Shown: positions 1 through 64,000 of the stretch, one piece after another | How positions within the stretch are numbered: the stretch's first letter is position 1 | Layout: the number at the start of each line of letters is the position of its first letter | Source: Planctomycetota bacterium | GTDB taxonomy: Bacteria > Planctomycetota > UBA8742 > UBA2392 | Direction: 5' to 3' | Length of the DNA stretch: 64,000 nt | Assembly (NCBI GenBank): GCA_020849795.1 | Contig: JADZFR010000050.1 | Coordinates: 62,001-126,000, forward strand | Program-made: the position numbers and the translations under genes | The notes under the pieces: generated by a model | Told to the model about the DNA's origin: nothing | Database searches by the model: none | What the model saw: only the letters and a program-made list of their open reading frames with translations

Positions 1-192
1 TCAGCTGCAGCCTGGGCCGACGGGGTTTGGACCGTGGTGATCAAGCGCAAGCTCGACACGGGCAACAAAGACGACGTGCAGTTCAAAGTCGGCGAAAGCG
101 CGAGCTTCGCCGTCGCGCTGCTGGACAACAAGGGCGTCAAGGATGGCCACGACCACTCCAAGACCCCGCTCGTCAAGCTGGTTATCAAGTAG
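1..192 (+). CDS. Haem-binding cytochrome/ethylbenzene-dehydrogenase-type domain protein (3' end only)
   Basis: The 5' end lies outside the window; 63 codons and a TAG stop at 190-192 are visible. The fragment has a DGVWTVVIKRKLDT strand, a KVGESASFAVALLDN segment and a GHDHSKTPLVKLVI ending. This resembles the C-terminal strands of the ethylbenzene-dehydrogenase-related haem-binding domain found in cytochrome c-552-like and DMSO-reductase gamma-type subunits, where a late His helps bind haem. The family call is inferred from this short pattern only. A stem-loop follows the stop directly, so this is probably the last gene of its transcript. Confidence 0.5.
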   Translation, partial: SAAAWADGVWTVVIKRKLDTGNKDDVQFKVGESASFAVALLDNKGVKDGHDHSKTPLVKLVIK

Positions 193-211
193 AGGCAGAC
201 GACGATACTCG

Positions 212-233
212 CGGGGGCGCGCAAGCGCCCCCG
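212..233. terminator. Bidirectional stem-loop terminator
   Basis: A 9-bp perfect GC stem (CGGGGGCGC / GCGCCCCCG) with a GCAA loop is followed by TTTCATT. It sits between the convergent stops at 192 (+) and 236 (-). Confidence 0.7.
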
Positions 234-235
234 TT

Positions 236-721
236 TCATTGCGAGGCTGGTGGTCCCGGCGGGCGATCAAACTTCATCGGGAAAAGGCGCCGCAACGGGG
301 CCGACATGCGCGGGAGGTCGCCCGCGGGGGCGGCTGTGTTGGGCCGCCACGACGCCGTGAACAAAAGGTTGTCGGCGTCCTCCTGCAAAAACGTCACGAA
401 GACCCGGTTGCCGCCGCGAGTCGCGCCGGTGAGCGCCATTACGCCCTCGTCGTCCGGGGTCAGCTCAATCAGGAACCCGCGATGGATGGTCGAGTGAGCA
501 ATGCCACGTAATTCGCCGGTAGGCGACTGCGAAAGAATCGCGCGCACGCCGTGGTACAGAATGCGATACCCCGGATCGCATGCCTCAAAGTGTATGCTGA
601 GCGCTGTTCCGCCCTGTGCCAGGCTGAACTCGGTGCGCACGATGGTGGGGTCGCCTGTCTGGGCCTCGCCTTCGCCGCCCCAGACCCCGATCCACCCCAA
701 GTAAGGTGCCAGCGGGTTCAT
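236..721 (-). CDS. Small beta-barrel (DUF1579/nitrobindin-like) protein
   Basis: A 161-residue protein that starts within the stop of the upstream gene (ATGA overlap at 718-721), so the two are translationally coupled. It opens with MNPLAPYLGWIGVWGGEGEA, a hydrophobic Gly/Trp-rich strand reminiscent of the GxWxGxG entrance of nitrobindin and lipocalin-like barrels. Alternating short strands follow. There is no signal peptide, and I see no haem-ligand His near the C-terminus, so ligand binding is not supported. The same FEGDALEVGAV-like and WSLERDG-like strand layout in the upstream neighbour suggests the two are distant paralogues. The function is unknown; the fold assignment is inference. 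Confidence 0.55.
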   Translation of the reverse strand: MNPLAPYLGWIGVWGGEGEAQTGDPTIVRTEFSLAQGGTALSIHFEACDPGYRILYHGVRAILSQSPTGELRGIAHSTIHRGFLIELTPDDEGVMALTGATRGGNRVFVTFLQEDADNLLFTASWRPNTAAPAGDLPRMSAPLRRLFPMKFDRPPGPPASQ

Positions 722-1179
722 ACGGGCGGAATCTCCGTGGCTACGCGGCGCCGCAACTGGGTTACGTTGCGCACGCTGACGCTGCCTTGGTATCCCTCGG
801 TCGTTGAGGATGTCAGCTGCATCCCACCGTCGTTCTGCGAGTACAACACGGTCAATATCCGCCCGTCGCCCAACGGCCCAATCAACGCCAGTGCATCCGG
901 ATCGTCGGGCGCCTCCAGCAACTCCGTAAAGCCGACACTGCCGCCGTACATCACACAGCACACCCGGCCGTCACGTTCGAGCGACCAGAACCCGATTCCT
1001 CGCCCGATCAGGACTTGACCGGTCTGATCAGTCATGACGGCGCCGACTTCGAGGGCATCGCCTTCGAAGATCGGCGTGATCTCAAGCTGCATGACCCCTT
1101 CGCGACCCTCGGGCAGTTGCACGGGGCCACTCCAGGAGCCGATCCAGCGCTCGAAACGCTTCAGCAGTGCGCCTCTCAT
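718..1179 (-). CDS. Small beta-barrel (DUF1579-like) protein
   Basis: A 153-residue protein starting at MRGALLKRFERWIGSWSG, whose FERWIGSWSG segment matches the first strand of DUF1579/nitrobindin-like barrels. An in-frame ATG lies 7 codons upstream at 1200. I prefer 1179 because TAACGT lies 7 nt before it, a spacing seen at other presumed leaderless starts in this window. The stop overlaps the next gene's ATG. It contains a typical run of paired strands (GQVLIGRGIGFWSLERDG, VCCVMYGGSVGF). The function is unknown, perhaps small-ligand or lipid binding. Confidence 0.55.
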   Translation of the reverse strand: MRGALLKRFERWIGSWSGPVQLPEGREGVMQLEITPIFEGDALEVGAVMTDQTGQVLIGRGIGFWSLERDGRVCCVMYGGSVGFTELLEAPDDPDALALIGPLGDGRILTVLYSQNDGGMQLTSSTTEGYQGSVSVRNVTQLRRRVATEIPPV

Positions 1180-1267
1180 GCATCCCACGTTAGCACACAT
1201 CCAGTCCGTTGCGACAAGCTGTCAACATCTCGCGCCCCGCAGAGCACGCCGCTATCATCCCGCCGCA

Positions 1268-2446
1268 ATGGCACGCCGTCTGAACGCGAAGCGCAAGCTA
1301 AAGCCCCCGCCGGGGTTGCACGCGGCTTCGGGCCGGCGCCCAGCCCGCACATCCGCCCGCCAGACCAAATCCCCCGGAATGACGTATGCCGACGCGGGCG
1401 TACACTTTGAGACCCACAACAAGCTGGTCACAGAAATTTTCAAGCGCGTACGCAGCACCTACAGCCCGCGCGTGATGCCCGTCGATGATGGCTTCGGTGG
1501 GCTGTTCAGCCTCGATTACGACACCGGACTGTTCAAGCGCAACTATCGCAGACCCGTGCTGGTGGCCTGCACGGACGGCGTCGGAACCAAATTGAAGCTC
1601 GCTTTTGAAATGGGCAAGCACGACACAGTCGGCATTGACTGCGTCGCCATGAGCGTCAATGACATGCTGTGCATGGGCGCTGAACCGCTGTTCTTCCTCG
1701 ATTACATCGCCACGGGACGCAAAGACCTGGACGTGCTGTTGCCCCTCGTTGGTGGCGTCGTCGAGGGCTGCAAGCAGAGCGCGTGTGCGCTGCTGGGCGG
1801 CGAAACCGCCGAGATGCCGGACTTTTACCCGGATGGCGAGTACGACATTGCCGGCTTCGGCATTGGCGTGGTCGAAAAACAGCGGGTGATTCGTGGCGAT
1901 GGTATCAAACCGGGTGACGTCGTTCTGGGAATCGAAAGCAGCGGCTTGCACAGCAACGGGTTCAGCCTTGTGCGCCGGATCATCAAGAAGAAGAAGTGGA
2001 AACTCACCCAGCACATCGGAGAACTCGGGCGCGAACTTGGGCTGGAACTGCTTGAGCCTACACGCATCTACGCGCAGCCGATGGTCGCCCTGCTGAACAC
2101 ATACAAGCGCAAGCGTATCGTCGAGGGCCTTGCGAACATTACCGGCGGCGGGTTTCTCGAGAACATCCCGCGCATTCTGCCTGAAAGCTGCGACGCCGTG
2201 ATCAACACTGGCGCGTGGCAAGTGCCGCCGATCTTTCAGATGCTGCAACGCGGCGGAAACATCGAGCGCGACGAGATGTTCCGCGTCTTCAACATGGGCA
2301 TCGGGATGGTGGCGATCGTGAGCCCCTACCACGTGGACGCCGTGGCTGACAAGCTTGAGAAGCACAAGGTCAAAGGCCTGTCGTCGCTGAAGACCCACGT
2401 CATCGGCGAGATCAGAACCGGCGAACGCCGTGTGGTACTGGCGTAA
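1268..2446 (+). CDS. purM: Phosphoribosylformylglycinamidine cyclo-ligase (AIR synthase)
   Basis: PurM performs the ATP-dependent closure of FGAM to aminoimidazole ribotide in cytoplasmic purine synthesis. Family signatures are clear: YADAGV at the N-terminal core, CTDGVGTKLKLA, GGETAEMP, ESSGLHSNGFSLVR, and NITGGGFLENIPR near the end. The core beginning at the ATG at 1379 (355 residues) matches the usual length of about 345. The earlier ATG at 1268 adds a 37-residue Lys/Arg/Pro-rich extension with coding-like codon use, and has TATCAT 9 nt upstream. Neither start has a Shine-Dalgarno site, so the true start is uncertain between 1268 and 1379. No other purine genes are adjacent. Confidence 0.95.
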   Translation: MARRLNAKRKLKPPPGLHAASGRRPARTSARQTKSPGMTYADAGVHFETHNKLVTEIFKRVRSTYSPRVMPVDDGFGGLFSLDYDTGLFKRNYRRPVLVACTDGVGTKLKLAFEMGKHDTVGIDCVAMSVNDMLCMGAEPLFFLDYIATGRKDLDVLLPLVGGVVEGCKQSACALLGGETAEMPDFYPDGEYDIAGFGIGVVEKQRVIRGDGIKPGDVVLGIESSGLHSNGFSLVRRIIKKKKWKLTQHIGELGRELGLELLEPTRIYAQPMVALLNTYKRKRIVEGLANITGGGFLENIPRILPESCDAVINTGAWQVPPIFQMLQRGGNIERDEMFRVFNMGIGMVAIVSPYHVDAVADKLEKHKVKGLSSLKTHVIGEIRTGERRVVLA

Positions 2447-2557
2447 CTGTGAATCTGCCGGCGGCCCATGTTCTTCGCGCGTCAAAACTTTTCCGTCGCC
2501 GCGGCGACCTAACTCGTTACATTGCCGGACCTTTGTTCAGACCGGTACGGGAATCGC

Positions 2558-3445
2558 ATGACTTTGCGGCTGTTGATGCTCGGTGTTCTGGCCTGCGCGC
2601 CGCTGTGCGCACAGGGCATGAGTGAAGACTACGTGCGCGCCCGCGCCGAGGCCAAGTTCGCCAAAGACCACGGCATCAGCTTTGAGTGGGACGTGTTTGC
2701 TCATGTGCCCTGGTTTGAGCAGCAACACAAGGTGCGCGCCAACGGTCTGGGCGGCGACGGCATCAGCTTTGTCCGCGACATGGATGGCTTTCCGATCGGT
2801 GTCTTTCTGGACACCGAGGCGCGATTGCGCTTTTCGTGGCATGACAGCATCGAGGTCGGGTACGGGTTTCACGTACTGCGAGTCTTCAAGAATGGCCTGG
2901 ACGACTTCACGCGCTTCAACGGCGTGCTGTATCCGCCCAAGACCGATATCGACTTTCGCTCCGACTGGCATGACATGCGGATTCATTACCGGCGCGACCT
3001 GTTCCGGTTCGGGATCGACCGCAACTTCACCACCTATGTCACCGCAGGCCTCGAATGGGCGTACCTGAAGGCCCACACAGGCAGCGACACGTTCCCGGTC
3101 GCCGACGACCGCGACGAGGAACACTTCCGCGAACTGCTGCCATGGTGGAACGCGGGTGTGGGCATGCAACTCGAGTTCGGGCGCATCCGGCTCACCGCAG
3201 ACGGCCGCGGCACATACGCCGTGGGCTATCCCACGTTCCAGAAGCGCAACGATGAGACCATGAAGCAAAGCATCGTGAGCCTGAACGCCTATGCCGCCTT
3301 TGAGTACCAGATCACGGACTGGTTCAGCTTTGTGGTGCGCGCAAAGTTTCGCTACCTGTTCGTCAAGCTGTACGGCGGCTTTCGCTCCGATCGCTTCCTG
3401 TGGTACGGCGTCGGCCCTGAAATCGGCTTTGGTATCCGCCTCTAA
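2558..3445 (+). CDS. Outer-membrane beta-barrel-like secreted protein
   Basis: A 295-residue protein with a clear signal peptide (MTLRLLMLGVLACAPLCAQG). The mature part is a succession of amphipathic aromatic-rich strands (ARLRFSWHDSIEVGYGFHVL, FVVRAKFRYLFVKLYGG) ending in GVGPEIGFGIRL. Alternating hydrophobic/polar strands and a final strand ending in a hydrophobic residue are typical of outer-membrane barrels of the OmpA/OmpW size class. The ATG at 2558 directly precedes the signal peptide and has a weak GGGAA upstream. No specific substrate can be named. A strong hairpin follows the stop. Confidence 0.6.
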   Translation: MTLRLLMLGVLACAPLCAQGMSEDYVRARAEAKFAKDHGISFEWDVFAHVPWFEQQHKVRANGLGGDGISFVRDMDGFPIGVFLDTEARLRFSWHDSIEVGYGFHVLRVFKNGLDDFTRFNGVLYPPKTDIDFRSDWHDMRIHYRRDLFRFGIDRNFTTYVTAGLEWAYLKAHTGSDTFPVADDRDEEHFRELLPWWNAGVGMQLEFGRIRLTADGRGTYAVGYPTFQKRNDETMKQSIVSLNAYAAFEYQITDWFSFVVRAKFRYLFVKLYGGFRSDRFLWYGVGPEIGFGIRL

Positions 3446-3460
3446 TGCTGCAAATAAACA

Positions 3461-3483
3461 CCGCCCGGGGACGCCCCGGGCGG
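3461..3483. terminator. Bidirectional GC stem-loop between convergent genes
   Basis: A 10-bp perfect stem (CCGCCCGGGG / CCCCGGGCGG) with an ACG loop separates the stops at 3445 (+) and 3503 (-). The T tail is short. Confidence 0.75.
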
Positions 3484-3502
3484 TTCGCATGCGTCGTCGG
3501 CA

Positions 3503-5539
3503 CTAACGCCGCCTGCGCCTGGGTAGGACCACGGCAAACAGACCAAGCATCGCCAGCAACGGGTTTGCGCCAACCACCGCGACACACCCGCCGGCTGAGC
3601 CCGTGCCTCCGCTGCCCGCAGCACCGCTGAGCGCATCCACGGCCACAACGAGGGTAAGCGGCTGCGAAGTGTTCGCCCCCACCGCGTCCTGCACGCGGAT
3701 CGTGAAGTCATAGCTGCCGGCCTGCGTCGGCATGCCGCTCAATACGCCATCCGGCGACAACGCGATTCCTGCTGGAAGCGCGCCAACCGACAGACTGAAC
3801 GACAGGGCACCCGTCCCGCCGACGGCCACAATTTGCTGTGGCCCGTAAGCCACGCCCTGCATCGAGGCCGGCAGCGATGTAGTGACAATCAGCGGAATCG
3901 CGGATGAGAATGCGACCCCCGCGATGCCGAAGGTAAACGGGGTCGGCTTGGTCGTGTCGTCATGCGTAAACGTGACGGTCGCCGACTTTACGCCGATGTT
4001 GGACGCGTCAAACGCAATCCCGAACGAGGTGCTGCCGCCGGCCGGAACGGTTGCGGTGAATGCCGAAAGGTCGAGCACGAAGGCGGTGGCGTGCGCGCCA
4101 ACCAGCGCCGGTGTGCCCAGGGTCAACGGGCCGCTGCCCGTGCTGGCGATCGTGATGGTGGTGTACGCAGTGGGCATAGTGGCAACGTCGACGTTGCCGA
4201 AGTCGCGGGGACCGGCAGCAGATGCGCCTGCCTGGATCGGCCCGGCGCTGTCGGCCACGCCAATTCGCGGTGCAATCGTGATCTCGCCGCGCAGTTCAAA
4301 CCGGAACGGGTTGCTCACGGTCGGGTCGTCGTGCGACAGCTCGATCCAGACCGAGTTCACGCCCACACTGCCGCCCTCAAGCCGGAACTTGAGCTGGCAA
4401 CTGCCGCCCTGGGGCACCACCTGCGAGTACCCGCCGCTGTCAAACCCGAATGCGGCGCCCCCGCTGCCCTGCGCCGGAGCCGCAAAGTTCCAGCCGCCGA
4501 GTGTCAGGTCTCCACTGCCCGAGTTGCTGATCGTGAGCGTGGCCCACGGTGTAGGTAACTGGGCCATGTCGTGCGTGCCGAAGTTGCGATCGCCGGCTGC
4601 GCTGGCCCCGGGCTGGACGGCACCGGTTGAGTCGGCAATGCCGATGCGCGGGTCAGGCACGACGTTGATCGTGAAAGTCGCCTTGGTGGCGATGCAGTGG
4701 TGTTTGAAGTGCAGATAGCCACCCTGGTTCACGAGGTCGATCACCAGGCCCCAGACGAGCATCTTGAACTCGTGCGTGCCCACGCTGTTGAACACACCGG
4801 AAACTGAACTTCCCGGGCGATTGAGACTGTGGTGTCCATACCCGCAGAACTCGTCCGCGATGATGCCGGTGCCAGCGGTGTTCGTGATCGTGGTGACCAG
4901 CCCGACGCTCTCCCAGGCCGTGTTTTCGGCATCGATGTTCAAGCCGAGAGCGCTGACGGACGTACCCACCGGCACGTCGATGGTGCCGGCGATGGGCTGG
5001 CTGGCGATTGTCGGTGTCGCAGAAACCGAGACGCCGAATGGCGCAGCGGGGTACGACGTGGTCGTGCCCTGGCCGTTGGGGTCGCCGACCAGAATGACGA
5101 TCGCGTGGTCCTCGACATAGATGCCGCCCGTGGTCGCCGCGAGTTGCAGGTTGATGTAGTAGGTCGTGTCGTTTTGAAACGTGCCGCTGCCAGGCATGAT
5201 GGAAAACGGTGTCTGCATCAGCGTGCCGCTGCCCCACTCGCCGGACTGAAAGCCCGAAATCGCCGGGTAAACCTGCGAAGCGCTCGAGACAGCCGTACCC
5301 CCGTTGATCTCATCCACGGTGATGCGGAGGCCAAGGTTGGCCAGGGTGGTACCGTTGGGCACCGTCCAGATCCAGCCGGGAATGATCTTGTCGCCCGCCG
5401 TGAAGTGATACGTCGAAATCGAGCCCGTGTGGGCGGGCGCGATGGTCGAAGTCATGGCGACCGTAAGCGGCGAAGTCTGGCCGGACAGGCCGTCTGCCAA
5501 CGCCAGCCCGAGGATGCAGATTGCAGTTAGACGCCACAT
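3503..5539 (-). CDS. Secreted choice-of-anchor D / putative-Ig domain protein with Cys-TM-Arg tail
   Basis: A 678-residue protein with a signal peptide (MWRLTAICILGLALADGLSG) and a good GGAG ribosome site upstream. After an N-terminal beta domain it carries two consecutive choice-of-anchor D-like repeats; each begins PRIG(I/V)ADS, passes through DFGN/NFGTHD and TISNSGSGDLTLG, and ends in TFTHDD/ELSHDD. A putative Ig (He-PIG) domain follows (ALPAGIALSPDGVLSGMPTQ). The C-terminus is a Gly/Ser linker, one Cys, a hydrophobic stretch and RRRRR, like MYXO-CTERM-type sorting signals. It is divergent from the 5647 repressor gene, and the shared 107-bp gap holds two operator copies, so it may belong to that regulon. 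An adhesive or structural surface role is inferred. Confidence 0.75.
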   Translation of the reverse strand: MWRLTAICILGLALADGLSGQTSPLTVAMTSTIAPAHTGSISTYHFTAGDKIIPGWIWTVPNGTTLANLGLRITVDEINGGTAVSSASQVYPAISGFQSGEWGSGTLMQTPFSIMPGSGTFQNDTTYYINLQLAATTGGIYVEDHAIVILVGDPNGQGTTTSYPAAPFGVSVSATPTIASQPIAGTIDVPVGTSVSALGLNIDAENTAWESVGLVTTITNTAGTGIIADEFCGYGHHSLNRPGSSVSGVFNSVGTHEFKMLVWGLVIDLVNQGGYLHFKHHCIATKATFTINVVPDPRIGIADSTGAVQPGASAAGDRNFGTHDMAQLPTPWATLTISNSGSGDLTLGGWNFAAPAQGSGGAAFGFDSGGYSQVVPQGGSCQLKFRLEGGSVGVNSVWIELSHDDPTVSNPFRFELRGEITIAPRIGVADSAGPIQAGASAAGPRDFGNVDVATMPTAYTTITIASTGSGPLTLGTPALVGAHATAFVLDLSAFTATVPAGGSTSFGIAFDASNIGVKSATVTFTHDDTTKPTPFTFGIAGVAFSSAIPLIVTTSLPASMQGVAYGPQQIVAVGGTGALSFSLSVGALPAGIALSPDGVLSGMPTQAGSYDFTIRVQDAVGANTSQPLTLVVAVDALSGAAGSGGTGSAGGCVAVVGANPLLAMLGLFAVVLPRRRRR

Positions 5540-5597
5540 GGCGAATCTCCTGTGTTCGCCGCGGGCACTACCGCCGCGGCATGCGAGGCAGAATACC

Positions 5598-5611
5598 CGT
5601 TTATGAAAACT
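5598..5611 (+). promoter_or_regulatory. Operator copy 1 for the 5647 repressor (candidate)
   Basis: CGTTTATGAAAACT is exactly repeated at 5642-5655, 44 bp away. Within it GTTT-N4-AAAC is a dyad, as expected for Xre/CI-type dimers. This copy overlaps the first base of the -35 hexamer at 5611. Confidence 0.6.
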
Positions 5612-5639
5612 TGACGCCAGCATTGCTGCACCGTAGATT
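5611..5639 (+). promoter_or_regulatory. Sigma-70-type promoter of the 5647 repressor gene
   Basis: TTGACG (5611-5616), a 17-bp spacer and TAGATT (5634-5639). The -10 ends 7 nt before the ATG at 5647, predicting a leaderless or nearly leaderless transcript. It is bracketed by two identical operator-like sites. Confidence 0.65.
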
Positions 5640-5641
5640 TT

Positions 5642-5655
5642 CGTTTATGAAAACT
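5642..5655 (+). promoter_or_regulatory. Operator copy 2 overlapping the start codon (candidate)
   Basis: Second exact copy of CGTTTATGAAAACT, covering the expected transcription start and the first codons of the repressor gene. Bound protein here would block initiation, which fits negative autoregulation. Confidence 0.6.
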
Positions 5656-7137
5656 ACATACGCTGCAGCACAAAACCGGAAACAGGATGAACCTGCACAA
5701 GTCGCCGCGCGTCTTGAACAACTCGTGCGAACCCACAGCCTGAGCGTGATTGCCCAGCGCACCGGAACACCCATCACCAACGTGCACCGCTACATGCGCG
5801 GCGCAAAGGTCCCGGCAGACTTCTGTGCCCGCGTTGTGCGCGAGTTCAACGTCAATCCCGCGTGGCTGCTCAACGGCGAAGGAACAGCCAGCTTGACCGA
5901 CGTCACGACCAGCACAGAACGCATGGCCGGCAACCTGCTTGAGTTGGTCGAGGCGATGAACGCCGTGATGCACATGCGCATGGGCGCCCTGACCGGCAAG
6001 CACCACTTGCGCGTGCTGCGTGAACTCAACGACGCGCTGACACGCTATGAGCAATTGCGCGAACGCCTGAACGAGCATGCCCAACCCATCTTCGGTCGCC
6101 TTTCCGAGGAGCTGCAAGCCGCGCTGAACCGCCTTGACCTCGAACGCGCCACCGATCTGTTCAAGCCCGTCGACCAGGTCGTGCGCCTGTGCCTGGACAC
6201 CCGCGCCGAGAAGATCCACCTGGCCATGAAGTCTCACTTCGCAGTCCTGAGCCGCAATCGGGCCGAAGCACTGCGCTTGCAACAGCGCCTGTTCCGGAAC
6301 CCCCTTTCCGAGGGCCGCATCGACAGCGAGGAACACTGTGAAGAAGCCACACGCCTGCTCATCACTCTCACCGACGCAGGTCGCGAACCAGATGCACTGC
6401 GTGTCGGCGAGGCCTCGATGCTGCTTGCCGACGACTCGACACGCGCCACGGCAGGGTTTGCGATGCTGGCGATGATGACCGGCAACATGATGATTCACAC
6501 CGGGCGGTTGTATGAGGGTTTAGCCTGTATCCAGCGCAATCTGCCGCGCGTAAGCAACGAGGGACGCCGCCGGGCAGGCAGGCACATGGTGATGATGGGC
6601 CTGTTGTATGCGGGCGTGCTGCTGCCGGCGCAGGCGTATGAATACGGCGACCACTATGACGTAAAGGCGTTCGACATGGTCAGTCTCGCCGCGCTGCTGG
6701 AGGACCCGAAACTGCTGCGCACCGCTTTGGCATACCGGCGCGATGCGAGAATCGAGACTGCGGCAGTGTATCGGCCCTTTGACTACATCACCGATGCAGC
6801 CGACGCACTGCTGCATGCACTTGAGGGCGATGTGCGCGGCGCCGAAGCCGCGTGGCGCCGCACCAGCGACAAGTGGGAAGGTGCCGACGCTGAGCCGGAG
6901 CTTGCGATTTCGCATGCGCAAGTCATGCGCCTGCTGGGCCGCAACGCCACCAGGGCCCACAACCGCGCAGCAGACCTGTTGTCCGGCATGAAAGATCGCA
7001 AACTCGGCTTGCTACAGCGCGTGCTGCATTGGCGCAACGCGGTGGCCATCAAAGGGGCCAAAGACCGCGCCGAAGCCGAAACAAAACTTCGCCACTACAG
7101 GGCCGCCGGCTACGAACTATTCCGGAACCTCGGCTGA
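5647..7137 (+). CDS. CI/Xre-type HTH transcriptional regulator with large helical (TPR-like) domain
   Basis: A 496-residue cytoplasmic protein. Residues about 15-78 form a phage CI-repressor-like helix-turn-helix: LSVIAQRTGTPITNVHRYMRG is the recognition unit and FNVNPAWLLNGEG the characteristic closing motif. The remaining 400 residues are alpha-helical, rich in Leu/Ala/Arg, with TPR-like pairs (for example NRAEALRLQQRLFRNPL and RLYEGLACIQRNLPR), suggesting a sensor or oligomerisation scaffold. The ATG at 5647 lies 7 nt after a -10 box with no Shine-Dalgarno site. Operator copies flank the promoter, so autorepression is likely, as is control of the divergent surface-protein gene. The effector is unknown. 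Confidence 0.75.
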   Translation: MKTTYAAAQNRKQDEPAQVAARLEQLVRTHSLSVIAQRTGTPITNVHRYMRGAKVPADFCARVVREFNVNPAWLLNGEGTASLTDVTTSTERMAGNLLELVEAMNAVMHMRMGALTGKHHLRVLRELNDALTRYEQLRERLNEHAQPIFGRLSEELQAALNRLDLERATDLFKPVDQVVRLCLDTRAEKIHLAMKSHFAVLSRNRAEALRLQQRLFRNPLSEGRIDSEEHCEEATRLLITLTDAGREPDALRVGEASMLLADDSTRATAGFAMLAMMTGNMMIHTGRLYEGLACIQRNLPRVSNEGRRRAGRHMVMMGLLYAGVLLPAQAYEYGDHYDVKAFDMVSLAALLEDPKLLRTALAYRRDARIETAAVYRPFDYITDAADALLHALEGDVRGAEAAWRRTSDKWEGADAEPELAISHAQVMRLLGRNATRAHNRAADLLSGMKDRKLGLLQRVLHWRNAVAIKGAKDRAEAETKLRHYRAAGYELFRNLG

Positions 7138-7156
7138 CAGCGGCGACATCGCCACC

Positions 7157-7185
7157 TTGGTTGGCCCTGTCGGCACTGCTAGTGT
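7157..7185 (+). promoter_or_regulatory. Promoter of the YmdB-type gene (candidate)
   Basis: TTGGTT (7157-7162), 17-bp spacer, TAGTGT (7180-7185), followed by a 20-nt leader with GAGGAG before the TTG start at 7206. Confidence 0.45.
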
Positions 7186-7205
7186 GCCCCGGCTGAGGAG
7201 CGCGT

Positions 7206-8033
7206 TTGCCTGATCAGACGATTCGAGTGCTGTGCCTGGGTGACCTTGTTGGAAGGCCCGGCCGGCGCGTGATCCGCGAGTGCCTGGCCGGGGTGCGCGC
7301 GCGCCACCGGATCGACTTCGTCATTGTCAACATTGAAAACGCCACCAACGGCGCCGGCGTGCGCGAGAAAGAGGCAGCCGAGCTGCTGTCATACGGCATC
7401 GATTGCATGACCAGCGGCGACCACATTCTCGACTATCCAGATGTCTATCCCTACATGGCCGAAGAGCCGCGGCTGCTGCACCCTGAAAACTACGACATTC
7501 CTGGCACCGGTGCCCACGTCTATGACACACCCAAGGGCAAGGTCGGCGTGGTCAACGTTGTCGGCCACGTTTTCATGAAAGACCGCGTGCCAACGCGAAA
7601 TGCCTTCAACACGGCCCAACAGGCCGTGGCCCGCCTGCGCGAACAGACTCCTGTGGTGTTCGTGGACATCCATGGTGAAGCCACCAGCGAAAAGATCGGC
7701 ATGGGATGGCTGCTGGACGGTCAAGCCAGCGCGGTGTTCGGCACGCACACCCACGTGCAGACCGCGGACGCACAAGTGCTGCCGGGCGGCACCGGCTATC
7801 TGACCGATCTGGGCATGACCGGCCCGCACCTTGGTGTCATCGGGCGCGACAAGGACACCGTGCTCAAACGCTTTACCAAAGAAGAAAAAGCGTACATGCG
7901 TGTGGCCAAGCAGTGGGTGCGCATGAGCGGCGCCATTTTCGAAGTCGAATCAAGCAGCGGCCGCTGTCGCGGCGTCGAGTTGTTCACCCACGCGTTGGAG
8001 GACACCGATGATCCCGAACCTAACGAAGCATAA
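7206..8033 (+). CDS. YmdB/TIGR00282-family metallophosphoesterase (2',3'-cyclic nucleotide phosphodiesterase-type)
   Basis: A 275-residue cytoplasmic protein of the YmdB family; characterised members hydrolyse cyclic nucleotides with a di-metal centre. Family blocks are present in order: LCLGDLVGRPGRR, VNIENATNGAG, HPENYDIPGTG, FVDIHGEATSEKIGMGWLLD, GTHTHVQTADAQVLPGGTGY and DLGMTGP. The start is TTG, supported by GAGGAG at the correct distance. One oddity: the usual GNH metal motif reads SGDHILD, with Asp in place of the bridging Asn. Asp can still bind metal, so loss of activity is not implied. Two hairpins follow the gene. Confidence 0.9.
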   Translation: MPDQTIRVLCLGDLVGRPGRRVIRECLAGVRARHRIDFVIVNIENATNGAGVREKEAAELLSYGIDCMTSGDHILDYPDVYPYMAEEPRLLHPENYDIPGTGAHVYDTPKGKVGVVNVVGHVFMKDRVPTRNAFNTAQQAVARLREQTPVVFVDIHGEATSEKIGMGWLLDGQASAVFGTHTHVQTADAQVLPGGTGYLTDLGMTGPHLGVIGRDKDTVLKRFTKEEKAYMRVAKQWVRMSGAIFEVESSSGRCRGVELFTHALEDTDDPEPNEA

Positions 8034-8044
8034 ATCGACTTGAC

Positions 8045-8109
8045 CCTACGCAAGCCGTCGCAAGACTGTTCCTTGCGTAGGAAACATCCGCCACCGGGGC
8101 AGGCGGATG
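8045..8109 (+). terminator. Two adjacent stem-loops downstream of the YmdB-type gene
   Basis: The first hairpin has 10-bp arms CCTACGCAAG / CTTGCGTAGG (8045-8054, 8072-8081). The second has 8-bp arms CATCCGCC / GGCGGATG (8085-8092, 8102-8109) and is followed by ATTTGCATTTG. The second resembles a terminator. The pair could also be the leader structure of the next gene, whose Shine-Dalgarno site follows. Confidence 0.5.
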
Positions 8110-8133
8110 ATTTGCATTTGTCAGGAGCGAACG

Positions 8134-9999
8134 ATGAAAATGCTGTTTTTGATTTGCGTGCTGATGGCAAGCGCGCTGCATGCTGCAACGTTTACCGTCA
8201 CAAGCCTGACTGACAGCGGCGCGGGCACTCTGCGCGATGCGGTCACGCAAGCCAATGCCGCAGCCGGGGCTGACGACATCGTGTTCGCGACAACGATCAA
8301 TCTGCCCGGCACGATCACGCTTCAGACCGCGCTGCCGGATATCACCGACGACTTGACGATTACGGGGCCGGCAAGCAACGACCTGATTCTTCGGCGCAAC
8401 ACAGCCGCAGCGGCGTTTCGCATATTTACGATCCCCGCAGCAACCGTCGAAATCAGTCACCTGTGGATGCTGGACGGGCGTGTGGCCGGCACTGCGGGCA
8501 CAAGCGCAGAGGGCGGGTGCATCCGCCACGCGGGGAACCTGGTGATCCGCGACTGCGTCATCGCCAACTGCAACGCTGTCGGATTCGATGGCGGCACCAC
8601 TTTGAACGGCGAAGACGGTGCCGGCGGCGCAATCTTCAGTGCCGGCGACCTTACTCTGGATGGCGTGGCAATCGTCGATTGCGCAGCGACCGGCGGCGGC
8701 ACTTCCTTTGCAATGGCCCTGGCAGGCGACGGGCGCGGTGGCGCGGTGATTCACACCAGTGGCTTGATGATCCTGCGCAACAGCCAGCTTTCAGACTGCA
8801 CAGCACAAGCCGGCGACTCAATCGGCGGCGGCGGCATTGACGGCACCGCTGAAGGCGGCGCGATTTTCGCAACCGCATCTGTGTACCTGTTTGACAGTGA
8901 CGTTTCGGGCTGCGCCACGCTGGGTGCAACGGCTGTCGTCGATGGCGGCGCGTTGAACGTGTCCGGTGGCAACGTGCTGTTTCGCAGCAGTGTGCGCAAC
9001 AGCGTCGGCGTTGCGATCCGGAAGACAGGGCCGTTGTTCATGCAGAACTGCACACTCAGCAGCAACCAGGGCGTGGACCATGGTGGCTTGTGGCTCGACT
9101 CCACGGGGTTCACGTCAACGCTTGAGTACTGCACGATTCACCTGAACTCGGGCGCGGTTGCCGGTGGCATTGAGCTGACCGGCGGCGCCCTGGAGCTTGA
9201 GGGCTGCATTGTCGCGGGAAACACAGGGCCGGCGCCCGATGCGTCGGGCACATTCAGCGACCTGGACAACAACTTGATCGGTGATGACACGGGCAGCACC
9301 GGCTTCACGGTGAGCTTGCTGGTCGGCGACATGCTCAACCCCATCACCCCCGGCCTTGGCGCGTTGCAGGCCATGGGCAGCTTCACTTGGGGGCACGCGC
9401 CCGTGTGGGGCAGCTTTGCCATCGACCGGGGCGGCAGCGGCGCCCCGATCGATGACCAGCGCGGCGCCAACCGCTTGTTCGGCGGCATTCCGGACATCGG
9501 CGCCATTGAGTTCATCACAAACCAGCAGCCGGACTTCACCGCGGGCGGCAGCGTGTCCGAGAAGACGGACGGCGATACCCGCGTGGTTTCGGCCTGGGCC
9601 GGCAACATCACCGCAGGTGCACCCTGGGAAAGCGGGCAGACGCTGACCTTCTTCGTCACTGGCAGCCGGACGGCGTTCAAGGATGGTCCCAGCATCAACA
9701 GCACGACGGGAGACCTGACTTTTCGCCCAAAAGAAGGCGAGTCAGGCACACACTTCTTCAATGTGTACCTCGTTGACAACGGCGGGACTGCCAACGGCGG
9801 CGATGACACCTCGACCACTCGCACACTCGTCATCAAGCTTATCGACGGGGGCAAAGGTGATGACGAAGACCTGCAATGCGCAGCCAAACCTGGCGCCGCA
9901 CATTGGCCGTTGGGACTGCTGCTGGTCATAGCTGGCGCCTTGTGGCTGCGGCGTCGGAAAATTTCAGGCGGCGCGAAAGCCACAGTGGTAGATTTGTAA
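8134..9999 (+). CDS. Secreted parallel beta-helix (choice-of-anchor Q-like) protein with Cys-TM-Arg tail
   Basis: A 621-residue protein with a signal peptide (MKMLFLICVLMASALHAATF) and a good AGGAG site. It begins with the TVTSLTDSGAGTLRDAVTQA block typical of choice-of-anchor Q and right-handed beta-helix surface proteins. Many GGAI/GGA-containing rungs follow (DGAGGAIFSAGDLTLDG and similar), then the usual RGANRLFGGIPDIGAIEF closing block. A separate beta-sandwich sits at about residues 470-580. The C-terminus carries QCAAKPGA, a hydrophobic helix and LRRRK, a probable sorting or anchoring signal. The gene immediately downstream is a paralogue. A surface-exposed adhesive or structural role is inferred; no catalytic motif is visible. 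Confidence 0.8.
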   Translation: MKMLFLICVLMASALHAATFTVTSLTDSGAGTLRDAVTQANAAAGADDIVFATTINLPGTITLQTALPDITDDLTITGPASNDLILRRNTAAAAFRIFTIPAATVEISHLWMLDGRVAGTAGTSAEGGCIRHAGNLVIRDCVIANCNAVGFDGGTTLNGEDGAGGAIFSAGDLTLDGVAIVDCAATGGGTSFAMALAGDGRGGAVIHTSGLMILRNSQLSDCTAQAGDSIGGGGIDGTAEGGAIFATASVYLFDSDVSGCATLGATAVVDGGALNVSGGNVLFRSSVRNSVGVAIRKTGPLFMQNCTLSSNQGVDHGGLWLDSTGFTSTLEYCTIHLNSGAVAGGIELTGGALELEGCIVAGNTGPAPDASGTFSDLDNNLIGDDTGSTGFTVSLLVGDMLNPITPGLGALQAMGSFTWGHAPVWGSFAIDRGGSGAPIDDQRGANRLFGGIPDIGAIEFITNQQPDFTAGGSVSEKTDGDTRVVSAWAGNITAGAPWESGQTLTFFVTGSRTAFKDGPSINSTTGDLTFRPKEGESGTHFFNVYLVDNGGTANGGDDTSTTRTLVIKLIDGGKGDDEDLQCAAKPGAAHWPLGLLLVIAGALWLRRRKISGGAKATVVDL

Positions 10000-10066
10000 C
10001 AATCGACATTCGACGCCAGTGATCGCTCACGGGGCTGATAGCCCGCGTTTCGAAAGGACGGGAACC

Positions 10067-11935
10067 ATGGCAACGACCAGGTGGCTCTGCGTGTTCGCAT
10101 TTGCAGTCGGATGTCTCCCACTGCTTGCACAGAACCAGTTCACCGTAACGACCGTGGCCGATTCTGGCGCCGGCAGCCTGCGCCAGGCAATCATCGACGC
10201 CAACGCACTGCCGAACCAGGTGGTCAGCATGGTGACGGTGCCTGACGAGATTCGCTTTCAGTCGGGCGTGACCGGCACGATCACGCTTGCGACGTCACTG
10301 CCACAGGTCACCGAAGGCGTCAGCATCATCGGCCCAGGCCGGACGCTTCTTACGGTGAGTGGCGCAAACACGCTTCGGATCATTGACTCACAGCTCGGAA
10401 CCTACATGGCCATTTCGCGCATGACGCTGGCCAACGGCCTGGCCGACGGCGACGGCGGCGCAATCTACTCTCGCGGCTGGACTGTCATCAGCGACGTTGC
10501 GTTCAACAACTGCCATGCAGTTGGGGCCAGCTCAGGCAGCGGGCCGGGCGTGGCGGGGCGCGGCGGCGCGATTTTTCATCAACCACTTATTGCTGAACTG
10601 TGGGTGACCAATTCCTTGTTCAGCGCATGTAGCGCCGACGGCGGCAACGGCACAAACGGCAACGGCGGCGCGGGGCATGGCGGCGCAATCTACCTGTCGA
10701 ACGGGCTGGGGCGCTTCTCGCTCAGCACGATCCAGAACTGTGCCGCCACGGGCGGCGACACCACCACCAGCGGCAGCGGCGGCCCAGCCGCAGGCGGGGC
10801 GATCTACGCTGACTCAGCGTTGGACCTGGACGATGTCGTGATCACCACTTGCAGCGCAGCCGGCGGCACGACCACGACCGCCGCGGCAGAAGGTGGGCGA
10901 GCCTATGGTGGCGGCATCCGCGCGCTTGCGGCCGTCGACGCGATGCGCCTTGAAGTCAACGGTTGCACTGTAATCGGGGGAGTACCGGGGGCGGGCGGAA
11001 TCAGCGGAGAAGCAGGCGGCGGAGGCTTGCGCATCGACGCGGGGGCCGGCGTCACCGTCGAGCTGCGGCTTACAAAGATTGCACTTTGCACATCGACAAG
11101 CACCAGCGGCTTCTCGTTCGGCGGGGCGATTGCCGTAGACTCGATCTTCAACCTGATCGAGTCACACATTGACCAGTGCACAGCCGACGACAGCGGCGGC
11201 GGCATCCACAACGAAGGCAGCGACAACGTGCAGATCATCCGCAGCACGATCAGCGGCTGCACCGGCACCGGCATCATGGCAATCGGCACGCCGTCGTTTC
11301 TCATCCAGAACAGCACCGTAAGCGGCAATGACGGCGGCAGCGCCACGGGCGGCATCATGAACGATGGTGCCGTCATGCAGATCAGTTTCAGCACCATCAC
11401 CGCCAACAGCGGCGCCACATGGGGCGGCGTGTACCGTACAACCGGCACGCTCACGATTATCGGTTGCATTGTTGCGGGCAACACCGGCAGCGGCGCGTCC
11501 GCCGACATCGACGCGCTTGGCAGCATGACAATCCAGAACAGCGTGGTCGGCATCCAGGACCCCGCAGCCGTTGCGGTTAACGGGACCAGCGGCAACCAGG
11601 TCGGCTCGCTGGGCACGCCGTTGAATGCGATGCTTGCAACACTGACCACCAACGGCGGCCCGACACCAACGCATGCGCTTCTGTCCGGCAGCCCAGCAAT
11701 CAACATGGGCGGCGCGGTCGGCGTTCCGACCACGGATCAGCGCAATGCCGTCCGCGACCAGGGTATTGCAGACGCCGGCAGCTATGAGTTCGGTGCCACG
11801 CCCCCGAATACCGGCGGCAATGCCGGCGCAGAAGGCGACGCACGCTGCACCACCGGCGCAGGCGGCTTCAACTGGCTGGCCCTGCTGGCGTTGTTGGCTG
11901 CACTTGCATGGGCGGCTCGCTTTCGGCGCGACTAG
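10067..11935 (+). CDS. Secreted parallel beta-helix (choice-of-anchor Q-like) protein, paralogue of the preceding gene
   Basis: A 622-residue protein with a signal peptide (MATTRWLCVFAFAVGCLPLLAQ) and AAGGACGGG upstream of the ATG. The N-terminal FTVTTVADSGAGSLRQAIIDA block, the Gly/Ala-rich beta-helix rungs (GGAIYLSNGLGRFSLST, GGGIRALAAVDAMRL) and the DQRNAVRDQGIADAGSYEF closing block parallel the preceding protein. Here it lacks that protein's second beta-sandwich and instead has more rungs. The tail is RCTTGAGGFNW, a hydrophobic helix and RFRRD. Similar length, order and 67-bp spacing indicate tandem duplication. The stop TAG shares bases with the stop of the convergent phosphoesterase gene (CTAG at 11932-11935). 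Confidence 0.8.
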   Translation: MATTRWLCVFAFAVGCLPLLAQNQFTVTTVADSGAGSLRQAIIDANALPNQVVSMVTVPDEIRFQSGVTGTITLATSLPQVTEGVSIIGPGRTLLTVSGANTLRIIDSQLGTYMAISRMTLANGLADGDGGAIYSRGWTVISDVAFNNCHAVGASSGSGPGVAGRGGAIFHQPLIAELWVTNSLFSACSADGGNGTNGNGGAGHGGAIYLSNGLGRFSLSTIQNCAATGGDTTTSGSGGPAAGGAIYADSALDLDDVVITTCSAAGGTTTTAAAEGGRAYGGGIRALAAVDAMRLEVNGCTVIGGVPGAGGISGEAGGGGLRIDAGAGVTVELRLTKIALCTSTSTSGFSFGGAIAVDSIFNLIESHIDQCTADDSGGGIHNEGSDNVQIIRSTISGCTGTGIMAIGTPSFLIQNSTVSGNDGGSATGGIMNDGAVMQISFSTITANSGATWGGVYRTTGTLTIIGCIVAGNTGSGASADIDALGSMTIQNSVVGIQDPAAVAVNGTSGNQVGSLGTPLNAMLATLTTNGGPTPTHALLSGSPAINMGGAVGVPTTDQRNAVRDQGIADAGSYEFGATPPNTGGNAGAEGDARCTTGAGGFNWLALLALLAALAWAARFRRD

Positions 11936-12564
11936 ACTTCCAACACCATCGCCGGGTGCATGGTGCTGTATGTTGCGTCCAGACTGGAGGCGTTCACATA
12001 GTGGACGCCTCCAGCCTTTAGCTGTCCCGCGCCCTCGTGGATGTGCCCGAAGATGTGCACCCGCGGCTGGATGCGTGGCAGCGCGGCGAGCAACTCTTCG
12101 CAGCCTACCCGATCGCCATGGCGGGTTCTGTCCAGAATGCCGTGGGGAGGGCCGTGGGTGATCAGTATGTCGATCTCGTCTGGTACGCGCGCCCACACCT
12201 GACGCATTGGCTCGCCGCGCTCCAGGTTGAACGCCCAGTTCATGAACCGGGGCTGCCATGGCGAACCCCAGTATCGCAAACCGTCGATTTCTACGCCGCT
12301 GTCGTGCAGGTAATGCACGCCGGGGCAGCCGGATCGCAAGAGCTGCAGAGCAGTCACAGGGTCGGATTCGAACAGCAGGTCATGATTGCCCGCCACGACA
12401 ACTCGGTGCGCGAACGGCTGGCGATGAAACCAGCGGGCGAACTCGCGAATGTCGTCGGCATCGCCAACGCCACAAAAGTCGCCGGCATGAACAAGCACGT
12501 CACCCGGTGGAAGCAGCAGGTGATCGTGGCGGCCATGGGTATCACTGATACAGACCAGTCTCAT
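11932..12564 (-). CDS. MPPED-type (UPF0046) metallophosphoesterase
   Basis: A 210-residue calcineurin-like phosphoesterase. The metal-binding blocks are complete: CISDTHGRHD, VLVHAGDF, VVAGNHDLLF, ILITHGPPHGILDRT and HIFGHIHEGAG. The WGSPWQPRFMNWAFNLERG segment and the ending VNASSLDATY are specific to the MPPED1/2-like family, whose animal members hydrolyse cyclic nucleotides. The bacterial substrate is not known. The ATG at 12564 puts the first metal motif within ten residues, as in homologues. Its stop overlaps the stop of the convergent beta-helix gene, leaving no space for a terminator. Confidence 0.85.
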   Translation of the reverse strand: MRLVCISDTHGRHDHLLLPPGDVLVHAGDFCGVGDADDIREFARWFHRQPFAHRVVVAGNHDLLFESDPVTALQLLRSGCPGVHYLHDSGVEIDGLRYWGSPWQPRFMNWAFNLERGEPMRQVWARVPDEIDILITHGPPHGILDRTRHGDRVGCEELLAALPRIQPRVHIFGHIHEGAGQLKAGGVHYVNASSLDATYSTMHPAMVLEV

Positions 12565-12843
12565 GCTTTTTCCACAACTGTAATGATAGTAAGCGCTTCC
12601 ACCCATCCGAAACAACCCGCTGTAGGGTCAATCTGTGATGTTAGTTATGGACATTTCGCCCTGTTTGCACCACTGGCTTGTACGAACAATCCAGTCGCAC
12701 CCGTTCGTGGTAAGTGTTCTAATGTTACGTCTTCGAGATTGACCTGTCTGCTCATTCGCCTGGCAAACGGTCTGCATGATTGCGGCGGGGTGGTCGGGCT
12801 TAATGGCACTAGCTGGGTAGTGGTTCTTTTTGTGGGGAGGAAC

Positions 12844-15800
12844 ATGAGATACCTGAATTGCCTGGCGGCGATTGCCGTCACTGTTGTCGGCGTCTGCAAT
12901 CTTTCCGCTCAAGCCCAGGCGCCTGGCGCAGAGTACGGCCTGCCGGTCGCTTCGCGTACCCGCGTGGCGACGCACTACCGGCTGCCCGACGGCAGCCTTC
13001 GCGCCGTGCTGACCATCAAACCGCACAACTACCGTGACGCCGACGGCAACTGGCGCGTCATTGACGAAACGCTCAAACGCGACGTTGAGTACGCGTACAA
13101 GAACCTCGACAACGGCCTCACTTCACGCTTTCCGGATGCGATCAGCGACGGCATTCGATTTGCCGGCCACAGCCAGCCAGCCGTCACACTGCGCCCGGCA
13201 CAGTTTGTCGGCTATGCAGCAGACGGTTCCTTGTTGAACGCTGTCACGCCCTGGCGGGCGTTCGCGCAGCAGGAGGGCGAGAAGACCGTCTTCTATCCGG
13301 GCTTGTACAACGGCGTCACGGACGAATACGTGCTCGGCCCTGACATGGTCAAGCACAACATGGTGGTCTACCGCAACGGACTGGCCGGGTACGAAGCCAG
13401 CGAGTTCGTTGCCGGCGAGTACACGCTGGATATGCCAGCCGGATGGTCAGCCCAGGAGAGCAACCGAAAGCTGCGGCTTTTGAACGAATTCGGCGAATGC
13501 ATCTATGTGGTTGGTGCTGTGGACGCCTTCGACGCCGCCGGCGAAGTTTTCAATGGTACGCTTACCTGGCGCCTGGACGGCACGGTGCTGCACCTGGGCA
13601 TGCAAGTGTCGACGTCATGGCTGCTTGATGATCAGCGCCAGTGGCCGGTTCGCATCGACCCGACACTGACCCTGCAGCCGGATGGAACGGTGGGCAAAGA
13701 TGCATTGCTGTTTTCGGGCGGCGGCAATCGCGGAACTTATGACGACCTGACTTTCAACAGCAGCGGCGACTGCGAGGGCATCATTGAGTACAACCTGTCC
13801 TCGATGCCCAGCGGCGCCACGGTCACTGCGGCGCAGTTCGAAGCCTGGCATCGCGCCAACACAATCACCGGCCACGTTGTAAACCTGTATACGGCGAACG
13901 CGGCATGGGTCGAGTCGAGCATTATCTGGACGAACAAGCCCGCGCGCTCAACCACACAGTCTTCTTCGCTCACATTCACAAACGGGGCACCAAACGTATG
14001 GCGAATCTGGACCGGCCTCGGAACGCTTGTCGCCAACTGGCTCAACAGCAGCGTAGCCAACAACGGCTTCTACATTGTGAACACGACCAACTCCGTATTC
14101 GTCGCCTATCTTCGTGCCAGTGACTGGGCTACGGCCACTGAGCGCCCCAAGTTGGTGATCGATTACTCGACGTCGCCACCGTCCGTCACAAACGTCTCGC
14201 CGAATCCCGTGAGCTGGAGCCAGACGCTGACCATCACCGGCACAGACCTTGGCGGCGCAACTGCCGTGACCGTGGGCGGTGTAGCGGCCGCGATCACCAG
14301 CAACACGGCAACCCAGATTCAAGTCACCGTCGCCGATACCACGCCCACAGGCGCGGGTCGCGTTGTATCCGTCACCACGGGGTCGGGCACTGACAACACA
14401 CAGACTGTGACCGTCAACGGTGCTGCACCCGTCCTGACCAGTGGCGCACCCGACCCGGTGAGCTGGCTGCAGACCCTGACCATCACGGGTAGCAACCTGT
14501 CCAGCACCACCGCTGTAACGATCGGCGGCACGGCGGCAGCCATCACTGCCACCACCTCAACAACGGTGCAGGTCACGGTTTCGGACAGCACGCCCACCGG
14601 CTCGCAGACAGTTTCCGTCACCAACTCGATCGGTACAACCAGCACGCTTAGTGTCACGGTCTCGGGTGTGGCGCCCACGGTCACGAGCCTTGCGCCTGAC
14701 CCCGTGGACTGGGGCCAGACCCTGACCATCACCGGCAACTACCTCGCAACCACCAGCGCGGTCACCATCGGCGGAACAACGGCTGCGATTACATCGGCCA
14801 GTACAACCAGCGTGCAGGTCACTGTCGCTAACAACACCCCCACGGGCTCGCAGGTCGTCTCAGTCACGACCAGCGGCGGCAACAACAGCGCCAACTCGGT
14901 GACCGTGAACAGCGTGGCGCCGGTGATTTCCGGCGTCTCGCCAAACCCGGTGAGCTGGCTGCAGACCTTGACGATCACCGGCACGTTCCTGTCGGGAGCT
15001 ACCTCGGTAACAATCGGAGGCACGGCTGCAGCGATCACGTCGAACACCCCAACGCAGGTGCAGGCTACAGTCGCTGACGGCACGCCAACCGGCAGCCAGA
15101 ACGTCGTGGTGACAACGGCGGTGGGCAACAGCAACGCGCAGGCCGTCACCGTCAACAGTGTCGCCCCGGCAGCCACTAACGCGGCGCCAAACCCCGTGAC
15201 CTGGAGCCAGTTGCTGACGATCACCGGCAACTATCTGGCCACGACGTCGTCGGTCACCATCGGCGGCGTAACTCAGGCGCTTGGAACCGTGAGCAGCACC
15301 TCTGTCGAAGTCACCGTAGACTTCAGCACGCCCACCGGTTCGCAGACGATCGTGGTGACCACGGCAGGCGGCACCAACAACACGCTTTCCGTGACAGTGA
15401 ACGCGTTGCCGCCTACCATCACGTCGGCTACGCCCAACCCGGTGCAGTGGTACCAGGCACTGACCATCACCGGCACCGGACTCGGAAGCGCGACTTCGGT
15501 AACGGTCGGCGGCGTTAGCTTGACTCCGACAACGAACACCATGACGCAGATCGTTGTCAACATTCCCGACACCATGGCCACCGGTGCACAGGCCGTGCAG
15601 GTCACCACCGCTCATGGCAGTGACACCACCTCGGTCACCGTCAACGGCGCACCGCCTGTCACGACCAACGTCGCACCGGGCAGCGTGGTGCAGGGCCAGA
15701 CCATCACCATCACCGGCACTGGCCTTGGCAATGCCACTGTCTCGATCGGCGGCGGCAACGCGCAGATCACGTCCAACAGCATGACCCAGGTCGTTGCCAC

Positions 15801-16038
15801 CGTTACCGGGTTCACGCCTGCCGGCACTCATACGGTTGACGTAACAACGGCGCACGGCACCGCGAACAACCTCACACTCACCGTCACCAGCGCCAGCGTC
15901 ACGGGCGGCGGCGGCGGTGGAGGCGGTGGTGGCGGCGGCGGTTGCGCAAGCAGCACCAGCGGGGCAGCCTGGCTGCTGGGCGCACTGGCCCTTCTGGCAT
16001 GCGCAGCCGCGCTGCGTCGCCGTCGTGCCGAGGCATGA
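12844..16038 (+). CDS. Secreted DNRLRE-like protein with seven IPT/TIG repeats, poly-Gly linker and Cys-TM-Arg tail
   Basis: A 1064-residue protein with a signal peptide (MRYLNCLAAIAVTVVGVCNL) and a strong GGGAGG ribosome site. Residues about 35-270 form a beta-rich region seen in large secreted proteins. Residues about 272-443 resemble a DNRLRE domain (DPTLTLQPDG, IEYNLSSMPSGATVTAAQFEAW, ERPKLVIDYS). Seven IPT/TIG repeats of about 82 residues follow, each with PNPVSWxQTLTITG, TxVTIGGxAAxI and TPTGSQxVxVTT. A 13-Gly linker, one Cys, a hydrophobic helix and LRRRRAEA close the protein. A long stalk exposing the N-terminal domains is the likely architecture. A strong terminator follows. Confidence 0.8.
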   Translation: MRYLNCLAAIAVTVVGVCNLSAQAQAPGAEYGLPVASRTRVATHYRLPDGSLRAVLTIKPHNYRDADGNWRVIDETLKRDVEYAYKNLDNGLTSRFPDAISDGIRFAGHSQPAVTLRPAQFVGYAADGSLLNAVTPWRAFAQQEGEKTVFYPGLYNGVTDEYVLGPDMVKHNMVVYRNGLAGYEASEFVAGEYTLDMPAGWSAQESNRKLRLLNEFGECIYVVGAVDAFDAAGEVFNGTLTWRLDGTVLHLGMQVSTSWLLDDQRQWPVRIDPTLTLQPDGTVGKDALLFSGGGNRGTYDDLTFNSSGDCEGIIEYNLSSMPSGATVTAAQFEAWHRANTITGHVVNLYTANAAWVESSIIWTNKPARSTTQSSSLTFTNGAPNVWRIWTGLGTLVANWLNSSVANNGFYIVNTTNSVFVAYLRASDWATATERPKLVIDYSTSPPSVTNVSPNPVSWSQTLTITGTDLGGATAVTVGGVAAAITSNTATQIQVTVADTTPTGAGRVVSVTTGSGTDNTQTVTVNGAAPVLTSGAPDPVSWLQTLTITGSNLSSTTAVTIGGTAAAITATTSTTVQVTVSDSTPTGSQTVSVTNSIGTTSTLSVTVSGVAPTVTSLAPDPVDWGQTLTITGNYLATTSAVTIGGTTAAITSASTTSVQVTVANNTPTGSQVVSVTTSGGNNSANSVTVNSVAPVISGVSPNPVSWLQTLTITGTFLSGATSVTIGGTAAAITSNTPTQVQATVADGTPTGSQNVVVTTAVGNSNAQAVTVNSVAPAATNAAPNPVTWSQLLTITGNYLATTSSVTIGGVTQALGTVSSTSVEVTVDFSTPTGSQTIVVTTAGGTNNTLSVTVNALPPTITSATPNPVQWYQALTITGTGLGSATSVTVGGVSLTPTTNTMTQIVVNIPDTMATGAQAVQVTTAHGSDTTSVTVNGAPPVTTNVAPGSVVQGQTITITGTGLGNATVSIGGGNAQITSNSMTQVVATVTGFTPAGTHTVDVTTAHGTANNLTLTVTSASVTGGGGGGGGGGGGGCASSTSGAAWLLGALALLACAAALRRRRAEA
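14176..15891 (+). repeat. Seven tandem IPT/TIG-coding repeats of about 246 bp
   Basis: In-frame repeats each encode a PNP/PDPV(S/D/T)W-LTITG strand, a VTIGG turn and a TPTGSQ strand. Copies 1-5 are closest to each other; copies 6 and 7 are more diverged (VQWYQALTITG, VVQGQTITITG). This is internal gene duplication, not a separate element. Confidence 0.85.
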
Positions 16039-16061
16039 GCAGGAGCAGAAACGCAACGTCC

Positions 16062-16089
16062 AAAGACAGGCGCCACGGCGCCTGTCTTT
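16062..16089 (+). terminator. Intrinsic terminator of the TIG-repeat gene
   Basis: The arms AAAGACAGGCGCC and GGCGCCTGTCTTT form a long stem with a very small loop, followed by GCTTTTCC. Confidence 0.85.
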
Positions 16090-16157
16090 GCTTTTCCACA
16101 ACGTGCGGGCCCATGGCGACATCGGGCGGCTGGGTTATCATGCGGCGGGAGTGACCG

Positions 16158-17468
16158 ATGGCCTCAACTTCTGAGCATCGCAGCAAGCCGAACTTCTTCG
16201 ACATCGACTTCGGCAAAGCGCCGTTCATCGCGATCTGGGAAGTTACGCGCGCATGCGACCTTCGATGCGTGCACTGCCGAGCCGAGGCCATACCCAACCG
16301 CAACCCCGACGAACTGACGCGCGAGCAGGGTTTTGCCCTGATCGACGAGCTGCGCAAGTTCAGTGACACCGCGCCGCCGCTGTTCGTGATTACCGGCGGC
16401 GACCCCCTGAAGTCGCCCTACGTCTACGACTACATCAAGCACGCCGACGAAGTCGGCCTGCGCGTTGCCGTCACGCCGTCGGCCACGGGCCTGCTGACCC
16501 GCGAAGCCATCCACAAGATGAAGGAACACGGCTTGACGCGCCTTGCCATCAGCCTTGACGGGTCAACTGCCGAGATCCACGACAACTTCCGGCGCCAGCC
16601 CGGCTCATATGCCCACACAATTCGCGCGATCAAGGACGCGCTGGCCGAGGGACTGACGGTGCAGATCAACACCACGATCTCGCGCTGGAACATGAATGAC
16701 ATCGACAACCTGTGCGAGCTGATGCAGAAACTCGGGCTCACGCTTTGGGCGGCCTTCTTCCTGGTGCCCACGGGCCGGGGCGAAGAAACCGACGAGATTT
16801 CACCCGAGCAATACGAGCAGGCCCTGCACAAACTTTACGAAACCGCCCGTAAAGCCGACTTTGACCTCAAGACCACCGCCGCCCCGCACTACCGCCGCGT
16901 CGTGCTGCAGGCCCAGCGCGAGCAGGGCATGTCCGGCGACAGCAGTGCATACCTCAAGCCGCGCAAAGAGGGCGGCAGCCCGGCCGACCGCAGCACGGAG
17001 GGCCCGCCGGCATGGGTGCTGCGCCCGATGAAGCCAGGCGGCTGGTCACGTGGCGACGCCATCGGTCGCGCGGCACGCGGAGTGAACGACGGCAACGGAT
17101 TCGTTTTCATTGACCACGTCGGTGAGGTGTATCCAAGCGGCTTCCTGCCCTTGAAGTGCGGCAACGTGAAGTCGCAGTCGATTGTCGAGATCTACCGCCA
17201 CAATCCACACCTGGTGCGCATGCGTGATTTCAGCCAGCTCAAGGGCAAGTGCTGGGCGTGCGACTATCGCGACGTATGCGGGGGTGCTCGTTCGCGGGCC
17301 TTTGCCGTCACGGGCGACTACATGGCCAGCGAGCCCTATTGCACGTATATCCCGCCAGCCCTGCAGCACGTGCAGGGCATCAACTGGCTGGCGCCGGACA
17401 TGCTGATCAAGGACGTGCGCGAGTACCTCAAGCCACAAGACCTGCTCAGCTTCGAAAAGCCGGAGTAG
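16158..17468 (+). CDS. Radical SAM/SPASM protein (TIGR04053-like)
   Basis: A 436-residue cytoplasmic enzyme. The N-terminal FDIDFGKAPFIAIWEVTRAC leads into the 4Fe-4S radical-SAM motif CDLRCVHC (Cys 33, 37, 40), followed by GGDPL and ISLDGSTAEIHD. The C-terminal part has SPASM-like cysteines (LKCGNVKS, KGKCWACDYRDVCGG, EPYCTYIP) that would hold auxiliary clusters. The order and the WEVTRACDLRCVHCRAEA block match the TIGR04053 group, related to haem d1/peptide-modifying SPASM enzymes. The substrate is unknown and no small precursor peptide is evident nearby. GGGAG precedes the ATG. Confidence 0.85.
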   Translation: MASTSEHRSKPNFFDIDFGKAPFIAIWEVTRACDLRCVHCRAEAIPNRNPDELTREQGFALIDELRKFSDTAPPLFVITGGDPLKSPYVYDYIKHADEVGLRVAVTPSATGLLTREAIHKMKEHGLTRLAISLDGSTAEIHDNFRRQPGSYAHTIRAIKDALAEGLTVQINTTISRWNMNDIDNLCELMQKLGLTLWAAFFLVPTGRGEETDEISPEQYEQALHKLYETARKADFDLKTTAAPHYRRVVLQAQREQGMSGDSSAYLKPRKEGGSPADRSTEGPPAWVLRPMKPGGWSRGDAIGRAARGVNDGNGFVFIDHVGEVYPSGFLPLKCGNVKSQSIVEIYRHNPHLVRMRDFSQLKGKCWACDYRDVCGGARSRAFAVTGDYMASEPYCTYIPPALQHVQGINWLAPDMLIKDVREYLKPQDLLSFEKPE

Positions 17469-17475
17469 ACCCCAC

Positions 17476-17497
17476 GGCACCGGATGTGCCACTTTTC
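17476..17497 (+). terminator. Weak stem-loop after the radical SAM gene
   Basis: A GGCAC / GTGCC stem with a CGGAT loop is followed by ACTTTTCC. The five-base-pair stem makes this a weak candidate. Confidence 0.35.
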
Positions 17498-17575
17498 CGC
17501 GTGAGACACTCAATCCCGGCGCGACTATCCCCAACGCAACGATACAGCCCGCTTCGGGCGACCACGGAGGATTTC

Positions 17576-19255
17576 ATGAAGCGTTGGATGATGAGACTTT
17601 TCGCGCTGGCACTGGCCGCGGGCTTTCTTGCCTCGACGGCGACGATGGCGCAGGACGCGCCCAAGCCGGCGGACCCCGACAAGAAGACAGAATCGAAGCC
17701 CTCGAACAGCGACACGGTTACCGTGGGCTTTGAGTTCGAAGGCCTGATGTTCGTCCAGGTCAAGGTGAACGGCAAAGGCCCCTACAAGTTCCTGTTCGAC
17801 AGCGGTGCGACCCAGAGCGTGCTGAACGCACGTTTGGCGACCGAGCTTGACCTTGAACAGCACGATATGCCGGGCGGCGTGCAAGGCGTCGGCACAGCCG
17901 AAGCCAAGCTGGTCGTTCTGGACAGCCTCGAAATCGGCGAGTTCAAGCGCGGCGAGTGCATTGCCGCTTCGATGAATCTCGACCACATGAGCGGTACGCT
18001 CGGCTACCACATGATGGGCATCGTGGGCCAGAACATCATCAAGAAGATGGCCAAAGTCGAAATCGACTTCGCCGCAAGCACGCTTGGCATGACCCGCTAC
18101 CCCGAAGGCGAAGAGCCCGGTGACATGCAGGAAGAGATGCTGATCCGCATGCTCAAGGGCGGCGGCGGGATCCCGGGCATGCCCGGAATGCCCGGCGGCA
18201 AGCCCGGCGAAGAGCCCAAGAAAGACCCCAAGAAGGACGAAGACGAGTTTTCTCTACAGCCCGTGGGCCCCAACGCCGCCTGGTTGATCCAGGATGGCAA
18301 GACCGAAGCCGAGGCAGCACGCCGCTCGCCCACCGAAGGCATGACCCTGACATACCGCACCGGCGAACTGAGCTTCTTTGGCCGCAAGATGGAACTTGTG
18401 CCGTACTGGTATCTCGATTGTGTGGTCAACGGCAAGACCAAGAGCTTCATGTTCGATACCGGCGCAAGCATGCTGCTGGTGATGGGCACCAAACTGGCCG
18501 ACGACCTCAAGCTTCCGACCAGCTTCAATTACCCCGTGAAGGGCATTGGCAAGGGTGACGCGAAGTCAGGCATGGTGGACACTTTCCAGCTTGGCGTCAT
18601 CAAAGAAGTGGACGTCGCATGCACCATCATGGAACTGCCTAAGATCACCGACCAGCTTGGCGAAATGGGAGGCATGATTCCCGGCGTGGACAAGTTGAAC
18701 TTCGACGGCATCGTCGGTGTCACGCTGGCCACGCGCTTCAAAAAGATGATCGTTGACGCCAAGGACAGGCACATCGAGTTCATCCCTTACGGCAAGGATG
18801 AAGTGAACAAGCTCGATCCCTTCGCCAGCGAAGACTTCGTGAAGGACGCCGTCGTACGCACCTGGCAGGGCAAAGCCGGCAAGTTCAGCCTCACTGGCGA
18901 CTCGGTCCAGCTGGAGAACTGGAAGTCGAAGGGCCTCGAAAGCGGCGGGCTTGAAGTGGAAGCCGTTGACGAAGGCGGCGCGGCAGCCAAGGCCGGCATC
19001 AAGAAGGGCGACATCATCACCCACCTGGTGGGCGTCGCCGGCGAGATACCCGACGACCTAGAGGACGCCGACGTGGACGGCAACGATGTGAAAGTCCGCG
19101 ACATGCCCGCGTTAATCATGTGGGCATGCTCGCAGGACCCGGGCAAGGAAGTGACGGTGCGGCTGCAGCGCGGCAAAGAGCAACTGGAAATGAAGGTCGT
19201 CCTGGACAACTACGGCTTCGCGGGCGCATATCCTGAGCGGTTCAAAGAGAAGTAG
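17576..19255 (+). CDS. Secreted tandem retropepsin-like aspartic protease with C-terminal PDZ domain
   Basis: A 559-residue protein with a signal peptide (MKRWMMRLFALALAAGFLAS) and a CGGAGG ribosome site. It has two retropepsin-like domains in one chain. The first has catalytic motif FDSGATQSV at Asp75, the second FDTGASMLLV at about Asp294. Both are preceded by the VNGKGPYKF/VNGKTKSF strand typical of clan AA bacterial proteases. A Gly/Pro/Lys-rich linker separates them, and a PDZ domain follows at about residues 455-545 (LEVEAVDEGGAAAKAGIKKGDIITHLVG). The two DSG/DTG half-sites could pair intramolecularly, as in pepsin. An extracytoplasmic proteolytic role is inferred. A terminator follows. 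Confidence 0.8.
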   Translation: MKRWMMRLFALALAAGFLASTATMAQDAPKPADPDKKTESKPSNSDTVTVGFEFEGLMFVQVKVNGKGPYKFLFDSGATQSVLNARLATELDLEQHDMPGGVQGVGTAEAKLVVLDSLEIGEFKRGECIAASMNLDHMSGTLGYHMMGIVGQNIIKKMAKVEIDFAASTLGMTRYPEGEEPGDMQEEMLIRMLKGGGGIPGMPGMPGGKPGEEPKKDPKKDEDEFSLQPVGPNAAWLIQDGKTEAEAARRSPTEGMTLTYRTGELSFFGRKMELVPYWYLDCVVNGKTKSFMFDTGASMLLVMGTKLADDLKLPTSFNYPVKGIGKGDAKSGMVDTFQLGVIKEVDVACTIMELPKITDQLGEMGGMIPGVDKLNFDGIVGVTLATRFKKMIVDAKDRHIEFIPYGKDEVNKLDPFASEDFVKDAVVRTWQGKAGKFSLTGDSVQLENWKSKGLESGGLEVEAVDEGGAAAKAGIKKGDIITHLVGVAGEIPDDLEDADVDGNDVKVRDMPALIMWACSQDPGKEVTVRLQRGKEQLEMKVVLDNYGFAGAYPERFKEK

Positions 19256-19291
19256 TCATCGCACAAACGTGCCAATGAATCTGAAAAGACG

Positions 19292-19317
19292 GAACGCCCG
19301 GGGATGCCCGGGCGTTC
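19292..19317 (+). terminator. Intrinsic terminator of the retropepsin gene
   Basis: An 11-bp perfect stem GAACGCCCGGG / CCCGGGCGTTC with a 4-nt loop, followed by TCTGTT. Confidence 0.75.
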
Positions 19318-19362
19318 TCTGTTGAGTGATAGAGAGTCCGCAACGCGACTATCGCCAGTATC

Positions 19363-19374
19363 AACCAACTGGTT
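19363..19374. promoter_or_regulatory. Short dyad in the AT-richer region upstream of the 19583 regulator
   Basis: AACCA-AC-TGGTT is a symmetric 5+2+5 site in the 265-bp gap 19318-19582, which is visibly AT-richer than its surroundings. It is a possible operator. Confidence 0.3.
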
Positions 19375-19544
19375 AGTAATTCACGGCAAAATCATTAACT
19401 CATAAGGCAAGTGAATGTAAGAACTTAGATCGGGCTTGCTTTTGAACTGCCCAAATGGCACAAATCCCATCGTTGCCGCCGCAGCTTGACTGCAGCTATA
19501 GAATCTGCGAGACGACTTTGGCTTCTTTTCGTGTATTTGTGGTG

Positions 19545-19559
19545 GTCACAGCCGGTGAC
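19545..19559. promoter_or_regulatory. Inverted repeat GTCAC-N5-GTGAC upstream of the 19583 regulator
   Basis: A perfect 5-bp dyad with a 5-bp spacer, 24 bp before the ATG of an HTH regulator. It is a plausible autoregulatory operator. The rest of the gap shows no gene. Confidence 0.35.
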
Positions 19560-19582
19560 TTCCACATGGAGGCTGGTCAACC

Positions 19583-21823
19583 ATGAACTCCGGGGCCACC
19601 GACTCCCTTGACCTTTCAGGGGCAGAGCATCGCATTGTAACCAATCGCAGCTTGCAGACGTTGTTGACGTGGGCCGCCGAGCTCGCCGCAAACGAGGCCT
19701 CTGCAGGCAGACGCGTCCTGTGGGCGCCCTGTCACGCAATTTCGGGCGCACTCAGTCTCCGCACTTGGATTCTCAATCGCGCCAGCCAGTCTCTTGGCAC
19801 CGCCGATGCGGCGACGCTACTGTCCGGCGCGGCCGACGTGCTGATCCTGGTTGATCCATCCGCCGCCGACGCTGCAAGCCTGCAATGGCTGGGCAGTATG
19901 CTGTCCTGTGCAGAAGCCGCCCGCGACGTGGCCACAACGACCCCCATGCCCGCGCTCGTCGTCTTGTCCCAGACAGGCACCGGCACCGATCCGTCGGATG
20001 CTTTTCTTGACCGTCTACGCGCACTGGGCGCGCGCGAAACCCGTGCCTCCGGGCGCGATTCAGACCTGTCCACGACCGTCATACGCGCCGAGATTGCCAA
20101 CATCCAGAGTCGGCATGAGCAACTCCTCGCCGGCTTGGCGTTGATGCCTTGCCCGATCGAGTTGGAGGACTTTGAGGCGATGGCGGGACAAACTGGCAGC
20201 GGGGCAGGTGCATTGAAGGCAGTGACCGCGGGCGGCTTGTTTCGTGTCGTTGACGGATTGGTGATCCCCGGCAATCGCGAGGTGCGAAACGAGATCCGGT
20301 CCGCCTTGGGCAACGATGCAATACAGCGCACAGCCGCGCGTCTTGCCGACACATTTGAGCAGCGTCTGGAAGGACAGGACGACGCCCGAGTCGAGATTCT
20401 ATTGCAGGCAGGCGATGCGCGGCGTGCATCGCGCCTGGCACGCAAGCGGTTCGACGATCACTATGCAGCCGGAAACAGCGAAGAGGCGTTGCGTATTCTA
20501 GAGTTGGCGACCAGGCAGGGCATGGCCCTGGAATCTGGACGCCATGCATCCGAGGTAGATCAGGCCAAGACGGCGGCGCTGAACGCGGATGCAGGCCACC
20601 TGGAAAAGGCGCGCGGCATGGTTGCACAACTGACCAAGCGCCGCGACCTGTATCGCACGCCTGCTTTCGTCGAGTGGCTGGCACTTGCCGCACGCAGCAT
20701 CGCATTGCAGACGCAACAGAATGGGCGCATGGCCGACAGCTTGATGCGCCGCGCGATCCGACTGGCCGGGGACGACCTGGACAAGAGCGTTCGACTGACA
20801 TTGCTGCGAGTGCAGCTGCTCCAGTCGCCGGCGTTCAAGCTGGACGAACGCTCGACATGGCTGCTGAGCCACGTCAACAACAAGATGCTTGAAAAAGTTT
20901 CGCAGCCGACCCTGGCCGCCTTTCTTGAGGAAACCGCCAACCGCCGCGCCGCCGAGGGCCGGTTTAAGGGCGCATTCAAGAGGCTGCGCCGCCTTTCGGG
21001 CATCGAGACGTCGGACCGCCGCCGGGCCGCCGCGATGCTGCTGATGGCGCGGTGTCGCAGCCACTTCGCCGATACCGAAGGGGCAGCCCGTTACGCTTCC
21101 AGCGCTCTGCACTACGGAATACGCGCCGCGGACCTGAAGGTCGTCAAAGAGGCCGCCCAATTCCTGCGTGAAACTGAACGGGGCCGCCCGCGCGCCATGC
21201 CGCGCATTGCCCCCGTCAAGACTCGTGGCGACAAGCCACGCTTGCCGGCCGCCGCCGATATCGCCACGCCACAGACACCCGAGACGGGCAAGCTTTTTGA
21301 GATTCTGCAATCGCGCTTTGGTGTGCGCTCATGGGTGCGACGGCGCGGTTCTAGTGTGTTGAATCTTGGCCGCGGCGCACCGAACCCTGACGTACTGAGC
21401 GTTTACAACGAGTCCGCCGACGGCACGGTGCAGGTTTCTGCCCGCAGTACGCCTGCCGCAGGCGTGGTACGCGGACTGGTGCTGCTGCGCAGCGACGGTG
21501 ATGACCTGGTCGTGTTCGAAGCCGCGCCCGACATTGAGCCTCGCGAGGATGCCATTGTGCGCTTCCTGCTGGCCGATCGTGCCGTGACCGACCCTGGGGA
21601 TGGGATCACGCCTTCCCGCAAGAACGTGATCGATGACTACCTGCGCCGCGCGCTGGCCCACGGCACCGAAGCCGGCCTGCACGCCACGGTGGAGATGCTG
21701 TTCAACAAAGACCTGCTGATCTACATGGAAGAGCAGGGACTCACCAAGGAAGAAATGGCCGATCGGCTTGGCGTCTCGCGCGCCACGCTTTACCGCATGT
21801 TTGCGCGCGCAGCCTTGAACTAA
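19583..21823 (+). CDS. Large helical regulator with C-terminal Fis/AraC-like HTH
   Basis: A 746-residue cytoplasmic protein. The first 200 residues alternate strands and helices (RRVLWAPCHAIS, VLILVDPSAADAASLQWL, MPALVVLSQTGTG) like an ATPase core, but no Walker A GxxGxGK(S/T) is present. The centre is a helical-repeat (TPR/MalT-like) array. Near residues 590-690 lies a GAF-like segment (LFEILQSRFGVRSWVRRRGS, GVVRGLVLLRSDGDDLVVFEA). The C-terminus LIYMEEQGLTKEEMADRLGV with SRATLYRMF is a helix-turn-helix. It looks like a degenerate STAND/NtrC-type regulator. Targets are unknown; dyads upstream suggest self-control. GGAGG lies 13 nt before the ATG. Confidence 0.7.
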   Translation: MNSGATDSLDLSGAEHRIVTNRSLQTLLTWAAELAANEASAGRRVLWAPCHAISGALSLRTWILNRASQSLGTADAATLLSGAADVLILVDPSAADAASLQWLGSMLSCAEAARDVATTTPMPALVVLSQTGTGTDPSDAFLDRLRALGARETRASGRDSDLSTTVIRAEIANIQSRHEQLLAGLALMPCPIELEDFEAMAGQTGSGAGALKAVTAGGLFRVVDGLVIPGNREVRNEIRSALGNDAIQRTAARLADTFEQRLEGQDDARVEILLQAGDARRASRLARKRFDDHYAAGNSEEALRILELATRQGMALESGRHASEVDQAKTAALNADAGHLEKARGMVAQLTKRRDLYRTPAFVEWLALAARSIALQTQQNGRMADSLMRRAIRLAGDDLDKSVRLTLLRVQLLQSPAFKLDERSTWLLSHVNNKMLEKVSQPTLAAFLEETANRRAAEGRFKGAFKRLRRLSGIETSDRRRAAAMLLMARCRSHFADTEGAARYASSALHYGIRAADLKVVKEAAQFLRETERGRPRAMPRIAPVKTRGDKPRLPAAADIATPQTPETGKLFEILQSRFGVRSWVRRRGSSVLNLGRGAPNPDVLSVYNESADGTVQVSARSTPAAGVVRGLVLLRSDGDDLVVFEAAPDIEPREDAIVRFLLADRAVTDPGDGITPSRKNVIDDYLRRALAHGTEAGLHATVEMLFNKDLLIYMEEQGLTKEEMADRLGVSRATLYRMFARAALN

Positions 21824-21846
21824 GGCGCGCTGACTTCAGCCTTGGC

Positions 21847-21875
21847 AACAGCCGCAGCCTGGAACCGCGGCTGTT
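21847..21875 (+). terminator. Intrinsic terminator of the 19583 regulator gene
   Basis: A 9-bp stem AACAGCCGC / GCGGCTGTT with an 11-nt loop, followed by TGCTTG. Confidence 0.7.
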
Positions 21876-21971
21876 TGCTTGTGCGGAGCAGAAACTCTCC
21901 TGCTGGCAGGCGCTTGCCTGCTTGCTATCCTCCCGCGCCACGGGCTTTCACTGATTGCATAGGACATCGGC

Positions 21972-22247
21972 ATGCCGAACATCATCCGCATTCCCACGCC
22001 GCTGCGTAACCTGACCGCGAACACTGCCGAGGTCAGCGTCAGTGCCGGCACAGTCGGCGAAGCACTGAACGCCCTTGAGGCGCGGCACAACGGCATCAAG
22101 GCGCGCATCTGCGACGACAAGGGCAACGTGCGACGCTTCGTGAACGTGTTCCTGAATGACGAAGACATTCGCTTCCTGGACAATCTGAACACCCCGCTCA
22201 AAGACGGTGACTCGCTCAGCATCGTGCCCGCCATTGCAGGGGGATAG
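21972..22247 (+). CDS. CysO-type MoaD/ThiS-family sulfur-carrier protein
   Basis: A 91-residue ubiquitin-fold carrier ending in the obligatory GG (SIVPAIAGG), where adenylation and thiocarboxylate formation occur. The pattern IPTPLRNLT, GTVGEALNALEARHNGIKARI, RRFVNVFLNDEDIRF and DGDSLSIVPA is closer to mycobacterial CysO than to ThiS or MoaD. AGGA precedes the ATG. It lies 3 bp upstream of homoserine dehydrogenase, so sulfur delivery for cysteine or homocysteine synthesis is the most economical guess. No CysM, Mec protease or activating E1-like enzyme is visible in the window, so partners must be elsewhere. Confidence 0.85.
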   Translation: MPNIIRIPTPLRNLTANTAEVSVSAGTVGEALNALEARHNGIKARICDDKGNVRRFVNVFLNDEDIRFLDNLNTPLKDGDSLSIVPAIAGG

Positions 22248-22250
22248 CGC

Positions 22251-23615
22251 ATGCCCGACGAAGGCAAACCACGCGCATTGCGTATTGGCCTGCTTGGCTG
22301 CGGTGTCGTTGGCGGGGGCCTGGTCAAACTGATCGACAAGCACCGCAGCGAACTTGCATCCAATGGCCTGTCGTTGCGTGTTACCCATGTGGCGGTCCGC
22401 GACACTGAGCGCCAGCGCGGCATCGACATGTCGCGCTTTCGGGTCACCACGGACCCGATGGCTGTCGCCACTGACCCCGAGATCGACCTGCTGGTCGAGG
22501 TGATGGGCGGCAACACGTTGGCCGTGCAAGCCGGTTGCGCAGCGCTTTCGCGCGGCCTGCCGCTGGTGACCGCCAACAAGTCGTCGCTGGCCCGCAGCCT
22601 GCCCCGCTATCTTGATGCCGCCGGCGGCTGCACACCGATCGGGTTCGAGTCCGCCGTCGCTGCACACATTCCGATTATCGAGGTTCTCGACCGCAGCCTT
22701 GCGTGCGAAGAACTGACGGTGATCAAGGGCGTGATCAACGGCAGCACCAACTACATCCTGACATTCATGGAGCGCGCGGGATGTGAGTACAACGAGGCGT
22801 TGGCCGATGCTTCCGCCAAGGGCTTCACTGAAGCTGACCCGACACTGGACGTCGAGGGCATTGACGCCGCTGAAAAGCTGACCCTGCTGGCACTGAAGGC
22901 TTTTGGCGCGCACATTTCACCGGACCGCATCCACACCGAGGGCATCACCAAAATCCGACAGGTGGACATTCAACTGGCGCTGGCCATGGAACACCGCATC
23001 AAGCTGGTGGCAGCGGCCCGCCGCACGAGTGACGGCTTGAGCCTGCGGGTCCACCCGGCGCTGGTGCATCGCGGCGAGTTGCTGGCCGACGTGGACAGCG
23101 AATTCAACGCGATCATTCTCGAGGGTCCCGGTTTCAAAGAGCTTACGTTCCTGGGCAAGGGTGCCGGCGAGTTGCCAACCGCCAGCGCAGTGCTGAACGA
23201 CATCGTCAAAATCGCGCGCGGCGGCGCCGGCCAATTGCCGGGTTTTCGCAAGCCGGCCGGTGAGAAGCTCCGGCTCGCGGACACCAGCGCGCTGAAGCTG
23301 TGCTATTTCCTGCGCCTGCCAGTGGCCGAAGCTGACACCAGTGCCACGGTCATCGCGCTGGAAGCCATGGGACTTCGCGTTTTGTCGATTGCCCAAACTG
23401 CCAGTGGTGACGTAAATTACCTCGGTGTGATTACGGACGTTGTGGAAGAGGGGCGTATGATGTCCCTGCTTCCTGAGATCGGCAGTATTCCACACGTGAA
23501 GGGCGAGCCGGCGCTCCTGCGCCTGGATAAGGACAACTACCGTGACATCGTCGAGCGCGAACAAAGTGCATATTTCGGTGCCAGCCTCCAGCGCGAACCT
23601 GGGGCCCGGGTTTGA
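22251..23615 (+). CDS. hom: Homoserine dehydrogenase
   Basis: A 454-residue enzyme reducing aspartate semialdehyde to homoserine, the branch-point intermediate for threonine and methionine. The NAD(P)-binding IGLLGCGVVGGGLVKL opens the protein. VEVMGG, TANKSSLA, GFESAVAAHIPIIEVL, KGVINGSTNYIL and TEADPTLDVEGIDAAEKLTLLA are the catalytic-domain signatures. A C-terminal ACT-like domain (ALEAMGLRVLSIAQT) suggests amino-acid feedback. GGGGGA precedes the ATG, 3 bp after the carrier gene. The last 74 bp overlap the start of homoserine kinase in another frame, an unusually long operonic overlap. The final 18 residues may simply be a read-through tail. Confidence 0.95.
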   Translation: MPDEGKPRALRIGLLGCGVVGGGLVKLIDKHRSELASNGLSLRVTHVAVRDTERQRGIDMSRFRVTTDPMAVATDPEIDLLVEVMGGNTLAVQAGCAALSRGLPLVTANKSSLARSLPRYLDAAGGCTPIGFESAVAAHIPIIEVLDRSLACEELTVIKGVINGSTNYILTFMERAGCEYNEALADASAKGFTEADPTLDVEGIDAAEKLTLLALKAFGAHISPDRIHTEGITKIRQVDIQLALAMEHRIKLVAAARRTSDGLSLRVHPALVHRGELLADVDSEFNAIILEGPGFKELTFLGKGAGELPTASAVLNDIVKIARGGAGQLPGFRKPAGEKLRLADTSALKLCYFLRLPVAEADTSATVIALEAMGLRVLSIAQTASGDVNYLGVITDVVEEGRMMSLLPEIGSIPHVKGEPALLRLDKDNYRDIVEREQSAYFGASLQREPGARV

Positions 23616-24537
23616 CACGCTTGCCCTGGCGCTGGACATTCGCCTTCATGCGACCGTCGAATGGTCTGCCGAAAAGGTGCTGCTGAAAGAATTCGACAGC
23701 CCGCTCGACTGGTGGCACAAGGCGGTTGAGCCCAACACCAACTACGGTGGCACGCTGCTTGAGTTCTCGATCGACCACCCCGGCGAGCCGAACCTGCTGG
23801 CAACTTCGTTCGTCAAGGCCATCCTGCGCGCAGGCCCTGAGTATCACCTGCCGAAGGAACTGAAGTGCACGGTCAAGTCCGATATCGTGATTGCCCAGGG
23901 TTTGGGCAGCAGTGCCGCGGCAACCGTAGCGGGTGCAGCGCTGGCCGAGTACTGGCGCAAGGGCGATGCCAACAAAGACGTAGTCTTCCAGGACGCGATT
24001 GAGATTGAAGGCCATCCCGACAACGCCGCAGCAGCCAGCTATGGCGGCTTGCAGGCGGCACTGTTGATCGGCAACGAGACGCGCGCCAGCACCGTGAAGA
24101 TGCACGACAGTATCAAGGTGGCACTGTGCGTGCCGCGCGAGACACTGAAGGAAAACACCAATGCCACGCGCTCGTGGCTGCCGGAACAATTGAAGCGGAA
24201 AGAAGCGGTCAGCAACCAACGCTCTTTGCTGACACTGCTGTGGGGTTTGCGCACGGCCGAACCAAAGGCGATTGCAGCGGGATTTGAAGACCGTTTGCAC
24301 GTGCCGCACCGCAAGTCGATGATCGCGGGCTACGAAGACATCGTGCGCAGCGCGATTGATGCCGGCGCGTTTGGCGCCACCATCAGCGGCGCGGGCGGCA
24401 GCATGATCGCACTCGGAACCGGCGACATGAAACCGATTGCCGAGGCCATGCAGGCGGCCTACAAGCGCCACGGCATGGAGTCGCACGCCCTGACGCCGGC
24501 CATCGACCACAAGGGCCTGATCGTCGAGAAGCTCTAA
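23542..24537 (+). CDS. thrB: Homoserine kinase (GHMP family)
   Basis: A 331-residue enzyme phosphorylating homoserine for threonine synthesis. ISVPASSANLGPGFDTLALAL is the family N-terminus. IAQGLGSSAAATVAGAAL is the GHMP ATP loop, IEIEGHPDNAAAASYGG follows, and FGATISGAGGSMIAL is the third GHMP motif. A GTG start at 23542 has AAGGA at 8 nt; a second GTG at 23566 would also fit the family length. Either lies inside hom, so translation is coupled. The stop TAA overlaps the TAG of the convergent pcm gene (24534-24537), leaving no intergenic space. Confidence 0.93.
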   Translation: MTSSSANKVHISVPASSANLGPGFDTLALALDIRLHATVEWSAEKVLLKEFDSPLDWWHKAVEPNTNYGGTLLEFSIDHPGEPNLLATSFVKAILRAGPEYHLPKELKCTVKSDIVIAQGLGSSAAATVAGAALAEYWRKGDANKDVVFQDAIEIEGHPDNAAAASYGGLQAALLIGNETRASTVKMHDSIKVALCVPRETLKENTNATRSWLPEQLKRKEAVSNQRSLLTLLWGLRTAEPKAIAAGFEDRLHVPHRKSMIAGYEDIVRSAIDAGAFGATISGAGGSMIALGTGDMKPIAEAMQAAYKRHGMESHALTPAIDHKGLIVEKL

Positions 24538-25205
24538 TCGACCCGTCCTGGCCGGACTCCCGGGCTGCTCGGCACCAGTGGCACAAATGCCACCGCCCCC
24601 AACTCCTGCGTGTGCAGGTGGCCATGCCTGTCCTTGGTCACCAGCGTCATCTGCTGTACGCCGCGCGTGCCGACCGGCAGAACCATCCGCCCGCCCGGCG
24701 ACAGCTGGCGCGTCAGCGCTTGCGGAATCGTGATGGCAGCGGCAGCAACCAGGATGCGATCAAACTCGCCGCCGCCGGGCCACCCGGCGTGCGCATCGCC
24801 AATCCGCAGTGTCACGTTATCGATTCCTGCGCGCTGCAAATGGATGGCGGCCTGCCGCGAGAGCTCCGGCACCAGTTCCAGGCTGAACACGTGGCGACAC
24901 AGCATTGCCAGCACCGCTGTCTGGTAGCCGCACCCAGTGCCGGCCTCTAACACCTCGTGCGCGGGCTCAAGGGCGAGTAGTTCGCTCATCCATGCGACAA
25001 TGTAGGGTTGGCTGATCGTCTGCCCGTGCCCGATTGACAAGGGTTGGTCGGCATACGCGTCTCGTGCCAGCGAACCATCGACGAATTCATGCCGCCGCAC
25101 CCGGCGCATGGCGTCAAGCACGCGTAGGTCCGTAACGCCGCGCGCCAAGATTTGCGTCTCGACCATGCGATTGCGCAGCCGTTCGAAGTCCTGCTCGGTT
25201 GGCAT
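24534..25205 (-). CDS. pcm: Protein-L-isoaspartate O-methyltransferase
   Basis: A 223-residue SAM-dependent enzyme starting repair of isoaspartyl residues in damaged proteins. Family marks include MVETQILARGVTDLRVLDAM, HEFVDGSLARDAYADQPLSI, GHGQTISQPYIVAWM, the SAM loop VLEAGTGCGYQTAVLA and a conserved LSPGGRMVLPVG. It begins 4 bp after the stop of the thioredoxin-fold gene at 25210, so it is probably co-transcribed with that gene, pairing protein repair with a redox-fold secreted protein. No clear Shine-Dalgarno site precedes the ATG, consistent with coupling. Confidence 0.93.
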   Translation of the reverse strand: MPTEQDFERLRNRMVETQILARGVTDLRVLDAMRRVRRHEFVDGSLARDAYADQPLSIGHGQTISQPYIVAWMSELLALEPAHEVLEAGTGCGYQTAVLAMLCRHVFSLELVPELSRQAAIHLQRAGIDNVTLRIGDAHAGWPGGGEFDRILVAAAAITIPQALTRQLSPGGRMVLPVGTRGVQQMTLVTKDRHGHLHTQELGAVAFVPLVPSSPGVRPGRVD

Positions 25206-25209
25206 GGTG

Positions 25210-26214
25210 TCACTGCTCAGACCACTCGTTCTTGACGCGTTTGGCCTCAGACTCGGCATGGGTCGCGGCGCCCGTGCCCGCCTGGGACTTTGCAAAGGCG
25301 TTCAGCGAAGTGACGTACTGCTGCCAGTCGCCGAACTCCTGCTTGTCTTTCAGCTTCTGCAGGTCTTCCCACGCCTTGAGTTCTTTCTTTAGGTCCTTGT
25401 CTTTCTTCAGCCGCGCAATCTCGTCTTTCGCGTCATCCGAGAACTTGTGGCCGCGAAAGTCCTCGCGCTGCTTGTCCAGCGTTTTCATCACGAGGTCGTA
25501 GCGCTTGTCCGCGGTCCAGCCTTCGATTCTCTTGATGCGCGCTTCGGCAAAGAATTTCAGACGGTCCGCAACTACCTGCAGGTCAGCCTTTGTGTCGGCA
25601 TCCAGTTCAGTGGCCAGCAGCTTCTCTGCATCAGCCAGCACCTTTCCCCACTCTCGCTTTTGCAGGCCCCGCGCGACCTTTGCGGCGCTTTCGGTCACCG
25701 CGTGCCTGCCCAGGTTGGGGTACACGATCTTTGCCAGCTCGGTGTCAAGGGCGGGTTTGAAGTCGCCCGCGCCGTGGTAGGCGATCTTGCCCTCCACGTC
25801 GATCACGGCCGTCCGGAACCCGCTGTCGCCCTTGTATTTGAAGAACTCGTTCTTGTCGTCGTAGAAGCCGCCCATCGCGATCGGGAACGTAAGCTTGCGG
25901 TCGTGCGCAAGCTGGCGAACTTGCGGCAACTTCTCGAAGTCCAGGCGATGGATCGTGAAGATCATCAACCCGTTCTCGCCGTATTTTTCCCAGTACTTCT
26001 GCAGGTCGGGCAGCTTGGCGGCTGTGCCGTCGCGTGTGTGCCACTCGAAAATGACGATGACGTCGCCCCTGCAATCTTCCAGCGAACGCGCGAACTCGGG
26101 TGGGTTCACCAGCACGCCGCCGGCGCGGAACTTCGGGGCCTCGTCCCCCACCTTCAAGTCGCCCGCGACCAGGGGTGACGCCGCGATCAGCAATGCCATG
26201 AGCAGTACGCGCAT
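25210..26214 (-). CDS. Secreted thioredoxin-fold (redoxin) paralogue lacking the CxxC
   Basis: A 334-residue protein with a signal peptide (MRVLLMALLIAASPLVAGDL) and a GGAGG site. The thioredoxin-like domain (residues about 20-165) keeps the scaffold: DLKVGDEAPKFRAGG, DVIVIFEW and FRTAVIDVEGKIAYHG. The active-site position reads EWHTRDGTAAKLPDL, with no Cys, so disulfide chemistry is not supported. The C-terminal half is a Lys/Asp-rich helical domain with DKDLKKELKAWEDLQKLKD and a closing Asn/Ala/Phe helix shared with the next two genes. It is the most diverged of three tandem paralogues. A chaperone or binding role is possible. Confidence 0.75.
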   Translation of the reverse strand: MRVLLMALLIAASPLVAGDLKVGDEAPKFRAGGVLVNPPEFARSLEDCRGDVIVIFEWHTRDGTAAKLPDLQKYWEKYGENGLMIFTIHRLDFEKLPQVRQLAHDRKLTFPIAMGGFYDDKNEFFKYKGDSGFRTAVIDVEGKIAYHGAGDFKPALDTELAKIVYPNLGRHAVTESAAKVARGLQKREWGKVLADAEKLLATELDADTKADLQVVADRLKFFAEARIKRIEGWTADKRYDLVMKTLDKQREDFRGHKFSDDAKDEIARLKKDKDLKKELKAWEDLQKLKDKQEFGDWQQYVTSLNAFAKSQAGTGAATHAESEAKRVKNEWSEQ

Positions 26215-26263
26215 GGGTGGTCCTCCGAACCCAAGATACGCATTGCGCAGGCCGTGCCCAAAT

Positions 26264-26294
26264 GAAAACGACCCGGCGGTGCCGGGCCGTTTTC
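26264..26294 (-). terminator. Intrinsic terminator of the 26307 gene
   Basis: On the minus strand, GAAAACG and CCCGGC arms form an interrupted 13-bp stem around a 3-nt loop, with CGTTTTC at the 3' side. Confidence 0.7.
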
Positions 26295-26306
26295 AAATCA
26301 ATGGTC

Positions 26307-27302
26307 TTAACCTTCGTTGCTTTCCGACTGTTTGCGGGCCTCGTCTGCCGCCGCCGTGCCCTCATATTTCTTTGCAAACGCCACCAGATTCTTCTTCTTT
26401 GTGGCGCTGTCCTTGGCCTTCTCATTGGCGGCCACAGTCTTTTCGTATGCGTCCCAGGCCTTGAGTTCATCCTTGACGGCTTTGTCCTTCTTCAGCGCGT
26501 CCAGGTCTTCTTTGGCTTTTTCAGCGACTTCCATGCCTTTGAATGCTTTGCCCGTAAGCTCTTCAAGAATGCGTACGGCGACGTGGTAGTGGCGGATAGC
26601 CTTGGCATCCTCGACCTGCTTGAGCTTGGCATCAACCAGCGCGTTGACCTTGCCGATGATGTAGTCGGCATCAGCCGCTACTGCCTCATTGTCAACGTTC
26701 TTCTCTTTCTGCCTGATCGCCTCGTCGCGCGCGGCGGCGTAGTCGCCTGCGCTGTATGCGGTGGCGGCCTTTTCGAGGCCGGGCGCAACCTCGTTCTTGC
26801 CCAACCCGAGGTACTTGATCTTGGTGATTTCTTCAGCGACTACGCCCACGTAGCCGTGGTTGCCTTCCCAGATTACCGTGCCGTCTACCCCGATTACGTA
26901 GGCATACGGAATCGTGCCCACGCCAGGGAAGCCGCCCATGCTGCCCTCAATCACCTGCGGGAACGTGAGGCCCTTGCTGTTGTACAGTTTCTGGATCTCG
27001 GCCTCCGTGTGACCCTGGCGCTCGCACATGAACACGTGCAGGCCCTTGCCTTCGTACTTGTTCCAGAGCCCCTGCACCTCCGGCATGCTGGCGATGCACG
27101 GGCCGCACTTGACGCCCCACAGCTTCACGAGAATCACGTCGCCCTTGCAGTCGGCGAGGCTCGTCTTCCCGTCCTTGGGCGGGTTGATGAACTTGGTCGC
27201 GCTGAAATCCGGCGACTCTTTGCCCTGCAAGCTGCTTGTCTTCTGCGCAACCAACGCGCTCGCGAACACACACAACAGTACCGACCAAATCATTGCCCGC
27301 AT
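26307..27302 (-). CDS. Secreted TlpA-like thioredoxin-fold protein with CGPC active site
   Basis: A 331-residue protein with a signal peptide (MRAMIWSVLLCVFASALVAQ). The ATG at 27302 has GGAG 7 nt upstream and is preferred over the ATG two codons earlier. The redoxin domain contains SADFSATKFINPP-like and GDVILVKLWGVKCGPCIASM segments, where CGPC is the classic thioredoxin dithiol. TIPYAYVIGVDGTVIWEGNHG follows. A Lys/Ala-rich helical C-terminal domain (KKDKAVKDELKAWDAYEKTV) is shared with both flanking genes. Its CGPC aligns residue for residue with UGA-GPC in the upstream paralogue. An extracytoplasmic thiol-disulfide or peroxide-reductase role is inferred. Confidence 0.85.
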   Translation of the reverse strand: MRAMIWSVLLCVFASALVAQKTSSLQGKESPDFSATKFINPPKDGKTSLADCKGDVILVKLWGVKCGPCIASMPEVQGLWNKYEGKGLHVFMCERQGHTEAEIQKLYNSKGLTFPQVIEGSMGGFPGVGTIPYAYVIGVDGTVIWEGNHGYVGVVAEEITKIKYLGLGKNEVAPGLEKAATAYSAGDYAAARDEAIRQKEKNVDNEAVAADADYIIGKVNALVDAKLKQVEDAKAIRHYHVAVRILEELTGKAFKGMEVAEKAKEDLDALKKDKAVKDELKAWDAYEKTVAANEKAKDSATKKKNLVAFAKKYEGTAAADEARKQSESNEG

Positions 27303-27341
27303 TGCCATTCTCCCGTTCCCAGTAATCAGGGCGGTTAAATC

Positions 27342-27373
27342 AACCGGCCCGGCCATCAGCGGCCGGGCCGGTT
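27342..27373 (-). terminator. Intrinsic terminator of the selenoprotein candidate
   Basis: A perfect 13-bp stem AACCGGCCCGGCC / GGCCGGGCCGGTT with a 6-nt loop is followed on the minus strand by GATTTAA. Confidence 0.8.
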
Positions 27374-27386
27374 CCCGTTCCGCTGC

Positions 27387-28370
27387 TTATGCAATTGCTT
27401 CGGCCAGCTTTTTCGCCTCGTCGGCGGCGGCTGTGCCCTCGTACTTCTTGTAGAAGTCGTTCAGCGACTTCTTCTTCGCAGCGCTGTCCTTGGCCTTCTC
27501 ATTCGCAGCCAGGGTCTTTTCCAGCGCGTCCCATGCTGACAGTTCTTTCTTTACGTCCTTGTCTTTCTTCAGGTTCTTCAGGTCCTCGTCGGCTTTGTCG
27601 CCCGTTTCGGTGCCCTTGAAACCCTTTGCCAGCTTCTCAAGCGCCTTCACGGTTTCGTGGTAGCGCCGGGTTGTCTGTGTTGCGTCCGCCTTAGCCTGCA
27701 GGTCCTTTGCCACCTGTTCTACGCGACCGATGATGAAATCCGCGTCTGCAACTACAGCCTCGTCGTCAGCCTTCTTCTCTTTCAGCTTGCTCGCCTCATC
27801 ACGGGCCTTGGCGTACTCGCCTGTGCTGAAAAGGGTGGCAGCCTTCTCAAGCCCCGGGGCTACATCCAGCTTGCCCAAGCCCGGGTACTTGATGCGGGCC
27901 AACTGCTTCTCAATCACTGCTTCGTAGCCACTGCGACCTTCCCATACCACCTTGGCGTCCGGGCCGATCACAAACCCGTACGGCAAGCCGCTCCAGCCCT
28001 CGCGATACCCGCCGAAGTCTGAGCCGGTGAACGGGCAGGGCACGTTGCAGCCCTTATCCTTGAGGAACTTCTCCACTTCTTCGCGCGGGTGTCCCTGCGC
28101 ATAGACGATGAAGATATGAAGTCCCTTTTCCTTGTTCTCCGTGTAGAGCCGGTTGAGTGAAGGCAACGCCTTCACGCAGGGCCCTCAGTTGATTCCCCAG
28201 AACTTGATCAACACCACGTCGCCTTTGCACTGCTCAAACGTGGTTGCTTCCGGCGCGTTGATGCAGTCCTTGGCGTCAAAACCTGGCGCGTCTTTGCCCG
28301 AAAGCGTCTGGGCAAACACCGCCGGCGCAAACGCCAACGCAATCAAGAGAGCCAATACGCTCGTCTTCAT
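27387..28370 (-). CDS. Candidate selenoprotein: secreted TlpA-like thioredoxin-fold protein with U-G-P-C active site
   Basis: Read through one in-frame TGA (28185-28187, codon 62), this is a 327-residue protein with a signal peptide (MKTSVLALLIALAFAPAVFA) and a GAGGAG site before the ATG. The sequence before the TGA ends DVVLIKFWGIN and the same frame continues GPCVKALPSL. The paralogue 85 bp downstream reads VILVKLWGVKCGPCIASMPE, so the TGA falls exactly on the first active-site Cys. Both sides are full-length and conserved, including the DKDVKKELSAWDALEKTLAA C-terminal domain. A SECIS-like hairpin starts 9 nt after the TGA. I infer selenocysteine insertion; a Cys-to-stop mutation is the alternative. 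No sel genes or tRNA-Sec lie in this window. Confidence 0.75.
28146..28187 (-). promoter_or_regulatory. Candidate bacterial SECIS element with its UGA
   Basis: Starting 9 nt after the UGA, GUGAAGG pairs perfectly with CCUUCAC around the loop CGUUG (28157-28175). Outside this, GGGCC just after the UGA can pair with GGCUC (28146-28150), leaving an internal loop. The apical loop begins 16 nt after the UGA and has G as its second base. This meets published bacterial SECIS criteria as I recall them: a small loop with an early G, 16-37 nt from the UGA. The layout resembles E. coli fdhF. Confidence 0.65.
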
Positions 28371-28543
28371 AGCCAATCTCCTCACTAGACCCAGCACACT
28401 GCGGTAAATGTGTAGACGCATGACAGTTACGCTTACGGCCAAAAAAGTGCGGACTTGAAGCACCTGTCGGTTCTGACAACGAACACCCCCATGCCCGGTT
28501 GCAAGAACAGTGTACCATTCAGCCCAGCAAGGAGTTACGCCCA

Positions 28544-30565
28544 ATGCCCTTGGTCACGATATCGCAAGCCGGCATGCATTTCGGCGGCCCCGAACTGCTG
28601 AAAGGCGTTTCGCTGGACATCGAGCCCGGCGCCAAGATTGGCTTGATCGGCCAGAACGGTACCGGCAAGTCCACACTCCTGCGCCTGATCACCGGTGAGC
28701 TGGAACCTACCGCCGGGCAGGTGCATCGCCAGAAGAACATCCGGCTTGCATTCCAGACCCAGGAGTTGAAGGCGCCGCCCGGCGCAACCGCGTGGTCTGA
28801 AATGCGCGCACTGTTCGCCGCAGACGTACAGCGTGAGGAAAGACTGCGAACACTAGAGGAACGCCTGGCCAACGGCGAGGACGTGCTTGCCGACTACGAG
28901 CGCCTTCAGCATGAGCACGACTTCGCAGGCGGCTATGAAGTTGACCGCCGCATTGAGCAGGTGCTGACCGGGCTTGGCCTGCCGCAAGCTGCATGGCAGC
29001 AGCCGATCACGACCTTCAGCGGCGGTGAGCGCAACATCATCGCGCTGGCGCGCATCGTGCTGCAGGAACCGGAGCTGATGTTGCTGGATGAGCCCAGCAA
29101 CCACCTCGACATGGAGGGCATTGAGTGGTTTATCCAGTTTCTGCGCCGCTCGCGGGCCGCCGTCGTCATGGTTAGCCACAACCGCCACTTGCTTGACGCC
29201 ACCGTCAACGAAATCTGGGAGTTGCACAGCCGCAAGGTCAAGCGGTGGGCCGGTGGTTACAGCGACTTTGCGCGCCAGAAAGAAGAGGCACTGGCATTAC
29301 AGGAACGCCAGTACAAGGCCCAGCAGCGCTGGATCAAGCGCATCGAGTTCCAGGCGCGCCGGTTGCTGGACATGGCGCGAGCCTATGACGACCCCGGCCA
29401 GGCCAAGCGCGCAAAGGCCATGTTGATGCGCGTTGAGCAGGTCGAGAAGATCGACGCGCCGGATCGCAGCGAGAACCGTTTTCACGCAAGCCTCGGCGAT
29501 GGGCGCTTCAAGGGGCACCTTGCACTCGAGATTGAAGGGCTGACGGTCAATGTCTCTGGTGTCGGAAACCAGGAGTCGCGAAACGACACACGCGCTGATT
29601 CCCGAATCCTGCTCGACAACGCTTCACTCACCATTGAGTACGGACAGCGCGTCGCGCTGGTCGGCCCCAATGGCAGCGGCAAGACCACTCTGTTCAACGC
29701 GATTCTGCATCACGCCAACTGGGAACACCCGGATCTGGATGTACAGGAAGGCCCGTTCCATATCACGGGCCGACTACGCACGGGAAAAGCCGCCAAGATC
29801 GGCGACTATTCTCAGATTCACCAGCATGCGCTGGATGAGCATGCGTCATTGATCGAATGGTTCTTGAAAGTCAGCGGCCTCGACTATCAGCCGGCCACGC
29901 TGATGCTGCATCGCTTTCTGTTCAACCGCGATGACCTGAACCGGCAGATCGGCACGCTAAGCGGCGGCGAGAAGAGCCGGCTGCAACTCGCGCGGCTTGT
30001 GCATGAACAGGTGAACTTCCTGATGCTGGATGAGCCCACGAACCACCTGGACATCCAGGCGTGCGAGCAGCTTGAGGAAATGCTGGATGAGTTCGAGGGC
30101 ACCCTGCTGGTCATCAGCCACGACCGCTACTTTCTCGACAAGCTGGTGAACCGGGTCGTTGAGCTGAAAGACCGGCAGCTTGAGCCCTTCAAGGGCACGT
30201 TCGCCGAGTGGTGGCAGGAAAAGCACCAGCAGGCGCAGCAGGGGCCAAAGGGCACGCTGCAACTTCACAGCCAGAAAAGCGCCGCCGACCGCCGCAGCGA
30301 CGCAAAGCAGCAGCGCGAAGACCAGAAGGCCAAGCAGCGGGAACAGCATAGGCTCAAGGCCGAGATCCGGGCGCTGGAAGCACGCATCGAGAAGCTGGAG
30401 TCGAAGCAGAAAGAGCTGGAAGATCAACTCGCCACGGCATTCAGTGCCGACGGCACAGCGTCGGCCGAAGAAGCCATGAAACTGAACACGGCTTTCGAAG
30501 CCGTCAAACACCAAATCGTCGAAGCCTACAGCAAGTGGGAAGAACTGGCGGCCGGCGTGGAATAA
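28544..30565 (+). CDS. ABC-F family ATPase (Uup/YheS-like)
   Basis: A 673-residue cytoplasmic protein with two ABC cassettes and no membrane segments. Domain 1 has GQNGTGKSTLL, FSGGERNIIALARI and LMLLDEPSNHLDMEGIEWF. Domain 2 has GPNGSGKTTLF, LSGGEKSRLQLARL and LMLDEPTNHLDIQACEQLEE. An inter-domain linker of about 80 residues (KEEALALQERQYKAQQRWIK) fits the ABC-F P-site tRNA interaction motif. The C-terminus (about 120 residues) is a charged coiled coil as in Uup. ABC-F proteins act on the ribosome as translation factors or protect it from antibiotics; which applies here is not visible. AAGGAG precedes the ATG. It is divergent from the selenoprotein gene. Confidence 0.93.
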   Translation: MPLVTISQAGMHFGGPELLKGVSLDIEPGAKIGLIGQNGTGKSTLLRLITGELEPTAGQVHRQKNIRLAFQTQELKAPPGATAWSEMRALFAADVQREERLRTLEERLANGEDVLADYERLQHEHDFAGGYEVDRRIEQVLTGLGLPQAAWQQPITTFSGGERNIIALARIVLQEPELMLLDEPSNHLDMEGIEWFIQFLRRSRAAVVMVSHNRHLLDATVNEIWELHSRKVKRWAGGYSDFARQKEEALALQERQYKAQQRWIKRIEFQARRLLDMARAYDDPGQAKRAKAMLMRVEQVEKIDAPDRSENRFHASLGDGRFKGHLALEIEGLTVNVSGVGNQESRNDTRADSRILLDNASLTIEYGQRVALVGPNGSGKTTLFNAILHHANWEHPDLDVQEGPFHITGRLRTGKAAKIGDYSQIHQHALDEHASLIEWFLKVSGLDYQPATLMLHRFLFNRDDLNRQIGTLSGGEKSRLQLARLVHEQVNFLMLDEPTNHLDIQACEQLEEMLDEFEGTLLVISHDRYFLDKLVNRVVELKDRQLEPFKGTFAEWWQEKHQQAQQGPKGTLQLHSQKSAADRRSDAKQQREDQKAKQREQHRLKAEIRALEARIEKLESKQKELEDQLATAFSADGTASAEEAMKLNTAFEAVKHQIVEAYSKWEELAAGVE

Positions 30566-30580
30566 CACCGCGGCGAACCG

Positions 30581-30730
30581 CTAAGGCGCGTGAACCGGGC
30601 GGCGGTCCCGACGCGCACGTCGCAGTACTGCGGCGTACTTGGCGACTTGCCATCCACCGCACACCAGAACCCCCGCGACCCCAAGGCCGACGAGGGCAGC
30701 AATCGCGAATGCAATTTCGATGGACTCCAT
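30581..30730 (-). CDS. Small single-pass membrane protein (49 aa)
   Basis: A short frame encoding MESIEIAFAIAALVGLGVAG, then VLVCGGWQVAKYAAVL and a strongly basic tail RRARRDRRPVHAP. That is one membrane helix of about 20 residues with a positive cytoplasmic end. TAGGCT lies exactly 6 nt before the ATG, the same arrangement as several other genes here that lack a Shine-Dalgarno site. This supports expression as a leaderless transcript. The codons use G/C at the third position as its neighbours do. It lies convergent to the ABC-F gene, 15 bp away. No family is recognised. It could be missed by automatic annotation because of length. Confidence 0.5.
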   Translation of the reverse strand: MESIEIAFAIAALVGLGVAGVLVCGGWQVAKYAAVLRRARRDRRPVHAP

Positions 30731-30821
30731 ACACCTAGCCTAGCATGTCCTCGGCACGGGTTGGCATCATTTGAACTGTATTCTGAGCGACCCTACTGGC
30801 AGGTTTGTGCAACTTCTCGGC

Positions 30822-31493
30822 TCAGACCTTGGCCAGAACGATGTCAAACGTGCCGGTTTCGTAGCTGACTTCTCCGCGCTTGGCCTGCTCCAGTTTGATG
30901 ATCAGCGACTTGCGGATGTACGGGTCCTTGTCCTGGTGCTTGTCGCCCTCAAAGTAGAGCTGCGTGATCAGCGTTTTGTAGCCGGCAGCCTGCACGCGGT
31001 AGTGAATGTGGGGCGGCCGGTACTGTGTACCGTTCAGGTAGCTGCCGGGGTGGATCGTTTCGTACTCATAGCGCCCCTTCTCGTCGCAGCGCATGCGCAG
31101 ACGATTCACGTACACGTCTGGGGCTGGCGGGTTAGCGGCGTCGTCATTGTCGTAGCGGCCGTCCTTATTGGCCTGCCAGACATCGAGCAACGCCTCGGGC
31201 AAAGGCTTGCGTGTGTCGAGCCCCCACACCCGGCCCTTGAGAAGCATGACGACACCCGGCTCGAGGGGCGGTGTAACCTTGCCGCGGAACGGGGCGTTGC
31301 GCCGGAAGAACGGGCCTTCGATGTTGGCCTCAGTGGCTTTCACTTCTTGGCCGAGTTCGGCATCCAAGAACGCGGGCAGAGCGCTGCCATCCGAGGGCGT
31401 CGCGCGCGCCCAAGCCGGCAACATCATCGTGCCGGCGGCCACAGCCAACCCGGTGGCGCCGCGGCCAATAAACTTGCGTCGACTGAGATCCAT
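30822..31493 (-). CDS. Intradiol ring-cleavage dioxygenase-like protein, Tat-exported
   Basis: A 223-residue protein with a Tat-type signal (SRRKFIGRGATGLAVAAGTM). The fold and non-haem Fe(III) ligands of intradiol dioxygenases are recognisable: EGPFFRRNAPFRG at the N-terminal core, LLDVWQANKDGRYDN with the first Tyr, GRYEYETIHPGSY with the second, and RPPHIHYRV with two His. Characterised relatives cleave catechols between the hydroxyls, but secreted short versions are widespread with unknown substrates. It starts 11 bp after the stop of the 31505 gene and is probably co-transcribed with it. No other aromatic degradation genes are nearby. Confidence 0.88.
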   Translation of the reverse strand: MDLSRRKFIGRGATGLAVAAGTMMLPAWARATPSDGSALPAFLDAELGQEVKATEANIEGPFFRRNAPFRGKVTPPLEPGVVMLLKGRVWGLDTRKPLPEALLDVWQANKDGRYDNDDAANPPAPDVYVNRLRMRCDEKGRYEYETIHPGSYLNGTQYRPPHIHYRVQAAGYKTLITQLYFEGDKHQDKDPYIRKSLIIKLEQAKRGEVSYETGTFDIVLAKV

Positions 31494-31504
31494 GGGCTCT
31501 CTCG

Positions 31505-32407
31505 TTAGTCCGGCTTGGCTGCCTCGACAGGCTTGAGTTCAATTGCGGGCAGTGCCTTCTGGTCGTCCGCGCTGGCCTGGGCTTCGTAGCTGGTGCCCTG
31601 CGTTTCCAATTTGCATCCGAAACGCAGGCCACACTTGGTGACGGCGACCACGATGCAGGACTTGAAGTTCAGCGTCTTGATCCAGCAGCTTGTCGCGTCC
31701 TTGGCCAGTTCCTGCACCATTGGCTTGCTGTAGTCGTCGTTGCCCGCGATCCAGCCTGCGAAGCCGTCTTTCACTCGTGACACGTGGAAACTGTTGATCA
31801 TGTTTTCGGCGCCGACAAACAAGACCTTCTCGATCTCATAGGCGGGACCCAGCTCAGGCAGTTTCCACTTCAGCTTGCTGGGTTTCTTGTCGAACAGACG
31901 CGTCTGGGTGAAGTACGGCAAGTAGTTTGGCAGGTAGTAGCAGTCGGCGCGGCTCAACTCGGGTGCCTCGACGGAGGCCTTGAGGTTCACCGGCAAGCTG
32001 CGCTTGCCCTCGGCGTCGATGAACAACACGTGCACGTTTCGGATGCGGTACTCTTCTTCGTGGCCGATCACGCCCAGCGGCAGGTGGTTGTCCTTGACCT
32101 CGATGTGGTAGCGCGTGGTTTCGGGGCCGTTCGCTTTGCGGAAGGCCTCTGCGTCGAAATTTTCGGCAAACAGGAACTCGCGCCACTTGGGACAGACTTC
32201 TTCCACGGACGGTGCAACCATCCACGCGGTATGGAAAATGAAAACCTCCAGCTTCTTCGGCTCGGTGTCAGGTTTGTCCCAGGTAATCAGCAGCGAAGAC
32301 GGGTTGATGTTGCCACTGGACGGCGAAACCATCAGCGGTTTGAACTCCAGGTCTTCAGCGGCAAGTGATGCGCTGAAGAGCAGCGCTACGAGCATAAGTC
32401 GAAACAT
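31505..32407 (-). CDS. Secreted protein of unknown function
   Basis: A 300-residue protein with a short signal peptide (MFRLMLVALLFSASLAAEDL) and GGAG before the ATG. The first domain resembles a fibronectin/Ig-like sandwich (PLMVSPSSGNINPSSLLITW, KKLEVFIFHTAW). The second half contains three cysteines near the end (SCWIKTLNFKSCIVVAVTKC, GCKLET) that could form disulfides. I do not recognise a family. It is the upstream partner of the intradiol dioxygenase gene in a two-gene transcript, so a periplasmic accessory role is possible but unproven. The 204-bp gap upstream (32408-32611) shows no gene or clear promoter. Confidence 0.6.
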   Translation of the reverse strand: MFRLMLVALLFSASLAAEDLEFKPLMVSPSSGNINPSSLLITWDKPDTEPKKLEVFIFHTAWMVAPSVEEVCPKWREFLFAENFDAEAFRKANGPETTRYHIEVKDNHLPLGVIGHEEEYRIRNVHVLFIDAEGKRSLPVNLKASVEAPELSRADCYYLPNYLPYFTQTRLFDKKPSKLKWKLPELGPAYEIEKVLFVGAENMINSFHVSRVKDGFAGWIAGNDDYSKPMVQELAKDATSCWIKTLNFKSCIVVAVTKCGLRFGCKLETQGTSYEAQASADDQKALPAIELKPVEAAKPD

Positions 32408-32611
32408 GGTTGAACTCCAAGGTGGTGTGAGCCTGCGGCATCATCCCTCACAAACACTCCCCAGGCAAGCGCGTCGGAATGCAGTTGTTACGCAGTACTG
32501 CCTTGACCGGCAGGAATCTATTTCCCCACAAGGGTCTCGGCATGGAACAGCCAGACGAGTCCGCAGTTTGTGCAAGTACTGGCGGCGAAGCTTGCGCTCC
32601 GCGCTCCTGCT

Positions 32612-34348
32612 TCATGCCATCGGTATCTGTACCGGGTTGGCGGCGTTCCTGTTGTAGCGTTTGGCTTCTGCATACCCGGCGTCGACATGGCGGGCGATGC
32701 CCATGCCGGGGTCGTTGGTGAGGACTCGTTCGATTCGCCTATCGGCTTCCTTGGTGCCGTCGCAGACGATTACTTGCCCGGCGTGCAGGCTGTATCCCAT
32801 GCCTACTCCGCCGCCGTGGTGGAAGCTGACCCACGTCGCGCCCGAGGCCGTGTTCAGCAACGCGTTGAGAATCGGCCAATCGGCGACGGCATCCGTTCCG
32901 TCCTTCATGGCTTCGGTTTCGCGGTTGGGGCTGGCGACGCTGCCGCAATCGAGGTGGTCGCGCCCGATCACGATCGGCGCTTTCAGCTTCTTCTCGCGCA
33001 CCAGCTGGTTGAACAGCAGCCCCGCTTTGTGGCGCTCGCCATAGCCCAGCCAGCAGATGCGTGCCGGAAGCCCCTGGAACTCGAAGGCGTTGCGCGCGTT
33101 TTTCAGCCAGTTGTGCAGGTGCCTGTGTTTCGGGAACAGCTTCATCAGCGCGTCGTCGGTGGTGTAAATGTCCTGCGGGTCGCCGCTGAGCGCTACCCAG
33201 CGAAACGGGCCCTTGCCCTCGCAGAACAGAGGCCGAATGTACGCCGGGACAAAGCCCGGAAAGTCGAACGCGTCTTTCACGCCGGCTTCAAGCGCGTGGC
33301 CGCGCAAATTGTTGCCGTAGTCGAAGGTGTGCGCGCCCTTACGCATCAGCGTCAACATCTGGCGGCAGTGCTTGGCCATGGTGCGAAAAGCCTGCTTCTC
33401 GTACTCACGCGGGTCTGACTTGCGCAGCTTCAAGGCCTCGGCCAGCGTCATGCGGTCGGGCACATAGCCGTTCAGCGGATCGTGGGCGCTGGTCTGGTCT
33501 GTCAGCAGGTCCGGTATGATGTTGCGCTTGATCAGCCGATCCAGCAACTCGGTCGCGTTGCAGCACACGCCAATGCTGACGGCTTTGCCTGCAGCACGGG
33601 CTTCCAAAGCGCGGTCAATGGCAGAGTCGATACCCAGGACGATTTCGTCCAGGTACCTGTCATGCAGCCGCTTGTCGATTCTTGACGCGTCAACATCTGC
33701 GGCCAGGAACGTCCCGCCCGCCATTTTTGCTGCCAGCGGCTGCGCGCCGCCCATGCCGCCAAGACCCGCCGTGACGACCAGTCTCCCTTTCAGCGTTGCC
33801 TTGGGGCCGTAGTGGGTGCGCGCGGCCTGCGCGAACGTTTCGTACGTGCCCTGCAATATGCCCTGGGTGCCGATGTAGATCCATGAACCGGCGGTCATCT
33901 GGCCGAACATCATGAGGCCGCGTTCACGCAGTTGATTGAAGTGCTCCCAGGTCGCCCACTTGGGCACGAGGTTGCTGTTGGCCAGCAGCACGCGCGGGGC
34001 GTCAGGGTGGGTCTTGAACACCGCCACGGGCTTGCCGCTCTGGATCAGCAACGTTTCGTCCGCCTTCAGTTCCTGGAGTGTTTTCAGGATGGCATCAAAG
34101 CATGGCCAGTTACGGGCAGCCTGGCCGATGCCGCCGTACACCACCAGTTCGCGCGGATTCTCGGCGTTGGCAGGGTCCAGGTTGTTCATCAGCATGCGCA
34201 GTGGTGCCTCGGTCAGCCACGATCTGGCGTGCAGGCGGGTGCCTCGCGGCGCGTAGATGTCACGGGGGCCCGTGCCATTGAGGGCGGCTTCGGCGAGTCT
34301 GGCGACGTCACGCTGTTTGCCGGCTTTATTCGTTGCGGCTGATGCCAT
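32612..34348 (-). CDS. hutU: Urocanate hydratase (urocanase)
   Basis: A 578-residue enzyme of histidine degradation that converts urocanate to imidazolonepropionate using tightly bound NAD+. Recognition rests on several family blocks: [36 protein letters not shown], the NAD-binding [40 protein letters not shown] and [25 protein letters not shown] lies 7 nt before the ATG at 34348. The length slightly exceeds the usual 550-560. No hutH, hutI or hutG is adjacent, so the rest of the pathway must be elsewhere in the genome. A 57-bp gap separates it from the next gene upstream. Confidence 0.97.
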
Positions 34349-34405
34349 GTGCAACCTCCGCCGTCGTTCTAGCAAGCGCCGCCGGTGCGGGAAGGTCGCA
34401 ATGCC

Positions 34406-35761
34406 CTACTCGATTTTCAGGTAGTGCGGGCGGGACTTGTCGGCCCAGGGCTCAAGCAACCCGTTCTTGTCGGTGTCCTCGACCTCAAGCCACCCGACCG
34501 TTAGCCCGTCTCGACTGGCACAGAAACCGGTTGCCACCAAATCGAACTCGGCCAGCCGGTGAAACTTCAATGCGCGGTCCATCAGCATGAGTCGCGAGCC
34601 CAGGTTGCCGCGCTCAATCAGCAGCGCGCCACGACCCTCGATCCAGCCCAGCACTTCATAGCTGTAACGGGCCGCAGGGCTGCGCGTGTCGCGGTGCTCG
34701 GCATCGTCAATGATCAGAATCTCCGCGTTCAGGGCCCCCAGACGTTGCGAGTAAGGGCTTCCCCGGATTGCGCTCTGGCTGACGTCGCGCTCCTGCACGC
34801 CGAAGTACGAGTTGTCGCCGGTCGCGACAATGCGGGATTTTCGGCTTGGCCGAAACAACGACACCACGTTGCCATCCTTGGGCTCGTAGACGAGATACTC
34901 GACGTGGTCAAGCAAGCCGGGCTCGGGCGTCTCGACTTCTTCCGGCGCTGCGGGTCCGCGCCGGTCCCAGCGCATCGGCTGCTTGGGCGGCTCGGTTGCC
35001 TGCATGCGCTCAATCAGCAGGCGGTCGTCTGCAAGCACCAACGCAACGTTGAAGGCGCGCACAACGTTTTCGCGCCTGGCGGTTACAAGGTTCAGGCTGA
35101 CAATCCAGCCGCCCACCTCGTCATCGCCCGGCGTGGCGATCAACACTTCCCGTCCCTCGCGCCAGGCCGCCACGGGCACTTCGCCCGCGCCCAGATTCGC
35201 AACGCTGCGAAGGTTACCGCCGTCGCGATTGCTGACCATGAGCGCAGCGTCATCCAGGTCGTCGACCAGGTCGTCGTCGTTGAGGTCATAGCGCCGCGCA
35301 ACGAACAGGATTCGACCATCGCCAAGAAAGAGCGGCGGAAGTGCCGCTGCACCCGTGTCGGCAACCTTGGACTCGGACTTGTCACTTCCGACACAGAACA
35401 GTGCGTAGCTTACCGTGCCTGGCTTGTCGTCTTTGGGCTCCACGCGGGCGGTTTCGCGGTAGTAGTAGAATCGGTCGCCCTCGGGCGAGAGACAATGGCG
35501 TTGCAGCACTCCATCGGCAACGCTGAGTGATCGTGGCCGCGCGCCGGCCAGTGCTTTCACCCACGCCATCGTCTGTGGGTCTTCGTCCGGCCGTGGCTGC
35601 AAAGAGCCCTTGGGTTCGGCGGGCTGTTCCGGTTCGGGCTCGGGCGGCATTTCGTCTTGTGCCAGCGCAGCGACGACACAAACGGACGCAAGCACGCACG
35701 CAAGCAGCGCGCGCAGGTCAGCGCGCACGATGAATGTCGCCAGTTCGCGGCACCAGCTCAT
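34406..35761 (-). CDS. Extracytoplasmic propeller-like protein coupled to a histidine kinase
   Basis: A 451-residue protein with an N-terminal signal or anchor (LRALLACVLASVCVVAALAQ), a Pro/Glu-rich stretch and repeated short beta blades (DGRILFVARRYDLNDDDLVD, AWREGREVLIATPGDDEVGG, ALLIERGNLGSRLMLMD). WD40/TolB-like propeller architecture is likely. Two Asp-rich loops (NDDDLVDDLDD, DTDKNGLLE) resemble dockerin/EF-hand calcium sites. Its ATG overlaps the TGA of the histidine kinase gene (35758-35761), so it is translationally coupled and may modulate the kinase or be its output. The family is not recognised. Confidence 0.6.
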   Translation of the reverse strand: MSWCRELATFIVRADLRALLACVLASVCVVAALAQDEMPPEPEPEQPAEPKGSLQPRPDEDPQTMAWVKALAGARPRSLSVADGVLQRHCLSPEGDRFYYYRETARVEPKDDKPGTVSYALFCVGSDKSESKVADTGAAALPPLFLGDGRILFVARRYDLNDDDLVDDLDDAALMVSNRDGGNLRSVANLGAGEVPVAAWREGREVLIATPGDDEVGGWIVSLNLVTARRENVVRAFNVALVLADDRLLIERMQATEPPKQPMRWDRRGPAAPEEVETPEPGLLDHVEYLVYEPKDGNVVSLFRPSRKSRIVATGDNSYFGVQERDVSQSAIRGSPYSQRLGALNAEILIIDDAEHRDTRSPAARYSYEVLGWIEGRGALLIERGNLGSRLMLMDRALKFHRLAEFDLVATGFCASRDGLTVGWLEVEDTDKNGLLEPWADKSRPHYLKIE

Positions 35762-37437
35762 GCGGGCTCTCCAGCCACCGTCTTCGTGTCGCGGCGGCTG
35801 CCTGAAGAAATCTGCGTGGTTGTCGGGCGCTTCTGCCCGGTCGGCTTGGGCGGACGATACGGCAGATACACGGTGAACGTGCTGCCCTTGCGCAGGATCG
35901 ACGTAACGGCAATCCGCCCGCCGTGCGCCTGCACGATTTCCTTACAGATTGCCAGCCCAAGGCCGGTACCATCCACGTTGCGCGAGAGTTCCTGGTCGAC
36001 GCGGTAGAACTTGTCGAAAATGCGACCCAGTTCTTCCTGAGGGATGCCGATGCCGCGGTCGGCCACCTCAATGAACAGGTCGTTGCGGTCCACGCCCACA
36101 TTCACGAACACCAGCTTTTCCGAGCCGCCATACTTGATCGCGTTGCTGAGCAGGTTCAGCACCACTTCACGAACGGCGTCTTTGTCAAACATGGCCTGGC
36201 TGGGCAGGCCGGGCAGCATCTTGAGGCGCACCTCGCCCTTCTCGTTGGTCGCCTGGGCCTTGAACAATCCGACCGTGTCTCGCACGACCTGCGCCAGGTT
36301 GTTCGGCTGCATGTTGTACTTCTTGACCTGATTCTCGACTTTGCTGAAGCTGAGCACGTGGTCGATCAGCGCGCCTAGCCGGTCTGTTTCAGTCATGATC
36401 ACATCCAGGCACGCCTTGACCTGGTTCTCGTCTTTCACGCGGCCGAGCTTCAGGGTCTCCACGAACATGCGAATGCTGGTCAGCGGTGTTTTCAGTTCGT
36501 GCGTCACGTTACTTACAAAGTCGACCTTCTTGCGGGCTTCGCTGGCTTCTCGCAGGATCATGTGCACGACCATCAACGTGGCACTGGCAACGATCGGCAC
36601 GCACAGCACCGCAATCGCCACGAAAATGCTGCTGAGCAACGTGCTGTCCTTGTAGAACTGGCGGTCGGTGTCAATTTTCAGGACCACGTAGCGGTTCGGC
36701 ATCAGTTCGCGGTGCACGGGCACAAACCCCAGCGTCTCAAAACGCTGGCCCTGTGCGTCATTCCACGTCAGGGCGGAGCGGTCCACCATCTGCAAGCTGA
36801 GCGCATCGTTCGGCAGCGCAAAGCCAGATGTGTGCGTGTTGACAAGCCGCTCCACTTCGCCCGGGATCAACAGCCACGCCACGAAACTTTTTGTACGCGA
36901 CCGGTAATGCACCAACCAGGTCTGCTGGTTTCCGCTCGCATCGGGCGGCAGCATGATCGATTGCCGCCTGGCTTCGGCACCTGCTGTCTGGGCTTGCATG
37001 GCCCGCAAGGCTTCGGACAGCGCCGGCGTCATTTCAAAGACCACTTCGCCCTTCAACGTGCGCGAAGCAACGACTTTGCCATCCACGCCGATAAGACAGA
37101 CGGAAGCCAGAGCCCGGTTGAAATCAGCGAAGTATTTTTCTGCTTCCTGCGCGACGCCGGGCACGGCTGCGCGGTCTGCCGGTGGCTCAAGCGAGAGCGC
37201 ACGCAAACGCATCTCGAGGGCGATCTCCAGCGACTGTTGCAACTCGCGCAACTCGGTACGGTATTGGGTGGGGCGAAGCTCAATCTCGCGCAGCGCGTAC
37301 GCGCCGAACAGGCCCAGGATTACCGTGGGCGCAATAATCGCGAAGATCGCCAGGGGATACAGCAACCTGCGCTGGGTCCAACGTCGTACGCCAATACCCA
37401 ATGCGGCCTCCAGCCGGAAGCTATCTACGTAAAGCAT
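35758..37437 (-). CDS. Membrane-bound sensor histidine kinase
   Basis: A 559-residue kinase with membrane helices at about residues 24-46 and 268-292, enclosing a periplasmic sensor of about 220 residues. The dimerisation/phosphoacceptor box is VSNVTHELKTPLTSIRM (His313). ATP-binding N, G1 and G2 boxes follow: LNLLSNAIKYGG, VADRGIGIP and VDGTGLGLAICKEIVQAHGG. No receiver domain or adjacent response-regulator gene is seen. The start is uncertain: I use the ATG at 37437, which leaves a short cytoplasmic N-terminus; in-frame ATGs at 37497 and 37575 would extend it. It is divergent from an ECF sigma operon, suggesting joint control of an envelope response. Confidence 0.88.
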   Translation of the reverse strand: MLYVDSFRLEAALGIGVRRWTQRRLLYPLAIFAIIAPTVILGLFGAYALREIELRPTQYRTELRELQQSLEIALEMRLRALSLEPPADRAAVPGVAQEAEKYFADFNRALASVCLIGVDGKVVASRTLKGEVVFEMTPALSEALRAMQAQTAGAEARRQSIMLPPDASGNQQTWLVHYRSRTKSFVAWLLIPGEVERLVNTHTSGFALPNDALSLQMVDRSALTWNDAQGQRFETLGFVPVHRELMPNRYVVLKIDTDRQFYKDSTLLSSIFVAIAVLCVPIVASATLMVVHMILREASEARKKVDFVSNVTHELKTPLTSIRMFVETLKLGRVKDENQVKACLDVIMTETDRLGALIDHVLSFSKVENQVKKYNMQPNNLAQVVRDTVGLFKAQATNEKGEVRLKMLPGLPSQAMFDKDAVREVVLNLLSNAIKYGGSEKLVFVNVGVDRNDLFIEVADRGIGIPQEELGRIFDKFYRVDQELSRNVDGTGLGLAICKEIVQAHGGRIAVTSILRKGSTFTVYLPYRPPKPTGQKRPTTTQISSGSRRDTKTVAGEPA

Positions 37438-37621
37438 GGGATAAGGCAGCGGGTTAATCAACGACAAGGCACGCCAGATTCCGCGAGCCGGCCGCATGGG
37501 CAGCGCGATACAAGTACTGTTTGCGATGGGGCCCGGGCGCCGCCTGTTTTTTTGCGGAGAAAACGCCCCGTCCACCGCGTATGAATAAGGTCAGGGCCGC
37601 GCCTGACTTAGGGGAATCCAA

Positions 37622-38239
37622 ATGCACCTTGGCTTAAAAGCGCAACCGCGCGCACAATCTATGGTCCAGGGAGTCTCTCCGCGCATGGACCGGTTCGAAC
37701 GTTACCTCGAGAAGTACCGCGGCCCGATCTTCAGCTATGTCTTTCGCCTGCTTCGGGACGAAAGCGCAGCCGAAGACCTCGCCCAGGAAACGTTTGTCCG
37801 ACTGTTCAAAGAGCTAGACAATATTCGCGACCAGACCGCAAGCGCATGGTTGTATCGCGTCGCGCGCAACCTGGTCACCGATTACATCCGCAAGAAGCGA
37901 CCGGTCACCTTCACCGTGCTCAAGGGCCGCATGCCTGAGGACGATGAAGACGGCCCCGCGCTTCAGTTTGAGCACCCGGGACGCGGACCCGCCGCCACCA
38001 CGACCAATAACGAGCTCAAGCAGTTGATTGAGCAGGCGCTTGCGGCCATGAGCCCCAAGTTCCGCGATGTCCTTGAACTGGTGGATGTCCAGCAGCTCAC
38101 CCATGAAGAAGCCGCCGAGATCCTGGGCTGCAGCGTAAAGACAGTCTCGGCGAGGCTGGCGCGGGCGCGGGAGTTTTTCACCCAGCGGATTTCGCGTCAC
38201 GTCGAGAAAGAGGAAGGCAACGCCAGCGCCGGTGCATGA
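37622..38239 (+). CDS. ECF (RpoE-type) sigma factor
   Basis: A 205-residue extracytoplasmic-function sigma factor. Region 2 runs from about residue 22: FERYLEKYRGPIFSYVFRLL, DESAAEDLAQETFVRLFKEL and TASAWLYRVARNLVTDYIRK. Region 4 is ALAAMSPKFRDVLELVDVQQ with LTHEEAAEILGCSVKTVSARLA as its helix-turn-helix. The ATG at 37622 has AGGGGA 7 nt upstream; ATGs at 37661 and 37685 are alternatives, the last fitting the family N-terminus best. An anti-sigma-like membrane protein follows, so it is probably held inactive until an envelope signal arrives. Confidence 0.92.
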   Translation: MHLGLKAQPRAQSMVQGVSPRMDRFERYLEKYRGPIFSYVFRLLRDESAAEDLAQETFVRLFKELDNIRDQTASAWLYRVARNLVTDYIRKKRPVTFTVLKGRMPEDDEDGPALQFEHPGRGPAATTTNNELKQLIEQALAAMSPKFRDVLELVDVQQLTHEEAAEILGCSVKTVSARLARAREFFTQRISRHVEKEEGNASAGA

Positions 38240-38323
38240 TTTTCTGCCAGCGTTGTGAAAGATGTGCGTATCAACTCCGGCGGCAGCCACCCCTGGCTGC
38301 AGCCGGAATTTGGGGCCCCTGAC

Positions 38324-39469
38324 ATGGAAGCATCTGAGTACCAACCATTTCCGCCGGAAATCCATGACTTTGTGGACGGGCGCATGAATGCCGACGCGGA
38401 ACGTGCGTTCCGACGCCGCATGGAAACCAATGCCTCGCTGGCCGAACAGGTAGGGCAGCTGCGCCACGCCATCAAGCTGCTGCACGAGATCCCCGCCAAG
38501 CAGCCGCCGGCGGGCTTTGACGAACGACTGATCGGCCGCATTCGCGAAGAAGAACTGGCTGACCGCGCCCGCACCCGAATCCTGCCCGCCCCAAGGCCTC
38601 TGTGGCAGCACGTTGTGCAGGTGGGCATTGGCGCCGTGGCTGCTGCCCTCGTGTTGGCGGTCATTGGCGTGCCGGGCATGTGGCACACAAGCGACCCGGA
38701 TATTGAGGGGACCGGCGGCCTGGTCTCTGACGCGATTGCCCCATCCGAGGAAGATCTGCTGCCATCGTTGGGTGATCACTACGAACGCTTTGACAGCTTG
38801 CGCCGCAATGTCAGCGCGATCCGCGTCTCCGATGCCGACCAGCAGCGCCAAGTGCTTCGGATTGAGATGGACTCGTCGGACCTTGTCCGGCGGAACGTGT
38901 GGCTCGCAGGCGAAGTCTCGCGCCTGCCGGCAAACCGGCGCGTCGATTATGTCACCTTTCTCGGCCAACTGGACAGCGCGCTCAGTGCCGTAGACGCCGA
39001 GATTGCTTCCAGCAGCCGCGATCTGCGCGCTGTGGACCTGGCCCGGCTGGAAAGAGCACTGGCCGGTGTCCAAGCCCCCGGCACCCTGCAGGAAGGCTAT
39101 GTGCTCGCGACCCGGCGTTCAGTGCCGGACCCCCGTGGCATGGTCGCAGAGGGCGAGCAGCCGCTTGAGTTGCAGCTATACGCCCGCATCCGCCGTGCGG
39201 ACTACCGCCATGACCCGCAGGGCGTGATGGACGCAGCCGAAGAACTTTTGCGCCGCAGGGGCCGTAGCGAGTTCAAAGACTACGCCCATGCTGCGAAGGT
39301 GGAGGCGCTGATCAGGCTTAACCGCGACGCCGAGGCGGCAAGGTACTTCAATGACTCGTTCTCGGCCTTCGATTCGGACCTTTCGGAGCAGCAACAGGCC
39401 ATGCTGCGCGCCTTCTTCAAGGATGCTGACAAACTGCGGTTGCAAGCCGCCCGCGAAGCACTGAAGTAG
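38324..39469 (+). CDS. Anti-sigma-factor-like single-pass membrane protein
   Basis: A 381-residue protein. The N-terminal about 70 residues (IHDFVDGRMNADAERAFRRR and LHEIPAKQPPAGFDERLIGR) have the helical layout of cytoplasmic anti-sigma domains without a zinc HxxxCxxC. One membrane helix follows (VVQVGIGAVAAALVLAVIGV), then an extracytoplasmic helical domain of about 250 residues. It lies directly after the ECF sigma gene, which strongly suggests it is its cognate regulator. I use ATG 38324; a GTG at 38255 could add 23 residues. The outer domain may sense envelope conditions. No protease genes for regulated cleavage are adjacent. Confidence 0.7.
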   Translation: MEASEYQPFPPEIHDFVDGRMNADAERAFRRRMETNASLAEQVGQLRHAIKLLHEIPAKQPPAGFDERLIGRIREEELADRARTRILPAPRPLWQHVVQVGIGAVAAALVLAVIGVPGMWHTSDPDIEGTGGLVSDAIAPSEEDLLPSLGDHYERFDSLRRNVSAIRVSDADQQRQVLRIEMDSSDLVRRNVWLAGEVSRLPANRRVDYVTFLGQLDSALSAVDAEIASSSRDLRAVDLARLERALAGVQAPGTLQEGYVLATRRSVPDPRGMVAEGEQPLELQLYARIRRADYRHDPQGVMDAAEELLRRRGRSEFKDYAHAAKVEALIRLNRDAEAARYFNDSFSAFDSDLSEQQQAMLRAFFKDADKLRLQAAREALK

Positions 39470-39535
39470 AGCCACTTTCCTCAAAGTCCGTGCGCAATGC
39501 AAATACGTGGGGTATACTCTGCGAAGGGTGCACCC

Positions 39536-40315
39536 ATGAGCATGGAAGCGCGCTGTAACTGTGGGTGGTGCGGACAGGTCAGCGAGATGTATCTCGCTGA
39601 TCGCATCATGTGTCCCGACTGTGGCGAGACGATCACTGTCACCGAACCCGCCCCGCAGGCTCCTGCCTCCAAGCCGATGGTTCCGTATGCGTATGCGCCC
39701 TTTCCCGCGTGGGAAAGCCAGCGTCGCAAGGCCTCAAGTCTGCCGTCCGCATCATGTGGGTATTCCTGCCGAACCGGGCGCGGTTCGCGGTGTGCGTCCT
39801 TCCGCGCGCTGGCGTTTGGTATCGGCTCGATCCTGATGGCCACCGGCAAGCACACTTGGCTTGCCGGGACACTGCTGGCCGCGGTTGGGCTGGTCTCGGC
39901 GTTTCAGGCGTGCCGCCTGGCAAGGGTCGAGGGCCATCGCAGGCCAGTTACGGCAATCGTCGGGGGCGGCCTGGCGCTGGCCGCGCTTGCGCTCGGGTCA
40001 CTGGGAGTGATCAGCGGCAAGACCGGGTGCCAGCAGATTCGCGAGATACGCCGCGACCTTCGGCAGACACCAGACTGTGTGATGTCGCCAAGAGAGTTCC
40101 GTTACGAGTGTCGCACGGACTGCCAGCCCACCCAGCAAGATCGCGAGCGCCACTCGCAGGAGGCGATCCGCGAAGCGCAACGCAACCAGGATTTGCAGAT
40201 CAGACAGCAGCAGTATGCCGCTACGCCGGTCGTTCCGCGCACGGAGTTTGAAGCCGAGCAGATTCGCATCAGCGACCAAACGCGCGCACAACGCGAATCA
40301 GAAACCAAGAAGTAG
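39536..40315 (+). CDS. Zinc-ribbon membrane protein of unknown function
   Basis: A 259-residue protein starting with a probable zinc ribbon (CNCGWCGQ and CPDCGE), a Pro/Ala linker, two hydrophobic helices (TWLAGTLLAAVGLVSAF and TAIVGGGLALAALALGSLGV) and a Gln/Arg-rich helical tail with three further cysteines. AAGGGTG precedes the ATG, and TATACT lies 17 nt further up. Residues about 64-90 (SSLPSASCGYSCRTGRGSRC) look unlike the rest, and a neighbouring frame there reads a more natural hydrophobic segment, so a local double frameshift is possible. Such N-terminal ribbons followed by membrane helices are common in planctomycete proteins. The function is unknown. Confidence 0.6.
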   Translation: MSMEARCNCGWCGQVSEMYLADRIMCPDCGETITVTEPAPQAPASKPMVPYAYAPFPAWESQRRKASSLPSASCGYSCRTGRGSRCASFRALAFGIGSILMATGKHTWLAGTLLAAVGLVSAFQACRLARVEGHRRPVTAIVGGGLALAALALGSLGVISGKTGCQQIREIRRDLRQTPDCVMSPREFRYECRTDCQPTQQDRERHSQEAIREAQRNQDLQIRQQQYAATPVVPRTEFEAEQIRISDQTRAQRESETKK

Positions 40316-40412
40316 GCCAGGACTCAAGCACATCACAACGCGACTTTCGTCGTGGGCTTCTGTTTGCGACGCTGCTAACTTGTCACGCCGCTCGACTGCG
40401 TAAGGAGAACCC

Positions 40413-41492
40413 ATGCGAGTCCTGGCCGCGCTGCTGCTGGTTGTGCTGCTCACGCTGACCGCCAACGCTCAGAAGGCGCCTGAATACAAGCTGCCCGACG
40501 GCGCAAAATTCACCGCCGAGGAAGTTCAGATTCCCGTGGCCGAGACCGATGCGTCCAAGGCCTGGAACATTGCAGCCACGCTGAACACGCCCAGCGGCGA
40601 AATGCCCGACGGCGGGTGGCCCGCGCTGTTTTTCATTTCTGGCTCCGGCATGCAGAACCGCCACGGATTCGGTGGCGGCCTGGACTGTGGAAGTTGGGAA
40701 ACGCTGGACGCGATCGCCAACGCCGGCTTCGTCGTGCTTCGTGCCGACGACCGCGCCACCGGCGGCACGCCGGTAGGGCCCGAAGGCATCGACCCCACCC
40801 AGATCGGCTATATGGCGCTGGTTGAGGACGCACGGAATTGCGTGAAGTGGCTGCGCGGCCACAAGTCCGTGAACAAAGAGAAGGTATTCCTGGTCGGCCA
40901 CAGCGAGGGCGGCATCACGGCGCCCATCCTTGCCACGGAAGGGTTGTGCGCGGGCATCGTCTGCATGGCCGGGCCCGGACGCAACATGTACGACGTGATC
41001 TACGAGCAGGTAAAAGACGCCAACGCCGGCGTGCCGGCGCCCACGCGCATCGCAAACCTGAAGGTGCAGAAGGAGTTTCAAGACGCGGTGAAAGAGGGTC
41101 GCGACCCGGACTTCGCGATACTGGGCAAACAGTACGCCGCTACGCTGAAGGCACTCTGGGAAGCGCAGATCCTTCCAGCCAAGAAATGGTTCAACGAACA
41201 CTTCAACCTCGACCTGCCGAAGATCCACGCCGCAGTGAAGTGCCCCGTCTTTGTTGCGCAGGGCAACATGGATTTCCAGGTGAAGCCGGTGGCCGACGGT
41301 CGACTGCTGGCTGCAAATTTGCTTGCCGGTGAGTGCAAGGACGTCACGTTCAAGCTGTATGACGACCTCGACCACCTGTTCAAGCCGTGCAACGGACGCA
41401 AGAGTTCGCTGGAGATGTACGGCGAAGACCGCCGTGTAAGCGCGGACTACCTGAAAGACGTTGTCGCGTGGCTCAAGGCCCGGGCGCAGTAG
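40413..41492 (+). CDS. Secreted alpha/beta hydrolase
   Basis: A 359-residue protein with a signal peptide (MRVLAALLLVVLLTLTANAQ) and AAGGAG before the ATG. The alpha/beta-hydrolase fold is evident: FFISGSGMQNRHG holds the oxyanion strand, VFLVGHSEGGITAP is the nucleophile elbow (Ser), PVFVAQGNMDFQVKP gives the acidic residue and LYDDLDHLFKP the catalytic His. It resembles secreted dienelactone-hydrolase and acyl-peptidase-like esterases. The substrate is not deducible. It appears to be a single-gene transcript, convergent with a small basic protein gene. Confidence 0.82.
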   Translation: MRVLAALLLVVLLTLTANAQKAPEYKLPDGAKFTAEEVQIPVAETDASKAWNIAATLNTPSGEMPDGGWPALFFISGSGMQNRHGFGGGLDCGSWETLDAIANAGFVVLRADDRATGGTPVGPEGIDPTQIGYMALVEDARNCVKWLRGHKSVNKEKVFLVGHSEGGITAPILATEGLCAGIVCMAGPGRNMYDVIYEQVKDANAGVPAPTRIANLKVQKEFQDAVKEGRDPDFAILGKQYAATLKALWEAQILPAKKWFNEHFNLDLPKIHAAVKCPVFVAQGNMDFQVKPVADGRLLAANLLAGECKDVTFKLYDDLDHLFKPCNGRKSSLEMYGEDRRVSADYLKDVVAWLKARAQ

Positions 41493-41543
41493 CTGCCGGG
41501 CCCGTTGTCGCGGGTTGACGCGCTTGTCGTCCGGCCAGCGTCG

Positions 41544-41699
41544 CTACCCTGCGGTTCTACGCGGCGCGCTGGTGCGCTGAACATGCGCCTGCTTCGGTGG
41601 GCCCGACTTGCCGATCGCAGCGCTCTGCGCCTTGGCATCGGACTTCTCTTTCTTTTCCTTGGGCTTCTTGGGCTTCTTGCCGAAGCGTTTGCTGGACAT
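41544..41699 (-). CDS. Small, highly basic protein (51 aa)
   Basis: A short frame encoding MSSKRFGKKPKKPKEKKEKS and continuing Lys/Ala/Gln/Arg-rich to APRRTAG. GGAGG lies 8 nt before the ATG, one of the best ribosome sites in the window, which strongly supports translation. The composition, with Lys clusters at the N-terminus, suggests nucleic-acid or ribosome binding, or a disordered tail. I recognise no family. It lies between the hydrolase gene and the gene following vgrG, on the same strand as vgrG. Alternative open frames over this stretch lack a ribosome site. Confidence 0.6.
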   Translation of the reverse strand: MSSKRFGKKPKKPKEKKEKSDAKAQSAAIGKSGPPKQAHVQRTSAPRRTAG

Positions 41700-41774
41700 G
41701 TCGCTTTCCTCCGTGTGGCTGATTGCCTGCCAGGCACTCTAGCATCCTGCACGCCTGGCGGTTGTCGATTCCGC

Positions 41775-42380
41775 TCATGCCGGCGACGCGGGCAAGTCCT
41801 TCAGGGCCTTTTCCAGCGCGTTGCTCAGTTCCTGCGCTGCCTGCTTGAGCTTCTCGACGCCCTGATCGGATTCCGGCAACGGTGGCTCCGGCTCACCCGG
41901 CTGCGCAGGTTCGACATCGGGCGGCTTCAACTCCGCGATCTGCTTATCGAGTTCTGTCTGCAGTTTCTCGGCCTGCTTGTTCAATTCATCCAGCATCTGC
42001 CTCTCGTCTTGAGTCGCCGCCGTTGGCGACTCGCCGCCGGCTGCCTCAGCAAACGGGTTCACGAGCGAGGCAATCAGCTTCTCTTTCTCGGCAGCGTCGA
42101 TGGGCAACTCGGCAAACGCCGCGCGCAGGGCCGGCTCCAGGTCTGCGGGGTTTGGCGCGGCGGGCACAGCCTCGGCGGGTGACATCTGCAGGCCCTTCAG
42201 AAACTCAAAAAACATCAGCGCATACTCGGGCTCAAACACTTGCGCCAGTCTCGCCAGTCCGTCAGGCGCCTCCATGCCCAGCTTGCCTGCCGCCTGCGCC
42301 GACAGCGTCTTCATGCTGACGCCATGTCCGGCAAGCTCGGTCGTCAGGGCGTCCAGCATCTCTTGCGTCGGGTTGCTCAT
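41775..42380 (-). CDS. Helical protein coupled to vgrG (possible T6SS-associated adaptor)
   Basis: A 201-residue all-helical protein. The N-terminal part (MSNPTQEMLDALTTELAGHG, SMKTLSAQAAGKLGMEAPDG) looks like a small globular helical domain. The second half is a coiled coil (DELNKQAEKLQTELDKQIAEL) with a Pro/Glu-rich hinge and a final amphipathic helix. Its ATG overlaps the TGA of vgrG by one base, so the two are translated together. Genes placed like this often encode effector-loading adaptors, effectors or immunity proteins, but no known domain is visible and the role is inferred from position only. Confidence 0.6.
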   Translation of the reverse strand: MSNPTQEMLDALTTELAGHGVSMKTLSAQAAGKLGMEAPDGLARLAQVFEPEYALMFFEFLKGLQMSPAEAVPAAPNPADLEPALRAAFAELPIDAAEKEKLIASLVNPFAEAAGGESPTAATQDERQMLDELNKQAEKLQTELDKQIAELKPPDVEPAQPGEPEPPLPESDQGVEKLKQAAQELSNALEKALKDLPASPA

Positions 42381-45361
42381 CACCCCTTCTTTTTCTTGCC
42401 CGAGAAGAACCCGACAATGCGCGTCACCATGCCTGCGCTCGATGCATCGGCGCTGTCAGCGGCCACGTCTGTGACGGCGGGCGGCAACGGCGGCAGCGGA
42501 AGCACCGGCACATCCGGCACAGCAGGCAATATGACCGGCGGAGTCGGCGGGCTGCCCCCCATCGCGGCCATGCCCTGACCATTAATCTTCACGTTGGCAC
42601 CGTCAATGCTGACGGCACTGCCGGCAATCTTGACCTGTGCGCCGCTGAGTTCCAGCGCCTGCGAAGCCTCGATGACGACCTTGCCTTTGGCCTGCAACGA
42701 GATGCCCTTGCCCTGCAGGTCAATCACCTCAATGCCGCCCGCGCCGATCACGACTTTGCCCGCCTTGGTCTGGATCAGCACACCGCCGTCCACACTGCTG
42801 AACACTCCGACGCCCTCGGGCCCCAGGTACATGCCGACCTTGTGGTCGTTCGTCTCAATGACTGTCTCTTTGCTCGTCAGGGCCGTCTCGCCGTCCTTGA
42901 TGATGATGCCCGTGCCGTGGCTGCCCGGCGAATATGCCCCGTGAGTCTTGTAGCCGATGCTCGCGAAGTCCTTGGCCACACGCACCGAGCAATTCGGAAA
43001 CTCGCCGGGGCCCAGCAGACCAGCGTTCTTGGTGCTGATGGTCAAGCCGCAGCCCACGGGCTGCATATCGGCGCCCATCACCTGCATGACGATGGCGCTG
43101 CTGGCGGTGCTGAGCCAGTGGTTGCTGTGGTGGGTGATGTCGCGCTCGGCAATGAAGTCGATGCTGCCGCTGTCGGTGGCGATCAGCAGGCTTTTGCCTG
43201 AGCCCAGCATCTGCAGCTGAGCACCACTGCCACTGCGCACGAGCGAGATGCCGTGGATCTCTTCTTCCTCAGGCCCGCTGTCGATGGCCTTGGCCTTGTT
43301 GATCGCCTGCGTGAAGCTGCGCAGCGTGAACAAGCCGGCAAAGAATGCCGCCGCCTTGCTGGCGCCGGTCATCAGCGCGCTGCTGCTGTTCAGGATGCGC
43401 TTGCCGCGCCCGGGCCATTGCCCGCCGCGTGGCGACATCTTGAGCTTGAGCCCTTTCTCGATCGTGCGCGCCAGCAGCTTGGTCTGCACCTGCACAATCG
43501 CCAGCGTGATCACCAGGTTCAGGATCGGCATGACGATGTGCGCCACTGATACCGGCTGGCTGCCGCTGCGCTTGGCGTTGGTTTCATACTTGTATCCGAC
43601 GGCCAGGCCCGTCAGCAGGGCGGCAATCGCGCCCTGGATCAGGGGGTGGCCCGCGACAATGCCCACCTGGCGCATCGAGCCAATCGAAACGCCGACGACG
43701 CCCTGCATCACTTTCGTGAGCAGCGCGATCTGCGTGTCCATGGCACACAGCGTCGAGATGTTGCTGAGTGACTTGGCGCTCGTGCCGATCTGGAAGCTCG
43801 CATCTGTCAGCGGACCCAGCGATGTTCCGGCAAACGTGCCGTCGGTGCTGATCGTGATGCACTCTTCGCTTTGCAGGTCCTGCATCACGATGCGCGTGGC
43901 CTTGGACTTGATGATGGTCTGGTCGCGGTTGGTATTGATCACCGGCGACGTCTGCGACGGCCCGGCCAAGGCACCTACGATCACCGGCCGGTCGGGGTCG
44001 CCGCCTGAGAACGCAACCAGCACTTCCGTGCCGTTCACCAGCGGCATGTGCATGCCGCGGTCCGGCCCGCCATAGGGCTCCATCTTCCGGATCGGGCAGC
44101 TTGCGTTGTTCGTGCTCGTGTCATGGTCGAAGAACAGGCGCACTCGGTAGTAACCGTCGGCATCGATGCCCGGGTAGTCAGCGCCGTCTTCGTTTTCGAC
44201 CACTCCGTGAATGAAACCGACGACCTGCGGCCGTTTGGCCCTGCGCTGCGGTCGGTACGTCATTACATTCGGTATCGCGACGTACTGGTTGCGGTACTGC
44301 GCGCCCGTGGCCACTCCCGTTGCGATGTCCACGCTTTGACTGCCGCCATGGGTCACGCGAACCAGCAGGTACTCGCTTTCGGCCCGGTCCACCGGGTTGG
44401 GCTTGAGCTTGAATGCATACCCCGCCGACATCACACGTACGTCGCTTTCACCGAATACACGATAGTTCAAGCCGTGCTGCTCATCGCGCCGGACTTCAAG
44501 AATCTCGTTGTGGTCGAACGTGCTGGTGTCGCTGTCGATTTCGACGTGGTCGCCGGTGCCAGGCGTGCCTACGTCAATACTCTCGCGAAACGGGTCATCG
44601 GGCGCGTCGGCCTTCCAGTCCGCGATGGTGACCACGTTCGGCACCAGCGCCTCGCGCCACTTCACGGTGCGAACCGCCTCGTGGTCGCGGGCTGCTTTGC
44701 CTTCCGGTTCATACGCCAGGTGATTGTTGACGCCGACGGCGAGTTGCGGAAAGCCTTCGCGCGCGTTGGTGAACACCAGCACCTCGTTGTCCTCTTCCTG
44801 CCGGAAGAAGTAGCTGATCCCGTAGAATTCAAGCCAGCGGGAAAGAAAGTTCAGGTCGCTTTCTTTGAACTGCATGGTGAACGCGCGCTGCGGGTCGAAC
44901 CCACCCGAGACCCGATCTTTCTCAAACACCACGTCCACATCGGCCTGGCCGTCCCAGGCACTCTCAAGGATCGTCCACAGGTTTTGCGCAACAAACACGC
45001 GGCTTCGCACGGCCTGGCTTGCGCGCCACAGGCGCGGAACCAGCACTGCCGTGTAGTGGTAGCTGGTGCCGTCATAGCCGCGCAGCTCAAAGCTGCGCAA
45101 CATGCCGTGGACCGGTCGCGAACTTTTGCGCACGCCCTCGCGTGCCGAGATTTCGTGGCGGATGTCGAGGTGCGCGTTGCGGCGCAGGATGTTGCGGAAT
45201 TTCGCAGGCTCTGAGCGCGAAATCAGCGAGATGCGGAATTCGTAGGGTCGCTCGATCTCTTCTACACCGGTGAAGCGAGTGACGAGAAGCGGATCGGCGT
45301 TGTTGCCTTCGTCGGACGCGAGCCAGTTCACGGAAAACGAAAACTCGGTCTTGCCGGACAT
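42380..45361 (-). CDS. vgrG: VgrG-type spike protein with an internal hydrophobic insertion
   Basis: A 993-residue protein. Residues 1-470 match the gp27/gp5-like VgrG core: TRFTGVEEIERPYEFRISLI, VHGMLRSFELRG, FKESDLNFLSRWLEFYGISY and GIDADGYYRVRLFFDHD for the OB domain, then VNGTEVLVAFSGGDPDRPVI. Residues about 700-930 form a repetitive beta-helix (VLIQTKAGKVVIGAGGIEVI). Between them, at about residues 535-695, lies a hydrophobic insertion with several membrane-helix-like stretches (IQGAIAALLTGLAVGYKY, HIVMPILNLVITLAIVQV). The end is Pro-rich, closing in KKKKG. GGAG precedes the ATG. No other type VI secretion genes are in the window, so this is an orphan spike. Confidence 0.88.
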   Translation of the reverse strand: MSGKTEFSFSVNWLASDEGNNADPLLVTRFTGVEEIERPYEFRISLISRSEPAKFRNILRRNAHLDIRHEISAREGVRKSSRPVHGMLRSFELRGYDGTSYHYTAVLVPRLWRASQAVRSRVFVAQNLWTILESAWDGQADVDVVFEKDRVSGGFDPQRAFTMQFKESDLNFLSRWLEFYGISYFFRQEEDNEVLVFTNAREGFPQLAVGVNNHLAYEPEGKAARDHEAVRTVKWREALVPNVVTIADWKADAPDDPFRESIDVGTPGTGDHVEIDSDTSTFDHNEILEVRRDEQHGLNYRVFGESDVRVMSAGYAFKLKPNPVDRAESEYLLVRVTHGGSQSVDIATGVATGAQYRNQYVAIPNVMTYRPQRRAKRPQVVGFIHGVVENEDGADYPGIDADGYYRVRLFFDHDTSTNNASCPIRKMEPYGGPDRGMHMPLVNGTEVLVAFSGGDPDRPVIVGALAGPSQTSPVINTNRDQTIIKSKATRIVMQDLQSEECITISTDGTFAGTSLGPLTDASFQIGTSAKSLSNISTLCAMDTQIALLTKVMQGVVGVSIGSMRQVGIVAGHPLIQGAIAALLTGLAVGYKYETNAKRSGSQPVSVAHIVMPILNLVITLAIVQVQTKLLARTIEKGLKLKMSPRGGQWPGRGKRILNSSSALMTGASKAAAFFAGLFTLRSFTQAINKAKAIDSGPEEEEIHGISLVRSGSGAQLQMLGSGKSLLIATDSGSIDFIAERDITHHSNHWLSTASSAIVMQVMGADMQPVGCGLTISTKNAGLLGPGEFPNCSVRVAKDFASIGYKTHGAYSPGSHGTGIIIKDGETALTSKETVIETNDHKVGMYLGPEGVGVFSSVDGGVLIQTKAGKVVIGAGGIEVIDLQGKGISLQAKGKVVIEASQALELSGAQVKIAGSAVSIDGANVKINGQGMAAMGGSPPTPPVILPAVPDVPVLPLPPLPPAVTDVAADSADASSAGMVTRIVGFFSGKKKKG

Positions 45362-45459
45362 ACAGAACTCCAGGTCAGGACGCGCATCATTGCTTGGCGC
45401 TTGGTACTGACAAGCATTGATTGGCAGTGCAGCGGCGCTAGGTTGCGGATGGAGGAACC

Positions 45460-46269
45460 ATGCCGTTTCCATACAAAGTGGTCGCGATCACGGGCGCCAG
45501 CACGGGGCTGGGGCGCGAACTCGCGCTTCAGCTTGCTGCACAAGGCTGCAAGGTCGGGTTGCTTGCACGCCGCTCTGAGCTGCTTGCAGAACTCGCGAAA
45601 CAGATTCGCGACCAGGGCGGCCACGCTGCATTTGCCGCGTGCGATGTCGGCGACTTCGCCCACGTCAAGCAAGCCGTCGAATCCATCGAGTCAGAGCTGG
45701 GACCGATTGAGTGCATGATCGCAAACGCCGGCATTGGCATGCCCCGCGAACGCCTTGTGTTCGAGGCCGAGGCCACGGCGCAGATTTACCGCACCAACGT
45801 GCTGGGCATGATGAACGCGTTCTACGCCGTGATCCCCGGCATGCTTGAGCGCAAGCGCGGCCACCTGGTGGGCGTGTCCAGCCTCGCCAGCTACCAGGGC
45901 CTGCCCCAGGACGGCGGCTATGCGGGAAGCAAAGCCGCCACGCGCGTGCACTGCGAAAGTCTGCGGCTGGAGTTGCGCCCGACCGGCATCAAGGTGACAA
46001 CGATCTGCCCCGGCTTTGTGCGCACGCCGCTGACCGACCGCAACCACTTCGACATGCCGTTGTTGATGGAGGTCAAACCGGCTGTGAAGCGCATGCTGCG
46101 TGCGATCGCATGCAAGCGGCGCATCTATCACTTTCCGCTGCTGATGTGGTGGATTGTGAAGATCGGGCTGGCGACTCCGCGCTGGCTGTTTGATGCGGTC
46201 CTGAGCGCGCAGACTGCTAACATCAACAGCGGCCGCACGCAGGCATACAGCGACGGCAAGGCGCCTTGA
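45460..46269 (+). CDS. Short-chain dehydrogenase/reductase
   Basis: A 269-residue classical SDR. The nucleotide-binding loop is ITGASTGLGRELALQL; NAGIGMP and the catalytic VSSLASYQGLPQDGGYAGSK (Ser, Tyr-x3-Lys) follow, then CPGFVRTPLT. An extended C-terminal hydrophobic region (FPLLMWWIVKIGLATPRWLF) suggests membrane association, as in SDRs acting on lipids or retinoid-like substrates. GGATGGAGG precedes the ATG. It probably forms an operon with the SRPBCC gene 13 bp downstream. The substrate is unknown. Confidence 0.9.
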   Translation: MPFPYKVVAITGASTGLGRELALQLAAQGCKVGLLARRSELLAELAKQIRDQGGHAAFAACDVGDFAHVKQAVESIESELGPIECMIANAGIGMPRERLVFEAEATAQIYRTNVLGMMNAFYAVIPGMLERKRGHLVGVSSLASYQGLPQDGGYAGSKAATRVHCESLRLELRPTGIKVTTICPGFVRTPLTDRNHFDMPLLMEVKPAVKRMLRAIACKRRIYHFPLLMWWIVKIGLATPRWLFDAVLSAQTANINSGRTQAYSDGKAP

Positions 46270-46282
46270 GGAAGGAGAAACC

Positions 46283-46705
46283 ATGGCAGACCGCGCGATC
46301 CACCTTGAGTTGACGATGCGCGTGATTTCGCGCGAAGTCTGGTCTGTGCTCACGGACGCCACCAAGATTCCGTTGTGGTGGGACCGCGCGCACGCGGTGC
46401 AGCTCACCAAACCTGAGCCCGGCGGCATCTATCGGCTCGACTACCGTGGAGGCAAACCCGACGAATGCCGGATCCTCGATTACGAGCTGGGCAGGCGCCT
46501 GCGCTACGAATGGCAAGGCACCGGGCCGGCCCCGACCATCGTCGAGTACACGTTGAACGAGTTGCCCGGTGCGACCCACGTGATCTTTCGCAACAGCGGG
46601 TACGGCGAGGGCGCCGAGTGGGACAGGCTTCACGACGCCAACTTTGCCGGCTGGCTGAGCATGTTTTTGGGCATCCGGCGCATGCTGGAAGTCGCGCACA
46701 CCTGA
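46283..46705 (+). CDS. SRPBCC (START/AHSA1-like) domain protein
   Basis: A 140-residue protein with the helix-grip fold pattern of the SRPBCC superfamily: an N-terminal strand with REVWSVLTDATKIPLWWDRA, a central FRLDYRGG-like/CRILDYELGRRLRYEWQG sheet and a long C-terminal helix (FAGWLSMFLGIRRMLEVA). These domains bind hydrophobic ligands or act as co-chaperones. GGAAGGAG precedes the ATG. It is the second gene of a run SDR-SRPBCC-DinB with short spacing, so a shared small-molecule process is likely but unidentified. Confidence 0.8.
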   Translation: MADRAIHLELTMRVISREVWSVLTDATKIPLWWDRAHAVQLTKPEPGGIYRLDYRGGKPDECRILDYELGRRLRYEWQGTGPAPTIVEYTLNELPGATHVIFRNSGYGEGAEWDRLHDANFAGWLSMFLGIRRMLEVAHT

Positions 46706-46755
46706 GACTGTCGCCACCGGTCGTATGCTGCACCGGACCACAGAAAGGACTACCC

Positions 46756-47277
46756 ATGAAATTGTCAGAACTGTTGAAGCAGGATGCCGCCGGCGTATAC
46801 GCCGCAGCCGAAGGCCTGTTCAAGCAAGCAGGCGACCTGAACTGGAAGCCGGCCACGGGCAAGAACTGGATGACGACCGGCCAGTTGCTGCACCACGCCG
46901 CCACGGCTTGCGGCAGCACCTGCAAGGGCTTTATCACCGGCGACTGGGGTTTCCCGACCGACACCAAACCGGAAGACATGCCCGCAGATGCAATGATGCC
47001 CCCAGCCGAGAAAATGCCGGGCGTCAAGAGCGTTGAAGAAGCGCTGAAAATGCTGGCCGAAGACAAGAAACTCGCCTTGAGACTGTTTAGCGAAGTCAGC
47101 GAAGATCGCCTCGCCAATGAACGCAGTGCGCCGCCATGGGGCGGGCCGGAACGCACCCTGTACCAGCACTGCAACGAGATGATCTGGCACCTGGGCCAGC
47201 ACAAGGGCCAGCTTTTCTACTACCTGAAGCTGCAGGGCAAAGACGTCAACACAATGTCGCTCTGGGCCGGCATGTAG
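46756..47277 (+). CDS. DinB-family (metal-dependent four-helix) protein
   Basis: A 173-residue protein of the DinB/YfiT four-helix-bundle family. The metal-binding histidines are in place: TTGQLLHHAATAC early and EMIWHLGQHKGQLFYYLKLQ late. Family members include thiol transferases using bacillithiol or mycothiol and many uncharacterised metal proteins. AAAGGA precedes the ATG. It lies 50 bp downstream of the SRPBCC gene and ends 9 bp before the convergent TPR gene. The substrate is unknown. Confidence 0.85.
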   Translation: MKLSELLKQDAAGVYAAAEGLFKQAGDLNWKPATGKNWMTTGQLLHHAATACGSTCKGFITGDWGFPTDTKPEDMPADAMMPPAEKMPGVKSVEEALKMLAEDKKLALRLFSEVSEDRLANERSAPPWGGPERTLYQHCNEMIWHLGQHKGQLFYYLKLQGKDVNTMSLWAGM

Positions 47278-47286
47278 ATTGACGCG

Positions 47287-48711
47287 TCAAGACTTAGCCC
47301 GGCCGGCGCGCCACTTGTCCTGGTAGCGTTGCAAGGCCTTTGGAGCGTGGGCCCGCATGGCCTCAGCCGCCTGCGCGCAGACGGCGGAAGCATCGTCGCC
47401 GGCTTGCAGCATCGCGTGGGCCGCTTCCGCCAGTATCACTGCCGCGCGTTCATAGTCGCTGATTGCATGGTAGCCTTCGTGGGCGCGGCGGTACCACTCT
47501 GCCGCATCACGCCAACAACGCGCCTCGCGCGCGATATCGCCAAGCACAAGCGCGGAAAACGCCACGCCCGGACCGGAACCGGAACCTTGGGCCAGAGTAA
47601 GCGCTTCCAGGGCGGCAGCCCGGGCTTCATCGGCCCGGCCCGAGTTTCGCAGCGCACGGGCCAATGTGGCCTGCGCGAAGCTGAGAATGCCCATGTCGCC
47701 TGTCTCGCGCAGACGGTCCATGGACTCTCGCAATATCTCAATGGCCACGACAGGTTCACCCAGTTCGTCGTGCAGGCCGCCCAGCGTCAGCAGGGCCATC
47801 GCCTCGCCGCGACGGTCGCCCAAAGCGCGCATCTCGTGCAAAGCCCGCGTGCACTCGTGTACTGCTTGCATGGACGGGCCGGCAACTCGCATCCGGTCTG
47901 CCAGGTTGCGCCGTGCCGCGGCGGTGGTCCGGCGGTCAGGTGTGCCTTCAAGTATCGCCAGCGCCGCACGCAGCGTCGCGATCACTTCAGTGTTCGTGCC
48001 GGCCCGTGTCTGCACGACACCGAGGTTCGCCATGATCCCGCCGTGCACCCTGGAGTTGCCCGACGCTGCTGCATGGGCGCAGGCCGCTCGCGCCAAGGGC
48101 AGTGCCTCAGCGGTGCGATTCATCGCAAACAACACCATGGCTTCCGCGTCCAGCGCAAGTGCGAGTTGCTCGTCGTTGCCGCCTGCTTCGGCCAGCACCA
48201 CCAGCCTTCGCGCGTACACCAGTGCTTCGTCCAGCCTGCCGATGTTGCGACAGGCGTAGGACAACGCGCGCAGCACTTCTTCCGACGCTTGCGCATTGTC
48301 TGCTGAACGCCCAAGCACTTCGATCGCGGCTTGCATGTTGCCAAGCTCAACAAGCGCCATTCCCTGCCCGCCAATTGCGCGCATGCGCTCAGCAATCTCG
48401 ATGGCGGGGTGCACGGCCGCGCGGGCATAGAGCAGCGCAGCCTCTCCTACACGCCACTTGTTGTGAGCGTATTTTGCAGCCCGCATCAGCCATTCGCACT
48501 CGCGTGCGCCGAAAGGCTCCCCGGCCCCGGCTGCGTGATTGGCAAGCTCGAGGCTCACGGCGTCAAGGGCGGCTGCGTCGTCGGCAAACGCCTGTTCAAT
48601 GAATTCAAGGGCATGGGCATGCAACGCGGCGCGCCGGGCGGGCGGTTGCAGTTCATAGGCGGCGTCGCGCATCAGCGCGTGCCGGAACAAGTATGCGCCT
48701 TCGGCATCCAC
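47287..48711 (-). CDS. Helical-repeat (TPR) protein, probably the 5'-truncated end of a STAND/AAA-type regulator
   Basis: 474 residues of TPR-like helix pairs (ALVYARRLVVLAEAGGNDEQ, AIEILRESMDRLRETGDMG). The first segment, GAYLFRHALMRDAAYELQPP, is the signature that normally follows the ATPase module in large adenylate-cyclase- or kinase-linked regulators. Here it starts at a GTG with no ribosome site, about 20 codons after an in-frame TAG, and no ATPase or kinase domain precedes it. I therefore suspect loss of the N-terminal half, though a short expressed version cannot be excluded. The frame is otherwise intact with normal codon use. Confidence 0.55.
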   Translation of the reverse strand: MDAEGAYLFRHALMRDAAYELQPPARRAALHAHALEFIEQAFADDAAALDAVSLELANHAAGAGEPFGARECEWLMRAAKYAHNKWRVGEAALLYARAAVHPAIEIAERMRAIGGQGMALVELGNMQAAIEVLGRSADNAQASEEVLRALSYACRNIGRLDEALVYARRLVVLAEAGGNDEQLALALDAEAMVLFAMNRTAEALPLARAACAHAAASGNSRVHGGIMANLGVVQTRAGTNTEVIATLRAALAILEGTPDRRTTAAARRNLADRMRVAGPSMQAVHECTRALHEMRALGDRRGEAMALLTLGGLHDELGEPVVAIEILRESMDRLRETGDMGILSFAQATLARALRNSGRADEARAAALEALTLAQGSGSGPGVAFSALVLGDIAREARCWRDAAEWYRRAHEGYHAISDYERAAVILAEAAHAMLQAGDDASAVCAQAAEAMRAHAPKALQRYQDKWRAGRAKS

Positions 48712-48835
48712 CAGGCCATTATGGCTGTCGGTTTGACAGGGGCAACGCGGCCTTCTGCAACTTTGGCAAACCAGACGGTGCCGGGCCGATAACTACAAGT
48801 GTCGCATTTTCAGCCACTTGCAGCCGGATTGCCAT

Positions 48836-48852
48836 TTGGCACGCAGGGTGCT
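48836..48852 (+). promoter_or_regulatory. Sigma-54-type promoter upstream of hsp20 (candidate)
   Basis: TTGGCACG-CAGG-GTGCT matches the -24/-12 consensus TTGGCACG-N4-TTGC(A/T) at every position but one, with the required GG-N10-GC spacing. Transcription would begin near 48863, about 26 nt before the ATG at 48889. Confidence 0.6.
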
Positions 48853-48888
48853 TATGCCTTCGCGGTTGAACTGAAAAGGAGACCAGCC

Positions 48889-49326
48889 ATGGGACGGATT
48901 CGACTTCGGGACCCGTTTGCAATCGCAATGCCGGACTTGCGCAACCTCTTCCGCGGGTTCATCGACGATGAAGAAGCGGGACTGCGCCCGCTGCTTGAAG
49001 AAGGCAGCCTCGCCGTGGACATCAGCCAGGGCAAAGAAGGCGAGACGATCGTCCGCGCCAGCCTGCCCGGCTTCAAGCGTGAAGACGTGCAGCTCAGCGT
49101 CCACAATGGCGTGCTGGACATCAAAGCCGAGAGCAAGCACGAAGAAGACACCAAGAACGAGAAGTTCTATCGCCGTGAGCGCCGCGTCAGCAGCCTCAGT
49201 CGCCGCATCGCCCTGCCGGGCAACCCTGACGGCGAAGGCGTTGCAGCGGAGCTCAAGGACGGCGTGCTGACCGTGAAAATCCCCACGCCTGCCAAGAACG
49301 GCCCCAAGCAGATTGCCGTGAAGTAG
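48889..49326 (+). CDS. Hsp20-family small heat-shock protein
   Basis: A 145-residue ATP-independent chaperone. The alpha-crystallin domain covers about residues 40-140: SLAVDISQGKEGETIVRASL, PGFKREDVQLSVHNGVLDIK, EKFYRRERRVSSLSRRIALP and the signature AAELKDGVLTVKIP. A short N-terminal arm (FAIAMPDLRNLFRGF) and a C-terminal extension ending KQIAVK complete the normal length. AAAAGGAG precedes the ATG. The upstream region carries a sigma-54-like promoter rather than an evident sigma-32 site, an unusual control for this gene class. Confidence 0.95.
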   Translation: MGRIRLRDPFAIAMPDLRNLFRGFIDDEEAGLRPLLEEGSLAVDISQGKEGETIVRASLPGFKREDVQLSVHNGVLDIKAESKHEEDTKNEKFYRRERRVSSLSRRIALPGNPDGEGVAAELKDGVLTVKIPTPAKNGPKQIAVK

Positions 49327-49339
49327 CCTTCTCATGCGA

Positions 49340-49370
49340 CACAGCCATCCGCGATACGCGGATGGCTGTG
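49340..49370. terminator. Bidirectional stem-loop between hsp20 and the VIT/vWA gene
   Basis: A perfect 14-bp stem CACAGCCATCCGCG / CGCGGATGGCTGTG with an ATA loop lies between the convergent stops at 49326 and 49385. No T tail. Confidence 0.7.
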
Positions 49371-49384
49371 AGCGTGCGCGGGAA

Positions 49385-52075
49385 TCACTCGGCTTTGGCG
49401 GCCGTCGGCTGGGTTTCTTTGCTCGGGACGGCTTCAGGCACCGCCACCGGGTCGGGCAGCGTGAACTGTGCATCGATCGTCCGGCCTTCGTCGTTTACCC
49501 GCGTCTCGAGCGTCGGGTTCTTGCCGCCCTGCAACAGCAGACGCTCAACCTGGTCCAGGCTCGTGACCTCGACGCCGTTTACGCGCATCAGGCGCTGGCC
49601 GTTGACCATGCCCATCTTTGCAGCCGGGCTGCCGTCATCGATGCCGACCACATGCACCTCTGTGCCGACTTGTGCCAGCGTCATGCCCCACTTGTCGATG
49701 CGTGCCGCGCGCGGAGTCTCGGTTTGTCCTTCGAACGTCACGCCCTCGGGCATTTCGCATGGCACCATCACACGCAACGGCTTGCCGTCGCTGTTGACCC
49801 TTGACTCGTCAACAGCCAGGAACGCCGTGTACTTGGTGACGATGCTGTAGCGCACCCCCAGGTCGGTGATGCGGGCAATCACATCGGGGTTCTCGGCGTC
49901 CTGCAGCAGTTGCGCCGACAAACCGTCCACCGTGCGACGCGCCCACAAGGCCGCGATCGCCGGGTTGCTGGACGCCGCCGTCAGGTCCACTTCAATCGGA
50001 AGCGCGACCTTGCGGCCACCGACGCGGCCGCGCACTGTCACGGTGTGCTTGCCCGTTACCATGGTGCGCGCACACAGCGTTAGCGGCTCGCCTGCAAACA
50101 GGTCCCTTGGGGCTGCCGGGGCGACGTCCTGTACCGCAAGCCCGCCCCAGTCAATTTCAATGTCGCACAGGACAGGGCTGTCGATGGCCAGAAAGAACTC
50201 CTCGGATGCGCGTTCGGCGCATGCAGTGTCGCGCGGCAGGCAGTAGATGGCTTTGCCGTTTCCGTGCTCGGCCACGCCGTCGCACAGGTGGCGATTGACG
50301 CTGCCGCCAATGCCAAAGGCAAAGCTGCGTGCGCCGCCTACCTGCTCTGCGCAGAGCTTGTGAATCTCGGCCTCGTTGCCGATGAAACCGTCGGTCATGA
50401 ACGCGTAGATGCCAAGGTAGCGGTTGTCGCGCGGGAGCTTCAGCGCATGCTGGAACCCTTCCAGCATCCGGGTGCCGCCGCCCGTGCTTGCGGTGTCCAC
50501 GAACGTCTCAGCCTGTGCCACGTGTTCGGGCGTGTTCTCCGCGGGGGCTTCGAACAGCGCCTTGGATGCGCCTGCAAAGGTGACGATGTTGAAGCGGTCG
50601 TCGGGCCGCATGCCGCGCAGAACCCGCTTGATGACTTTGCGGCTCACATTCGCGGGCTCTCCGGACATGCTGCCACTTACATCCAGCAGGAACGTGATCT
50701 CGCGCGGCGTGACGTCCACGTCGGCTGGGTCAAGCTGCGGCTGCAATTGCAGGTTCACGTATCCGCCATCAGAGTCGCGGTGCGTCCAGACGGCCGCTTG
50801 TGGCGCCTCTCCGATCACGCCCCAGCGCAGAACGAAATCGCGATTTGCGATGCGGTCGGCGTGTTTCAGCCTGGTGATCACGCGGCCATCGCTGGTCATG
50901 TCTGCGCTGACTTCGTGCGCCGCGCTTTTCAGCCTGGTCAGGTCGATGGGCAAGCCCGGCGCGAGTTCGACTTCGATGTCAACATCCATGCCGCTGCGTT
51001 CGTTGGGCGCCAGCATCGGCGGCGTGACCGCGGGCGCATCGGGCACGCGTTCATTGCCCGGGGTCGTGCCTTCCATGCCGACGGGGTCGCTGCTGCCAGT
51101 CAATGTCGGAGCAGCCGACGGGATGCAACGCGGGCCGATGGTCAGAGGGAACACATACTCGAACTGGCCCTGCCGATACGACAGCATCTCAAAGAACGTG
51201 AAAGTCACGCTGACTTCCGCGTTCACGGCAATGTTCGCCACGTTCTGCGTGAAGATGTTGGGGCGCTCTTGGGTCATGAGCGATGCGGTGTAGCCGCGGG
51301 CACGGGCCTCTTTGTAAGCAGCCTCGGCCTGAGCGCGGGGACGCACGATGCCGATGATGCGGCGCTTGCCCACGGTCATCACGAAGTCGTTGACCGCCGA
51401 GTCGGCGGGCAGCGGAAAGGTATAGACCGCTTCAATCGCTTGTGTGTAAGGGTTCGTGAACGTCTGGGTGACTTTCGTGGCTGCCAGCGAGCCTGTGACT
51501 CGTGCGCGCACTATGGTGCTCTTGAGAGGGAATGCGCCCAAGGTGCCCCCGTCGCCCTGGGCGACCAGGCCACCGGGTTGGTCGCTGTTGCCGCGGACTT
51601 CGCGCGGTTCTGGTTCGCCACCGCCGTTGCTCCCGCCGCCGCCCCGGGCGCGGCGATAGGCCACGCCGCCGGCGCCCGATGAGCCACCATACCCGCCGCC
51701 TCCGCCACTTCCGCACGAGCTGCCACCCCCGCCAATCGGGCCACCTAGCCCAAGCGACGACGTGTTCCGGTCAGGGTGCGGGGACTCGGCATCTGACGGG
51801 TCAACATTCGGGATCTTGGCGAGGTCGGCTTCATTGCGTGTGCTCAGGCCTTCGTCCACGCTGCGCGCAGCTTCTTCGCTGGGTCCTTCGCCGGGATCTT
51901 CGTTGTGGTCGGGGCCAGACGAAGCAACGGCATCGGGCAATGCAATCACTGCCACTTCGTCGGATTTCTGCTCCGGTGCCGGCGGCGGTTCTTCGCCTCG
52001 CGAGCACGCAGCGACGGCAATCGCAAACAGCAGGACTGGTAACGCCTTACGAATCAGGCTCTTGGTCAAACGCAT
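49385..52075 (-). CDS. VIT/vWA-domain lipoprotein with C-terminal PDZ-like domain
   Basis: An 896-residue protein with a lipoprotein signal (LLFAIAVAAC as lipobox) and AGGAG before the ATG. After an acidic, Gly-rich disordered region comes a VIT domain (VTQTFTNPYTQAIEAVYTFP and RPRAQAEAAYKEARARGYTA), then a von Willebrand A domain with intact MIDAS (FLLDVSGSMSGEP), at about residues 470-640. The C-terminus holds a PDZ-like domain (VVGIDDGSPAAKMGMVNGQR). This is the inter-alpha-trypsin-inhibitor-like architecture common in planctomycetes and proteobacteria. A metal-dependent adhesion or scaffold role at the cell envelope is inferred. Confidence 0.88.
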   Translation of the reverse strand: MRLTKSLIRKALPVLLFAIAVAACSRGEEPPPAPEQKSDEVAVIALPDAVASSGPDHNEDPGEGPSEEAARSVDEGLSTRNEADLAKIPNVDPSDAESPHPDRNTSSLGLGGPIGGGGSSCGSGGGGGYGGSSGAGGVAYRRARGGGGSNGGGEPEPREVRGNSDQPGGLVAQGDGGTLGAFPLKSTIVRARVTGSLAATKVTQTFTNPYTQAIEAVYTFPLPADSAVNDFVMTVGKRRIIGIVRPRAQAEAAYKEARARGYTASLMTQERPNIFTQNVANIAVNAEVSVTFTFFEMLSYRQGQFEYVFPLTIGPRCIPSAAPTLTGSSDPVGMEGTTPGNERVPDAPAVTPPMLAPNERSGMDVDIEVELAPGLPIDLTRLKSAAHEVSADMTSDGRVITRLKHADRIANRDFVLRWGVIGEAPQAAVWTHRDSDGGYVNLQLQPQLDPADVDVTPREITFLLDVSGSMSGEPANVSRKVIKRVLRGMRPDDRFNIVTFAGASKALFEAPAENTPEHVAQAETFVDTASTGGGTRMLEGFQHALKLPRDNRYLGIYAFMTDGFIGNEAEIHKLCAEQVGGARSFAFGIGGSVNRHLCDGVAEHGNGKAIYCLPRDTACAERASEEFFLAIDSPVLCDIEIDWGGLAVQDVAPAAPRDLFAGEPLTLCARTMVTGKHTVTVRGRVGGRKVALPIEVDLTAASSNPAIAALWARRTVDGLSAQLLQDAENPDVIARITDLGVRYSIVTKYTAFLAVDESRVNSDGKPLRVMVPCEMPEGVTFEGQTETPRAARIDKWGMTLAQVGTEVHVVGIDDGSPAAKMGMVNGQRLMRVNGVEVTSLDQVERLLLQGGKNPTLETRVNDEGRTIDAQFTLPDPVAVPEAVPSKETQPTAAKAE

Positions 52076-52140
52076 GGCCCGGCTCCTGTGGAAGCTCCCC
52101 GGGGAGGGAGACTTTCTTAACGGCAAGCCGCTGCAACGGT

Positions 52141-53352
52141 TCAGCGCGGCGCGTAAATCAGCAGGTCATCCAGCTGAAACTCGCCGGGGTCCGGCAATGG
52201 CGAGCGTGACTGCGCAACCATCCGCAAGCCGCGGTACTGCCGCCCATGCAGCCAGCCCGGCTCGTTGCGAGTTGTCCCACCTCGCAAGTCTTCCAGCGCC
52301 ACGTCAATCCAGCACCAAGCGCCCCGGCGCGGCACACTGGCACGCAATTCAACCACACGAAAGCCATCGTCGGCGGCCAAGCGCATCTCAACCAGCACTT
52401 CCGATGCATCCGTCAATACGCGCATCCGCAACCGTGCGCCCTCAACGCCGCTGAACGCGCCATCTGCCGGGCCGGCCCCCACGCCGCGAGACATCGACAC
52501 CGGCGATGCCGCTGCAGTCGACCCATACGCGCCGGGCGAAACCAGGCGCGCGACCGCCGGCGAGCGTTGTGGTGATTCGCAGTCCCACTCCAGCAGCACC
52601 TCTACAGGACCCAGCGTCTCGCGTTCGGCCCCGCGCAGGGCATCGCCATCCAGCGCCCCAGCGGTCAAGCCGGCTTCAAACACCGCGCGCGCGGGCGCAA
52701 CCAGCTCGCGCCGGTCGGCGCCAAGGACCAGCGTCGCGCCGCCTTCGGTCAACTGCAGGCCGCTGGTTTCAAGAACGTAGGCCGCAGCCGCCACGTGCAC
52801 CTTGGCTTCGCCGCTTTCGACCGAGCATGGACCGGTCGCGCGCACCGCGATTCGGCCGCTGGTCAGGCGCAAGACACGGTCGTCAGTCCAGGAAAAAGCC
52901 ACCGGCGCCGCTGCCCACACCGTGAAAGAGGCTGTCACAAACCGCGCGCTGCCCTGTGAAACCTGGACGCGGCTGCCAGCCGCAACTTCTGCGCCGTCGG
53001 CAATCGGCAGAAATTCACGCCCGCCGACCGGTCGCGCGCTCACGACCGCCCCAGCCGCTGAGTGAAACATCAATGTCGGCAGCGGCTTGGGTGGATTTGG
53101 CGTCGGCGTGGGGTCGGGCTCCGGTGTTGGTTCGGGCCCGGGTTCTGCCTCGGGCCGGTTTGCCGCATGGCTGTTCGCGCGATTGCCGGGTGTGCTTGGC
53201 TGCGGCGTGAATGCAGCTTCTTGCTCTGCGGCAGCCTTCGCCGATTGATACTTCCACAGGCTGTGGGCGCCCAAAGCACCGCCGCCCGCACCGACCAGCG
53301 CAAACAGAGGCGCCAGCATCCAGAAAACATGATTCGGCAACTTGCGGGCCAT
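52141..53352 (-). CDS. Single-pass membrane protein with FecR-like domain
   Basis: A 403-residue protein with an N-terminal membrane helix (VFWMLAPLFALVGAGGGALG), a Pro/Glu-rich linker (PEAEPGPEPTPEPDPTPTPN) and a FecR-like beta domain (GGREFLPIADGAEVAAGSRV, LRLTSGRIAVRATG). A C-terminal beta-sandwich follows with EVLVEMRLAADDGFRVVELR and a final FQLDDLLIYAPR strand, resembling carbohydrate-binding-like sandwiches. No kinase or sigma gene is adjacent, unlike classic FecR regulators. The ATG has TAGAAT 6 nt upstream and no Shine-Dalgarno site, consistent with a leaderless transcript. The function is unknown. Confidence 0.7.
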   Translation of the reverse strand: MARKLPNHVFWMLAPLFALVGAGGGALGAHSLWKYQSAKAAAEQEAAFTPQPSTPGNRANSHAANRPEAEPGPEPTPEPDPTPTPNPPKPLPTLMFHSAAGAVVSARPVGGREFLPIADGAEVAAGSRVQVSQGSARFVTASFTVWAAAPVAFSWTDDRVLRLTSGRIAVRATGPCSVESGEAKVHVAAAAYVLETSGLQLTEGGATLVLGADRRELVAPARAVFEAGLTAGALDGDALRGAERETLGPVEVLLEWDCESPQRSPAVARLVSPGAYGSTAAASPVSMSRGVGAGPADGAFSGVEGARLRMRVLTDASEVLVEMRLAADDGFRVVELRASVPRRGAWCWIDVALEDLRGGTTRNEPGWLHGRQYRGLRMVAQSRSPLPDPGEFQLDDLLIYAPR

Positions 53353-53358
53353 ATCCGT

Positions 53359-53364
53359 ATTCTA
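53359..53364 (-). promoter_or_regulatory. -10 box of the FecR-like gene (leaderless start)
   Basis: On the minus strand TAGAAT is followed by six bases and the ATG at 53352. A CTGACT-like -35 lies 18 bp upstream. Confidence 0.5.
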
Positions 53365-53369
53365 GCCGG

Positions 53370-53398
53370 TTGCATCCAGACAAGTCAGCGCCTAGATT
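53370..53398 (+). promoter_or_regulatory. Promoter of the nucleoside phosphorylase-like gene
   Basis: TTGCAT (53370-53375), 17-bp spacer, TAGATT (53393-53398), with the ATG at 53409. It overlaps the divergent promoter of the FecR-like gene inside a 56-bp gap. Confidence 0.55.
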
Positions 53399-53408
53399 CC
53401 CGCCGCCT

Positions 53409-54182
53409 ATGGAAAAGAGCCTGCTGATCCTGATTGAAGGCACCGACGAGCTGTTGCCCGTCGCCAGGGGCATTGGCGCCCGGCGCATTGACGGCTCGAT
53501 TTACCACTGGAGTGCCGAAGCCGCCGGCGACATGCCCAAGACCTTCATTTCATGCACCGGCGTGGGTACCAAGCGCAGCTACGACTGCACGGTCAAGCGC
53601 ATCGCCGAGTGCAAGCCAGGGCTGGTCGTCAGCGCCGGCACTTTCGGGGCCATCGTCGGCGGCGTCAGCATGACCGAGTGGCTGATCAACGCCCAGAGCC
53701 GCATGCTTGGTGATGTCGCGGAACAGCGCGCGCCGCGCGAGACGTTGAACGGTGATGCATCGTCGCAGCACGTGGCACGCCTGCGCGAGGGCTTTGCAAG
53801 GATCGGCGGAAAGTGGCGTGACGGCCTGCTGGTTTGCGTCGGCGACGTACCTCTGTTCAAGGAAGAAGAAAAGGCAGGAATCGCCAGGTCCAACAACGCG
53901 ATCGGCGTAGACATGGAAACGTTCGGCATCGCCAAGGCGGCAACTGAAGCCGGCGTGCCATGGCTGACCGCCCGCGTGTGCGTGGATACGCCGACAGTGC
54001 CATTGCCTGACTTCGGCGCGCTGAACCACACGACCGGCCGACCCTACTATGGTCGCCTGTTCAAGTGGATCGCCCTGCACCCCATCCAGTGCGTACCGAC
54101 ACTGTACGGGTTGTGGAAGCTGGTCAACGTCTACGGTCGGCAACTCGCCGAGCTGACACGCACGGGCTACCTGAAGCCATAG
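53409..54182 (+). CDS. Nucleoside phosphorylase/MTA-SAH nucleosidase-superfamily protein
   Basis: A 257-residue cytoplasmic protein of the PNP/UDP family. SCTGVGTKRSYDCTVK is the phosphate- or ribose-side loop, GLVVSAGTFGAIVGGV the conserved Gly-rich strand, and NNAIGVDMETFGIAKAATEA the family signature whose Met-Glu contacts ribose. VPWLTARVCVDT follows. The C-terminal 60 residues (YYGRLFKWIALHPIQCVPTL) are amphipathic, as in the hopanoid/squalene-associated phosphorylase group. The exact substrate is uncertain. The start codon follows the -10 by only 10 nt with no Shine-Dalgarno site. Confidence 0.8.
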   Translation: MEKSLLILIEGTDELLPVARGIGARRIDGSIYHWSAEAAGDMPKTFISCTGVGTKRSYDCTVKRIAECKPGLVVSAGTFGAIVGGVSMTEWLINAQSRMLGDVAEQRAPRETLNGDASSQHVARLREGFARIGGKWRDGLLVCVGDVPLFKEEEKAGIARSNNAIGVDMETFGIAKAATEAGVPWLTARVCVDTPTVPLPDFGALNHTTGRPYYGRLFKWIALHPIQCVPTLYGLWKLVNVYGRQLAELTRTGYLKP

Positions 54183-54189
54183 CATAGAA

Positions 54190-54213
54190 AAGCCCCCGCA
54201 ATTGCGGGGGCTT
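54190..54213. terminator. Bidirectional terminator, perfect palindrome
   Basis: Arms AAGCCCCCGCAA and TTGCGGGGGCTT form a 24-bp perfect palindrome between the convergent stops at 54182 and 54231. Confidence 0.85.
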
Positions 54214-54230
54214 CTCAATGCCTGCCATGT

Positions 54231-55022
54231 TTATGCCGCGATGTAGACGCCATCTGCGACGCTTGCGGCGAGCTGCTGCATGAAGCTCGCGCCGCCGCCT
54301 GCAATGCAGATGCAGATCAGCCGGCAGTCTTCAAACTTGTTCCACCAACCGGGGAATGCCGCCAGAATCGTGGATGGCGACTCGTTGGGGTAACCATCCG
54401 TGACGAAGAAGAACTGGTCAAGGTCGGCCGGGTAAGTCTGGCAGCCCTGTTGCAGTGCCGCGTACGAGGGCGTGCCGCCGCCGGGATTCATGGTCGGGCC
54501 GTTGACCCATGAGATGGCTGCGTTTTTGTTGCCGTCGGTCGCTGGCAGCAGGGCTCCCCACATGAACTTGACACCGCCAGTCGAAGCGAACTGGCCGCCG
54601 TAGGCCATGCAGTCAAGCTCGTCGTACTCGTTAAGGTCCTGAATGACCCCGGTCGTCTCGGCGCGCAGCGAAGCCATTTTGCTGCCGTACATGCTGCCGC
54701 TGGCGTCAAGAATGAAGGCCACCTTGCCGCGTACGGGCTCGCCATAGTACGGGGGCGGGTCCTGGATCGGGGGCTCAACCGGTGGCTCAGTGGGCGGAAT
54801 GTCTTCGCCTTCGCTGGGCGGTGTGGGGTCGGTCACGGGTGGCGGTTCAGTGGGTGTGCCGCCGCCGCCGCCGCCGGTGCCGTTCGGCACAACGATGACC
54901 GCGCCGCCGGCTGGCCGGTCGTGTGTGGTGGGTTTGGCGCCGTCGGGGCTTTTGATCTGTGCCTGGGCACAGAGAACGCCCGCGAACAGGCAAAGTGCTG
55001 CCGTCAGAACAAGTCTGTTCAT
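54231..55022 (-). CDS. Secreted von Willebrand A-domain protein
   Basis: A 263-residue protein with a signal peptide (MNRLVLTAALCLFAGVLCAQ) and GAAGGAGAAGG upstream. A Gly/Pro/Thr-rich linker (residues about 45-95) precedes a vWA domain with intact MIDAS (VAFILDASGSMYGSKM), FVTDGYPNESPSTI as the second metal loop and a final LICICIAGGGASFMQQLAAS strand-helix. It lacks the VIT domain of the 49385 gene. Metal-dependent protein-protein interaction outside the cytoplasm is inferred. The 217-bp divergent region upstream (55023-55239) contains no other gene. Confidence 0.83.
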   Translation of the reverse strand: MNRLVLTAALCLFAGVLCAQAQIKSPDGAKPTTHDRPAGGAVIVVPNGTGGGGGGTPTEPPPVTDPTPPSEGEDIPPTEPPVEPPIQDPPPYYGEPVRGKVAFILDASGSMYGSKMASLRAETTGVIQDLNEYDELDCMAYGGQFASTGGVKFMWGALLPATDGNKNAAISWVNGPTMNPGGGTPSYAALQQGCQTYPADLDQFFFVTDGYPNESPSTILAAFPGWWNKFEDCRLICICIAGGGASFMQQLAASVADGVYIAA

Positions 55023-55239
55023 GTCCTTCTCCTTCAAGATTAGTTGTAAGGCCTCCAAGCCTCACTGCGGCTAGAGCATTCAGCGTGCCAGTTTTGCGGC
55101 AGCGGCGACAAGTCGGCCGAAACCCGCTACATTGGCGGGAATTGCGGCCGTGTTACGATATGGAATCGAGCCGGCGGGCAGCAATTGCCGATACATTTTC
55201 GGGTGGAAAGCAACCTCGCGGTAACCTGAAGGAAGACAA

Positions 55240-55599
55240 GTGCCCGTAGACCTGAAGGCCATGTTCAACATCGACGATGCCACGGTAGTCGAAGCGAACG
55301 ACATCCTGCGCCCCTATGAGAACCTGGTGCCCATCATCATTGAGGGCAACCAGGTGATGCTGCCCGAGAACAACTCGCTGTGGCGCGGCATGCAGTTCTG
55401 GGGACTGATGACAGGCGAGATCAGCATCGACTTCAGCCTGTTCTGCATCGCCGGCACCTGCAAGAACTGCAAAAGCCGCATCAAGCGCCCCGGCGACGAC
55501 CAGCGACTGAGCATGCTGGCGTGCCAGACAATTGCCGTGCCCGGCCTTGAAATCGTGCGCCTGCCGATGGGGTTTACGTACCGCAAGAAGAGCTACTGA
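55240..55599 (+). CDS. Plant-type [2Fe-2S] ferredoxin-like protein
   Basis: A 119-residue protein with a GTG start preceded by AAGGAA. It has the cysteine spacing of plant-type [2Fe-2S] ferredoxins: LFCIAGTCKNCKSRIKRPGD gives C-x4-C-x2-C, and the fourth Cys follows in SMLACQTIAVPG. The N-terminal part lacks the common ferredoxin start and instead has a conserved-looking DILRPYENLVPIIIEGNQVM with MQFWGLMTGEISIDFSLF. An electron-transfer role is likely; the partner enzyme is not in the window. It was not obvious from its N-terminus, so automatic tools may call it hypothetical. Confidence 0.7.
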   Translation: MPVDLKAMFNIDDATVVEANDILRPYENLVPIIIEGNQVMLPENNSLWRGMQFWGLMTGEISIDFSLFCIAGTCKNCKSRIKRPGDDQRLSMLACQTIAVPGLEIVRLPMGFTYRKKSY

Positions 55600-55626
55600 C
55601 AGGTTACCGGACCAGAGCAGAAGGCC

Positions 55627-56514
55627 TTAGCGTGTGGGTTCTTCAGTTTCGCTGGGCTTGAGGCGGCGACTGGCGCTTTTGAGAAAGCGCTGGTCTTCGG
55701 CATCGAGGCTGTCCATGCCGTGCGTCGCGATTTTCTCAAGCAGCCGATCCATGCGGTCCTGGATCTCGTTGCGCGTGAGCAGGTCAATTTCTTCGACAAA
55801 GTAGAGATTGCCGACCTTGCCCTGGCCTTTTAGGCGCACGGCGCGCATCTGCAATTTCCAGTTCAGCACGAATCCCACTACCGCAAATGCCGGCCCGACG
55901 GCAACGGCGGCCAGCAGGCTGTCATAGCTGCCGTGCTCGCGGAAAGCGGCAGCCATGGCCGCCAACACCACCGCGGCGAACAGCAACGCCATGCGAAAAT
56001 CATTCTGCGTCTCGACGCGTGTCTCGCGGCGTTCCAGCTGCACCAGCAGCGAAGTGACAATCAGGAAGGTCGCAAACGACAGCGTGCTGAAGGCGTACTT
56101 GTGCGGCAGCGCAGCCGCAATGCTGGCGTGGCCGATCATGCACAGCACGAACGCTGCCGCGGTCTTGCGTGTGCCGTAGTAATGCTCGACGGCGGGGCCC
56201 GAAGACAACAGGCTTAGCCCGCACACCAGGAACAGCGTGACACTGACCAGAAAATCCATCGCACTGAAACCCGAGCCAAGCTCGTCGCCGGCCAGCGGCG
56301 CGTAGTGAGTGAACGCGAACAGCAGGCCACCCGGGTTCGGTTCGGCAAGGTTCAGCGCCAGCATGGTTCCGAACGGGATGTTGGCAATCTCGCACACGTA
56401 AATCGCGGCCTGCGCGAACACAATCACCGCGCCCAGAGACAGCGACAGCGGGTGCGCCGCCATGCGCTCTACCATCTGGTCGCGCTTGAGAATGGAAGTA
56501 GCCAGCCGGGACAT
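55627..56514 (-). CDS. Rhomboid-like multi-pass membrane protein (probably catalytically inactive)
   Basis: A 295-residue protein with about six membrane helices (LSLSLGAVIVFAQAAIYVCE, VTLFLVCGLSLLSSGP, AALLFAAVVLAAMAAA-like) and a cytoplasmic tail EIQDRMDRLLEKIATHGMDS with LDAEDQRFLKSASRRLK. That tail matches the DUF6576-like module that ends many rhomboid-fold proteins. The catalytic GxSG motif is not evident: the expected place reads MIGHASIAAALPHKYAFS. I therefore do not predict peptidase activity. The ATG at 56514 is used because longer starts would run into tRNA-Pro on the other strand; TACAAT lies 33 nt upstream. Confidence 0.6.
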   Translation of the reverse strand: MSRLATSILKRDQMVERMAAHPLSLSLGAVIVFAQAAIYVCEIANIPFGTMLALNLAEPNPGGLLFAFTHYAPLAGDELGSGFSAMDFLVSVTLFLVCGLSLLSSGPAVEHYYGTRKTAAAFVLCMIGHASIAAALPHKYAFSTLSFATFLIVTSLLVQLERRETRVETQNDFRMALLFAAVVLAAMAAAFREHGSYDSLLAAVAVGPAFAVVGFVLNWKLQMRAVRLKGQGKVGNLYFVEEIDLLTRNEIQDRMDRLLEKIATHGMDSLDAEDQRFLKSASRRLKPSETEEPTR

Positions 56515-56621
56515 GCGACACCGCCGTTGAAACAGGCCCACGTTGATTGTAGCGGGCAAGGGCCACACCAACAACGTCTCGCCGTTGTGAGTGCGCGGGA
56601 TGACGTTACCATTACGCACAT

Positions 56622-56698
56622 CGGGGTGTAGCTCAGCCTGGTAGAGCGCCACGTTTGGGACGTGGAAGCCGCAGGTTCAAATCCTGTCACCCCGACCA
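56622..56698 (+). tRNA. tRNA-Pro (anticodon UGG)
   Basis: A complete cloverleaf: acceptor arms CGGGGTG / CACCCCG, D-arm GCTC-GAGC, anticodon arm CCACG-TTTGGGA-CGTGG with anticodon TGG, T-arm GCAGG-TTCAAAT-CCTGT, discriminator A and an encoded CCA. It reads CCA and, by wobble, other Pro codons. Confidence 0.97.
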
Positions 56699-56744
56699 CA
56701 ATTTCGCCCCCGGCATTCGCCGGGGGCGCTTGATTTCGCAGCCC

Positions 56745-57632
56745 CTACATCAGTTTCAACCAACCCAGCCGCACCAGCGCGCCAAGCACCACGGCCACGC
56801 CCGCGAGTACCAGCAACGCGGCTGGGCCAAGACTTCCCTGCTTGCGCAGCAGGCGGCGACCCAGCAGCACAACCCCCAGCAGCGCCAGCCCGGTGCCCGC
56901 ACCCAGCGTCAGCCCGCCCGGAATTTCGCCCAAGCCCTCCGGCACTGGCGTGTCGGGCGGGGGGGCCGGTGGTTGTTCCGGTTGCGGCCGGGCCACCGCC
57001 GCAGCCTTGACCGTAAAGGCCGCGCGCATGCGCGGAAACACCTGGTGGGCAAGGTCGTAGGTCACAGGCAAGGGCGCGCCGTCGCTGCCAAACGCGAGCA
57101 ACTGGTCGCGCGGCGAGGTGACGACTGTCTGCGGGCTGCTGAAGGCAAACTCGAGCAAGTGCTCGCCCGAGGCAGTCTCGGCCTGTGCCGTGAATACGAG
57201 CCGATAGAAAATGCGGGCGGTAGCGGTTTCAAGCTCAGTCGACGGCTTGCCGTCCGGGTCGTCCGCGTGCTGCAACGTAAAGCGCTTGAAGTCGGGCTCA
57301 AGCAGCAACGGCTGACCATCCAGGGCAAGGTTCAAGCCGAGCGCGATTTCGTCGGCCAACTCGACAAAGCGTTGCTTCATTTCGGGCTGGGTGACGCGAC
57401 CGTCGAGATTGCGATCAAGCCCATTGCGAAACTCGGTGTAGCTGGCGATCACGCCCTTGTAGCGGAACTCCAACACAAGCTCGAATGTCGTTTCGTCCAC
57501 CACGCGCACGCGGGCGTTCAGCTCGGCGTTGTCATCCAGCGGGTGCGCGTGCAGCGACCCCGCGAACAATGCAACCACAATGCCCAACGCCAGTCGGGGG
57601 CATGCGATGCGGGGTATCACGCGCCGGAACAT
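56745..57632 (-). CDS. Secreted/membrane protein with EF-hand-like loop and C-terminal membrane helices
   Basis: A 295-residue protein with an N-terminal signal (RLALGIVVALFAGSLHAHPL). The first domain resembles the periplasmic N-terminal region of HupE/UreJ-like metal transport proteins (AHPLDDNAELNARVRVVD, FELVLEFRYKGVIAS). It contains a canonical calcium loop (DRNLDGRVTQPE). After a Pro-rich linker come two membrane helices (GLTLGAGTGLALLGVVLLG and ALLVLAGVAVVLGALVRLG). TACAAT lies exactly 6 nt before the ATG with no Shine-Dalgarno site, so the transcript is probably leaderless. The function is unknown; metal handling is a weak guess. Confidence 0.65.
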   Translation of the reverse strand: MFRRVIPRIACPRLALGIVVALFAGSLHAHPLDDNAELNARVRVVDETTFELVLEFRYKGVIASYTEFRNGLDRNLDGRVTQPEMKQRFVELADEIALGLNLALDGQPLLLEPDFKRFTLQHADDPDGKPSTELETATARIFYRLVFTAQAETASGEHLLEFAFSSPQTVVTSPRDQLLAFGSDGAPLPVTYDLAHQVFPRMRAAFTVKAAAVARPQPEQPPAPPPDTPVPEGLGEIPGGLTLGAGTGLALLGVVLLGRRLLRKQGSLGPAALLVLAGVAVVLGALVRLGWLKLM

Positions 57633-57691
57633 CGCCGGATTGTACCACCCCCAACGCTTGACGCGCGCGAGTGGCAGGGAATCATGTCGCC

Positions 57692-58669
57692 ATGGACGAC
57701 ATGGGCCTGCCGATTCGACCGAGGCGCAACCGCAAGTCTGCGGCTGTGCGGGGGCTGGTTCGCGAGACGCGACTGCATCGCGAACAGTTGATCTACCCGG
57801 TGTTCATGCACGACGACAAAGGCGACACACCGCTGCAGAGCCTGCCCGGCGTCAAGCGATGGGGTCTCAAGGGCCTGATTGCGGAAGCCGTGCGCGCGCA
57901 CAAGCTGGGCATCAAGGCGATCGTGCTGTTTCCGAAGGTGCCGGACGCCAGCAAGACCGCGAGCGCCGAAGAAGCCTGCAATCCTGACGGCCTGGTGCCT
58001 CGCGCAATCAAGGCTTTGAAAGACAAGCTGCCTGATCTGTGTGTGATCACCGATGTTGCGCTGGACCCCTACAACAGCGACGGTCACGACGGCCTGGTGC
58101 GCGACGGCAAAGTCGTCAACGACGCGACGGTCGAAGTGTTGTGCGTGCAGGCGCTGATGCACGCACAAGCCGGCGCAGATATTGTCGCGCCTTCCGACAT
58201 GATGGATGGTCGCGTGGCTGCGATTCGCGGTGCGCTGGATGACCAAGGGTTCAGCGACACCGGCATCATGGCCTACACCGCCAAGTACGCCAGCGCGTTC
58301 TACGGCCCCTTTCGCGGCGCGCTGGATTCCGCGCCCAAGGCCGGCGACAAGAAGACCTACCAGATGGACCCCGCCAACATCCGCGAGGCGATTCGCGAAG
58401 CCCAGCTCGATGAAGCCGAGGGCGCGGACGTACTGATGGTGAAGCCGGCCGGGCCGTATCTCGATGTGATCAGCGCGGTGCGGGCCAACACCACGCTGCC
58501 TGTCGCGGCGTACCAGGTCAGCGGCGAGTACCTGATGCTCAAGGCCGCCGCGCAAAGCGGCTGGCTGGATGAAAAGGCGTGCGTGCTGGAAAGCGTCACC
58601 GGCATTGTGCGAGCGGGCGCCGACATGGTGCTGACGTACCACGCGCCGCAGATTGCCGAATGGCTGTAG
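57692..58669 (+). CDS. hemB: Delta-aminolevulinic acid dehydratase (porphobilinogen synthase)
   Basis: A 325-residue enzyme condensing two 5-aminolevulinate molecules to porphobilinogen in tetrapyrrole synthesis. The two Schiff-base lysines are present in IMAYTAKYASAFYGPFRGAL and ADVLMVKPAGPYLDVI. The metal region reads VITDVALDPYNSDGHDG, with Ala and Asp where zinc enzymes have Cys, so this is the zinc-independent (Mg/K-type) class. QMDPANIREAIREAQLDEAE and YQVSGEYLML are further family blocks. I use ATG 57692; a GTG at 57671 is in frame. It is divergent from the 56745 gene and convergent with the pseudouridine synthase gene 12 bp away. Confidence 0.96.
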   Translation: MDDMGLPIRPRRNRKSAAVRGLVRETRLHREQLIYPVFMHDDKGDTPLQSLPGVKRWGLKGLIAEAVRAHKLGIKAIVLFPKVPDASKTASAEEACNPDGLVPRAIKALKDKLPDLCVITDVALDPYNSDGHDGLVRDGKVVNDATVEVLCVQALMHAQAGADIVAPSDMMDGRVAAIRGALDDQGFSDTGIMAYTAKYASAFYGPFRGALDSAPKAGDKKTYQMDPANIREAIREAQLDEAEGADVLMVKPAGPYLDVISAVRANTTLPVAAYQVSGEYLMLKAAAQSGWLDEKACVLESVTGIVRAGADMVLTYHAPQIAEWL

Positions 58670-58681
58670 CCTGTGGCGCGC

Positions 58682-59851
58682 TTACCCTTGGCTTGCGCTT
58701 TGGGGTCCTGTCTTCAGTTTCGAGACCACTCCTGAAATGTCGGGGGGCAGTGGTGCTGTGAGCTCGATTTCATGCCCTGTGTTCGGGTGGGTGAATCGCA
58801 GCAGGTGGCTGTGCAGGGCGCAGCGACCCAGCAGCAATGCGTCGCTTTCGCCGCGGGGCACGCGCTCGCCTTTGGCCAGCGCCTCGTACTCGTGACGCTT
58901 TTGCGTATCCACGGCGCGAATACGGTCGCTGACGTCTGCGTCGCTGTCGCCGTCTCTGTAGCCATACGGGCTTTCAATCCGCGCGGGGGGCGGCGGCGGT
59001 TCGCGCAGGTCACTTTCGCGCAGCTCGTCGCGCAGCCCGTAGTGATGGTCACACACCAGCGGGTGCCCGATACTCTGCATGTGTACACGAATCTGGTGCA
59101 TGCGCCCGGTGTGCAGCCGGCAACGCACCAGCGTGAAGCGCCCCAGCCGCTGCTCGACCCAGACTTCGGTGCGCGCGTCCTGGCCACTGGGGTCGATGCG
59201 GCGCAACATGCTGACTTCAGAGTCTGTGTCCTGCGCAATCGCCTTGTCAATCATCTGGTGATTGGCAGTGACGACCCCTTCCACCAGCGCCAAGTACTCC
59301 TTGACGACTTCCTTGGCATCAAGCGCCTTTCCCAGCGCGCCCGTGGTCGGGGCGTCCTTGCCGCACAAGATCAGCCCGCTGGTTTCTTTGTCGATGCGGT
59401 TCACCAGGCGCGGTGCCACACCCGTGCCTCTGAAGCGCAGGTGAAGCGCATTGAGCAACGTGGTGTAGCGATACCCGCCCGTGGGGTGAACGATCAGGTG
59501 CGGCGGCTTGGATACGACGAACATGTGCTCGTCTTCAAAGAGAATGTCGTACGGGATGCGCGCCATCTCGCTGAGGTCTTCGTGGGGCGGCGGCAGAATC
59601 AGCTCCAGGGTGTCGCCGCTGCGCAGCTTCTTGCCCGAGTCGATCGCCACGCCGCCGCGGCGGATGCGCCCTTCATCAAACGCCGCCTGCACCTTCGTGC
59701 GCGACATCCAGGGCGTGCGCTCCGCCACAAACCTGTCGGCGCGCATGCCCTCCTGCGGCAACTCCACTCGGTACACACGCGCGCTCTCGACCTCGGAAAG
59801 GTCTGCCGGCGGGTCTTTCTGTTTGCGCGGTCTGCGTGAGCCTTTGGGCAT
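58682..59851 (-). CDS. RluA-family pseudouridine synthase
   Basis: A 389-residue RNA-modifying enzyme. The N-terminal S4 domain (GMRADRFVAERTPWMSRTKV, QAAFDEGRIRRGG) precedes the catalytic domain, whose motif RLVNRIDKETSGLILCGKDA contains the nucleophilic Asp. LVRCRLHTGRMHQIRVHMQS is the second family block and LGRCALHSHLLRFTHPNTG the last. Between the last two lies an insertion of about 50 charged residues (REPPPPPARIESPYGYRDGD). The RNA target (23S rRNA or other) cannot be told from sequence. No Shine-Dalgarno site is visible at the ATG. Confidence 0.92.
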   Translation of the reverse strand: MPKGSRRPRKQKDPPADLSEVESARVYRVELPQEGMRADRFVAERTPWMSRTKVQAAFDEGRIRRGGVAIDSGKKLRSGDTLELILPPPHEDLSEMARIPYDILFEDEHMFVVSKPPHLIVHPTGGYRYTTLLNALHLRFRGTGVAPRLVNRIDKETSGLILCGKDAPTTGALGKALDAKEVVKEYLALVEGVVTANHQMIDKAIAQDTDSEVSMLRRIDPSGQDARTEVWVEQRLGRFTLVRCRLHTGRMHQIRVHMQSIGHPLVCDHHYGLRDELRESDLREPPPPPARIESPYGYRDGDSDADVSDRIRAVDTQKRHEYEALAKGERVPRGESDALLLGRCALHSHLLRFTHPNTGHEIELTAPLPPDISGVVSKLKTGPQSASQG

Positions 59852-59941
59852 CGGCGAATCACCGGGTCTTGGTCGGGGCTACAGAGTAACCGGGCCCGGC
59901 CCGGGCAATCAGTGGCAGTTCACTGCCACGCCGCTGGAAGG

Positions 59942-61168
59942 TCAGTCGCCCATCTCGATCGGCGGGTTGACCTGGATGCCGCCCTTTACTTCAGGCCCGG
60001 GCGCACCCGCCATGATCCACTCCCGGATCTTCGCGATCTCGGAATGCGGCAACGGGTTGGCGCCAAACGGCATGTGCGGCTGCTTGCGGCCTTCAAGGTG
60101 CGCCAGCAGCGGGCTGTTTTCGGCGTAGGGCACTACGCTTAGTCGCGGTTGCCCGAGGTCGTCCACCGCGCCGCGCCGCACACCGGCATAGGTCATCAGG
60201 TCTAGCTTGCGCGCCTTGGCACTCCAGGTGTCCAGCCAGCCCGCGCCGCCCGCCGGGTTGGTCGCCTCGGGTGCTGTCCCCTGTGGCGCGTAGTGGCAGC
60301 CGTTGCAGCGGCTCATCAGGATCGACATGACTTCGTCGTGTGTCACGTTGGTCTTGGGCGAGGGCACGGCGTTGGTCACGTACCACGCCAGCTCGTTCGC
60401 CTCGTCCTGCGTGATCCCCGGCGCGGTCATGCCCGCCCACGGCAACCACTTGGCTGGATCGGCGATAGCCGCCGCAAGCCACTCCGGGCGTGTACGGGCA
60501 AACGCCAGGTCAAGCCGCGGCGCAAACACCTGCGCCTGCACCACCGGCAATCCGTTCGCGTGGTACTGGGGCGTCAGCGTGTGCGAGCCAAGGCTGTGGC
60601 AAGTGCCGCACTGGTAGTGGTCCCACAGCATGGCGGCGCCTTCGAGGCGGCTGGCGTCGGGCTCCTTCTCGCGTTGCGGTTTGAAGGCGGGCAATTCGTC
60701 AATGCGATCGTCGGCCAGCGCCACGAGATAGCCGGTCAGCACTTCGATCTCAAAGTCACTCAGCGACAGATCGGGCATGCGGTCGTTGCTGTTGCCGCGA
60801 ATCGCGTACGGATAGCGAAGATAGCGCCGGATCCATTCCTCGGGCCGGCGCTCGGCAATGTGTTTCAGCGGCGGCGCCAGGTTCTCGGGACGGCTGCGAA
60901 GCTGATGACATTGCTGGCAGTTGGCGCGATCGGGCGGGTGGTCCTTGGGCGCCTCGGTGCGATGGCAGAAGTTGCAGTTGTGCTGCATTGCCAATACCTC
61001 GCCCGCGGCGAGAAACTCGCCCTTACTTTTCGGGAGTTCGGCTTGGGAAGGGCCACCCGCGGGGCCGCGCTCACGTGTGCCATCAACAATCAGCAGCACG
61101 ACGCCAAGCACACACAGGGCGATGCCGCTGACCAGGATGATCACATTCGAGAGCTTGATGCCGCGCAT
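59942..61168 (-). CDS. Membrane-anchored tetrahaem c-type cytochrome
   Basis: A 408-residue protein with an N-terminal membrane helix (VIILVSGIALCVLGVVLLIV) and four CxxCH haem sites: CNFCH, CQQCH, CGTCH and CNGCH. The first two lie close together in a small domain; the third and fourth begin separate cytochrome-c-like domains with distal Met candidates (GNSNDRMPDLSLSDFE, WLPWAGMTAPGITQDE, PHMPFGANPLPHSE). It resembles electron-transfer cytochromes feeding respiratory or dehydrogenase complexes. TAGACT lies exactly 6 nt before the ATG, suggesting a leaderless transcript. No c-type maturation genes are in the window. Confidence 0.9.
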   Translation of the reverse strand: MRGIKLSNVIILVSGIALCVLGVVLLIVDGTRERGPAGGPSQAELPKSKGEFLAAGEVLAMQHNCNFCHRTEAPKDHPPDRANCQQCHQLRSRPENLAPPLKHIAERRPEEWIRRYLRYPYAIRGNSNDRMPDLSLSDFEIEVLTGYLVALADDRIDELPAFKPQREKEPDASRLEGAAMLWDHYQCGTCHSLGSHTLTPQYHANGLPVVQAQVFAPRLDLAFARTRPEWLAAAIADPAKWLPWAGMTAPGITQDEANELAWYVTNAVPSPKTNVTHDEVMSILMSRCNGCHYAPQGTAPEATNPAGGAGWLDTWSAKARKLDLMTYAGVRRGAVDDLGQPRLSVVPYAENSPLLAHLEGRKQPHMPFGANPLPHSEIAKIREWIMAGAPGPEVKGGIQVNPPIEMGD

Positions 61169-61199
61169 AGGGACAGTCTAGCTAGGGACCTCGGCCAGG

Positions 61200-61234
61200 C
61201 GATAAAAACGGGGCGCCCCATGCGGAGCGCCCCC
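61200..61234 (-). terminator. Intrinsic terminator of the 61255 gene
   Basis: On the minus strand GGGGCGC and GCGCCCC arms with a 10-nt loop are followed by GTTTTTATC, a classic T tail. Confidence 0.85.
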
Positions 61235-61254
61235 AAGGTTTACTCTGCGACGTG

Positions 61255-61767
61255 CTAACCGCGCTTCATCAGGCTGGGATCGGTCTTGGGCTCGACCGGA
61301 CGGTCACCGCGGCGCTTGAGATAGCTGGTATACTCTGACCAGACCTCTCGCACCTGTTCAGGTGTGACGTGGCCGTCGTCCATGAGAATGCTCTCGACGC
61401 GCTTGATGTCGCCCAGCGCCTTGAACAGCTGGCGCTGAAACGCAAGCGATTCATCCAGCTGCGTCTTGGTGATGAAGTTCTTGCGGAACAGCCGTTTGCC
61501 AAGGCGCTTGTCTTCCTGCCGGATCAGCGCGTAGTTGCGCGCCTTCACCAGCTTGTACAACTCGGCACGGCTCAGCAGGTTGCGCTCAAGAATTGCGTGC
61601 GCGAGATCAAGCTCGCGCCCTTCGTTCTTGGCGGTCTGCACAGCCGCAATGGCGTCGTCCACCTGGTCTTGGGTGACCTTGGTGTTCTTCACGACAATCT
61701 GGATCAACAGTTGATCCGCCTGCGACATACGAGCAGCCCTGGCTTCCCGGGTATGAGGTTGATTCAT
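61255..61767 (-). CDS. Helical protein with tandem GspE/MshE N-terminal-like segments
   Basis: A 170-residue cytoplasmic protein. It contains two related helical units: LLIQIVVKNTKVTQDQVDDA with AHAILERNLLSRAELYKLVK, and LGKRLFRKNFITKTQLDESL with ESILMDDGHVTPEQVREVWS. This pattern of a short helix, an inhibitory-looking loop and 'xxQLxEAL' resembles the MshEN/GspE-N domains that bind c-di-GMP or connect secretion ATPases, though the fit is loose. AGGA lies 10 nt before the ATG at 61767; an ATG 13 codons later is an alternative. A possible promoter lies at 61822-61851. The function is unknown. Confidence 0.55.
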   Translation of the reverse strand: MNQPHTREARAARMSQADQLLIQIVVKNTKVTQDQVDDAIAAVQTAKNEGRELDLAHAILERNLLSRAELYKLVKARNYALIRQEDKRLGKRLFRKNFITKTQLDESLAFQRQLFKALGDIKRVESILMDDGHVTPEQVREVWSEYTSYLKRRGDRPVEPKTDPSLMKRG

Positions 61768-61821
61768 GTGGCAGCTTCCTGGGGGAGAATACGGGGAGGG
61801 ATCTGCCAGTCCCTTAGAATA

Positions 61822-61851
61822 GATTTAACACCGCGGCGGGTGTTTAGGCAA
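61822..61851 (-). promoter_or_regulatory. Promoter of the 61255 gene (candidate)
   Basis: On the minus strand TTGCCT (61846-61851), 18-bp spacer and TAAATC (61822-61827), giving a leader of roughly 50 nt. Confidence 0.35.
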
Positions 61852-61937
61852 GCACAGGCTGTCACAAACCGTGGCAGCGGCGCGGATTGGCAACAGCGTG
61901 GCGACGCTTTGCGGGGGAAGCGCGCTCTAACCGGGGT

Positions 61938-62450
61938 TTACTTGAGCTCTTTGCCCAGGGTCTCGGCGGTAGTCAGGCCAAGCTCGGCGTAATACACGTT
62001 GCGGTCAGCGTCGGCCAGAATCACGAACGGCGCCTTGTTCAGCGTCAGCACCTTGCCCTTGCGCGTCTTGAACACGCGGTTGAAGCCCTGCCCGATCCGG
62101 GTGCTGGCGTCGGTCTTGTAGCATGGAAACGTCAGGCCCTGCCGCGCCTTGAAATCACGCGCCTCGGCGACGCTGTCAATGATGAATGCAATGATCTCGA
62201 CTTCCGGGTGGGCTTTGTGGAATGCCTCAAGTTCGCGGGCTTGCTCAATGCTGGGCTGGTGCCACGTGGCAAACGCTGCAATCAGCAGCTTCTTGCCCTT
62301 GAAGCGATCGTCCGTGAGCCGGTGTTCCTGCTCTTGCAGGTCTTTCATTTCAAACGCGGGAAGCTTGCGCGCAGCGTCAGCGTCGGCAGCGCCGGCGGTA
62401 AACGCCACGCCCATCACAGCCAGCAGCACGAACATTACGACTGACTTCAC
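61938..62450 (-). CDS. Secreted thioredoxin-fold protein with degenerate active site
   Basis: A 170-residue TlpA-like protein with a signal peptide (VVMFVLLAVMGVAFTAGAAD). The fold is preserved (RKLPAFEMKDLQEQEHRLTD, KKLLIAAFATWHQPSIEQAR, TLNKAPFVILADADRNVYYA), but the WCxPC motif is WHQPS, so both redox cysteines are replaced. The start is GTG, 2 nt after the stop of the upstream lipoprotein gene and with GAGG before it, so the two are coupled. It differs from the 25-28 kb family in lacking the Lys-rich helical domain. A non-redox binding or chaperone function is inferred. Confidence 0.75.
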   Translation of the reverse strand: MKSVVMFVLLAVMGVAFTAGAADADAARKLPAFEMKDLQEQEHRLTDDRFKGKKLLIAAFATWHQPSIEQARELEAFHKAHPEVEIIAFIIDSVAEARDFKARQGLTFPCYKTDASTRIGQGFNRVFKTRKGKVLTLNKAPFVILADADRNVYYAELGLTTAETLGKELK

Positions 62451-62452
62451 GT

Positions 62453-63028
62453 TTACCTCGAACGTGGCGCGCGAAAGTTGCCCGCCACACGGTACTTCTT
62501 GAACTTCAGGTCGATGCGCCCGACCACAAGGTCCGGCCCATCGTACACCAGCTCCCAGCTTCCCGACTCAAACGTGTCGTTGCCGGCAGCTGTAAATCCG
62601 CTGACCACTGTCCCGGTCACTGAACCAAGTATGGCTGTGCGGACCGTGCCATCGCCTGCCAATTCGGCGCGCAACGATACCCGCTTGTCATCGGTCTGCA
62701 AGAGAGAGATGTCGCCGCGATCAATGAACTCAAGCAGGAACACCCGGTTGTCACCGCGTGTCACCTTGCCGTCCCCGGCCAACGCTGCACCCGTATACCA
62801 GGACACGGCTTCGATGCTGTAGGCCCCGTTGATCTCATTCACCAGGGCTGGCGTCGTCAGCTCGACCACGCCTTCGGTCGGCGCCCCGGTCTTGCGAAAC
62901 ATCACGTCCACCAGCATCTCGCCGGTGCCCGGCGTCGCGCAACCCGCCAGCGCAAGCCAGCTCAACGCCAGTACACACATCACGTGCACCGCCGAACAGC
63001 CTGGAGAACCCGCCGCCAGTCTTCGCAT
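62453..63028 (-). CDS. Putative lipoprotein
   Basis: A 191-residue protein with a basic start (MRRLAAGSPGCSAVHVMCVL) and a lipobox ALSWLALAGC, where the Cys would be lipidated. The mature part is a single beta-rich domain (VVELTTPALVNEINGAYSIE, GTVVSGFTAAGNDTFESGSW, GPDLVVGRIDLKFKKYRVAG). I recognise no family. The ATG at 63028 has TAGCGT 7 nt upstream and no Shine-Dalgarno site; a later ATG at 62980 would still include the lipobox. It is coupled to the pseudo-thioredoxin gene downstream and divergent from the 63100 gene. Confidence 0.65.
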   Translation of the reverse strand: MRRLAAGSPGCSAVHVMCVLALSWLALAGCATPGTGEMLVDVMFRKTGAPTEGVVELTTPALVNEINGAYSIEAVSWYTGAALAGDGKVTRGDNRVFLLEFIDRGDISLLQTDDKRVSLRAELAGDGTVRTAILGSVTGTVVSGFTAAGNDTFESGSWELVYDGPDLVVGRIDLKFKKYRVAGNFRAPRSR

Positions 63029-63099
63029 TTCCGCAACGCTAGCCCGCCGGCTACCCGAGTCAACCTCGCATGCATCGCCCAACCTGCTATCCTGCAAAT

Positions 63100-64000
63100 A
63101 TGCGCTACGTCGCCTTGATGCTGGCACTGCTGTTGGCTGCCGCCCCTCTGTTTGCGGTGAAGCTGAAGTTGAAGGCTGACCCGGAAGAGTTCGACGCAGC
63201 AGTCCTGAACTTTGACGGCGAGAACGTCACCTACCGGCGGGGCCGCAAGGAACTCACGGCCAAACTTGCCGACTTTGAGCACGCCAGCGCTTTCGAAATC
63301 AAGAAGCAGTACACCCGTGAAGACGCCACCGAGTGGCTTGAACTTGCGCGCTTTGCGCTGCACCGGGCGCTTTACACGCAAGCCCACGACACCGCGCGCA
63401 AGGCGGCAAGCCTTGACGCGCAACTGCAGCCGCAGGTGGACCGGCTCCTGAACACCGCCCGATACCTGCAAGCCGATGCGCTGCTTGAGCGCGGCAGTAT
63501 GGCACTGGACGAACAGAAGATTGACGAGGCGCGCCGGCTGCTGACACAAGTGATTGAGCAGTTTTCAGACACGCCGGCAAAGGTCAAGGCCGAGATTCTG
63601 CTCGGCACTCTCGACCGCGTAGCCCTCGAGATTAAAGCCAAAGAGCTGGAAGAAGCCGCCCGCAAAGCCCAGGAAGTCGCCGATGCGGACGAACGCAAGA
63701 AGCGCAAGCCGATCGACGACTGGTTGAACGAGCTGGCCGCCCAAGTCGAGGCCCAGAGCGAGGTAAAGCGAAGCGGCGACACCGAGTGCGTCGCCAATCG
63801 CATTCACAAGGGCCTGCCGCTGTACGAGAACGTGGTGAAGGCGCTGGAAACGATTCGCAAACAGATTGAGGACAACCGCCACTACTACACGTTTCGCGGG
63901 CAGATTGAGCAGGCCAACAGCATCGACAAAGCCGCCAAGACGCTCATGGTCGATACCTACGAACGCTGGGTGTACTACCTGTACTTCAACGCACGCTACG
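63100..64000 (+). CDS. Secreted TPR-like helical protein (3' end beyond the window)
   Basis: At least 300 residues, open at the right edge. It has a signal peptide (MRYVALMLALLLAAAPLFAV), a short beta segment (AAVLNFDGENVTYRRGRKEL) and then TPR-like helix pairs (WLELARFALHRALYTQAHDT, RLLTQVIEQFSDTPAKVKAE) with charged coiled-coil stretches. TATCCT lies exactly 6 nt before the ATG, and there is no Shine-Dalgarno site, so the transcript is probably leaderless. A periplasmic scaffold role is plausible; the family is not recognised. Confidence 0.65.
   Translation, partial: MRYVALMLALLLAAAPLFAVKLKLKADPEEFDAAVLNFDGENVTYRRGRKELTAKLADFEHASAFEIKKQYTREDATEWLELARFALHRALYTQAHDTARKAASLDAQLQPQVDRLLNTARYLQADALLERGSMALDEQKIDEARRLLTQVIEQFSDTPAKVKAEILLGTLDRVALEIKAKELEEAARKAQEVADADERKKRKPIDDWLNELAAQVEAQSEVKRSGDTECVANRIHKGLPLYENVVKALETIRKQIEDNRHYYTFRGQIEQANSIDKAAKTLMVDTYERWVYYLYFNARY

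Follow-up and report, generated by a model that had tools for sequence, protein, structure and literature searches.

Selenoproteins are usually rare among many cysteine (Cys) homologues. Planctomycetes were previously known as selenoprotein makers (PMC4807772), a thiol-disulfide isomerase-like selenoprotein type goes back to the Sargasso Sea survey (PMC1088965), and the tabulated entries of a selenoprotein catalogue include TlpA-like (cd02966), redoxin (PF08534) and Prx-like (PF00578) selenoproteins, all of the UxxC type (PMC13188914). Here we describe a predicted TlpA/ResA-like gene from a 64,000-nucleotide stretch of Planctomycetota DNA (hereafter the window), in which an apparent stop codon is almost certainly read as selenocysteine (Sec). 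The gene belongs to an unusually large selenium-using family in one uncultured Planctomycetota group, and is accompanied by tandem copies with Cys, and with neither Cys nor Sec, at the active site.

Results

The gene (27387-28370, minus strand) translates into a read-through product of 327 aa with a single in-frame TGA, codon 62 (28185-28187, minus strand), which is kept in 16/16 family genomes. The minus-strand reading runs MKTSVLALLIALAFAPAVFAQ...VVLIKFWGIN-UGA-GPCVKALPSLNRLY... and on to a TAA, so that, as the initial annotation had stated, a UGA stands in a CGPC-type motif and the same frame continues for 265 residues behind it; the adjoining paralogue (26307-27302, minus strand) indeed reads WGVKCGPC at the aligned place. 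An AGGAG ribosome-binding site (28378-28382, minus strand) is located 7 nt upstream of the ATG, and the first 21 residues (28308-28370, minus strand) resemble a Sec-type signal peptide (MKTSVLALLIALAFAPAVFA-Q), with cleavage predicted near VFA-Q from the sequence pattern and a low-confidence model segment at residues 1-19. Both elements had been noted before, whereas the terminator noted along with them was not recovered, as the G+C-rich hairpin behind the gene (about 27340-27370) has no T-run and no intrinsic terminator was found between the Sec and Cys copies. The Sec had moreover been assigned to a "resolving-type" Cys position, but it stands for the first Cys of CxxC, which is the attacking residue. 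Translation, homologues and conservation make it very probable that codon 62 is read as Sec (W-G-I-N-U-G-P-C) and that the gene encodes a secreted selenoprotein.

A TlpA/ResA-like thioredoxin domain covers residues about 24-165 (27876-28301, minus strand; cis-Pro P130) and was assigned from PF08534/PF00578 and ResA structures. The protein lies above the Pfam gathering scores of PF08534 (41.7 bits, threshold 26.6) and PF00578 (39.5 bits, threshold 26), while the ResA-type, TlpA and DsbE models were matched only below their cut-offs. AlphaFold2 modelled the full product with a mean pLDDT of 88.6 as a thioredoxin fold (residues 24-165) followed by eight helices, and its closest PDB matches are ResA (E 8.5e-9) and DsbE-type reductases. 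These structural relatives, together with a DsbD-type protein encoded in the genome (DsbD_TM, C1:45639-46286), speak for a disulfide reductase. A selenoprotein that works as an oxidase, an isomerase or a peroxidase-like enzyme is possible, though distinctly less probable: CGPC-type motifs are typical of reductases, yet in the envelope it is the partners that set the redox direction, and PF00578 and PF08534 also include peroxiredoxins, whose TxxC/TxxU motif is however absent here, the motif being UxxC. By analogy, we rather favour a disulfide reductase that works in the periplasm and draws electrons from a DsbD-type protein, with the DsbD_TM protein as a plausible donor.

The C-terminal part of the protein (residues 172-324; 27399-27857, minus strand) forms an all-helical domain that reached a pLDDT of 92.9 in AlphaFold2 when folded alone and is homologous to the C-terminal half of NF041382 (VPGUxxT type 1; E 1.9e-17). 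The extra Lys-rich helical domain of the initial annotation is thus present, but it is not unique, being common to the known VPGUxxT type 1 family, and the idea of a wholly new domain was dropped because of this match. In the PDB, the domain resembled only TPR-like structures, and weakly so (BamD, YbgF; E 0.2 or worse). It occurs in 10 proteins of the genome, 0/10 of which pass the NF041382 cut-off. These include a secreted Cys protein (L224; G000:C18, minus strand) with a different thioredoxin-like domain and the motif RRDCQGCET, which was missed with the Sec protein as query.

Directly behind the UGA, a bacterial SECIS hairpin that the initial annotation does not mention, GTGAAGGC-GTT-GCCTTCAC (28157-28175, minus strand), was recognised by its fold, the bSECIS model and a synonymous-recoding control; in the fold, it starts 10 nt after the UGA and places the loop G at +18. 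Since Rfam at gathering score returned one tRNA and nothing else from the whole window, the SECIS test relies on our own implementation of the published bSECIS model, which demands a loop of 3-9 nt, a stem of >=4 bp, a G in the first two loop positions, a distance of 16-37 nt from the UGA and an energy <= -7.5 (PMC13188914). With an 8-bp stem, a GTT loop, 17 nt spacing and -16.8 kcal/mol, the window gene agrees with this model, and this energy is the best value anywhere in the gene, codons 58-62 being tied because the same hairpin is seen from each. Across the family, 63/69 Sec genes pass the model at the -7.5 threshold; as the other 6/69 fail it, not every Sec member has a recognised SECIS. 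Synonymous recoding shifted the mean constrained energy of the 69 Sec genes from -11.8 to -3.3, in contrast to 24 non-Sec control sites (Cys and redox-dead copies, plus a few unrelated Cys positions caught by the search pattern), where native and recoded values did not differ (-4.2 vs -4.3). In the AGTT-loop subclass, 20 cells showed substitutions in both paired bases without loss of pairing, compared with 7.5 +/- 1.9 in shuffles, and the covariation score was 0.467 vs 0.137, with 0/500 shuffles as high and all slid registers lower. The stems of the two largest SECIS subclasses are offset by one base, while G-U-U is kept at +18 to +20.

Two deviating forms were observed among the Sec members. 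A WKIH-U-EPC subfamily (L154, L155, L169, L170, L171), usually found beside a UGPC or USPC copy, has its best model hairpin at +30 rather than at +16 to +18, and carries Sec in a CEPC-like motif, as in ResA. The Sec copy of L153 reads UGPS and is the sole Sec member without the resolving Cys, with its SECIS hairpin intact.

The hairpin also bears on a reading in which two products are made, namely a secreted peptide of 61 aa terminated by the UGA and an independent protein of 262 aa initiated at a GTG at 28175. Such a GTG behind the motif does open a 262-aa frame, and termination is expected at low selenium. Nevertheless, the second product would be devoid of the signal peptide, the first thioredoxin strands and the attacking residue, the GTG lies within the SECIS stem and is replaced by ATG, CTG, ATC or TGG in paralogues, and the two halves are conserved together as a single domain, which renders separate products very improbable in comparison with a single selenoprotein read through the UGA.

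Orthologues with one TGA were found in all 16 family genomes at identities from 98% down to about 45%, and the same TGA recurs in independent assemblies. Behind the UGA, dN and dS amount to 0.011 and 0.451 against the closest relative and to 0.148 and 1.15 against the next one, giving dN/dS ratios of roughly 0.02-0.13 for these two pairs, indicating strong purifying selection on a downstream part that, as had been anticipated, is not degraded in homologues. A homologue is present in 17/17 genomes of the order and, at E <= 1e-20, in 86/392 genomes of a Planctomycetota sample, where most homologues among the matches listed contain one TGA. The anticipated U/C exchange at codon 62 was seen as well: the aligned site in 118 script-read homologues is U in 83, C in 24 and neither in 11, a set that was chosen by similarity to the Sec member and filtered for the motif, so that the statement free of this filter is that homologues contain at most a single internal TGA. 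The resolving Cys is present in 82/83 Sec genes. A TAA that had been flagged as internal in the relative G311 is, on reading, simply where that Cys homologue normally ends. The only in-frame stop inside homologues is TGA, and only at the active-site column, which excludes chance.

These data leave hardly any room for a Cys gene, whether decaying or normal, in which the TGA is a nonsense mutation or reflects an error of assembly. Such an origin would take little, as the TGA is one base from TGC/TGT and a Cys copy adjoins, but it is already refuted by conservation, that is, by the recurrence of the same TGA in independent assemblies of the 16 genomes, by the low downstream dN/dS, and by homologues with no other internal stop and a SECIS behind the codon.

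Sec decoding presupposes a dedicated machinery, all of which was found in the same genome, a 94% complete metagenome assembly (3.97 Mb, 63 contigs) with Planctomycetota MAGs as close relatives. selA (C7:13448-14800, 537 bits) is followed about 0.7 kb downstream by a tRNA-Sec with anticodon TCA (C7:15541-15629, 69 bits), which reads UGA as tRNA-Sec(UCA); selB lies at C46:113643-115511 (334 bits) and selD at C3:96412-97332 (400 bits), the latter with its own in-frame TGA in HGAGUGCK, the classical Sec site of SelD. An ordinary amino acid at TGA genome-wide, or a natural suppressor, might account for the in-frame TGA in eight homologues of the genome, yet it can be dismissed, because 16/40 long ORFs of the window (a greedy, uncurated ORF set) and the third tandem copy itself end in TGA, TGA within homologues is confined to the active site, and the genome encodes the complete Sec pathway, tRNA-Sec included. 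With machinery, downstream conservation and U/C exchange all in place, the secreted TlpA-like selenoprotein proposed in the initial annotation is supported.

The same genome contains 13 homologues of the gene, of which eight carry a single TGA, in UGPC (seven) or UGHC (one), and hence eight TlpA-like selenoproteins. A scan with the pattern TGAGGNCCNTGY returned 24 places, compared with 7 for the reversed pattern; eight of the 24 have a long frame before and after them, of which seven are TlpA-like and one is thioredoxin-like. The latter, FTAEW-U-GPC at C36:4520 (L188), has long open frames on both sides and falls outside the TlpA-like family. Counting SelD, the genome encodes at least 10 selenoproteins, a lower bound derived from the homologue search, the UGPC pattern scan and SelD. 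Three TlpA-like selenoprotein genes are clustered within 13 kb on one contig (L132; G000:C25:28000-46000), where they read UGHC, UGPC and UGPC near 3.3, 10.1 and 15.1 kb of the locus, respectively.

In the window, the Sec gene is followed on the minus strand by the Cys paralogue (26307-27302), which shows no SECIS excess, by a third copy lacking both active-site Cys residues (EWHTRDGTA) as well as the cis-Pro (25210-26214), and by pcm (24534-25205; PF01135), a protein-L-isoaspartate O-methyltransferase gene and, by synteny, the last gene of the conserved array. On the other side lies a divergent, conserved neighbour on the plus strand (28544-30565), an ORF with two ATP-binding cassettes, for which it was putatively named ABC-F-like. 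Most array contigs show the succession ABC-F-like (divergent), Sec, Cys, redox-dead and pcm; the Cys copy is absent from some genomes, and some array contigs lack or end before other members. In the redox-dead copies, both Cys residues are gone and the cis-Pro is changed to F or Y; the copy in the window retains EWHxRDGT. The ten genes of this kind group in a single conserved clade, suggestive of a role other than catalysis.

In a tree computed with IQ-TREE (LG+G4, site column removed), the Cys clade (8 genes, 99% SH-aLRT) and the DGT clade (10 genes, 100% SH-aLRT) are nested in a larger Sec-dominated group, and the active-site state changed at least 8-10 times. The Cys-copy clade likely arose in the direction Sec to Cys, in a tree whose root is uncertain and some of whose deep branches are long. 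A second kind of tandem pair of Sec and non-Sec genes was observed at L131, L141 and L145, where a UGPC or UIPC copy stands beside a WGxNCTGS or WGINCTTS copy in which one Cys is kept and the resolving Cys is lost.

No known TlpA or ResA client gene lies beside the array, pcm and the ABC-F-like gene point to no substrate, no genes for cytochrome c maturation or copper-site assembly were recognised beside the array, and a link to a defence system was not indicated by any PADLOC match.

Discussion

On sequence grounds, Sec decoding, the export signal, the fold and the three active-site states are well supported, while the catalytic direction, the electron donor, the partner and the roles of the copies are what we infer on the basis of the chemistry common to thioredoxins and of the TlpA/ResA fold. 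SelB and tRNA-Sec would decode UGA 62, aided by the SECIS hairpin directly behind it, and Sec62 would thereby replace the attacking Cys of the CxxC motif (UGPC) in the TlpA/ResA-like domain. Given the signal peptide and export, the protein would act outside the cytoplasm, most likely as a thiol-disulfide oxidoreductase: Sec62 would attack the disulfide of a partner, forming a mixed selenenylsulfide that Cys65 would then resolve, after which the protein would be reduced again by a membrane reductase of the DsbD type. Partner binding is probably the task of the helical C-terminal domain. The Cys copy might perform the same chemistry without selenium, whereas the third copy could only bind, as it has no Cys and no cis-Pro.

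Going further, we tentatively speculate that in this group a large family of secreted thioredoxins uses Sec as its standard catalytic residue, and that the tandem series may act as a working set. In it, a rapid selenium enzyme would be joined by a copy that stands in for it without selenium and by a third one that binds or competes but does not catalyse, and the supply of selenium might switch between them. Each of the three would carry a shared partner-binding helical domain that is also joined to the VPGUxxT Sec thioredoxin. Irrespective of this idea, most homologues here carry Sec, within a family picked by similarity to a Sec member, and eight of them do so in one genome. The ordered Sec, Cys and redox-dead copies offer a natural series on why Sec stays at the attacking position, and on the fate of the SECIS and of the protein once Sec is lost. 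From a practical point of view, gene callers in standard use would either cut these genes short or place their start behind the UGA.

Among described systems, the TlpA-like selenoproteins (cd02966; PMC1088965, PMC13188914 Table 1) share with the window protein a TlpA-like thioredoxin domain and Sec as the first residue of CxxC; the catalogue entry, in the part available, describes the thioredoxin domain and leaves a fused helical domain, a lineage expansion and a tandem series unmentioned (PMC13188914). The redoxin selenoprotein (PF08534, UxxC) and the Prx-like oxidoreductase (PF00578, UxxC/UxxU) are alike in that the window protein passes both cut-offs and is UxxC, a comparison made with the descriptions in that catalogue (PMC13188914). 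As TlpA and redoxin UxxC selenoproteins are thus already listed in its tabulated part (PMC13188914), the initial claim of an undescribed selenoprotein holds for the architecture only. We found no description in the open-access literature of the two-domain form, the expansion or the Sec/Cys/redox-dead series.

ResA of Bacillus, the closest PDB match, resembles the window protein in fold and export, but is a single-domain Cys protein, whereas the window protein has the extra C-terminal domain and scores 53.3 bits with the ResA model NF002854, below its cut-off of 170. VPGUxxT type 1 (NF041382) is alike in its C-terminal 150 residues (E 1.9e-17) and unlike in the rest: the window protein scores 63.6 bits against a cut-off of 350, its thioredoxin domain is unmatched and its motif is WGINUGPC instead of VPGUxxT. 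The common C-terminal domain hence links two selenoprotein types that were previously listed apart, TlpA-like and VPGUxxT. What sets the present family apart is the helical C-terminal domain that it has in common with NF041382, its expansion throughout the lineage, and the series of Sec, Cys and redox-dead copies.

Follow-up and report, generated by a model that had tools for sequence, protein, structure and literature searches.

A predicted SECIS hairpin after the in-frame UGA of a thioredoxin-like selenoprotein gene in a planctomycete

A hairpin located in the coding sequence of a planctomycete thioredoxin-like gene is, as we predict from its sequence with high confidence, a bacterial SECIS element belonging to a UGPC selenoprotein of the TlpA/ResA type, and it very probably directs the insertion of selenocysteine (Sec) by the ribosome at the UGA preceding it. 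The element is of a known kind, of which the hairpin is a new and well-supported case, and it spans a large family of related genes. The features under discussion lie on the minus strand of the window (the whole 64,000-nt stretch of DNA that was analysed) and are as follows.

28185..28187, minus strand: in-frame UGA (Sec62) occupying the first Cys position of the CxxC motif, a single TGA with a matching position in 83 homologues.
28157..28175, minus strand: predicted SECIS hairpin, stem GUGAAGG(C)/(G)CCUUCAC, from folding, synonymous shuffles, the bSECIS model and homologue comparison.
28146..28184, minus strand: proposed lower helix, GGGCC (28184-28180) with GGCUC (28150-28146), from folding; not conserved.
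27387..28370, minus strand: predicted selenoprotein gene (327 aa, U62), with the UGA read as Sec, from domain and fold matches; ATG start.
26307..27356, minus strand: tandem Cys paralogue (CGPC), with no equivalent hairpin.
25210..26214, minus strand: third tandem paralogue, both active-site residues lost (EWHTRDGT), from sequence comparison.

The hairpin and the gene that carries it

The minus strand reads UGA-GGGCCCUGC-GUGAAGG-CGUUG-CCUUCAC, in which two arms (28175-28169 and 28163-28157) form a perfect stem of 7 bp beginning 9 nt after the UGA and closed by the apical loop CGUUG (28168-28164, including G28167 and U28166), which is 16 nt from the UGA and has G as its second base. This stem, loop and spacing are present as the first-pass annotation had described them. 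RNAfold adds one C-G pair, giving a stem of 8 bp and a GUU loop 17 nt from the UGA, and the folding z-scores of the hairpin ranged from -1.84 to -4.57, varying with the stretch chosen for folding. The lower GGGCC/GGCUC helix that had been proposed alongside the hairpin does exist in the window gene, as five pairs, but it is not conserved, being paired in 52% of cells among 18 homologues and broken in a sister gene that shares 98% protein identity; by these comparisons it is probably incidental.

The predicted selenoprotein has a signal-peptide-like N-terminus, a TlpA/ResA-like thioredoxin domain with the active site U-G-P-C, and a C-terminal helical domain, and its ATG is preceded by GAGGAG. 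The redoxin/AhpC-TSA domain PF08534 was matched at 41.7 bits (cut-off 26.6), and the fold is nearest to that of ResA; in the model the active-site helix begins at U62. A thioredoxin fold with Sec in place of a Cys of CxxC, together with the existence of Cys homologues, including a CGPC paralogue within the window, identifies the protein as a TlpA/ResA-like (redoxin) UxxC selenoprotein. The C-terminal helical domain (residues 172-324 of P0001, window positions 27398-27857) resembles NF041382, the VPGUxxT selenoprotein family; the active-site domains of the two differ, and the match is limited to the C-terminal domain at 63.6 bits, against a cut-off of 350 for whole-length membership.

The window gene is the first of three tandem paralogues occupying 25210-28370, with UGPC (Sec), CGPC (Cys) and EWHTRDGT (active-site residues lost) in turn, and this UGPC/CGPC/residue-less arrangement recurs in several related genomes. 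Other tandem partners of Sec genes (L076, L078 and L081) have a single Cys (CTGS, CTTS) replacing CxxC.

Selection on RNA structure among homologues

Taken alone the hairpin is weak evidence, as it is only mildly unusual in a GC-rich window: an equally stable hairpin with G in its loop lies within 16-37 nt of 44 of the 1,951 TGA triplets in the window (2.3%). The mere presence of a hairpin was rejected as evidence on this account, and total folding energy was rejected as a discriminator, with the Cys paralogue being as stable over 51 nt as the Sec gene (-23.5 vs. -23.2 kcal/mol). The best G-loop hairpin of the Cys paralogue is 27 nt away and has a 9-nt loop, which bears out the earlier statement that this gene has no hairpin equivalent to that of the Sec gene. 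A search of Rfam gave no SECIS match. Because such hairpins arise by chance and the Cys paralogue folds as stably overall, the weight of the hairpin has to come from comparison.

We searched 60 genomes, comprising that of the window and its relatives, and found homologues in 54 of them. These yielded 112 distinct active-site regions, of which 83 have TGA, 15 have Cys and 14 have neither; the TGA is exactly at the first CxxC position in all 83. Local folding of nucleotides 10-34 after the codon was compared with that of 400 synonymous-codon shuffles, and the window gene folded significantly better than its shuffles (p = 0.002). Among the UGA homologues the mean z was -2.32, with p<=0.05 in 53 of 83, vs. 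a mean z of 0.03 and p<=0.05 in 0 of 29 for the non-UGA homologues. The consensus bSECIS model (PMC13188914, Fig. 2) specifies an apical loop of 3-9 nt with the pattern N1-G-U-N-N2 (N1:N2 paired), a spacing of 16-37 nt from UGA to loop, an upper stem of 4-16 bp and an energy of <= -7.5 kcal/mol. The window hairpin falls within these ranges, with 8 bp, -11.0 kcal/mol and a spacing of 16 nt (to CGUUG) or 17 nt (to GUU). The model was passed by 49 of the 83 UGA homologues (2.9 expected from synonymous shuffles), compared with 1 of 15 Cys homologues (0.9 expected) and 1 of 14 homologues with neither (0.2 expected). Most loops of the passing homologues are AGUU (25) or GUU (14), nearly all 16-17 nt from the UGA. 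Leucine at +7 is encoded by UUG in 49 of the 53 UGA genes having Leu there, against a background of 9.8% elsewhere in these genes. RNA structure is thus under selection across the homologues that keep the UGA, as is expected of a bacterial SECIS element. The remaining 34 UGA homologues fail the strict model, and no hairpin fitting it was found in two other TGA genes of the same genome, those for SelD (L186) and a Prx-like protein (L181); the element is therefore not uniform, and we rejected the possibility of one hairpin common to all selenoproteins of the genome.

In the KALP subfamily, to which the window gene belongs, GUGAAGGCGUUGCCUUC is invariant in 18 distinct sequences, silent sites included. 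This core is 17 nt long, the silent sites of its flanking codons vary freely, and the codons CCU for Pro (8% background) and UUG for Leu (10%) are fixed within it. Such invariance of silent sites is strong evidence in itself; because the core stem never varies, covariation is unobservable inside this subfamily. Covariation, which had been proposed as a check on the hairpin, is strong in the UGA-keeping sister subfamilies xQLP/xQLRR (28 distinct sequences), where 97% of stem cells are paired and 20 cells are compensatory vs. 4.3 in shuffles (0 of 500 shuffles as high), counts that overstate the evidence since related sequences are not independent. The signal is lost in slid registers. In all 30 genes compared, codon +5 is the exact reverse complement of codon +8, the pairs being CGG/CCG, ACG/CGU, GCG/CGC, UGG/CCA and GGG/CCC, and a tree from which the hairpin columns were left out requires at least five changes of the codon pair; in the sister genes L091 and L093, for instance, one base pair has been exchanged between G-C and A-U. 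These five codon-pair changes and the silent-site data are independent of sequence count.

The corresponding amino-acid changes in the xQLP/xQLRR subfamilies are likewise linked (R...P, T...R, A...R, W...P and G...P). Thioredoxins usually have proline five residues beyond the second Cys of the active site. In a UPPC branch (L091, L092, L093, L094, L098, L102, L107 and L109) this proline is replaced by Arg, and codon +5 (Thr or Ala) stays the reverse complement of the Arg codon, so that hairpin and protein change together. We tentatively suggest, while holding the opposite to be somewhat the likelier, that in these branches the SECIS hairpin shaped the protein, with the need for pairing between +5 and +8 leading to the linked amino-acid changes. 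If so, RNA signal and redox domain would co-evolve within one 30-nt stretch.

Selenocysteine decoding and alternative readings

The genome (3.97 Mb, 94% complete), whose nearest named relatives are Planctomycetota metagenome assemblies, encodes a tRNA-Sec with the anticodon UCA, an adjoining SelA (275 bits vs. a cut-off of 267.9, from the C-terminal half only, as contained in the fetched piece), SelB, and SelD, the gene of which itself has a TGA. The Sec machinery that a bacterial SECIS element requires is therefore present in the same genome. Among the matches listed, UGA homologues occur in 29 of 33 genomes with SelB over the cut-off vs. 2 of 7 without (Fisher p = 0.003), and the two SelB-less genomes that have them are incomplete assemblies (86% and 83%). 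Besides the TGA-containing SelD on C3, the window's genome (G000) has about eleven genes of the redoxin/AhpC type that each contain one in-frame TGA (on C5, C6, C7, C10, C14, C23, C44 and C50, and three on C25), and on these predicted genes it is selenoprotein-rich.

By analogy with established bacterial Sec decoding, SelB with GTP and Sec-tRNA(Sec) would bind the GU(U) apical loop of the hairpin just 3' of the in-frame UGA, and Sec would be delivered at the UGA in place of termination. The product would be an oxidoreductase of the TlpA/ResA type that has UGPC as its active site and is either secreted or located in the periplasm.

It is very unlikely that the hairpin has no function and arises simply because the gene encodes the conserved peptide GPCVKALPS in a GC-rich genome. 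The core peptide is indeed conserved, and the 2.3% of window TGA triplets with an equally stable G-loop hairpin in range show how readily such structures form; however, an equally good fold is hardly ever reached when the peptide is kept and its codons are shuffled (for the window gene, p = 0.002), bSECIS passes stand at 49 against 2.9 expected, UUG and CCU never change although both are rare codons, and +5 covaries with +8 even where the encoded residues differ. Shuffling and covariation together refute this reading, and they support the earlier view of the hairpin as RNA-level support for Sec insertion, which folding energies no better than those of shuffled sequences were to have refuted.

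The least probable alternative is that the locus is a pseudogene or two genes, with a UGA that either is a genuine stop or results from a sequencing error or frameshift. Calling open reading frames with Table 11 does split the gene (28544-28185 and 28175-27387), yet the reading frame and protein similarity run on across the UGA without a shift, and 83 genes from many genera share this single TGA at their catalytic position. A changed genetic code, with UGA read as Cys or Trp and the hairpin serving something else, such as translational pausing, would agree with the Cys found at this position in the paralogues. Several other window genes end with TGA, however, and UGA is therefore not reassigned; the UCA-anticodon tRNA is, moreover, called as tRNA-Sec and the genome has the complete sel set, leaving this reading highly improbable as well.

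Comparison with known systems

The first-pass annotation had likened the hairpin to that of E. coli fdhF, and the parallel holds for the layout: both lie just after the UGA in the coding region and have G-U in the apical loop. It does not extend to the bulged U in the stem of fdhF, which the window hairpin lacks, nor to the lower helix, which is not conserved in the window family. The loop is also about 2 nt nearer the UGA than that of fdhF, and the sequences differ.

With the bSECIS model (PMC13188914) the hairpin shares the apical loop size, the stem, the N1-G-U-N-N2 pattern (as C-GUU-G), the spacing and the energy; it violates no part of the model, and its 16-nt spacing is the lower limit allowed. 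The 83 homologues, in which the stem shows compensation and takes two registers about a single GUU loop, constitute a good natural data set on the requirements of SelB in a bacterial SECIS. Annotations will miss these genes, since standard gene callers divide or shorten them at the UGA. The papers found in the literature searched give no description of planctomycete selenoproteins.

Table 1 of PMC13188914 lists a Redoxin family selenoprotein with UxxC (PF08534) and a thiol-disulfide isomerase-like selenoprotein (cd02966). The window protein shares with these the PF08534/PF00578 match and Sec as the first residue of UxxC. The planctomycete family, of which a single genome has about eleven selenocysteine redoxins, is more interesting for this expansion and for the way in which amino-acid changes are coupled to RNA pairing. 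Unlike the listed selenoproteins, the window protein has at its C-terminus an additional helical domain of ~150 aa, also present in NF041382, and each planctomycete genome has many paralogues of the family, both tandem and dispersed.

What the first reader, a model, noticed from the sequence alone, without database searches (positions are those of the whole stretch)
48836..48889. Sigma-54-type promoter for a small heat-shock protein
TTGGCACG-N4-GTGCT with correct GG/GC spacing lies 37 bp before the hsp20 start, at a sensible distance from its ribosome site. Small heat-shock genes are usually under sigma-32, HrcA or ROSE control, so this would place hsp20 under enhancer-dependent regulation.
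Basis: partly seen in the sequence, partly recalled or inferred. Interest (0 to 1): 0.5.

Follow-up and report, generated by a model that had tools for sequence, protein, structure and literature searches.

The report
Sigma-54 heat-shock promoter with tandem enhancers
A bacterium of the phylum Planctomycetota appears to switch on its small heat-shock gene, and several of its other chaperone genes, through an activator-dependent promoter type (sigma-54) with a shared pair of upstream enhancer sites, rather than by the textbook heat-shock repressor.

Summary
The -24/-12 site is real: TGGCACGCAGGGTGCT, 48837-48852 (+), 11 of 12 consensus letters, 37 bp before the hsp20 ATG. As a bare motif it is at chance level; conservation establishes it. 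All 15 family hsp20 loci (own plus 14 relatives) have such a box and two upstream palindromes before hsp20 or its tandem pair; in the window 48726-48738 and 48756-48768. The same arrangement precedes dnaK, two groEL operons and an ECF sigma gene in this genome, more weakly clpB, and recurs before part of the dnaK and hsp20 genes examined elsewhere in the phylum. rpoN is present; HrcA was found in 0 of 44 genomes. Best candidate activator: an NtrC-type response regulator on contig C36, with the palindrome upstream in 14 of 16 family genomes; relatives adjoin dnaK in 7 of 18 neighbourhoods outside the family. Sigma-54 control of planctomycete chaperones was already predicted in silico (PMC12316311); shared enhancer and activator are what this adds. 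Nothing here is experimental.

The parts
48726..48738 (.). UAS1, distal enhancer palindrome TGTCGGTTTGACA (111 bp before the -24 box)
   Evidence: conserved in family hsp20 loci; matrix score 16.6
48756..48768 (.). UAS2, proximal enhancer palindrome TGCAACTTTGGCA, 30 bp (about 3 helical turns) from UAS1
   Evidence: conserved in family hsp20 loci; matrix score 16.2; spacing table
48837..48852 (+). -24/-12 sigma-54 promoter TGGCACG-CAGG-GTGCT
   Evidence: box present in 15 of 15 family hsp20 loci; box identity 91.5% against 31-42% in flanks, 11 loci
48863..48863 (+). predicted transcription start (12 bp after the -12 GC)
   Evidence: inference from the sigma-54 geometry; not tested
48877..48882 (+). 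ribosome-binding site AGGAGA
   Evidence: invariant in the 11-locus alignment
48889..49326 (+). hsp20 (small heat-shock protein, 145 aa), the gene controlled
   Evidence: PF00011 E 1.7e-20; the 11 single-copy orthologs share this start

Best explanation
The site is the sigma-54 promoter of hsp20, one unit of a chaperone (heat-shock) regulon. A phosphorylated NtrC-type response regulator (own genome contig C36, 458 aa: receiver, sigma-54 AAA+ domain with GSFTGA, Fis-type HTH) binds the two palindromes upstream, which lie on about the same face of the helix; the DNA loops; the regulator's ATPase opens the sigma-54 polymerase parked at the -24/-12 box; transcription starts near 48863. The same regulator is predicted to act at dnaK, the lead groEL gene, a receiver-x-groES-groEL operon, an ECF sigma gene and probably clpB, and to control its own gene through a palindrome that overlaps a sigma-70-like -35 box. 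Shown by sequence: promoter, palindromes, their conservation and shared use, presence of rpoN and the regulator. Inferred: that this regulator binds the palindromes, that phosphorylation activates it, that the signal is heat or misfolded protein, and that the regulator controls itself.
For: Box plus two palindromes in 15 of 15 family hsp20 loci: 11 single-copy loci and 4 genomes with hsp20 pairs, before the first gene. A palindrome matrix trained on hsp20 sites only also finds sites (score 12 or more, 300 bp upstream) before dnaK in 13 of 14 family genomes (shuffle mean 0.49) and 9 of 16 loci outside the family (0.25), before the lead groEL in 8 of 8 (0.25), and in 0 of 16 stretches before the later groEL copies. 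The combined element (box of 10 or more letters, palindrome of 12 or more) occurs once in the 64 kb window, at hsp20; in about 235 kb of other own stretches, partly picked because they hold a palindrome or a groEL, only at the lead groEL, receiver-x-groES-groEL and the ECF gene. Outside the family 11 combined elements lie in the 35 hsp20 and dnaK loci scanned, 11 upstream in gene orientation and 0 on the opposite strand. In 31 of 34 pairs the two best sites are 21, 29-31, 39-41 or 49-52 bp apart. Activator: the palindrome lies before the C36 regulator or its operon in 14 of 16 family genomes; relatives adjoin dnaK in 7 of 18 neighbourhoods outside the family and share one clade with it, support 97/93, with a strongly conserved HTH. 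HrcA 0 of 44.
Against: No expression, binding or mutant data. The bare -24/-12 motif is at chance level. I chose the training sites by eye from the hsp20 loci, and family genomes are not independent. In L026 one hsp20 palindrome scores below 9.5, and one of the four pair genomes (G003) has TCGCT at -12. At the stricter score 14 the palindrome counts fall to 8 of 14, 7 of 16, 0 of 8 and 2 of 15 (family dnaK, outside dnaK, groEL, outside hsp20). Outside the family 7 of 16 dnaK loci show no palindrome at score 12 and 9 of 16 no box of 10 letters. No palindrome before the regulator in G003; G012 shows none in the 89 bp readable. The regulator's palindrome overlaps TTGACA, so part of its conservation may be that of a -35 box, and none of the 7 dnaK-linked regulators has the palindrome (score 11 or more) before its own gene. 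11 of 18 dnaK neighbourhoods lack the regulator, and the receiver of the G037 one looks degenerate. Another own activator, L052, has a weaker palindrome (11.9) over its start codon. Only the C36 regulator was followed into relatives. The Rhodopirellula baltica paper says rpoH, rpoE and rpoN are present there and not regulated on heat shock (PMC2754498).
Confidence: 0.75

Rival explanations
1. Sigma-54 and the palindromes drive hsp20 and the other chaperones, but another of the 8 activators, not the C36 regulator, binds the palindromes.
For: Only circumstantial evidence ties the C36 regulator to the sites; partner regulators stand beside it in G005, G007, G010 and G016; own activator L052 has a palindrome of score 11.9 over its start codon.
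Against: In the own genome no other activator gene had such a palindrome of score 13 or more directly upstream; dnaK linkage and clade favour the C36 group.
Confidence: 0.18
2. The -24/-12 match is a chance word and hsp20 is transcribed from a housekeeping or sigma-32 promoter.
For: The motif alone is at chance frequency; sigma-32 was not searched for in this genome.
Against: Box and palindromes are conserved in 15 of 15 family loci while surroundings diverge; no + strand sigma-70-type promoter in 48600-49400.
Confidence: 0.04
3. The chaperone genes have two promoters, sigma-54 for one signal and another sigma factor for heat, as described for E. coli ibpB and Chlamydia hrcA-grpE-dnaK.
For: Dual control is known elsewhere (PMC4370416 passage; PMC8762339 passages). 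A sigma-32 gene is reported in Rhodopirellula baltica (PMC2754498 passage).
Against: No second promoter was recognised at hsp20; not tested at the other genes.
Confidence: 0.25

Closest known systems
In silico sigma-54 regulons across phyla (PLoS One 2025, PMC12316311; passages seen)
   Same: Reports sigma-54 promoters enriched at heat-shock chaperones (IbpA/COG0071, GroEL, GroES, GrpE, DnaJ, DnaK) in Planctomycetota, mainly Planctomycetia.
   Different: In the passages seen: promoter predictions by COG and class; no enhancer sites for these genes, no activator named for chaperones, no mention of HrcA (0 occurrences in the main text).
Sigma-54 enhancer-binding proteins of Pirellula sp. strain 1 (Studholme and Dixon 2004; not held; seen only as cited in PMC12316311)
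   Same: Analyses activators and nearby sigma-54 sites in a planctomycete; may already contain an activator beside dnaK.
   Different: Could not be read; overlap unknown.
E. coli ibpB sigma-54 promoter (PMC4370416 passage)
   Same: A small heat-shock gene read by sigma-54.
   Different: There sigma-32 transcribes ibpAB as well; here other chaperone operons share the sigma-54 arrangement.
Myxococcus xanthus HsfBA phosphorelay and lonD (PMC9109919 passage)
   Same: An NtrC-like response regulator directly regulates a heat-shock gene.
   Different: Hybrid kinase, and one heat-shock gene plus secondary-metabolite genes named; no chaperone regulon in the passage.
Chlamydia hrcA-grpE-dnaK tandem sigma-66/sigma-54 promoters (PMC8762339 passages)
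   Same: Sigma-54 and an AtoC activator reach a chaperone operon.
   Different: HrcA is present there and heat lowers rpoN; here no HrcA was found.

Membership tests
sigma-54 (RpoN) -24/-12 promoter | GG and GC with 12 bp register in TGGCACG-N4-TTGCW (consensus recalled) | tested here: met
   11 of 12 letters at 48837-48852
sigma-54 (RpoN) -24/-12 promoter | rpoN in the genome | tested here: met
   one PF04552 match E 2.1e-52; AID, CBD and DBD domains
sigma-54 (RpoN) -24/-12 promoter | enhancer sites for an activator upstream of the box | tested here: met
   two conserved palindromes, 111 and 81 bp before the box; binding not tested
sigma-54 (RpoN) -24/-12 promoter | transcription starts about 12 bp after the -12 element and needs RpoN | not testable with these tools
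   no transcript data
bacterial enhancer-binding protein (NtrC type), C36 regulator | AAA+ sigma-54 interaction domain with GAFTGA loop, HTH, receiver | tested here: met
   PF00158, PF00072, PF02954; GSFTGA
bacterial enhancer-binding protein (NtrC type), C36 regulator | binds the hsp20 palindromes | not testable with these tools
   inferred from palindromes near its own gene
HrcA/CIRCE heat-shock control | HrcA gene and CIRCE element | tested here: not met
   HrcA 0 of 44 genomes searched, own included; no CIRCE in the window nor in 320 bp before the dnaK and groEL genes read
ROSE RNA thermosensor | Rfam ROSE match in the 5' leader | tested here: not met
   none among 4 matches, all under gathering score; predicted leader of 26 nt, fold z -0.72
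sigma-32 heat-shock promoter | rpoH gene and sigma-32 type promoter | not tested

The most novel reading that the evidence does not exclude
Across much of Planctomycetota, which lacks HrcA, the heat-shock genes are run by a dedicated two-component system: a small soluble histidine kinase and an NtrC-type regulator, encoded beside dnaK in several lineages, that activates hsp20, dnaK, groEL, groES-groEL, clpB and an ECF sigma gene through sigma-54 and tandem TGCCAAnTTGGCA enhancers. A kinase without a recognised sensor domain next to dnaK suggests that DnaK itself could hold the system off and release it under protein damage. Whether sigma-32 still takes part is open.
Probability: 0.55. Interest if true: 0.75.

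Novelty: new variant of a known kind. Interest (0 to 1): 0.6.

Why it matters
Heat-shock control is usually explained by sigma-32, by HrcA/CIRCE or by RNA thermosensors. A regulon in which main chaperones wait for an enhancer-bound ATPase would link protein quality control to phosphorelay signalling. It offers a named candidate activator, an operator sequence and a list of promoters, so the question of how planctomycetes, said to have a significantly different heat-shock cascade (PMC2754498 passage), turn on chaperones becomes directly testable.

Tried and rejected
First motif scan used a spacer one base short and was discarded; repeated correctly. Genome-wide counting of the bare promoter gave no excess, so counting was dropped as proof and conservation used. 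The palindrome pattern alone is also weak genome-wide: 49 matches against 36 in the reversed control, three places counted on both strands. That UAS1 is a -35 box of an upstream housekeeping promoter was considered and set aside: the spacing to UAS2 varies from 21 to 41 bp and several UAS1 copies lack TTGACA. Rfam on 48500-49500 gave 4 matches, all under gathering scores, not pursued.

Mended on the way: one search read minus-strand loci unflipped (redone); one search read G011 from the wrong end (redone); one search missed the own dnaK start (redone). Rows dropped: of 20 dnaK loci outside the family 4 (L203, L208: start not recognised; L224, L225) are not in the 16, but are. The 15 hsp20 loci outside the family are those laid as loci; further matches listed there were not examined. 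HrcA was sought in 44 of the 60 genomes G000-G059. The literature searches were made; of papers only passages were seen. The D. vulgaris sigma-54 paper (PMC4641369) names heat shock only in a reference.

Full report
Where it is. The window is part of a 3.97 Mb, 63-contig genome (G000:C50:62001-126000). Two named loci with 85 and 91% identical Hsp20 are Planctomycetota metagenome assemblies (JAHBYA010000008, JAMQHL010000031). hsp20 (48889-49326, +) is the only HSP20 match of the genome.

The observation. By itself that means little: 2 such matches lie in the window against 1.53 in shuffles, and the genome has 8 exact TGGCACGN5TGCW against 10 reversed-control matches. With the leading T and a freer tail of the first element an excess appears, 58 against 25 in four genomes.

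Conservation. Of 60 genomes (own included) 43 have an Hsp20 match, 14 of the 15 other family members among them. In 11 loci (own and ten relatives) a box with 10 or 11 of 12 letters begins 51-64 bp before the ATG, with two palindromes upstream (alignment); in one of them (L026) a palindrome scores below 9.5. In the other four family genomes (G003, G007, G010, G012) the best match is the second gene of an hsp20 pair; a box of 11 of 12 letters (in G003 with TCGCT at -12) and two palindromes precede the first gene. That is 15 of 15. Box positions are 91.5% identical pairwise, flanks 31-42% (the 11 single-copy loci).

Enhancers. In the window the palindromes are TGTCGGTTTGACA (48726-48738) and TGCAACTTTGGCA (48756-48768). 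Over all sets the two best sites are 21, 29-31, 39-41 or 49-52 bp apart in 31 of 34 pairs, the others 61, 82 and 82, close to whole helical turns. From sets not used for training the symmetrised consensus is TGCCAAWTTGGCA; these sites were picked with the matrix, so the consensus is not fully independent.

A regulon. The matrix from hsp20 sites was applied to other chaperones (palindrome score 12 or more, then box of at least 10 letters in the last 130 bp). Family dnaK: 13 of 14 and 14 of 14. Lead groEL: 8 of 8 and 8 of 8. dnaK outside the family: 9 of 16 and 7 of 16. hsp20 outside the family: 5 of 15 and 4 of 15. Stretches before the later groEL copies: 0 of 16 and 0 of 16. Shuffle means are at most 0.49. 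At score 14 the palindrome counts are 8 of 14, 0 of 8, 7 of 16, 2 of 15 and 0 of 16. In the own genome the combined element precedes hsp20, the lead groEL (C22:71901), dnaK (C39:12669), an ECF sigma gene (C4:63315; PF04542) and a receiver-x-groES-groEL operon (C22:129128). clpB (C3:23135) has the box but only a weak palindrome (11.5) 36 bp before it; its counterparts in G001 and G014 have stronger ones (14.7 and 17.8). In the window the combined element occurs once, at hsp20. Outside the family 11 combined elements in 35 hsp20 and dnaK loci all lie upstream and point to the gene, 0 on the other strand; in L043 the distance is about 540 bp, so that one is doubtful.

The activator. Of 13 PF00158 matches 8 are strong. 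In the own genome only the C36 gene has palindromes of score 13 or more directly upstream (13.1 and 14.5; L052 has 11.9 over its start codon); the background is 10 sites of score 12 or more in 174 kb. All 15 family relatives have its ortholog. The palindrome is upstream in 14 of 16 genomes counting the own: own, nine, three before a tandem regulator pair, G005, G007 and G010 (in G010 inside the longest open frame but before the receiver), and G011. It is absent in G003, and in G012 only 89 bp could be read. G016, of the same order, also has it before its pair. The common form TGCCAKCTTGACA overlaps a possible -35 box followed by TAnnCC or TATnCA after 16 bases (my reading), which suggests autoregulation. 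Around dnaK of other planctomycetes a member of the same group is found in 7 of 18 neighbourhoods: directly upstream in G024, G035, G045 and G048, within 3 kb in G030 and G037, divergent in G051. In G024, G035, G045, G048 and G051 a kinase of 235-322 aa with HisKA and HATPase domains and no recognised sensor domain precedes it. A tree of 37 activators, rooted for drawing only, puts the C36 group and the seven dnaK-linked ones in one clade of 25, support 97/93; several long branches make outer relations unsure, and the G037 receiver looks degenerate.

Classical control. HrcA is absent from 44 of 44 planctomycete genomes searched, while the same search rings in 7 of 14 control genomes. No CIRCE was seen before the dnaK and groEL genes read or in the window. 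Sigma-32 was not searched here; the Rhodopirellula baltica paper reports rpoH in that genome.

Prior work. PMC12316311 (passages) predicts sigma-54 promoters at chaperones in Planctomycetota. PMC2754498 (passages) states that rpoH, rpoE and rpoN of Rhodopirellula baltica were not seen to be regulated on heat shock, suggesting a different cascade. Studholme and Dixon 2004 could not be read and may overlap. In the passages and searches listed I did not find the shared enhancer, the assignment of the activator or an HrcA survey.

Verdict. It is a computational case only.

Noticed in passing
window 55075-55090 (-), gene 54231-55022 (-): Second sigma-54-like box TGGCACGCTGAATGCT 68 bp before the ATG of a 263-aa secreted-looking protein without Pfam match; homologous genes in G001, G002 and G014 also have -24/-12 boxes 65-108 bp upstream. 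No palindrome of score 12 there.
   Followed up: partly
L050 3769-7883 (G000:C15): Sigma-54 box before a 397-aa protein without Pfam match, a histidine kinase and an NtrC-type regulator; the box before the first gene recurs in G001, G002 and G014 (L172, L189, L171), without the heat-shock palindromes.
   Followed up: partly
L055 4186-7821 (G000:C5): Activator of unusual build: sigma-54 AAA+ domain at the N-terminus followed by a second, STAND-like ATPase region and TPR repeats, 1211 aa. L056 1913-6643 is another long one, 1576 aa with the AAA+ domain near the C-terminus.
   Followed up: no
window 47287-48711 (-): Divergent ORF of 474 aa with TPR repeats whose first listed start lies 15 bp from UAS1; a sigma-70-like match on the minus strand (48745-48718) spans UAS1, so the palindrome might also affect this gene.
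   Followed up: no
L060/L122 (G000:C4:63148-63331): ECF sigma gene with sigma-54 box and palindrome 168 bp upstream; box and palindrome also in G002 and G014, box without palindrome of score 10 in G001: a possible second layer of the stress response.
   Followed up: partly
L058/L149 (G000:C3:13370-13496): Box TGGCACGCTAAGTGCA with a weaker palindrome (10.3) 111 bp upstream, before an open frame of at least 446 aa without Pfam match.
   Followed up: partly
window 49291-49370 (+): Rfam P17 sRNA model matches at E 0.00025 but well under its gathering score (26.6 of 45 bits), over the end of hsp20 and a hairpin after it; probably chance.
   Followed up: no
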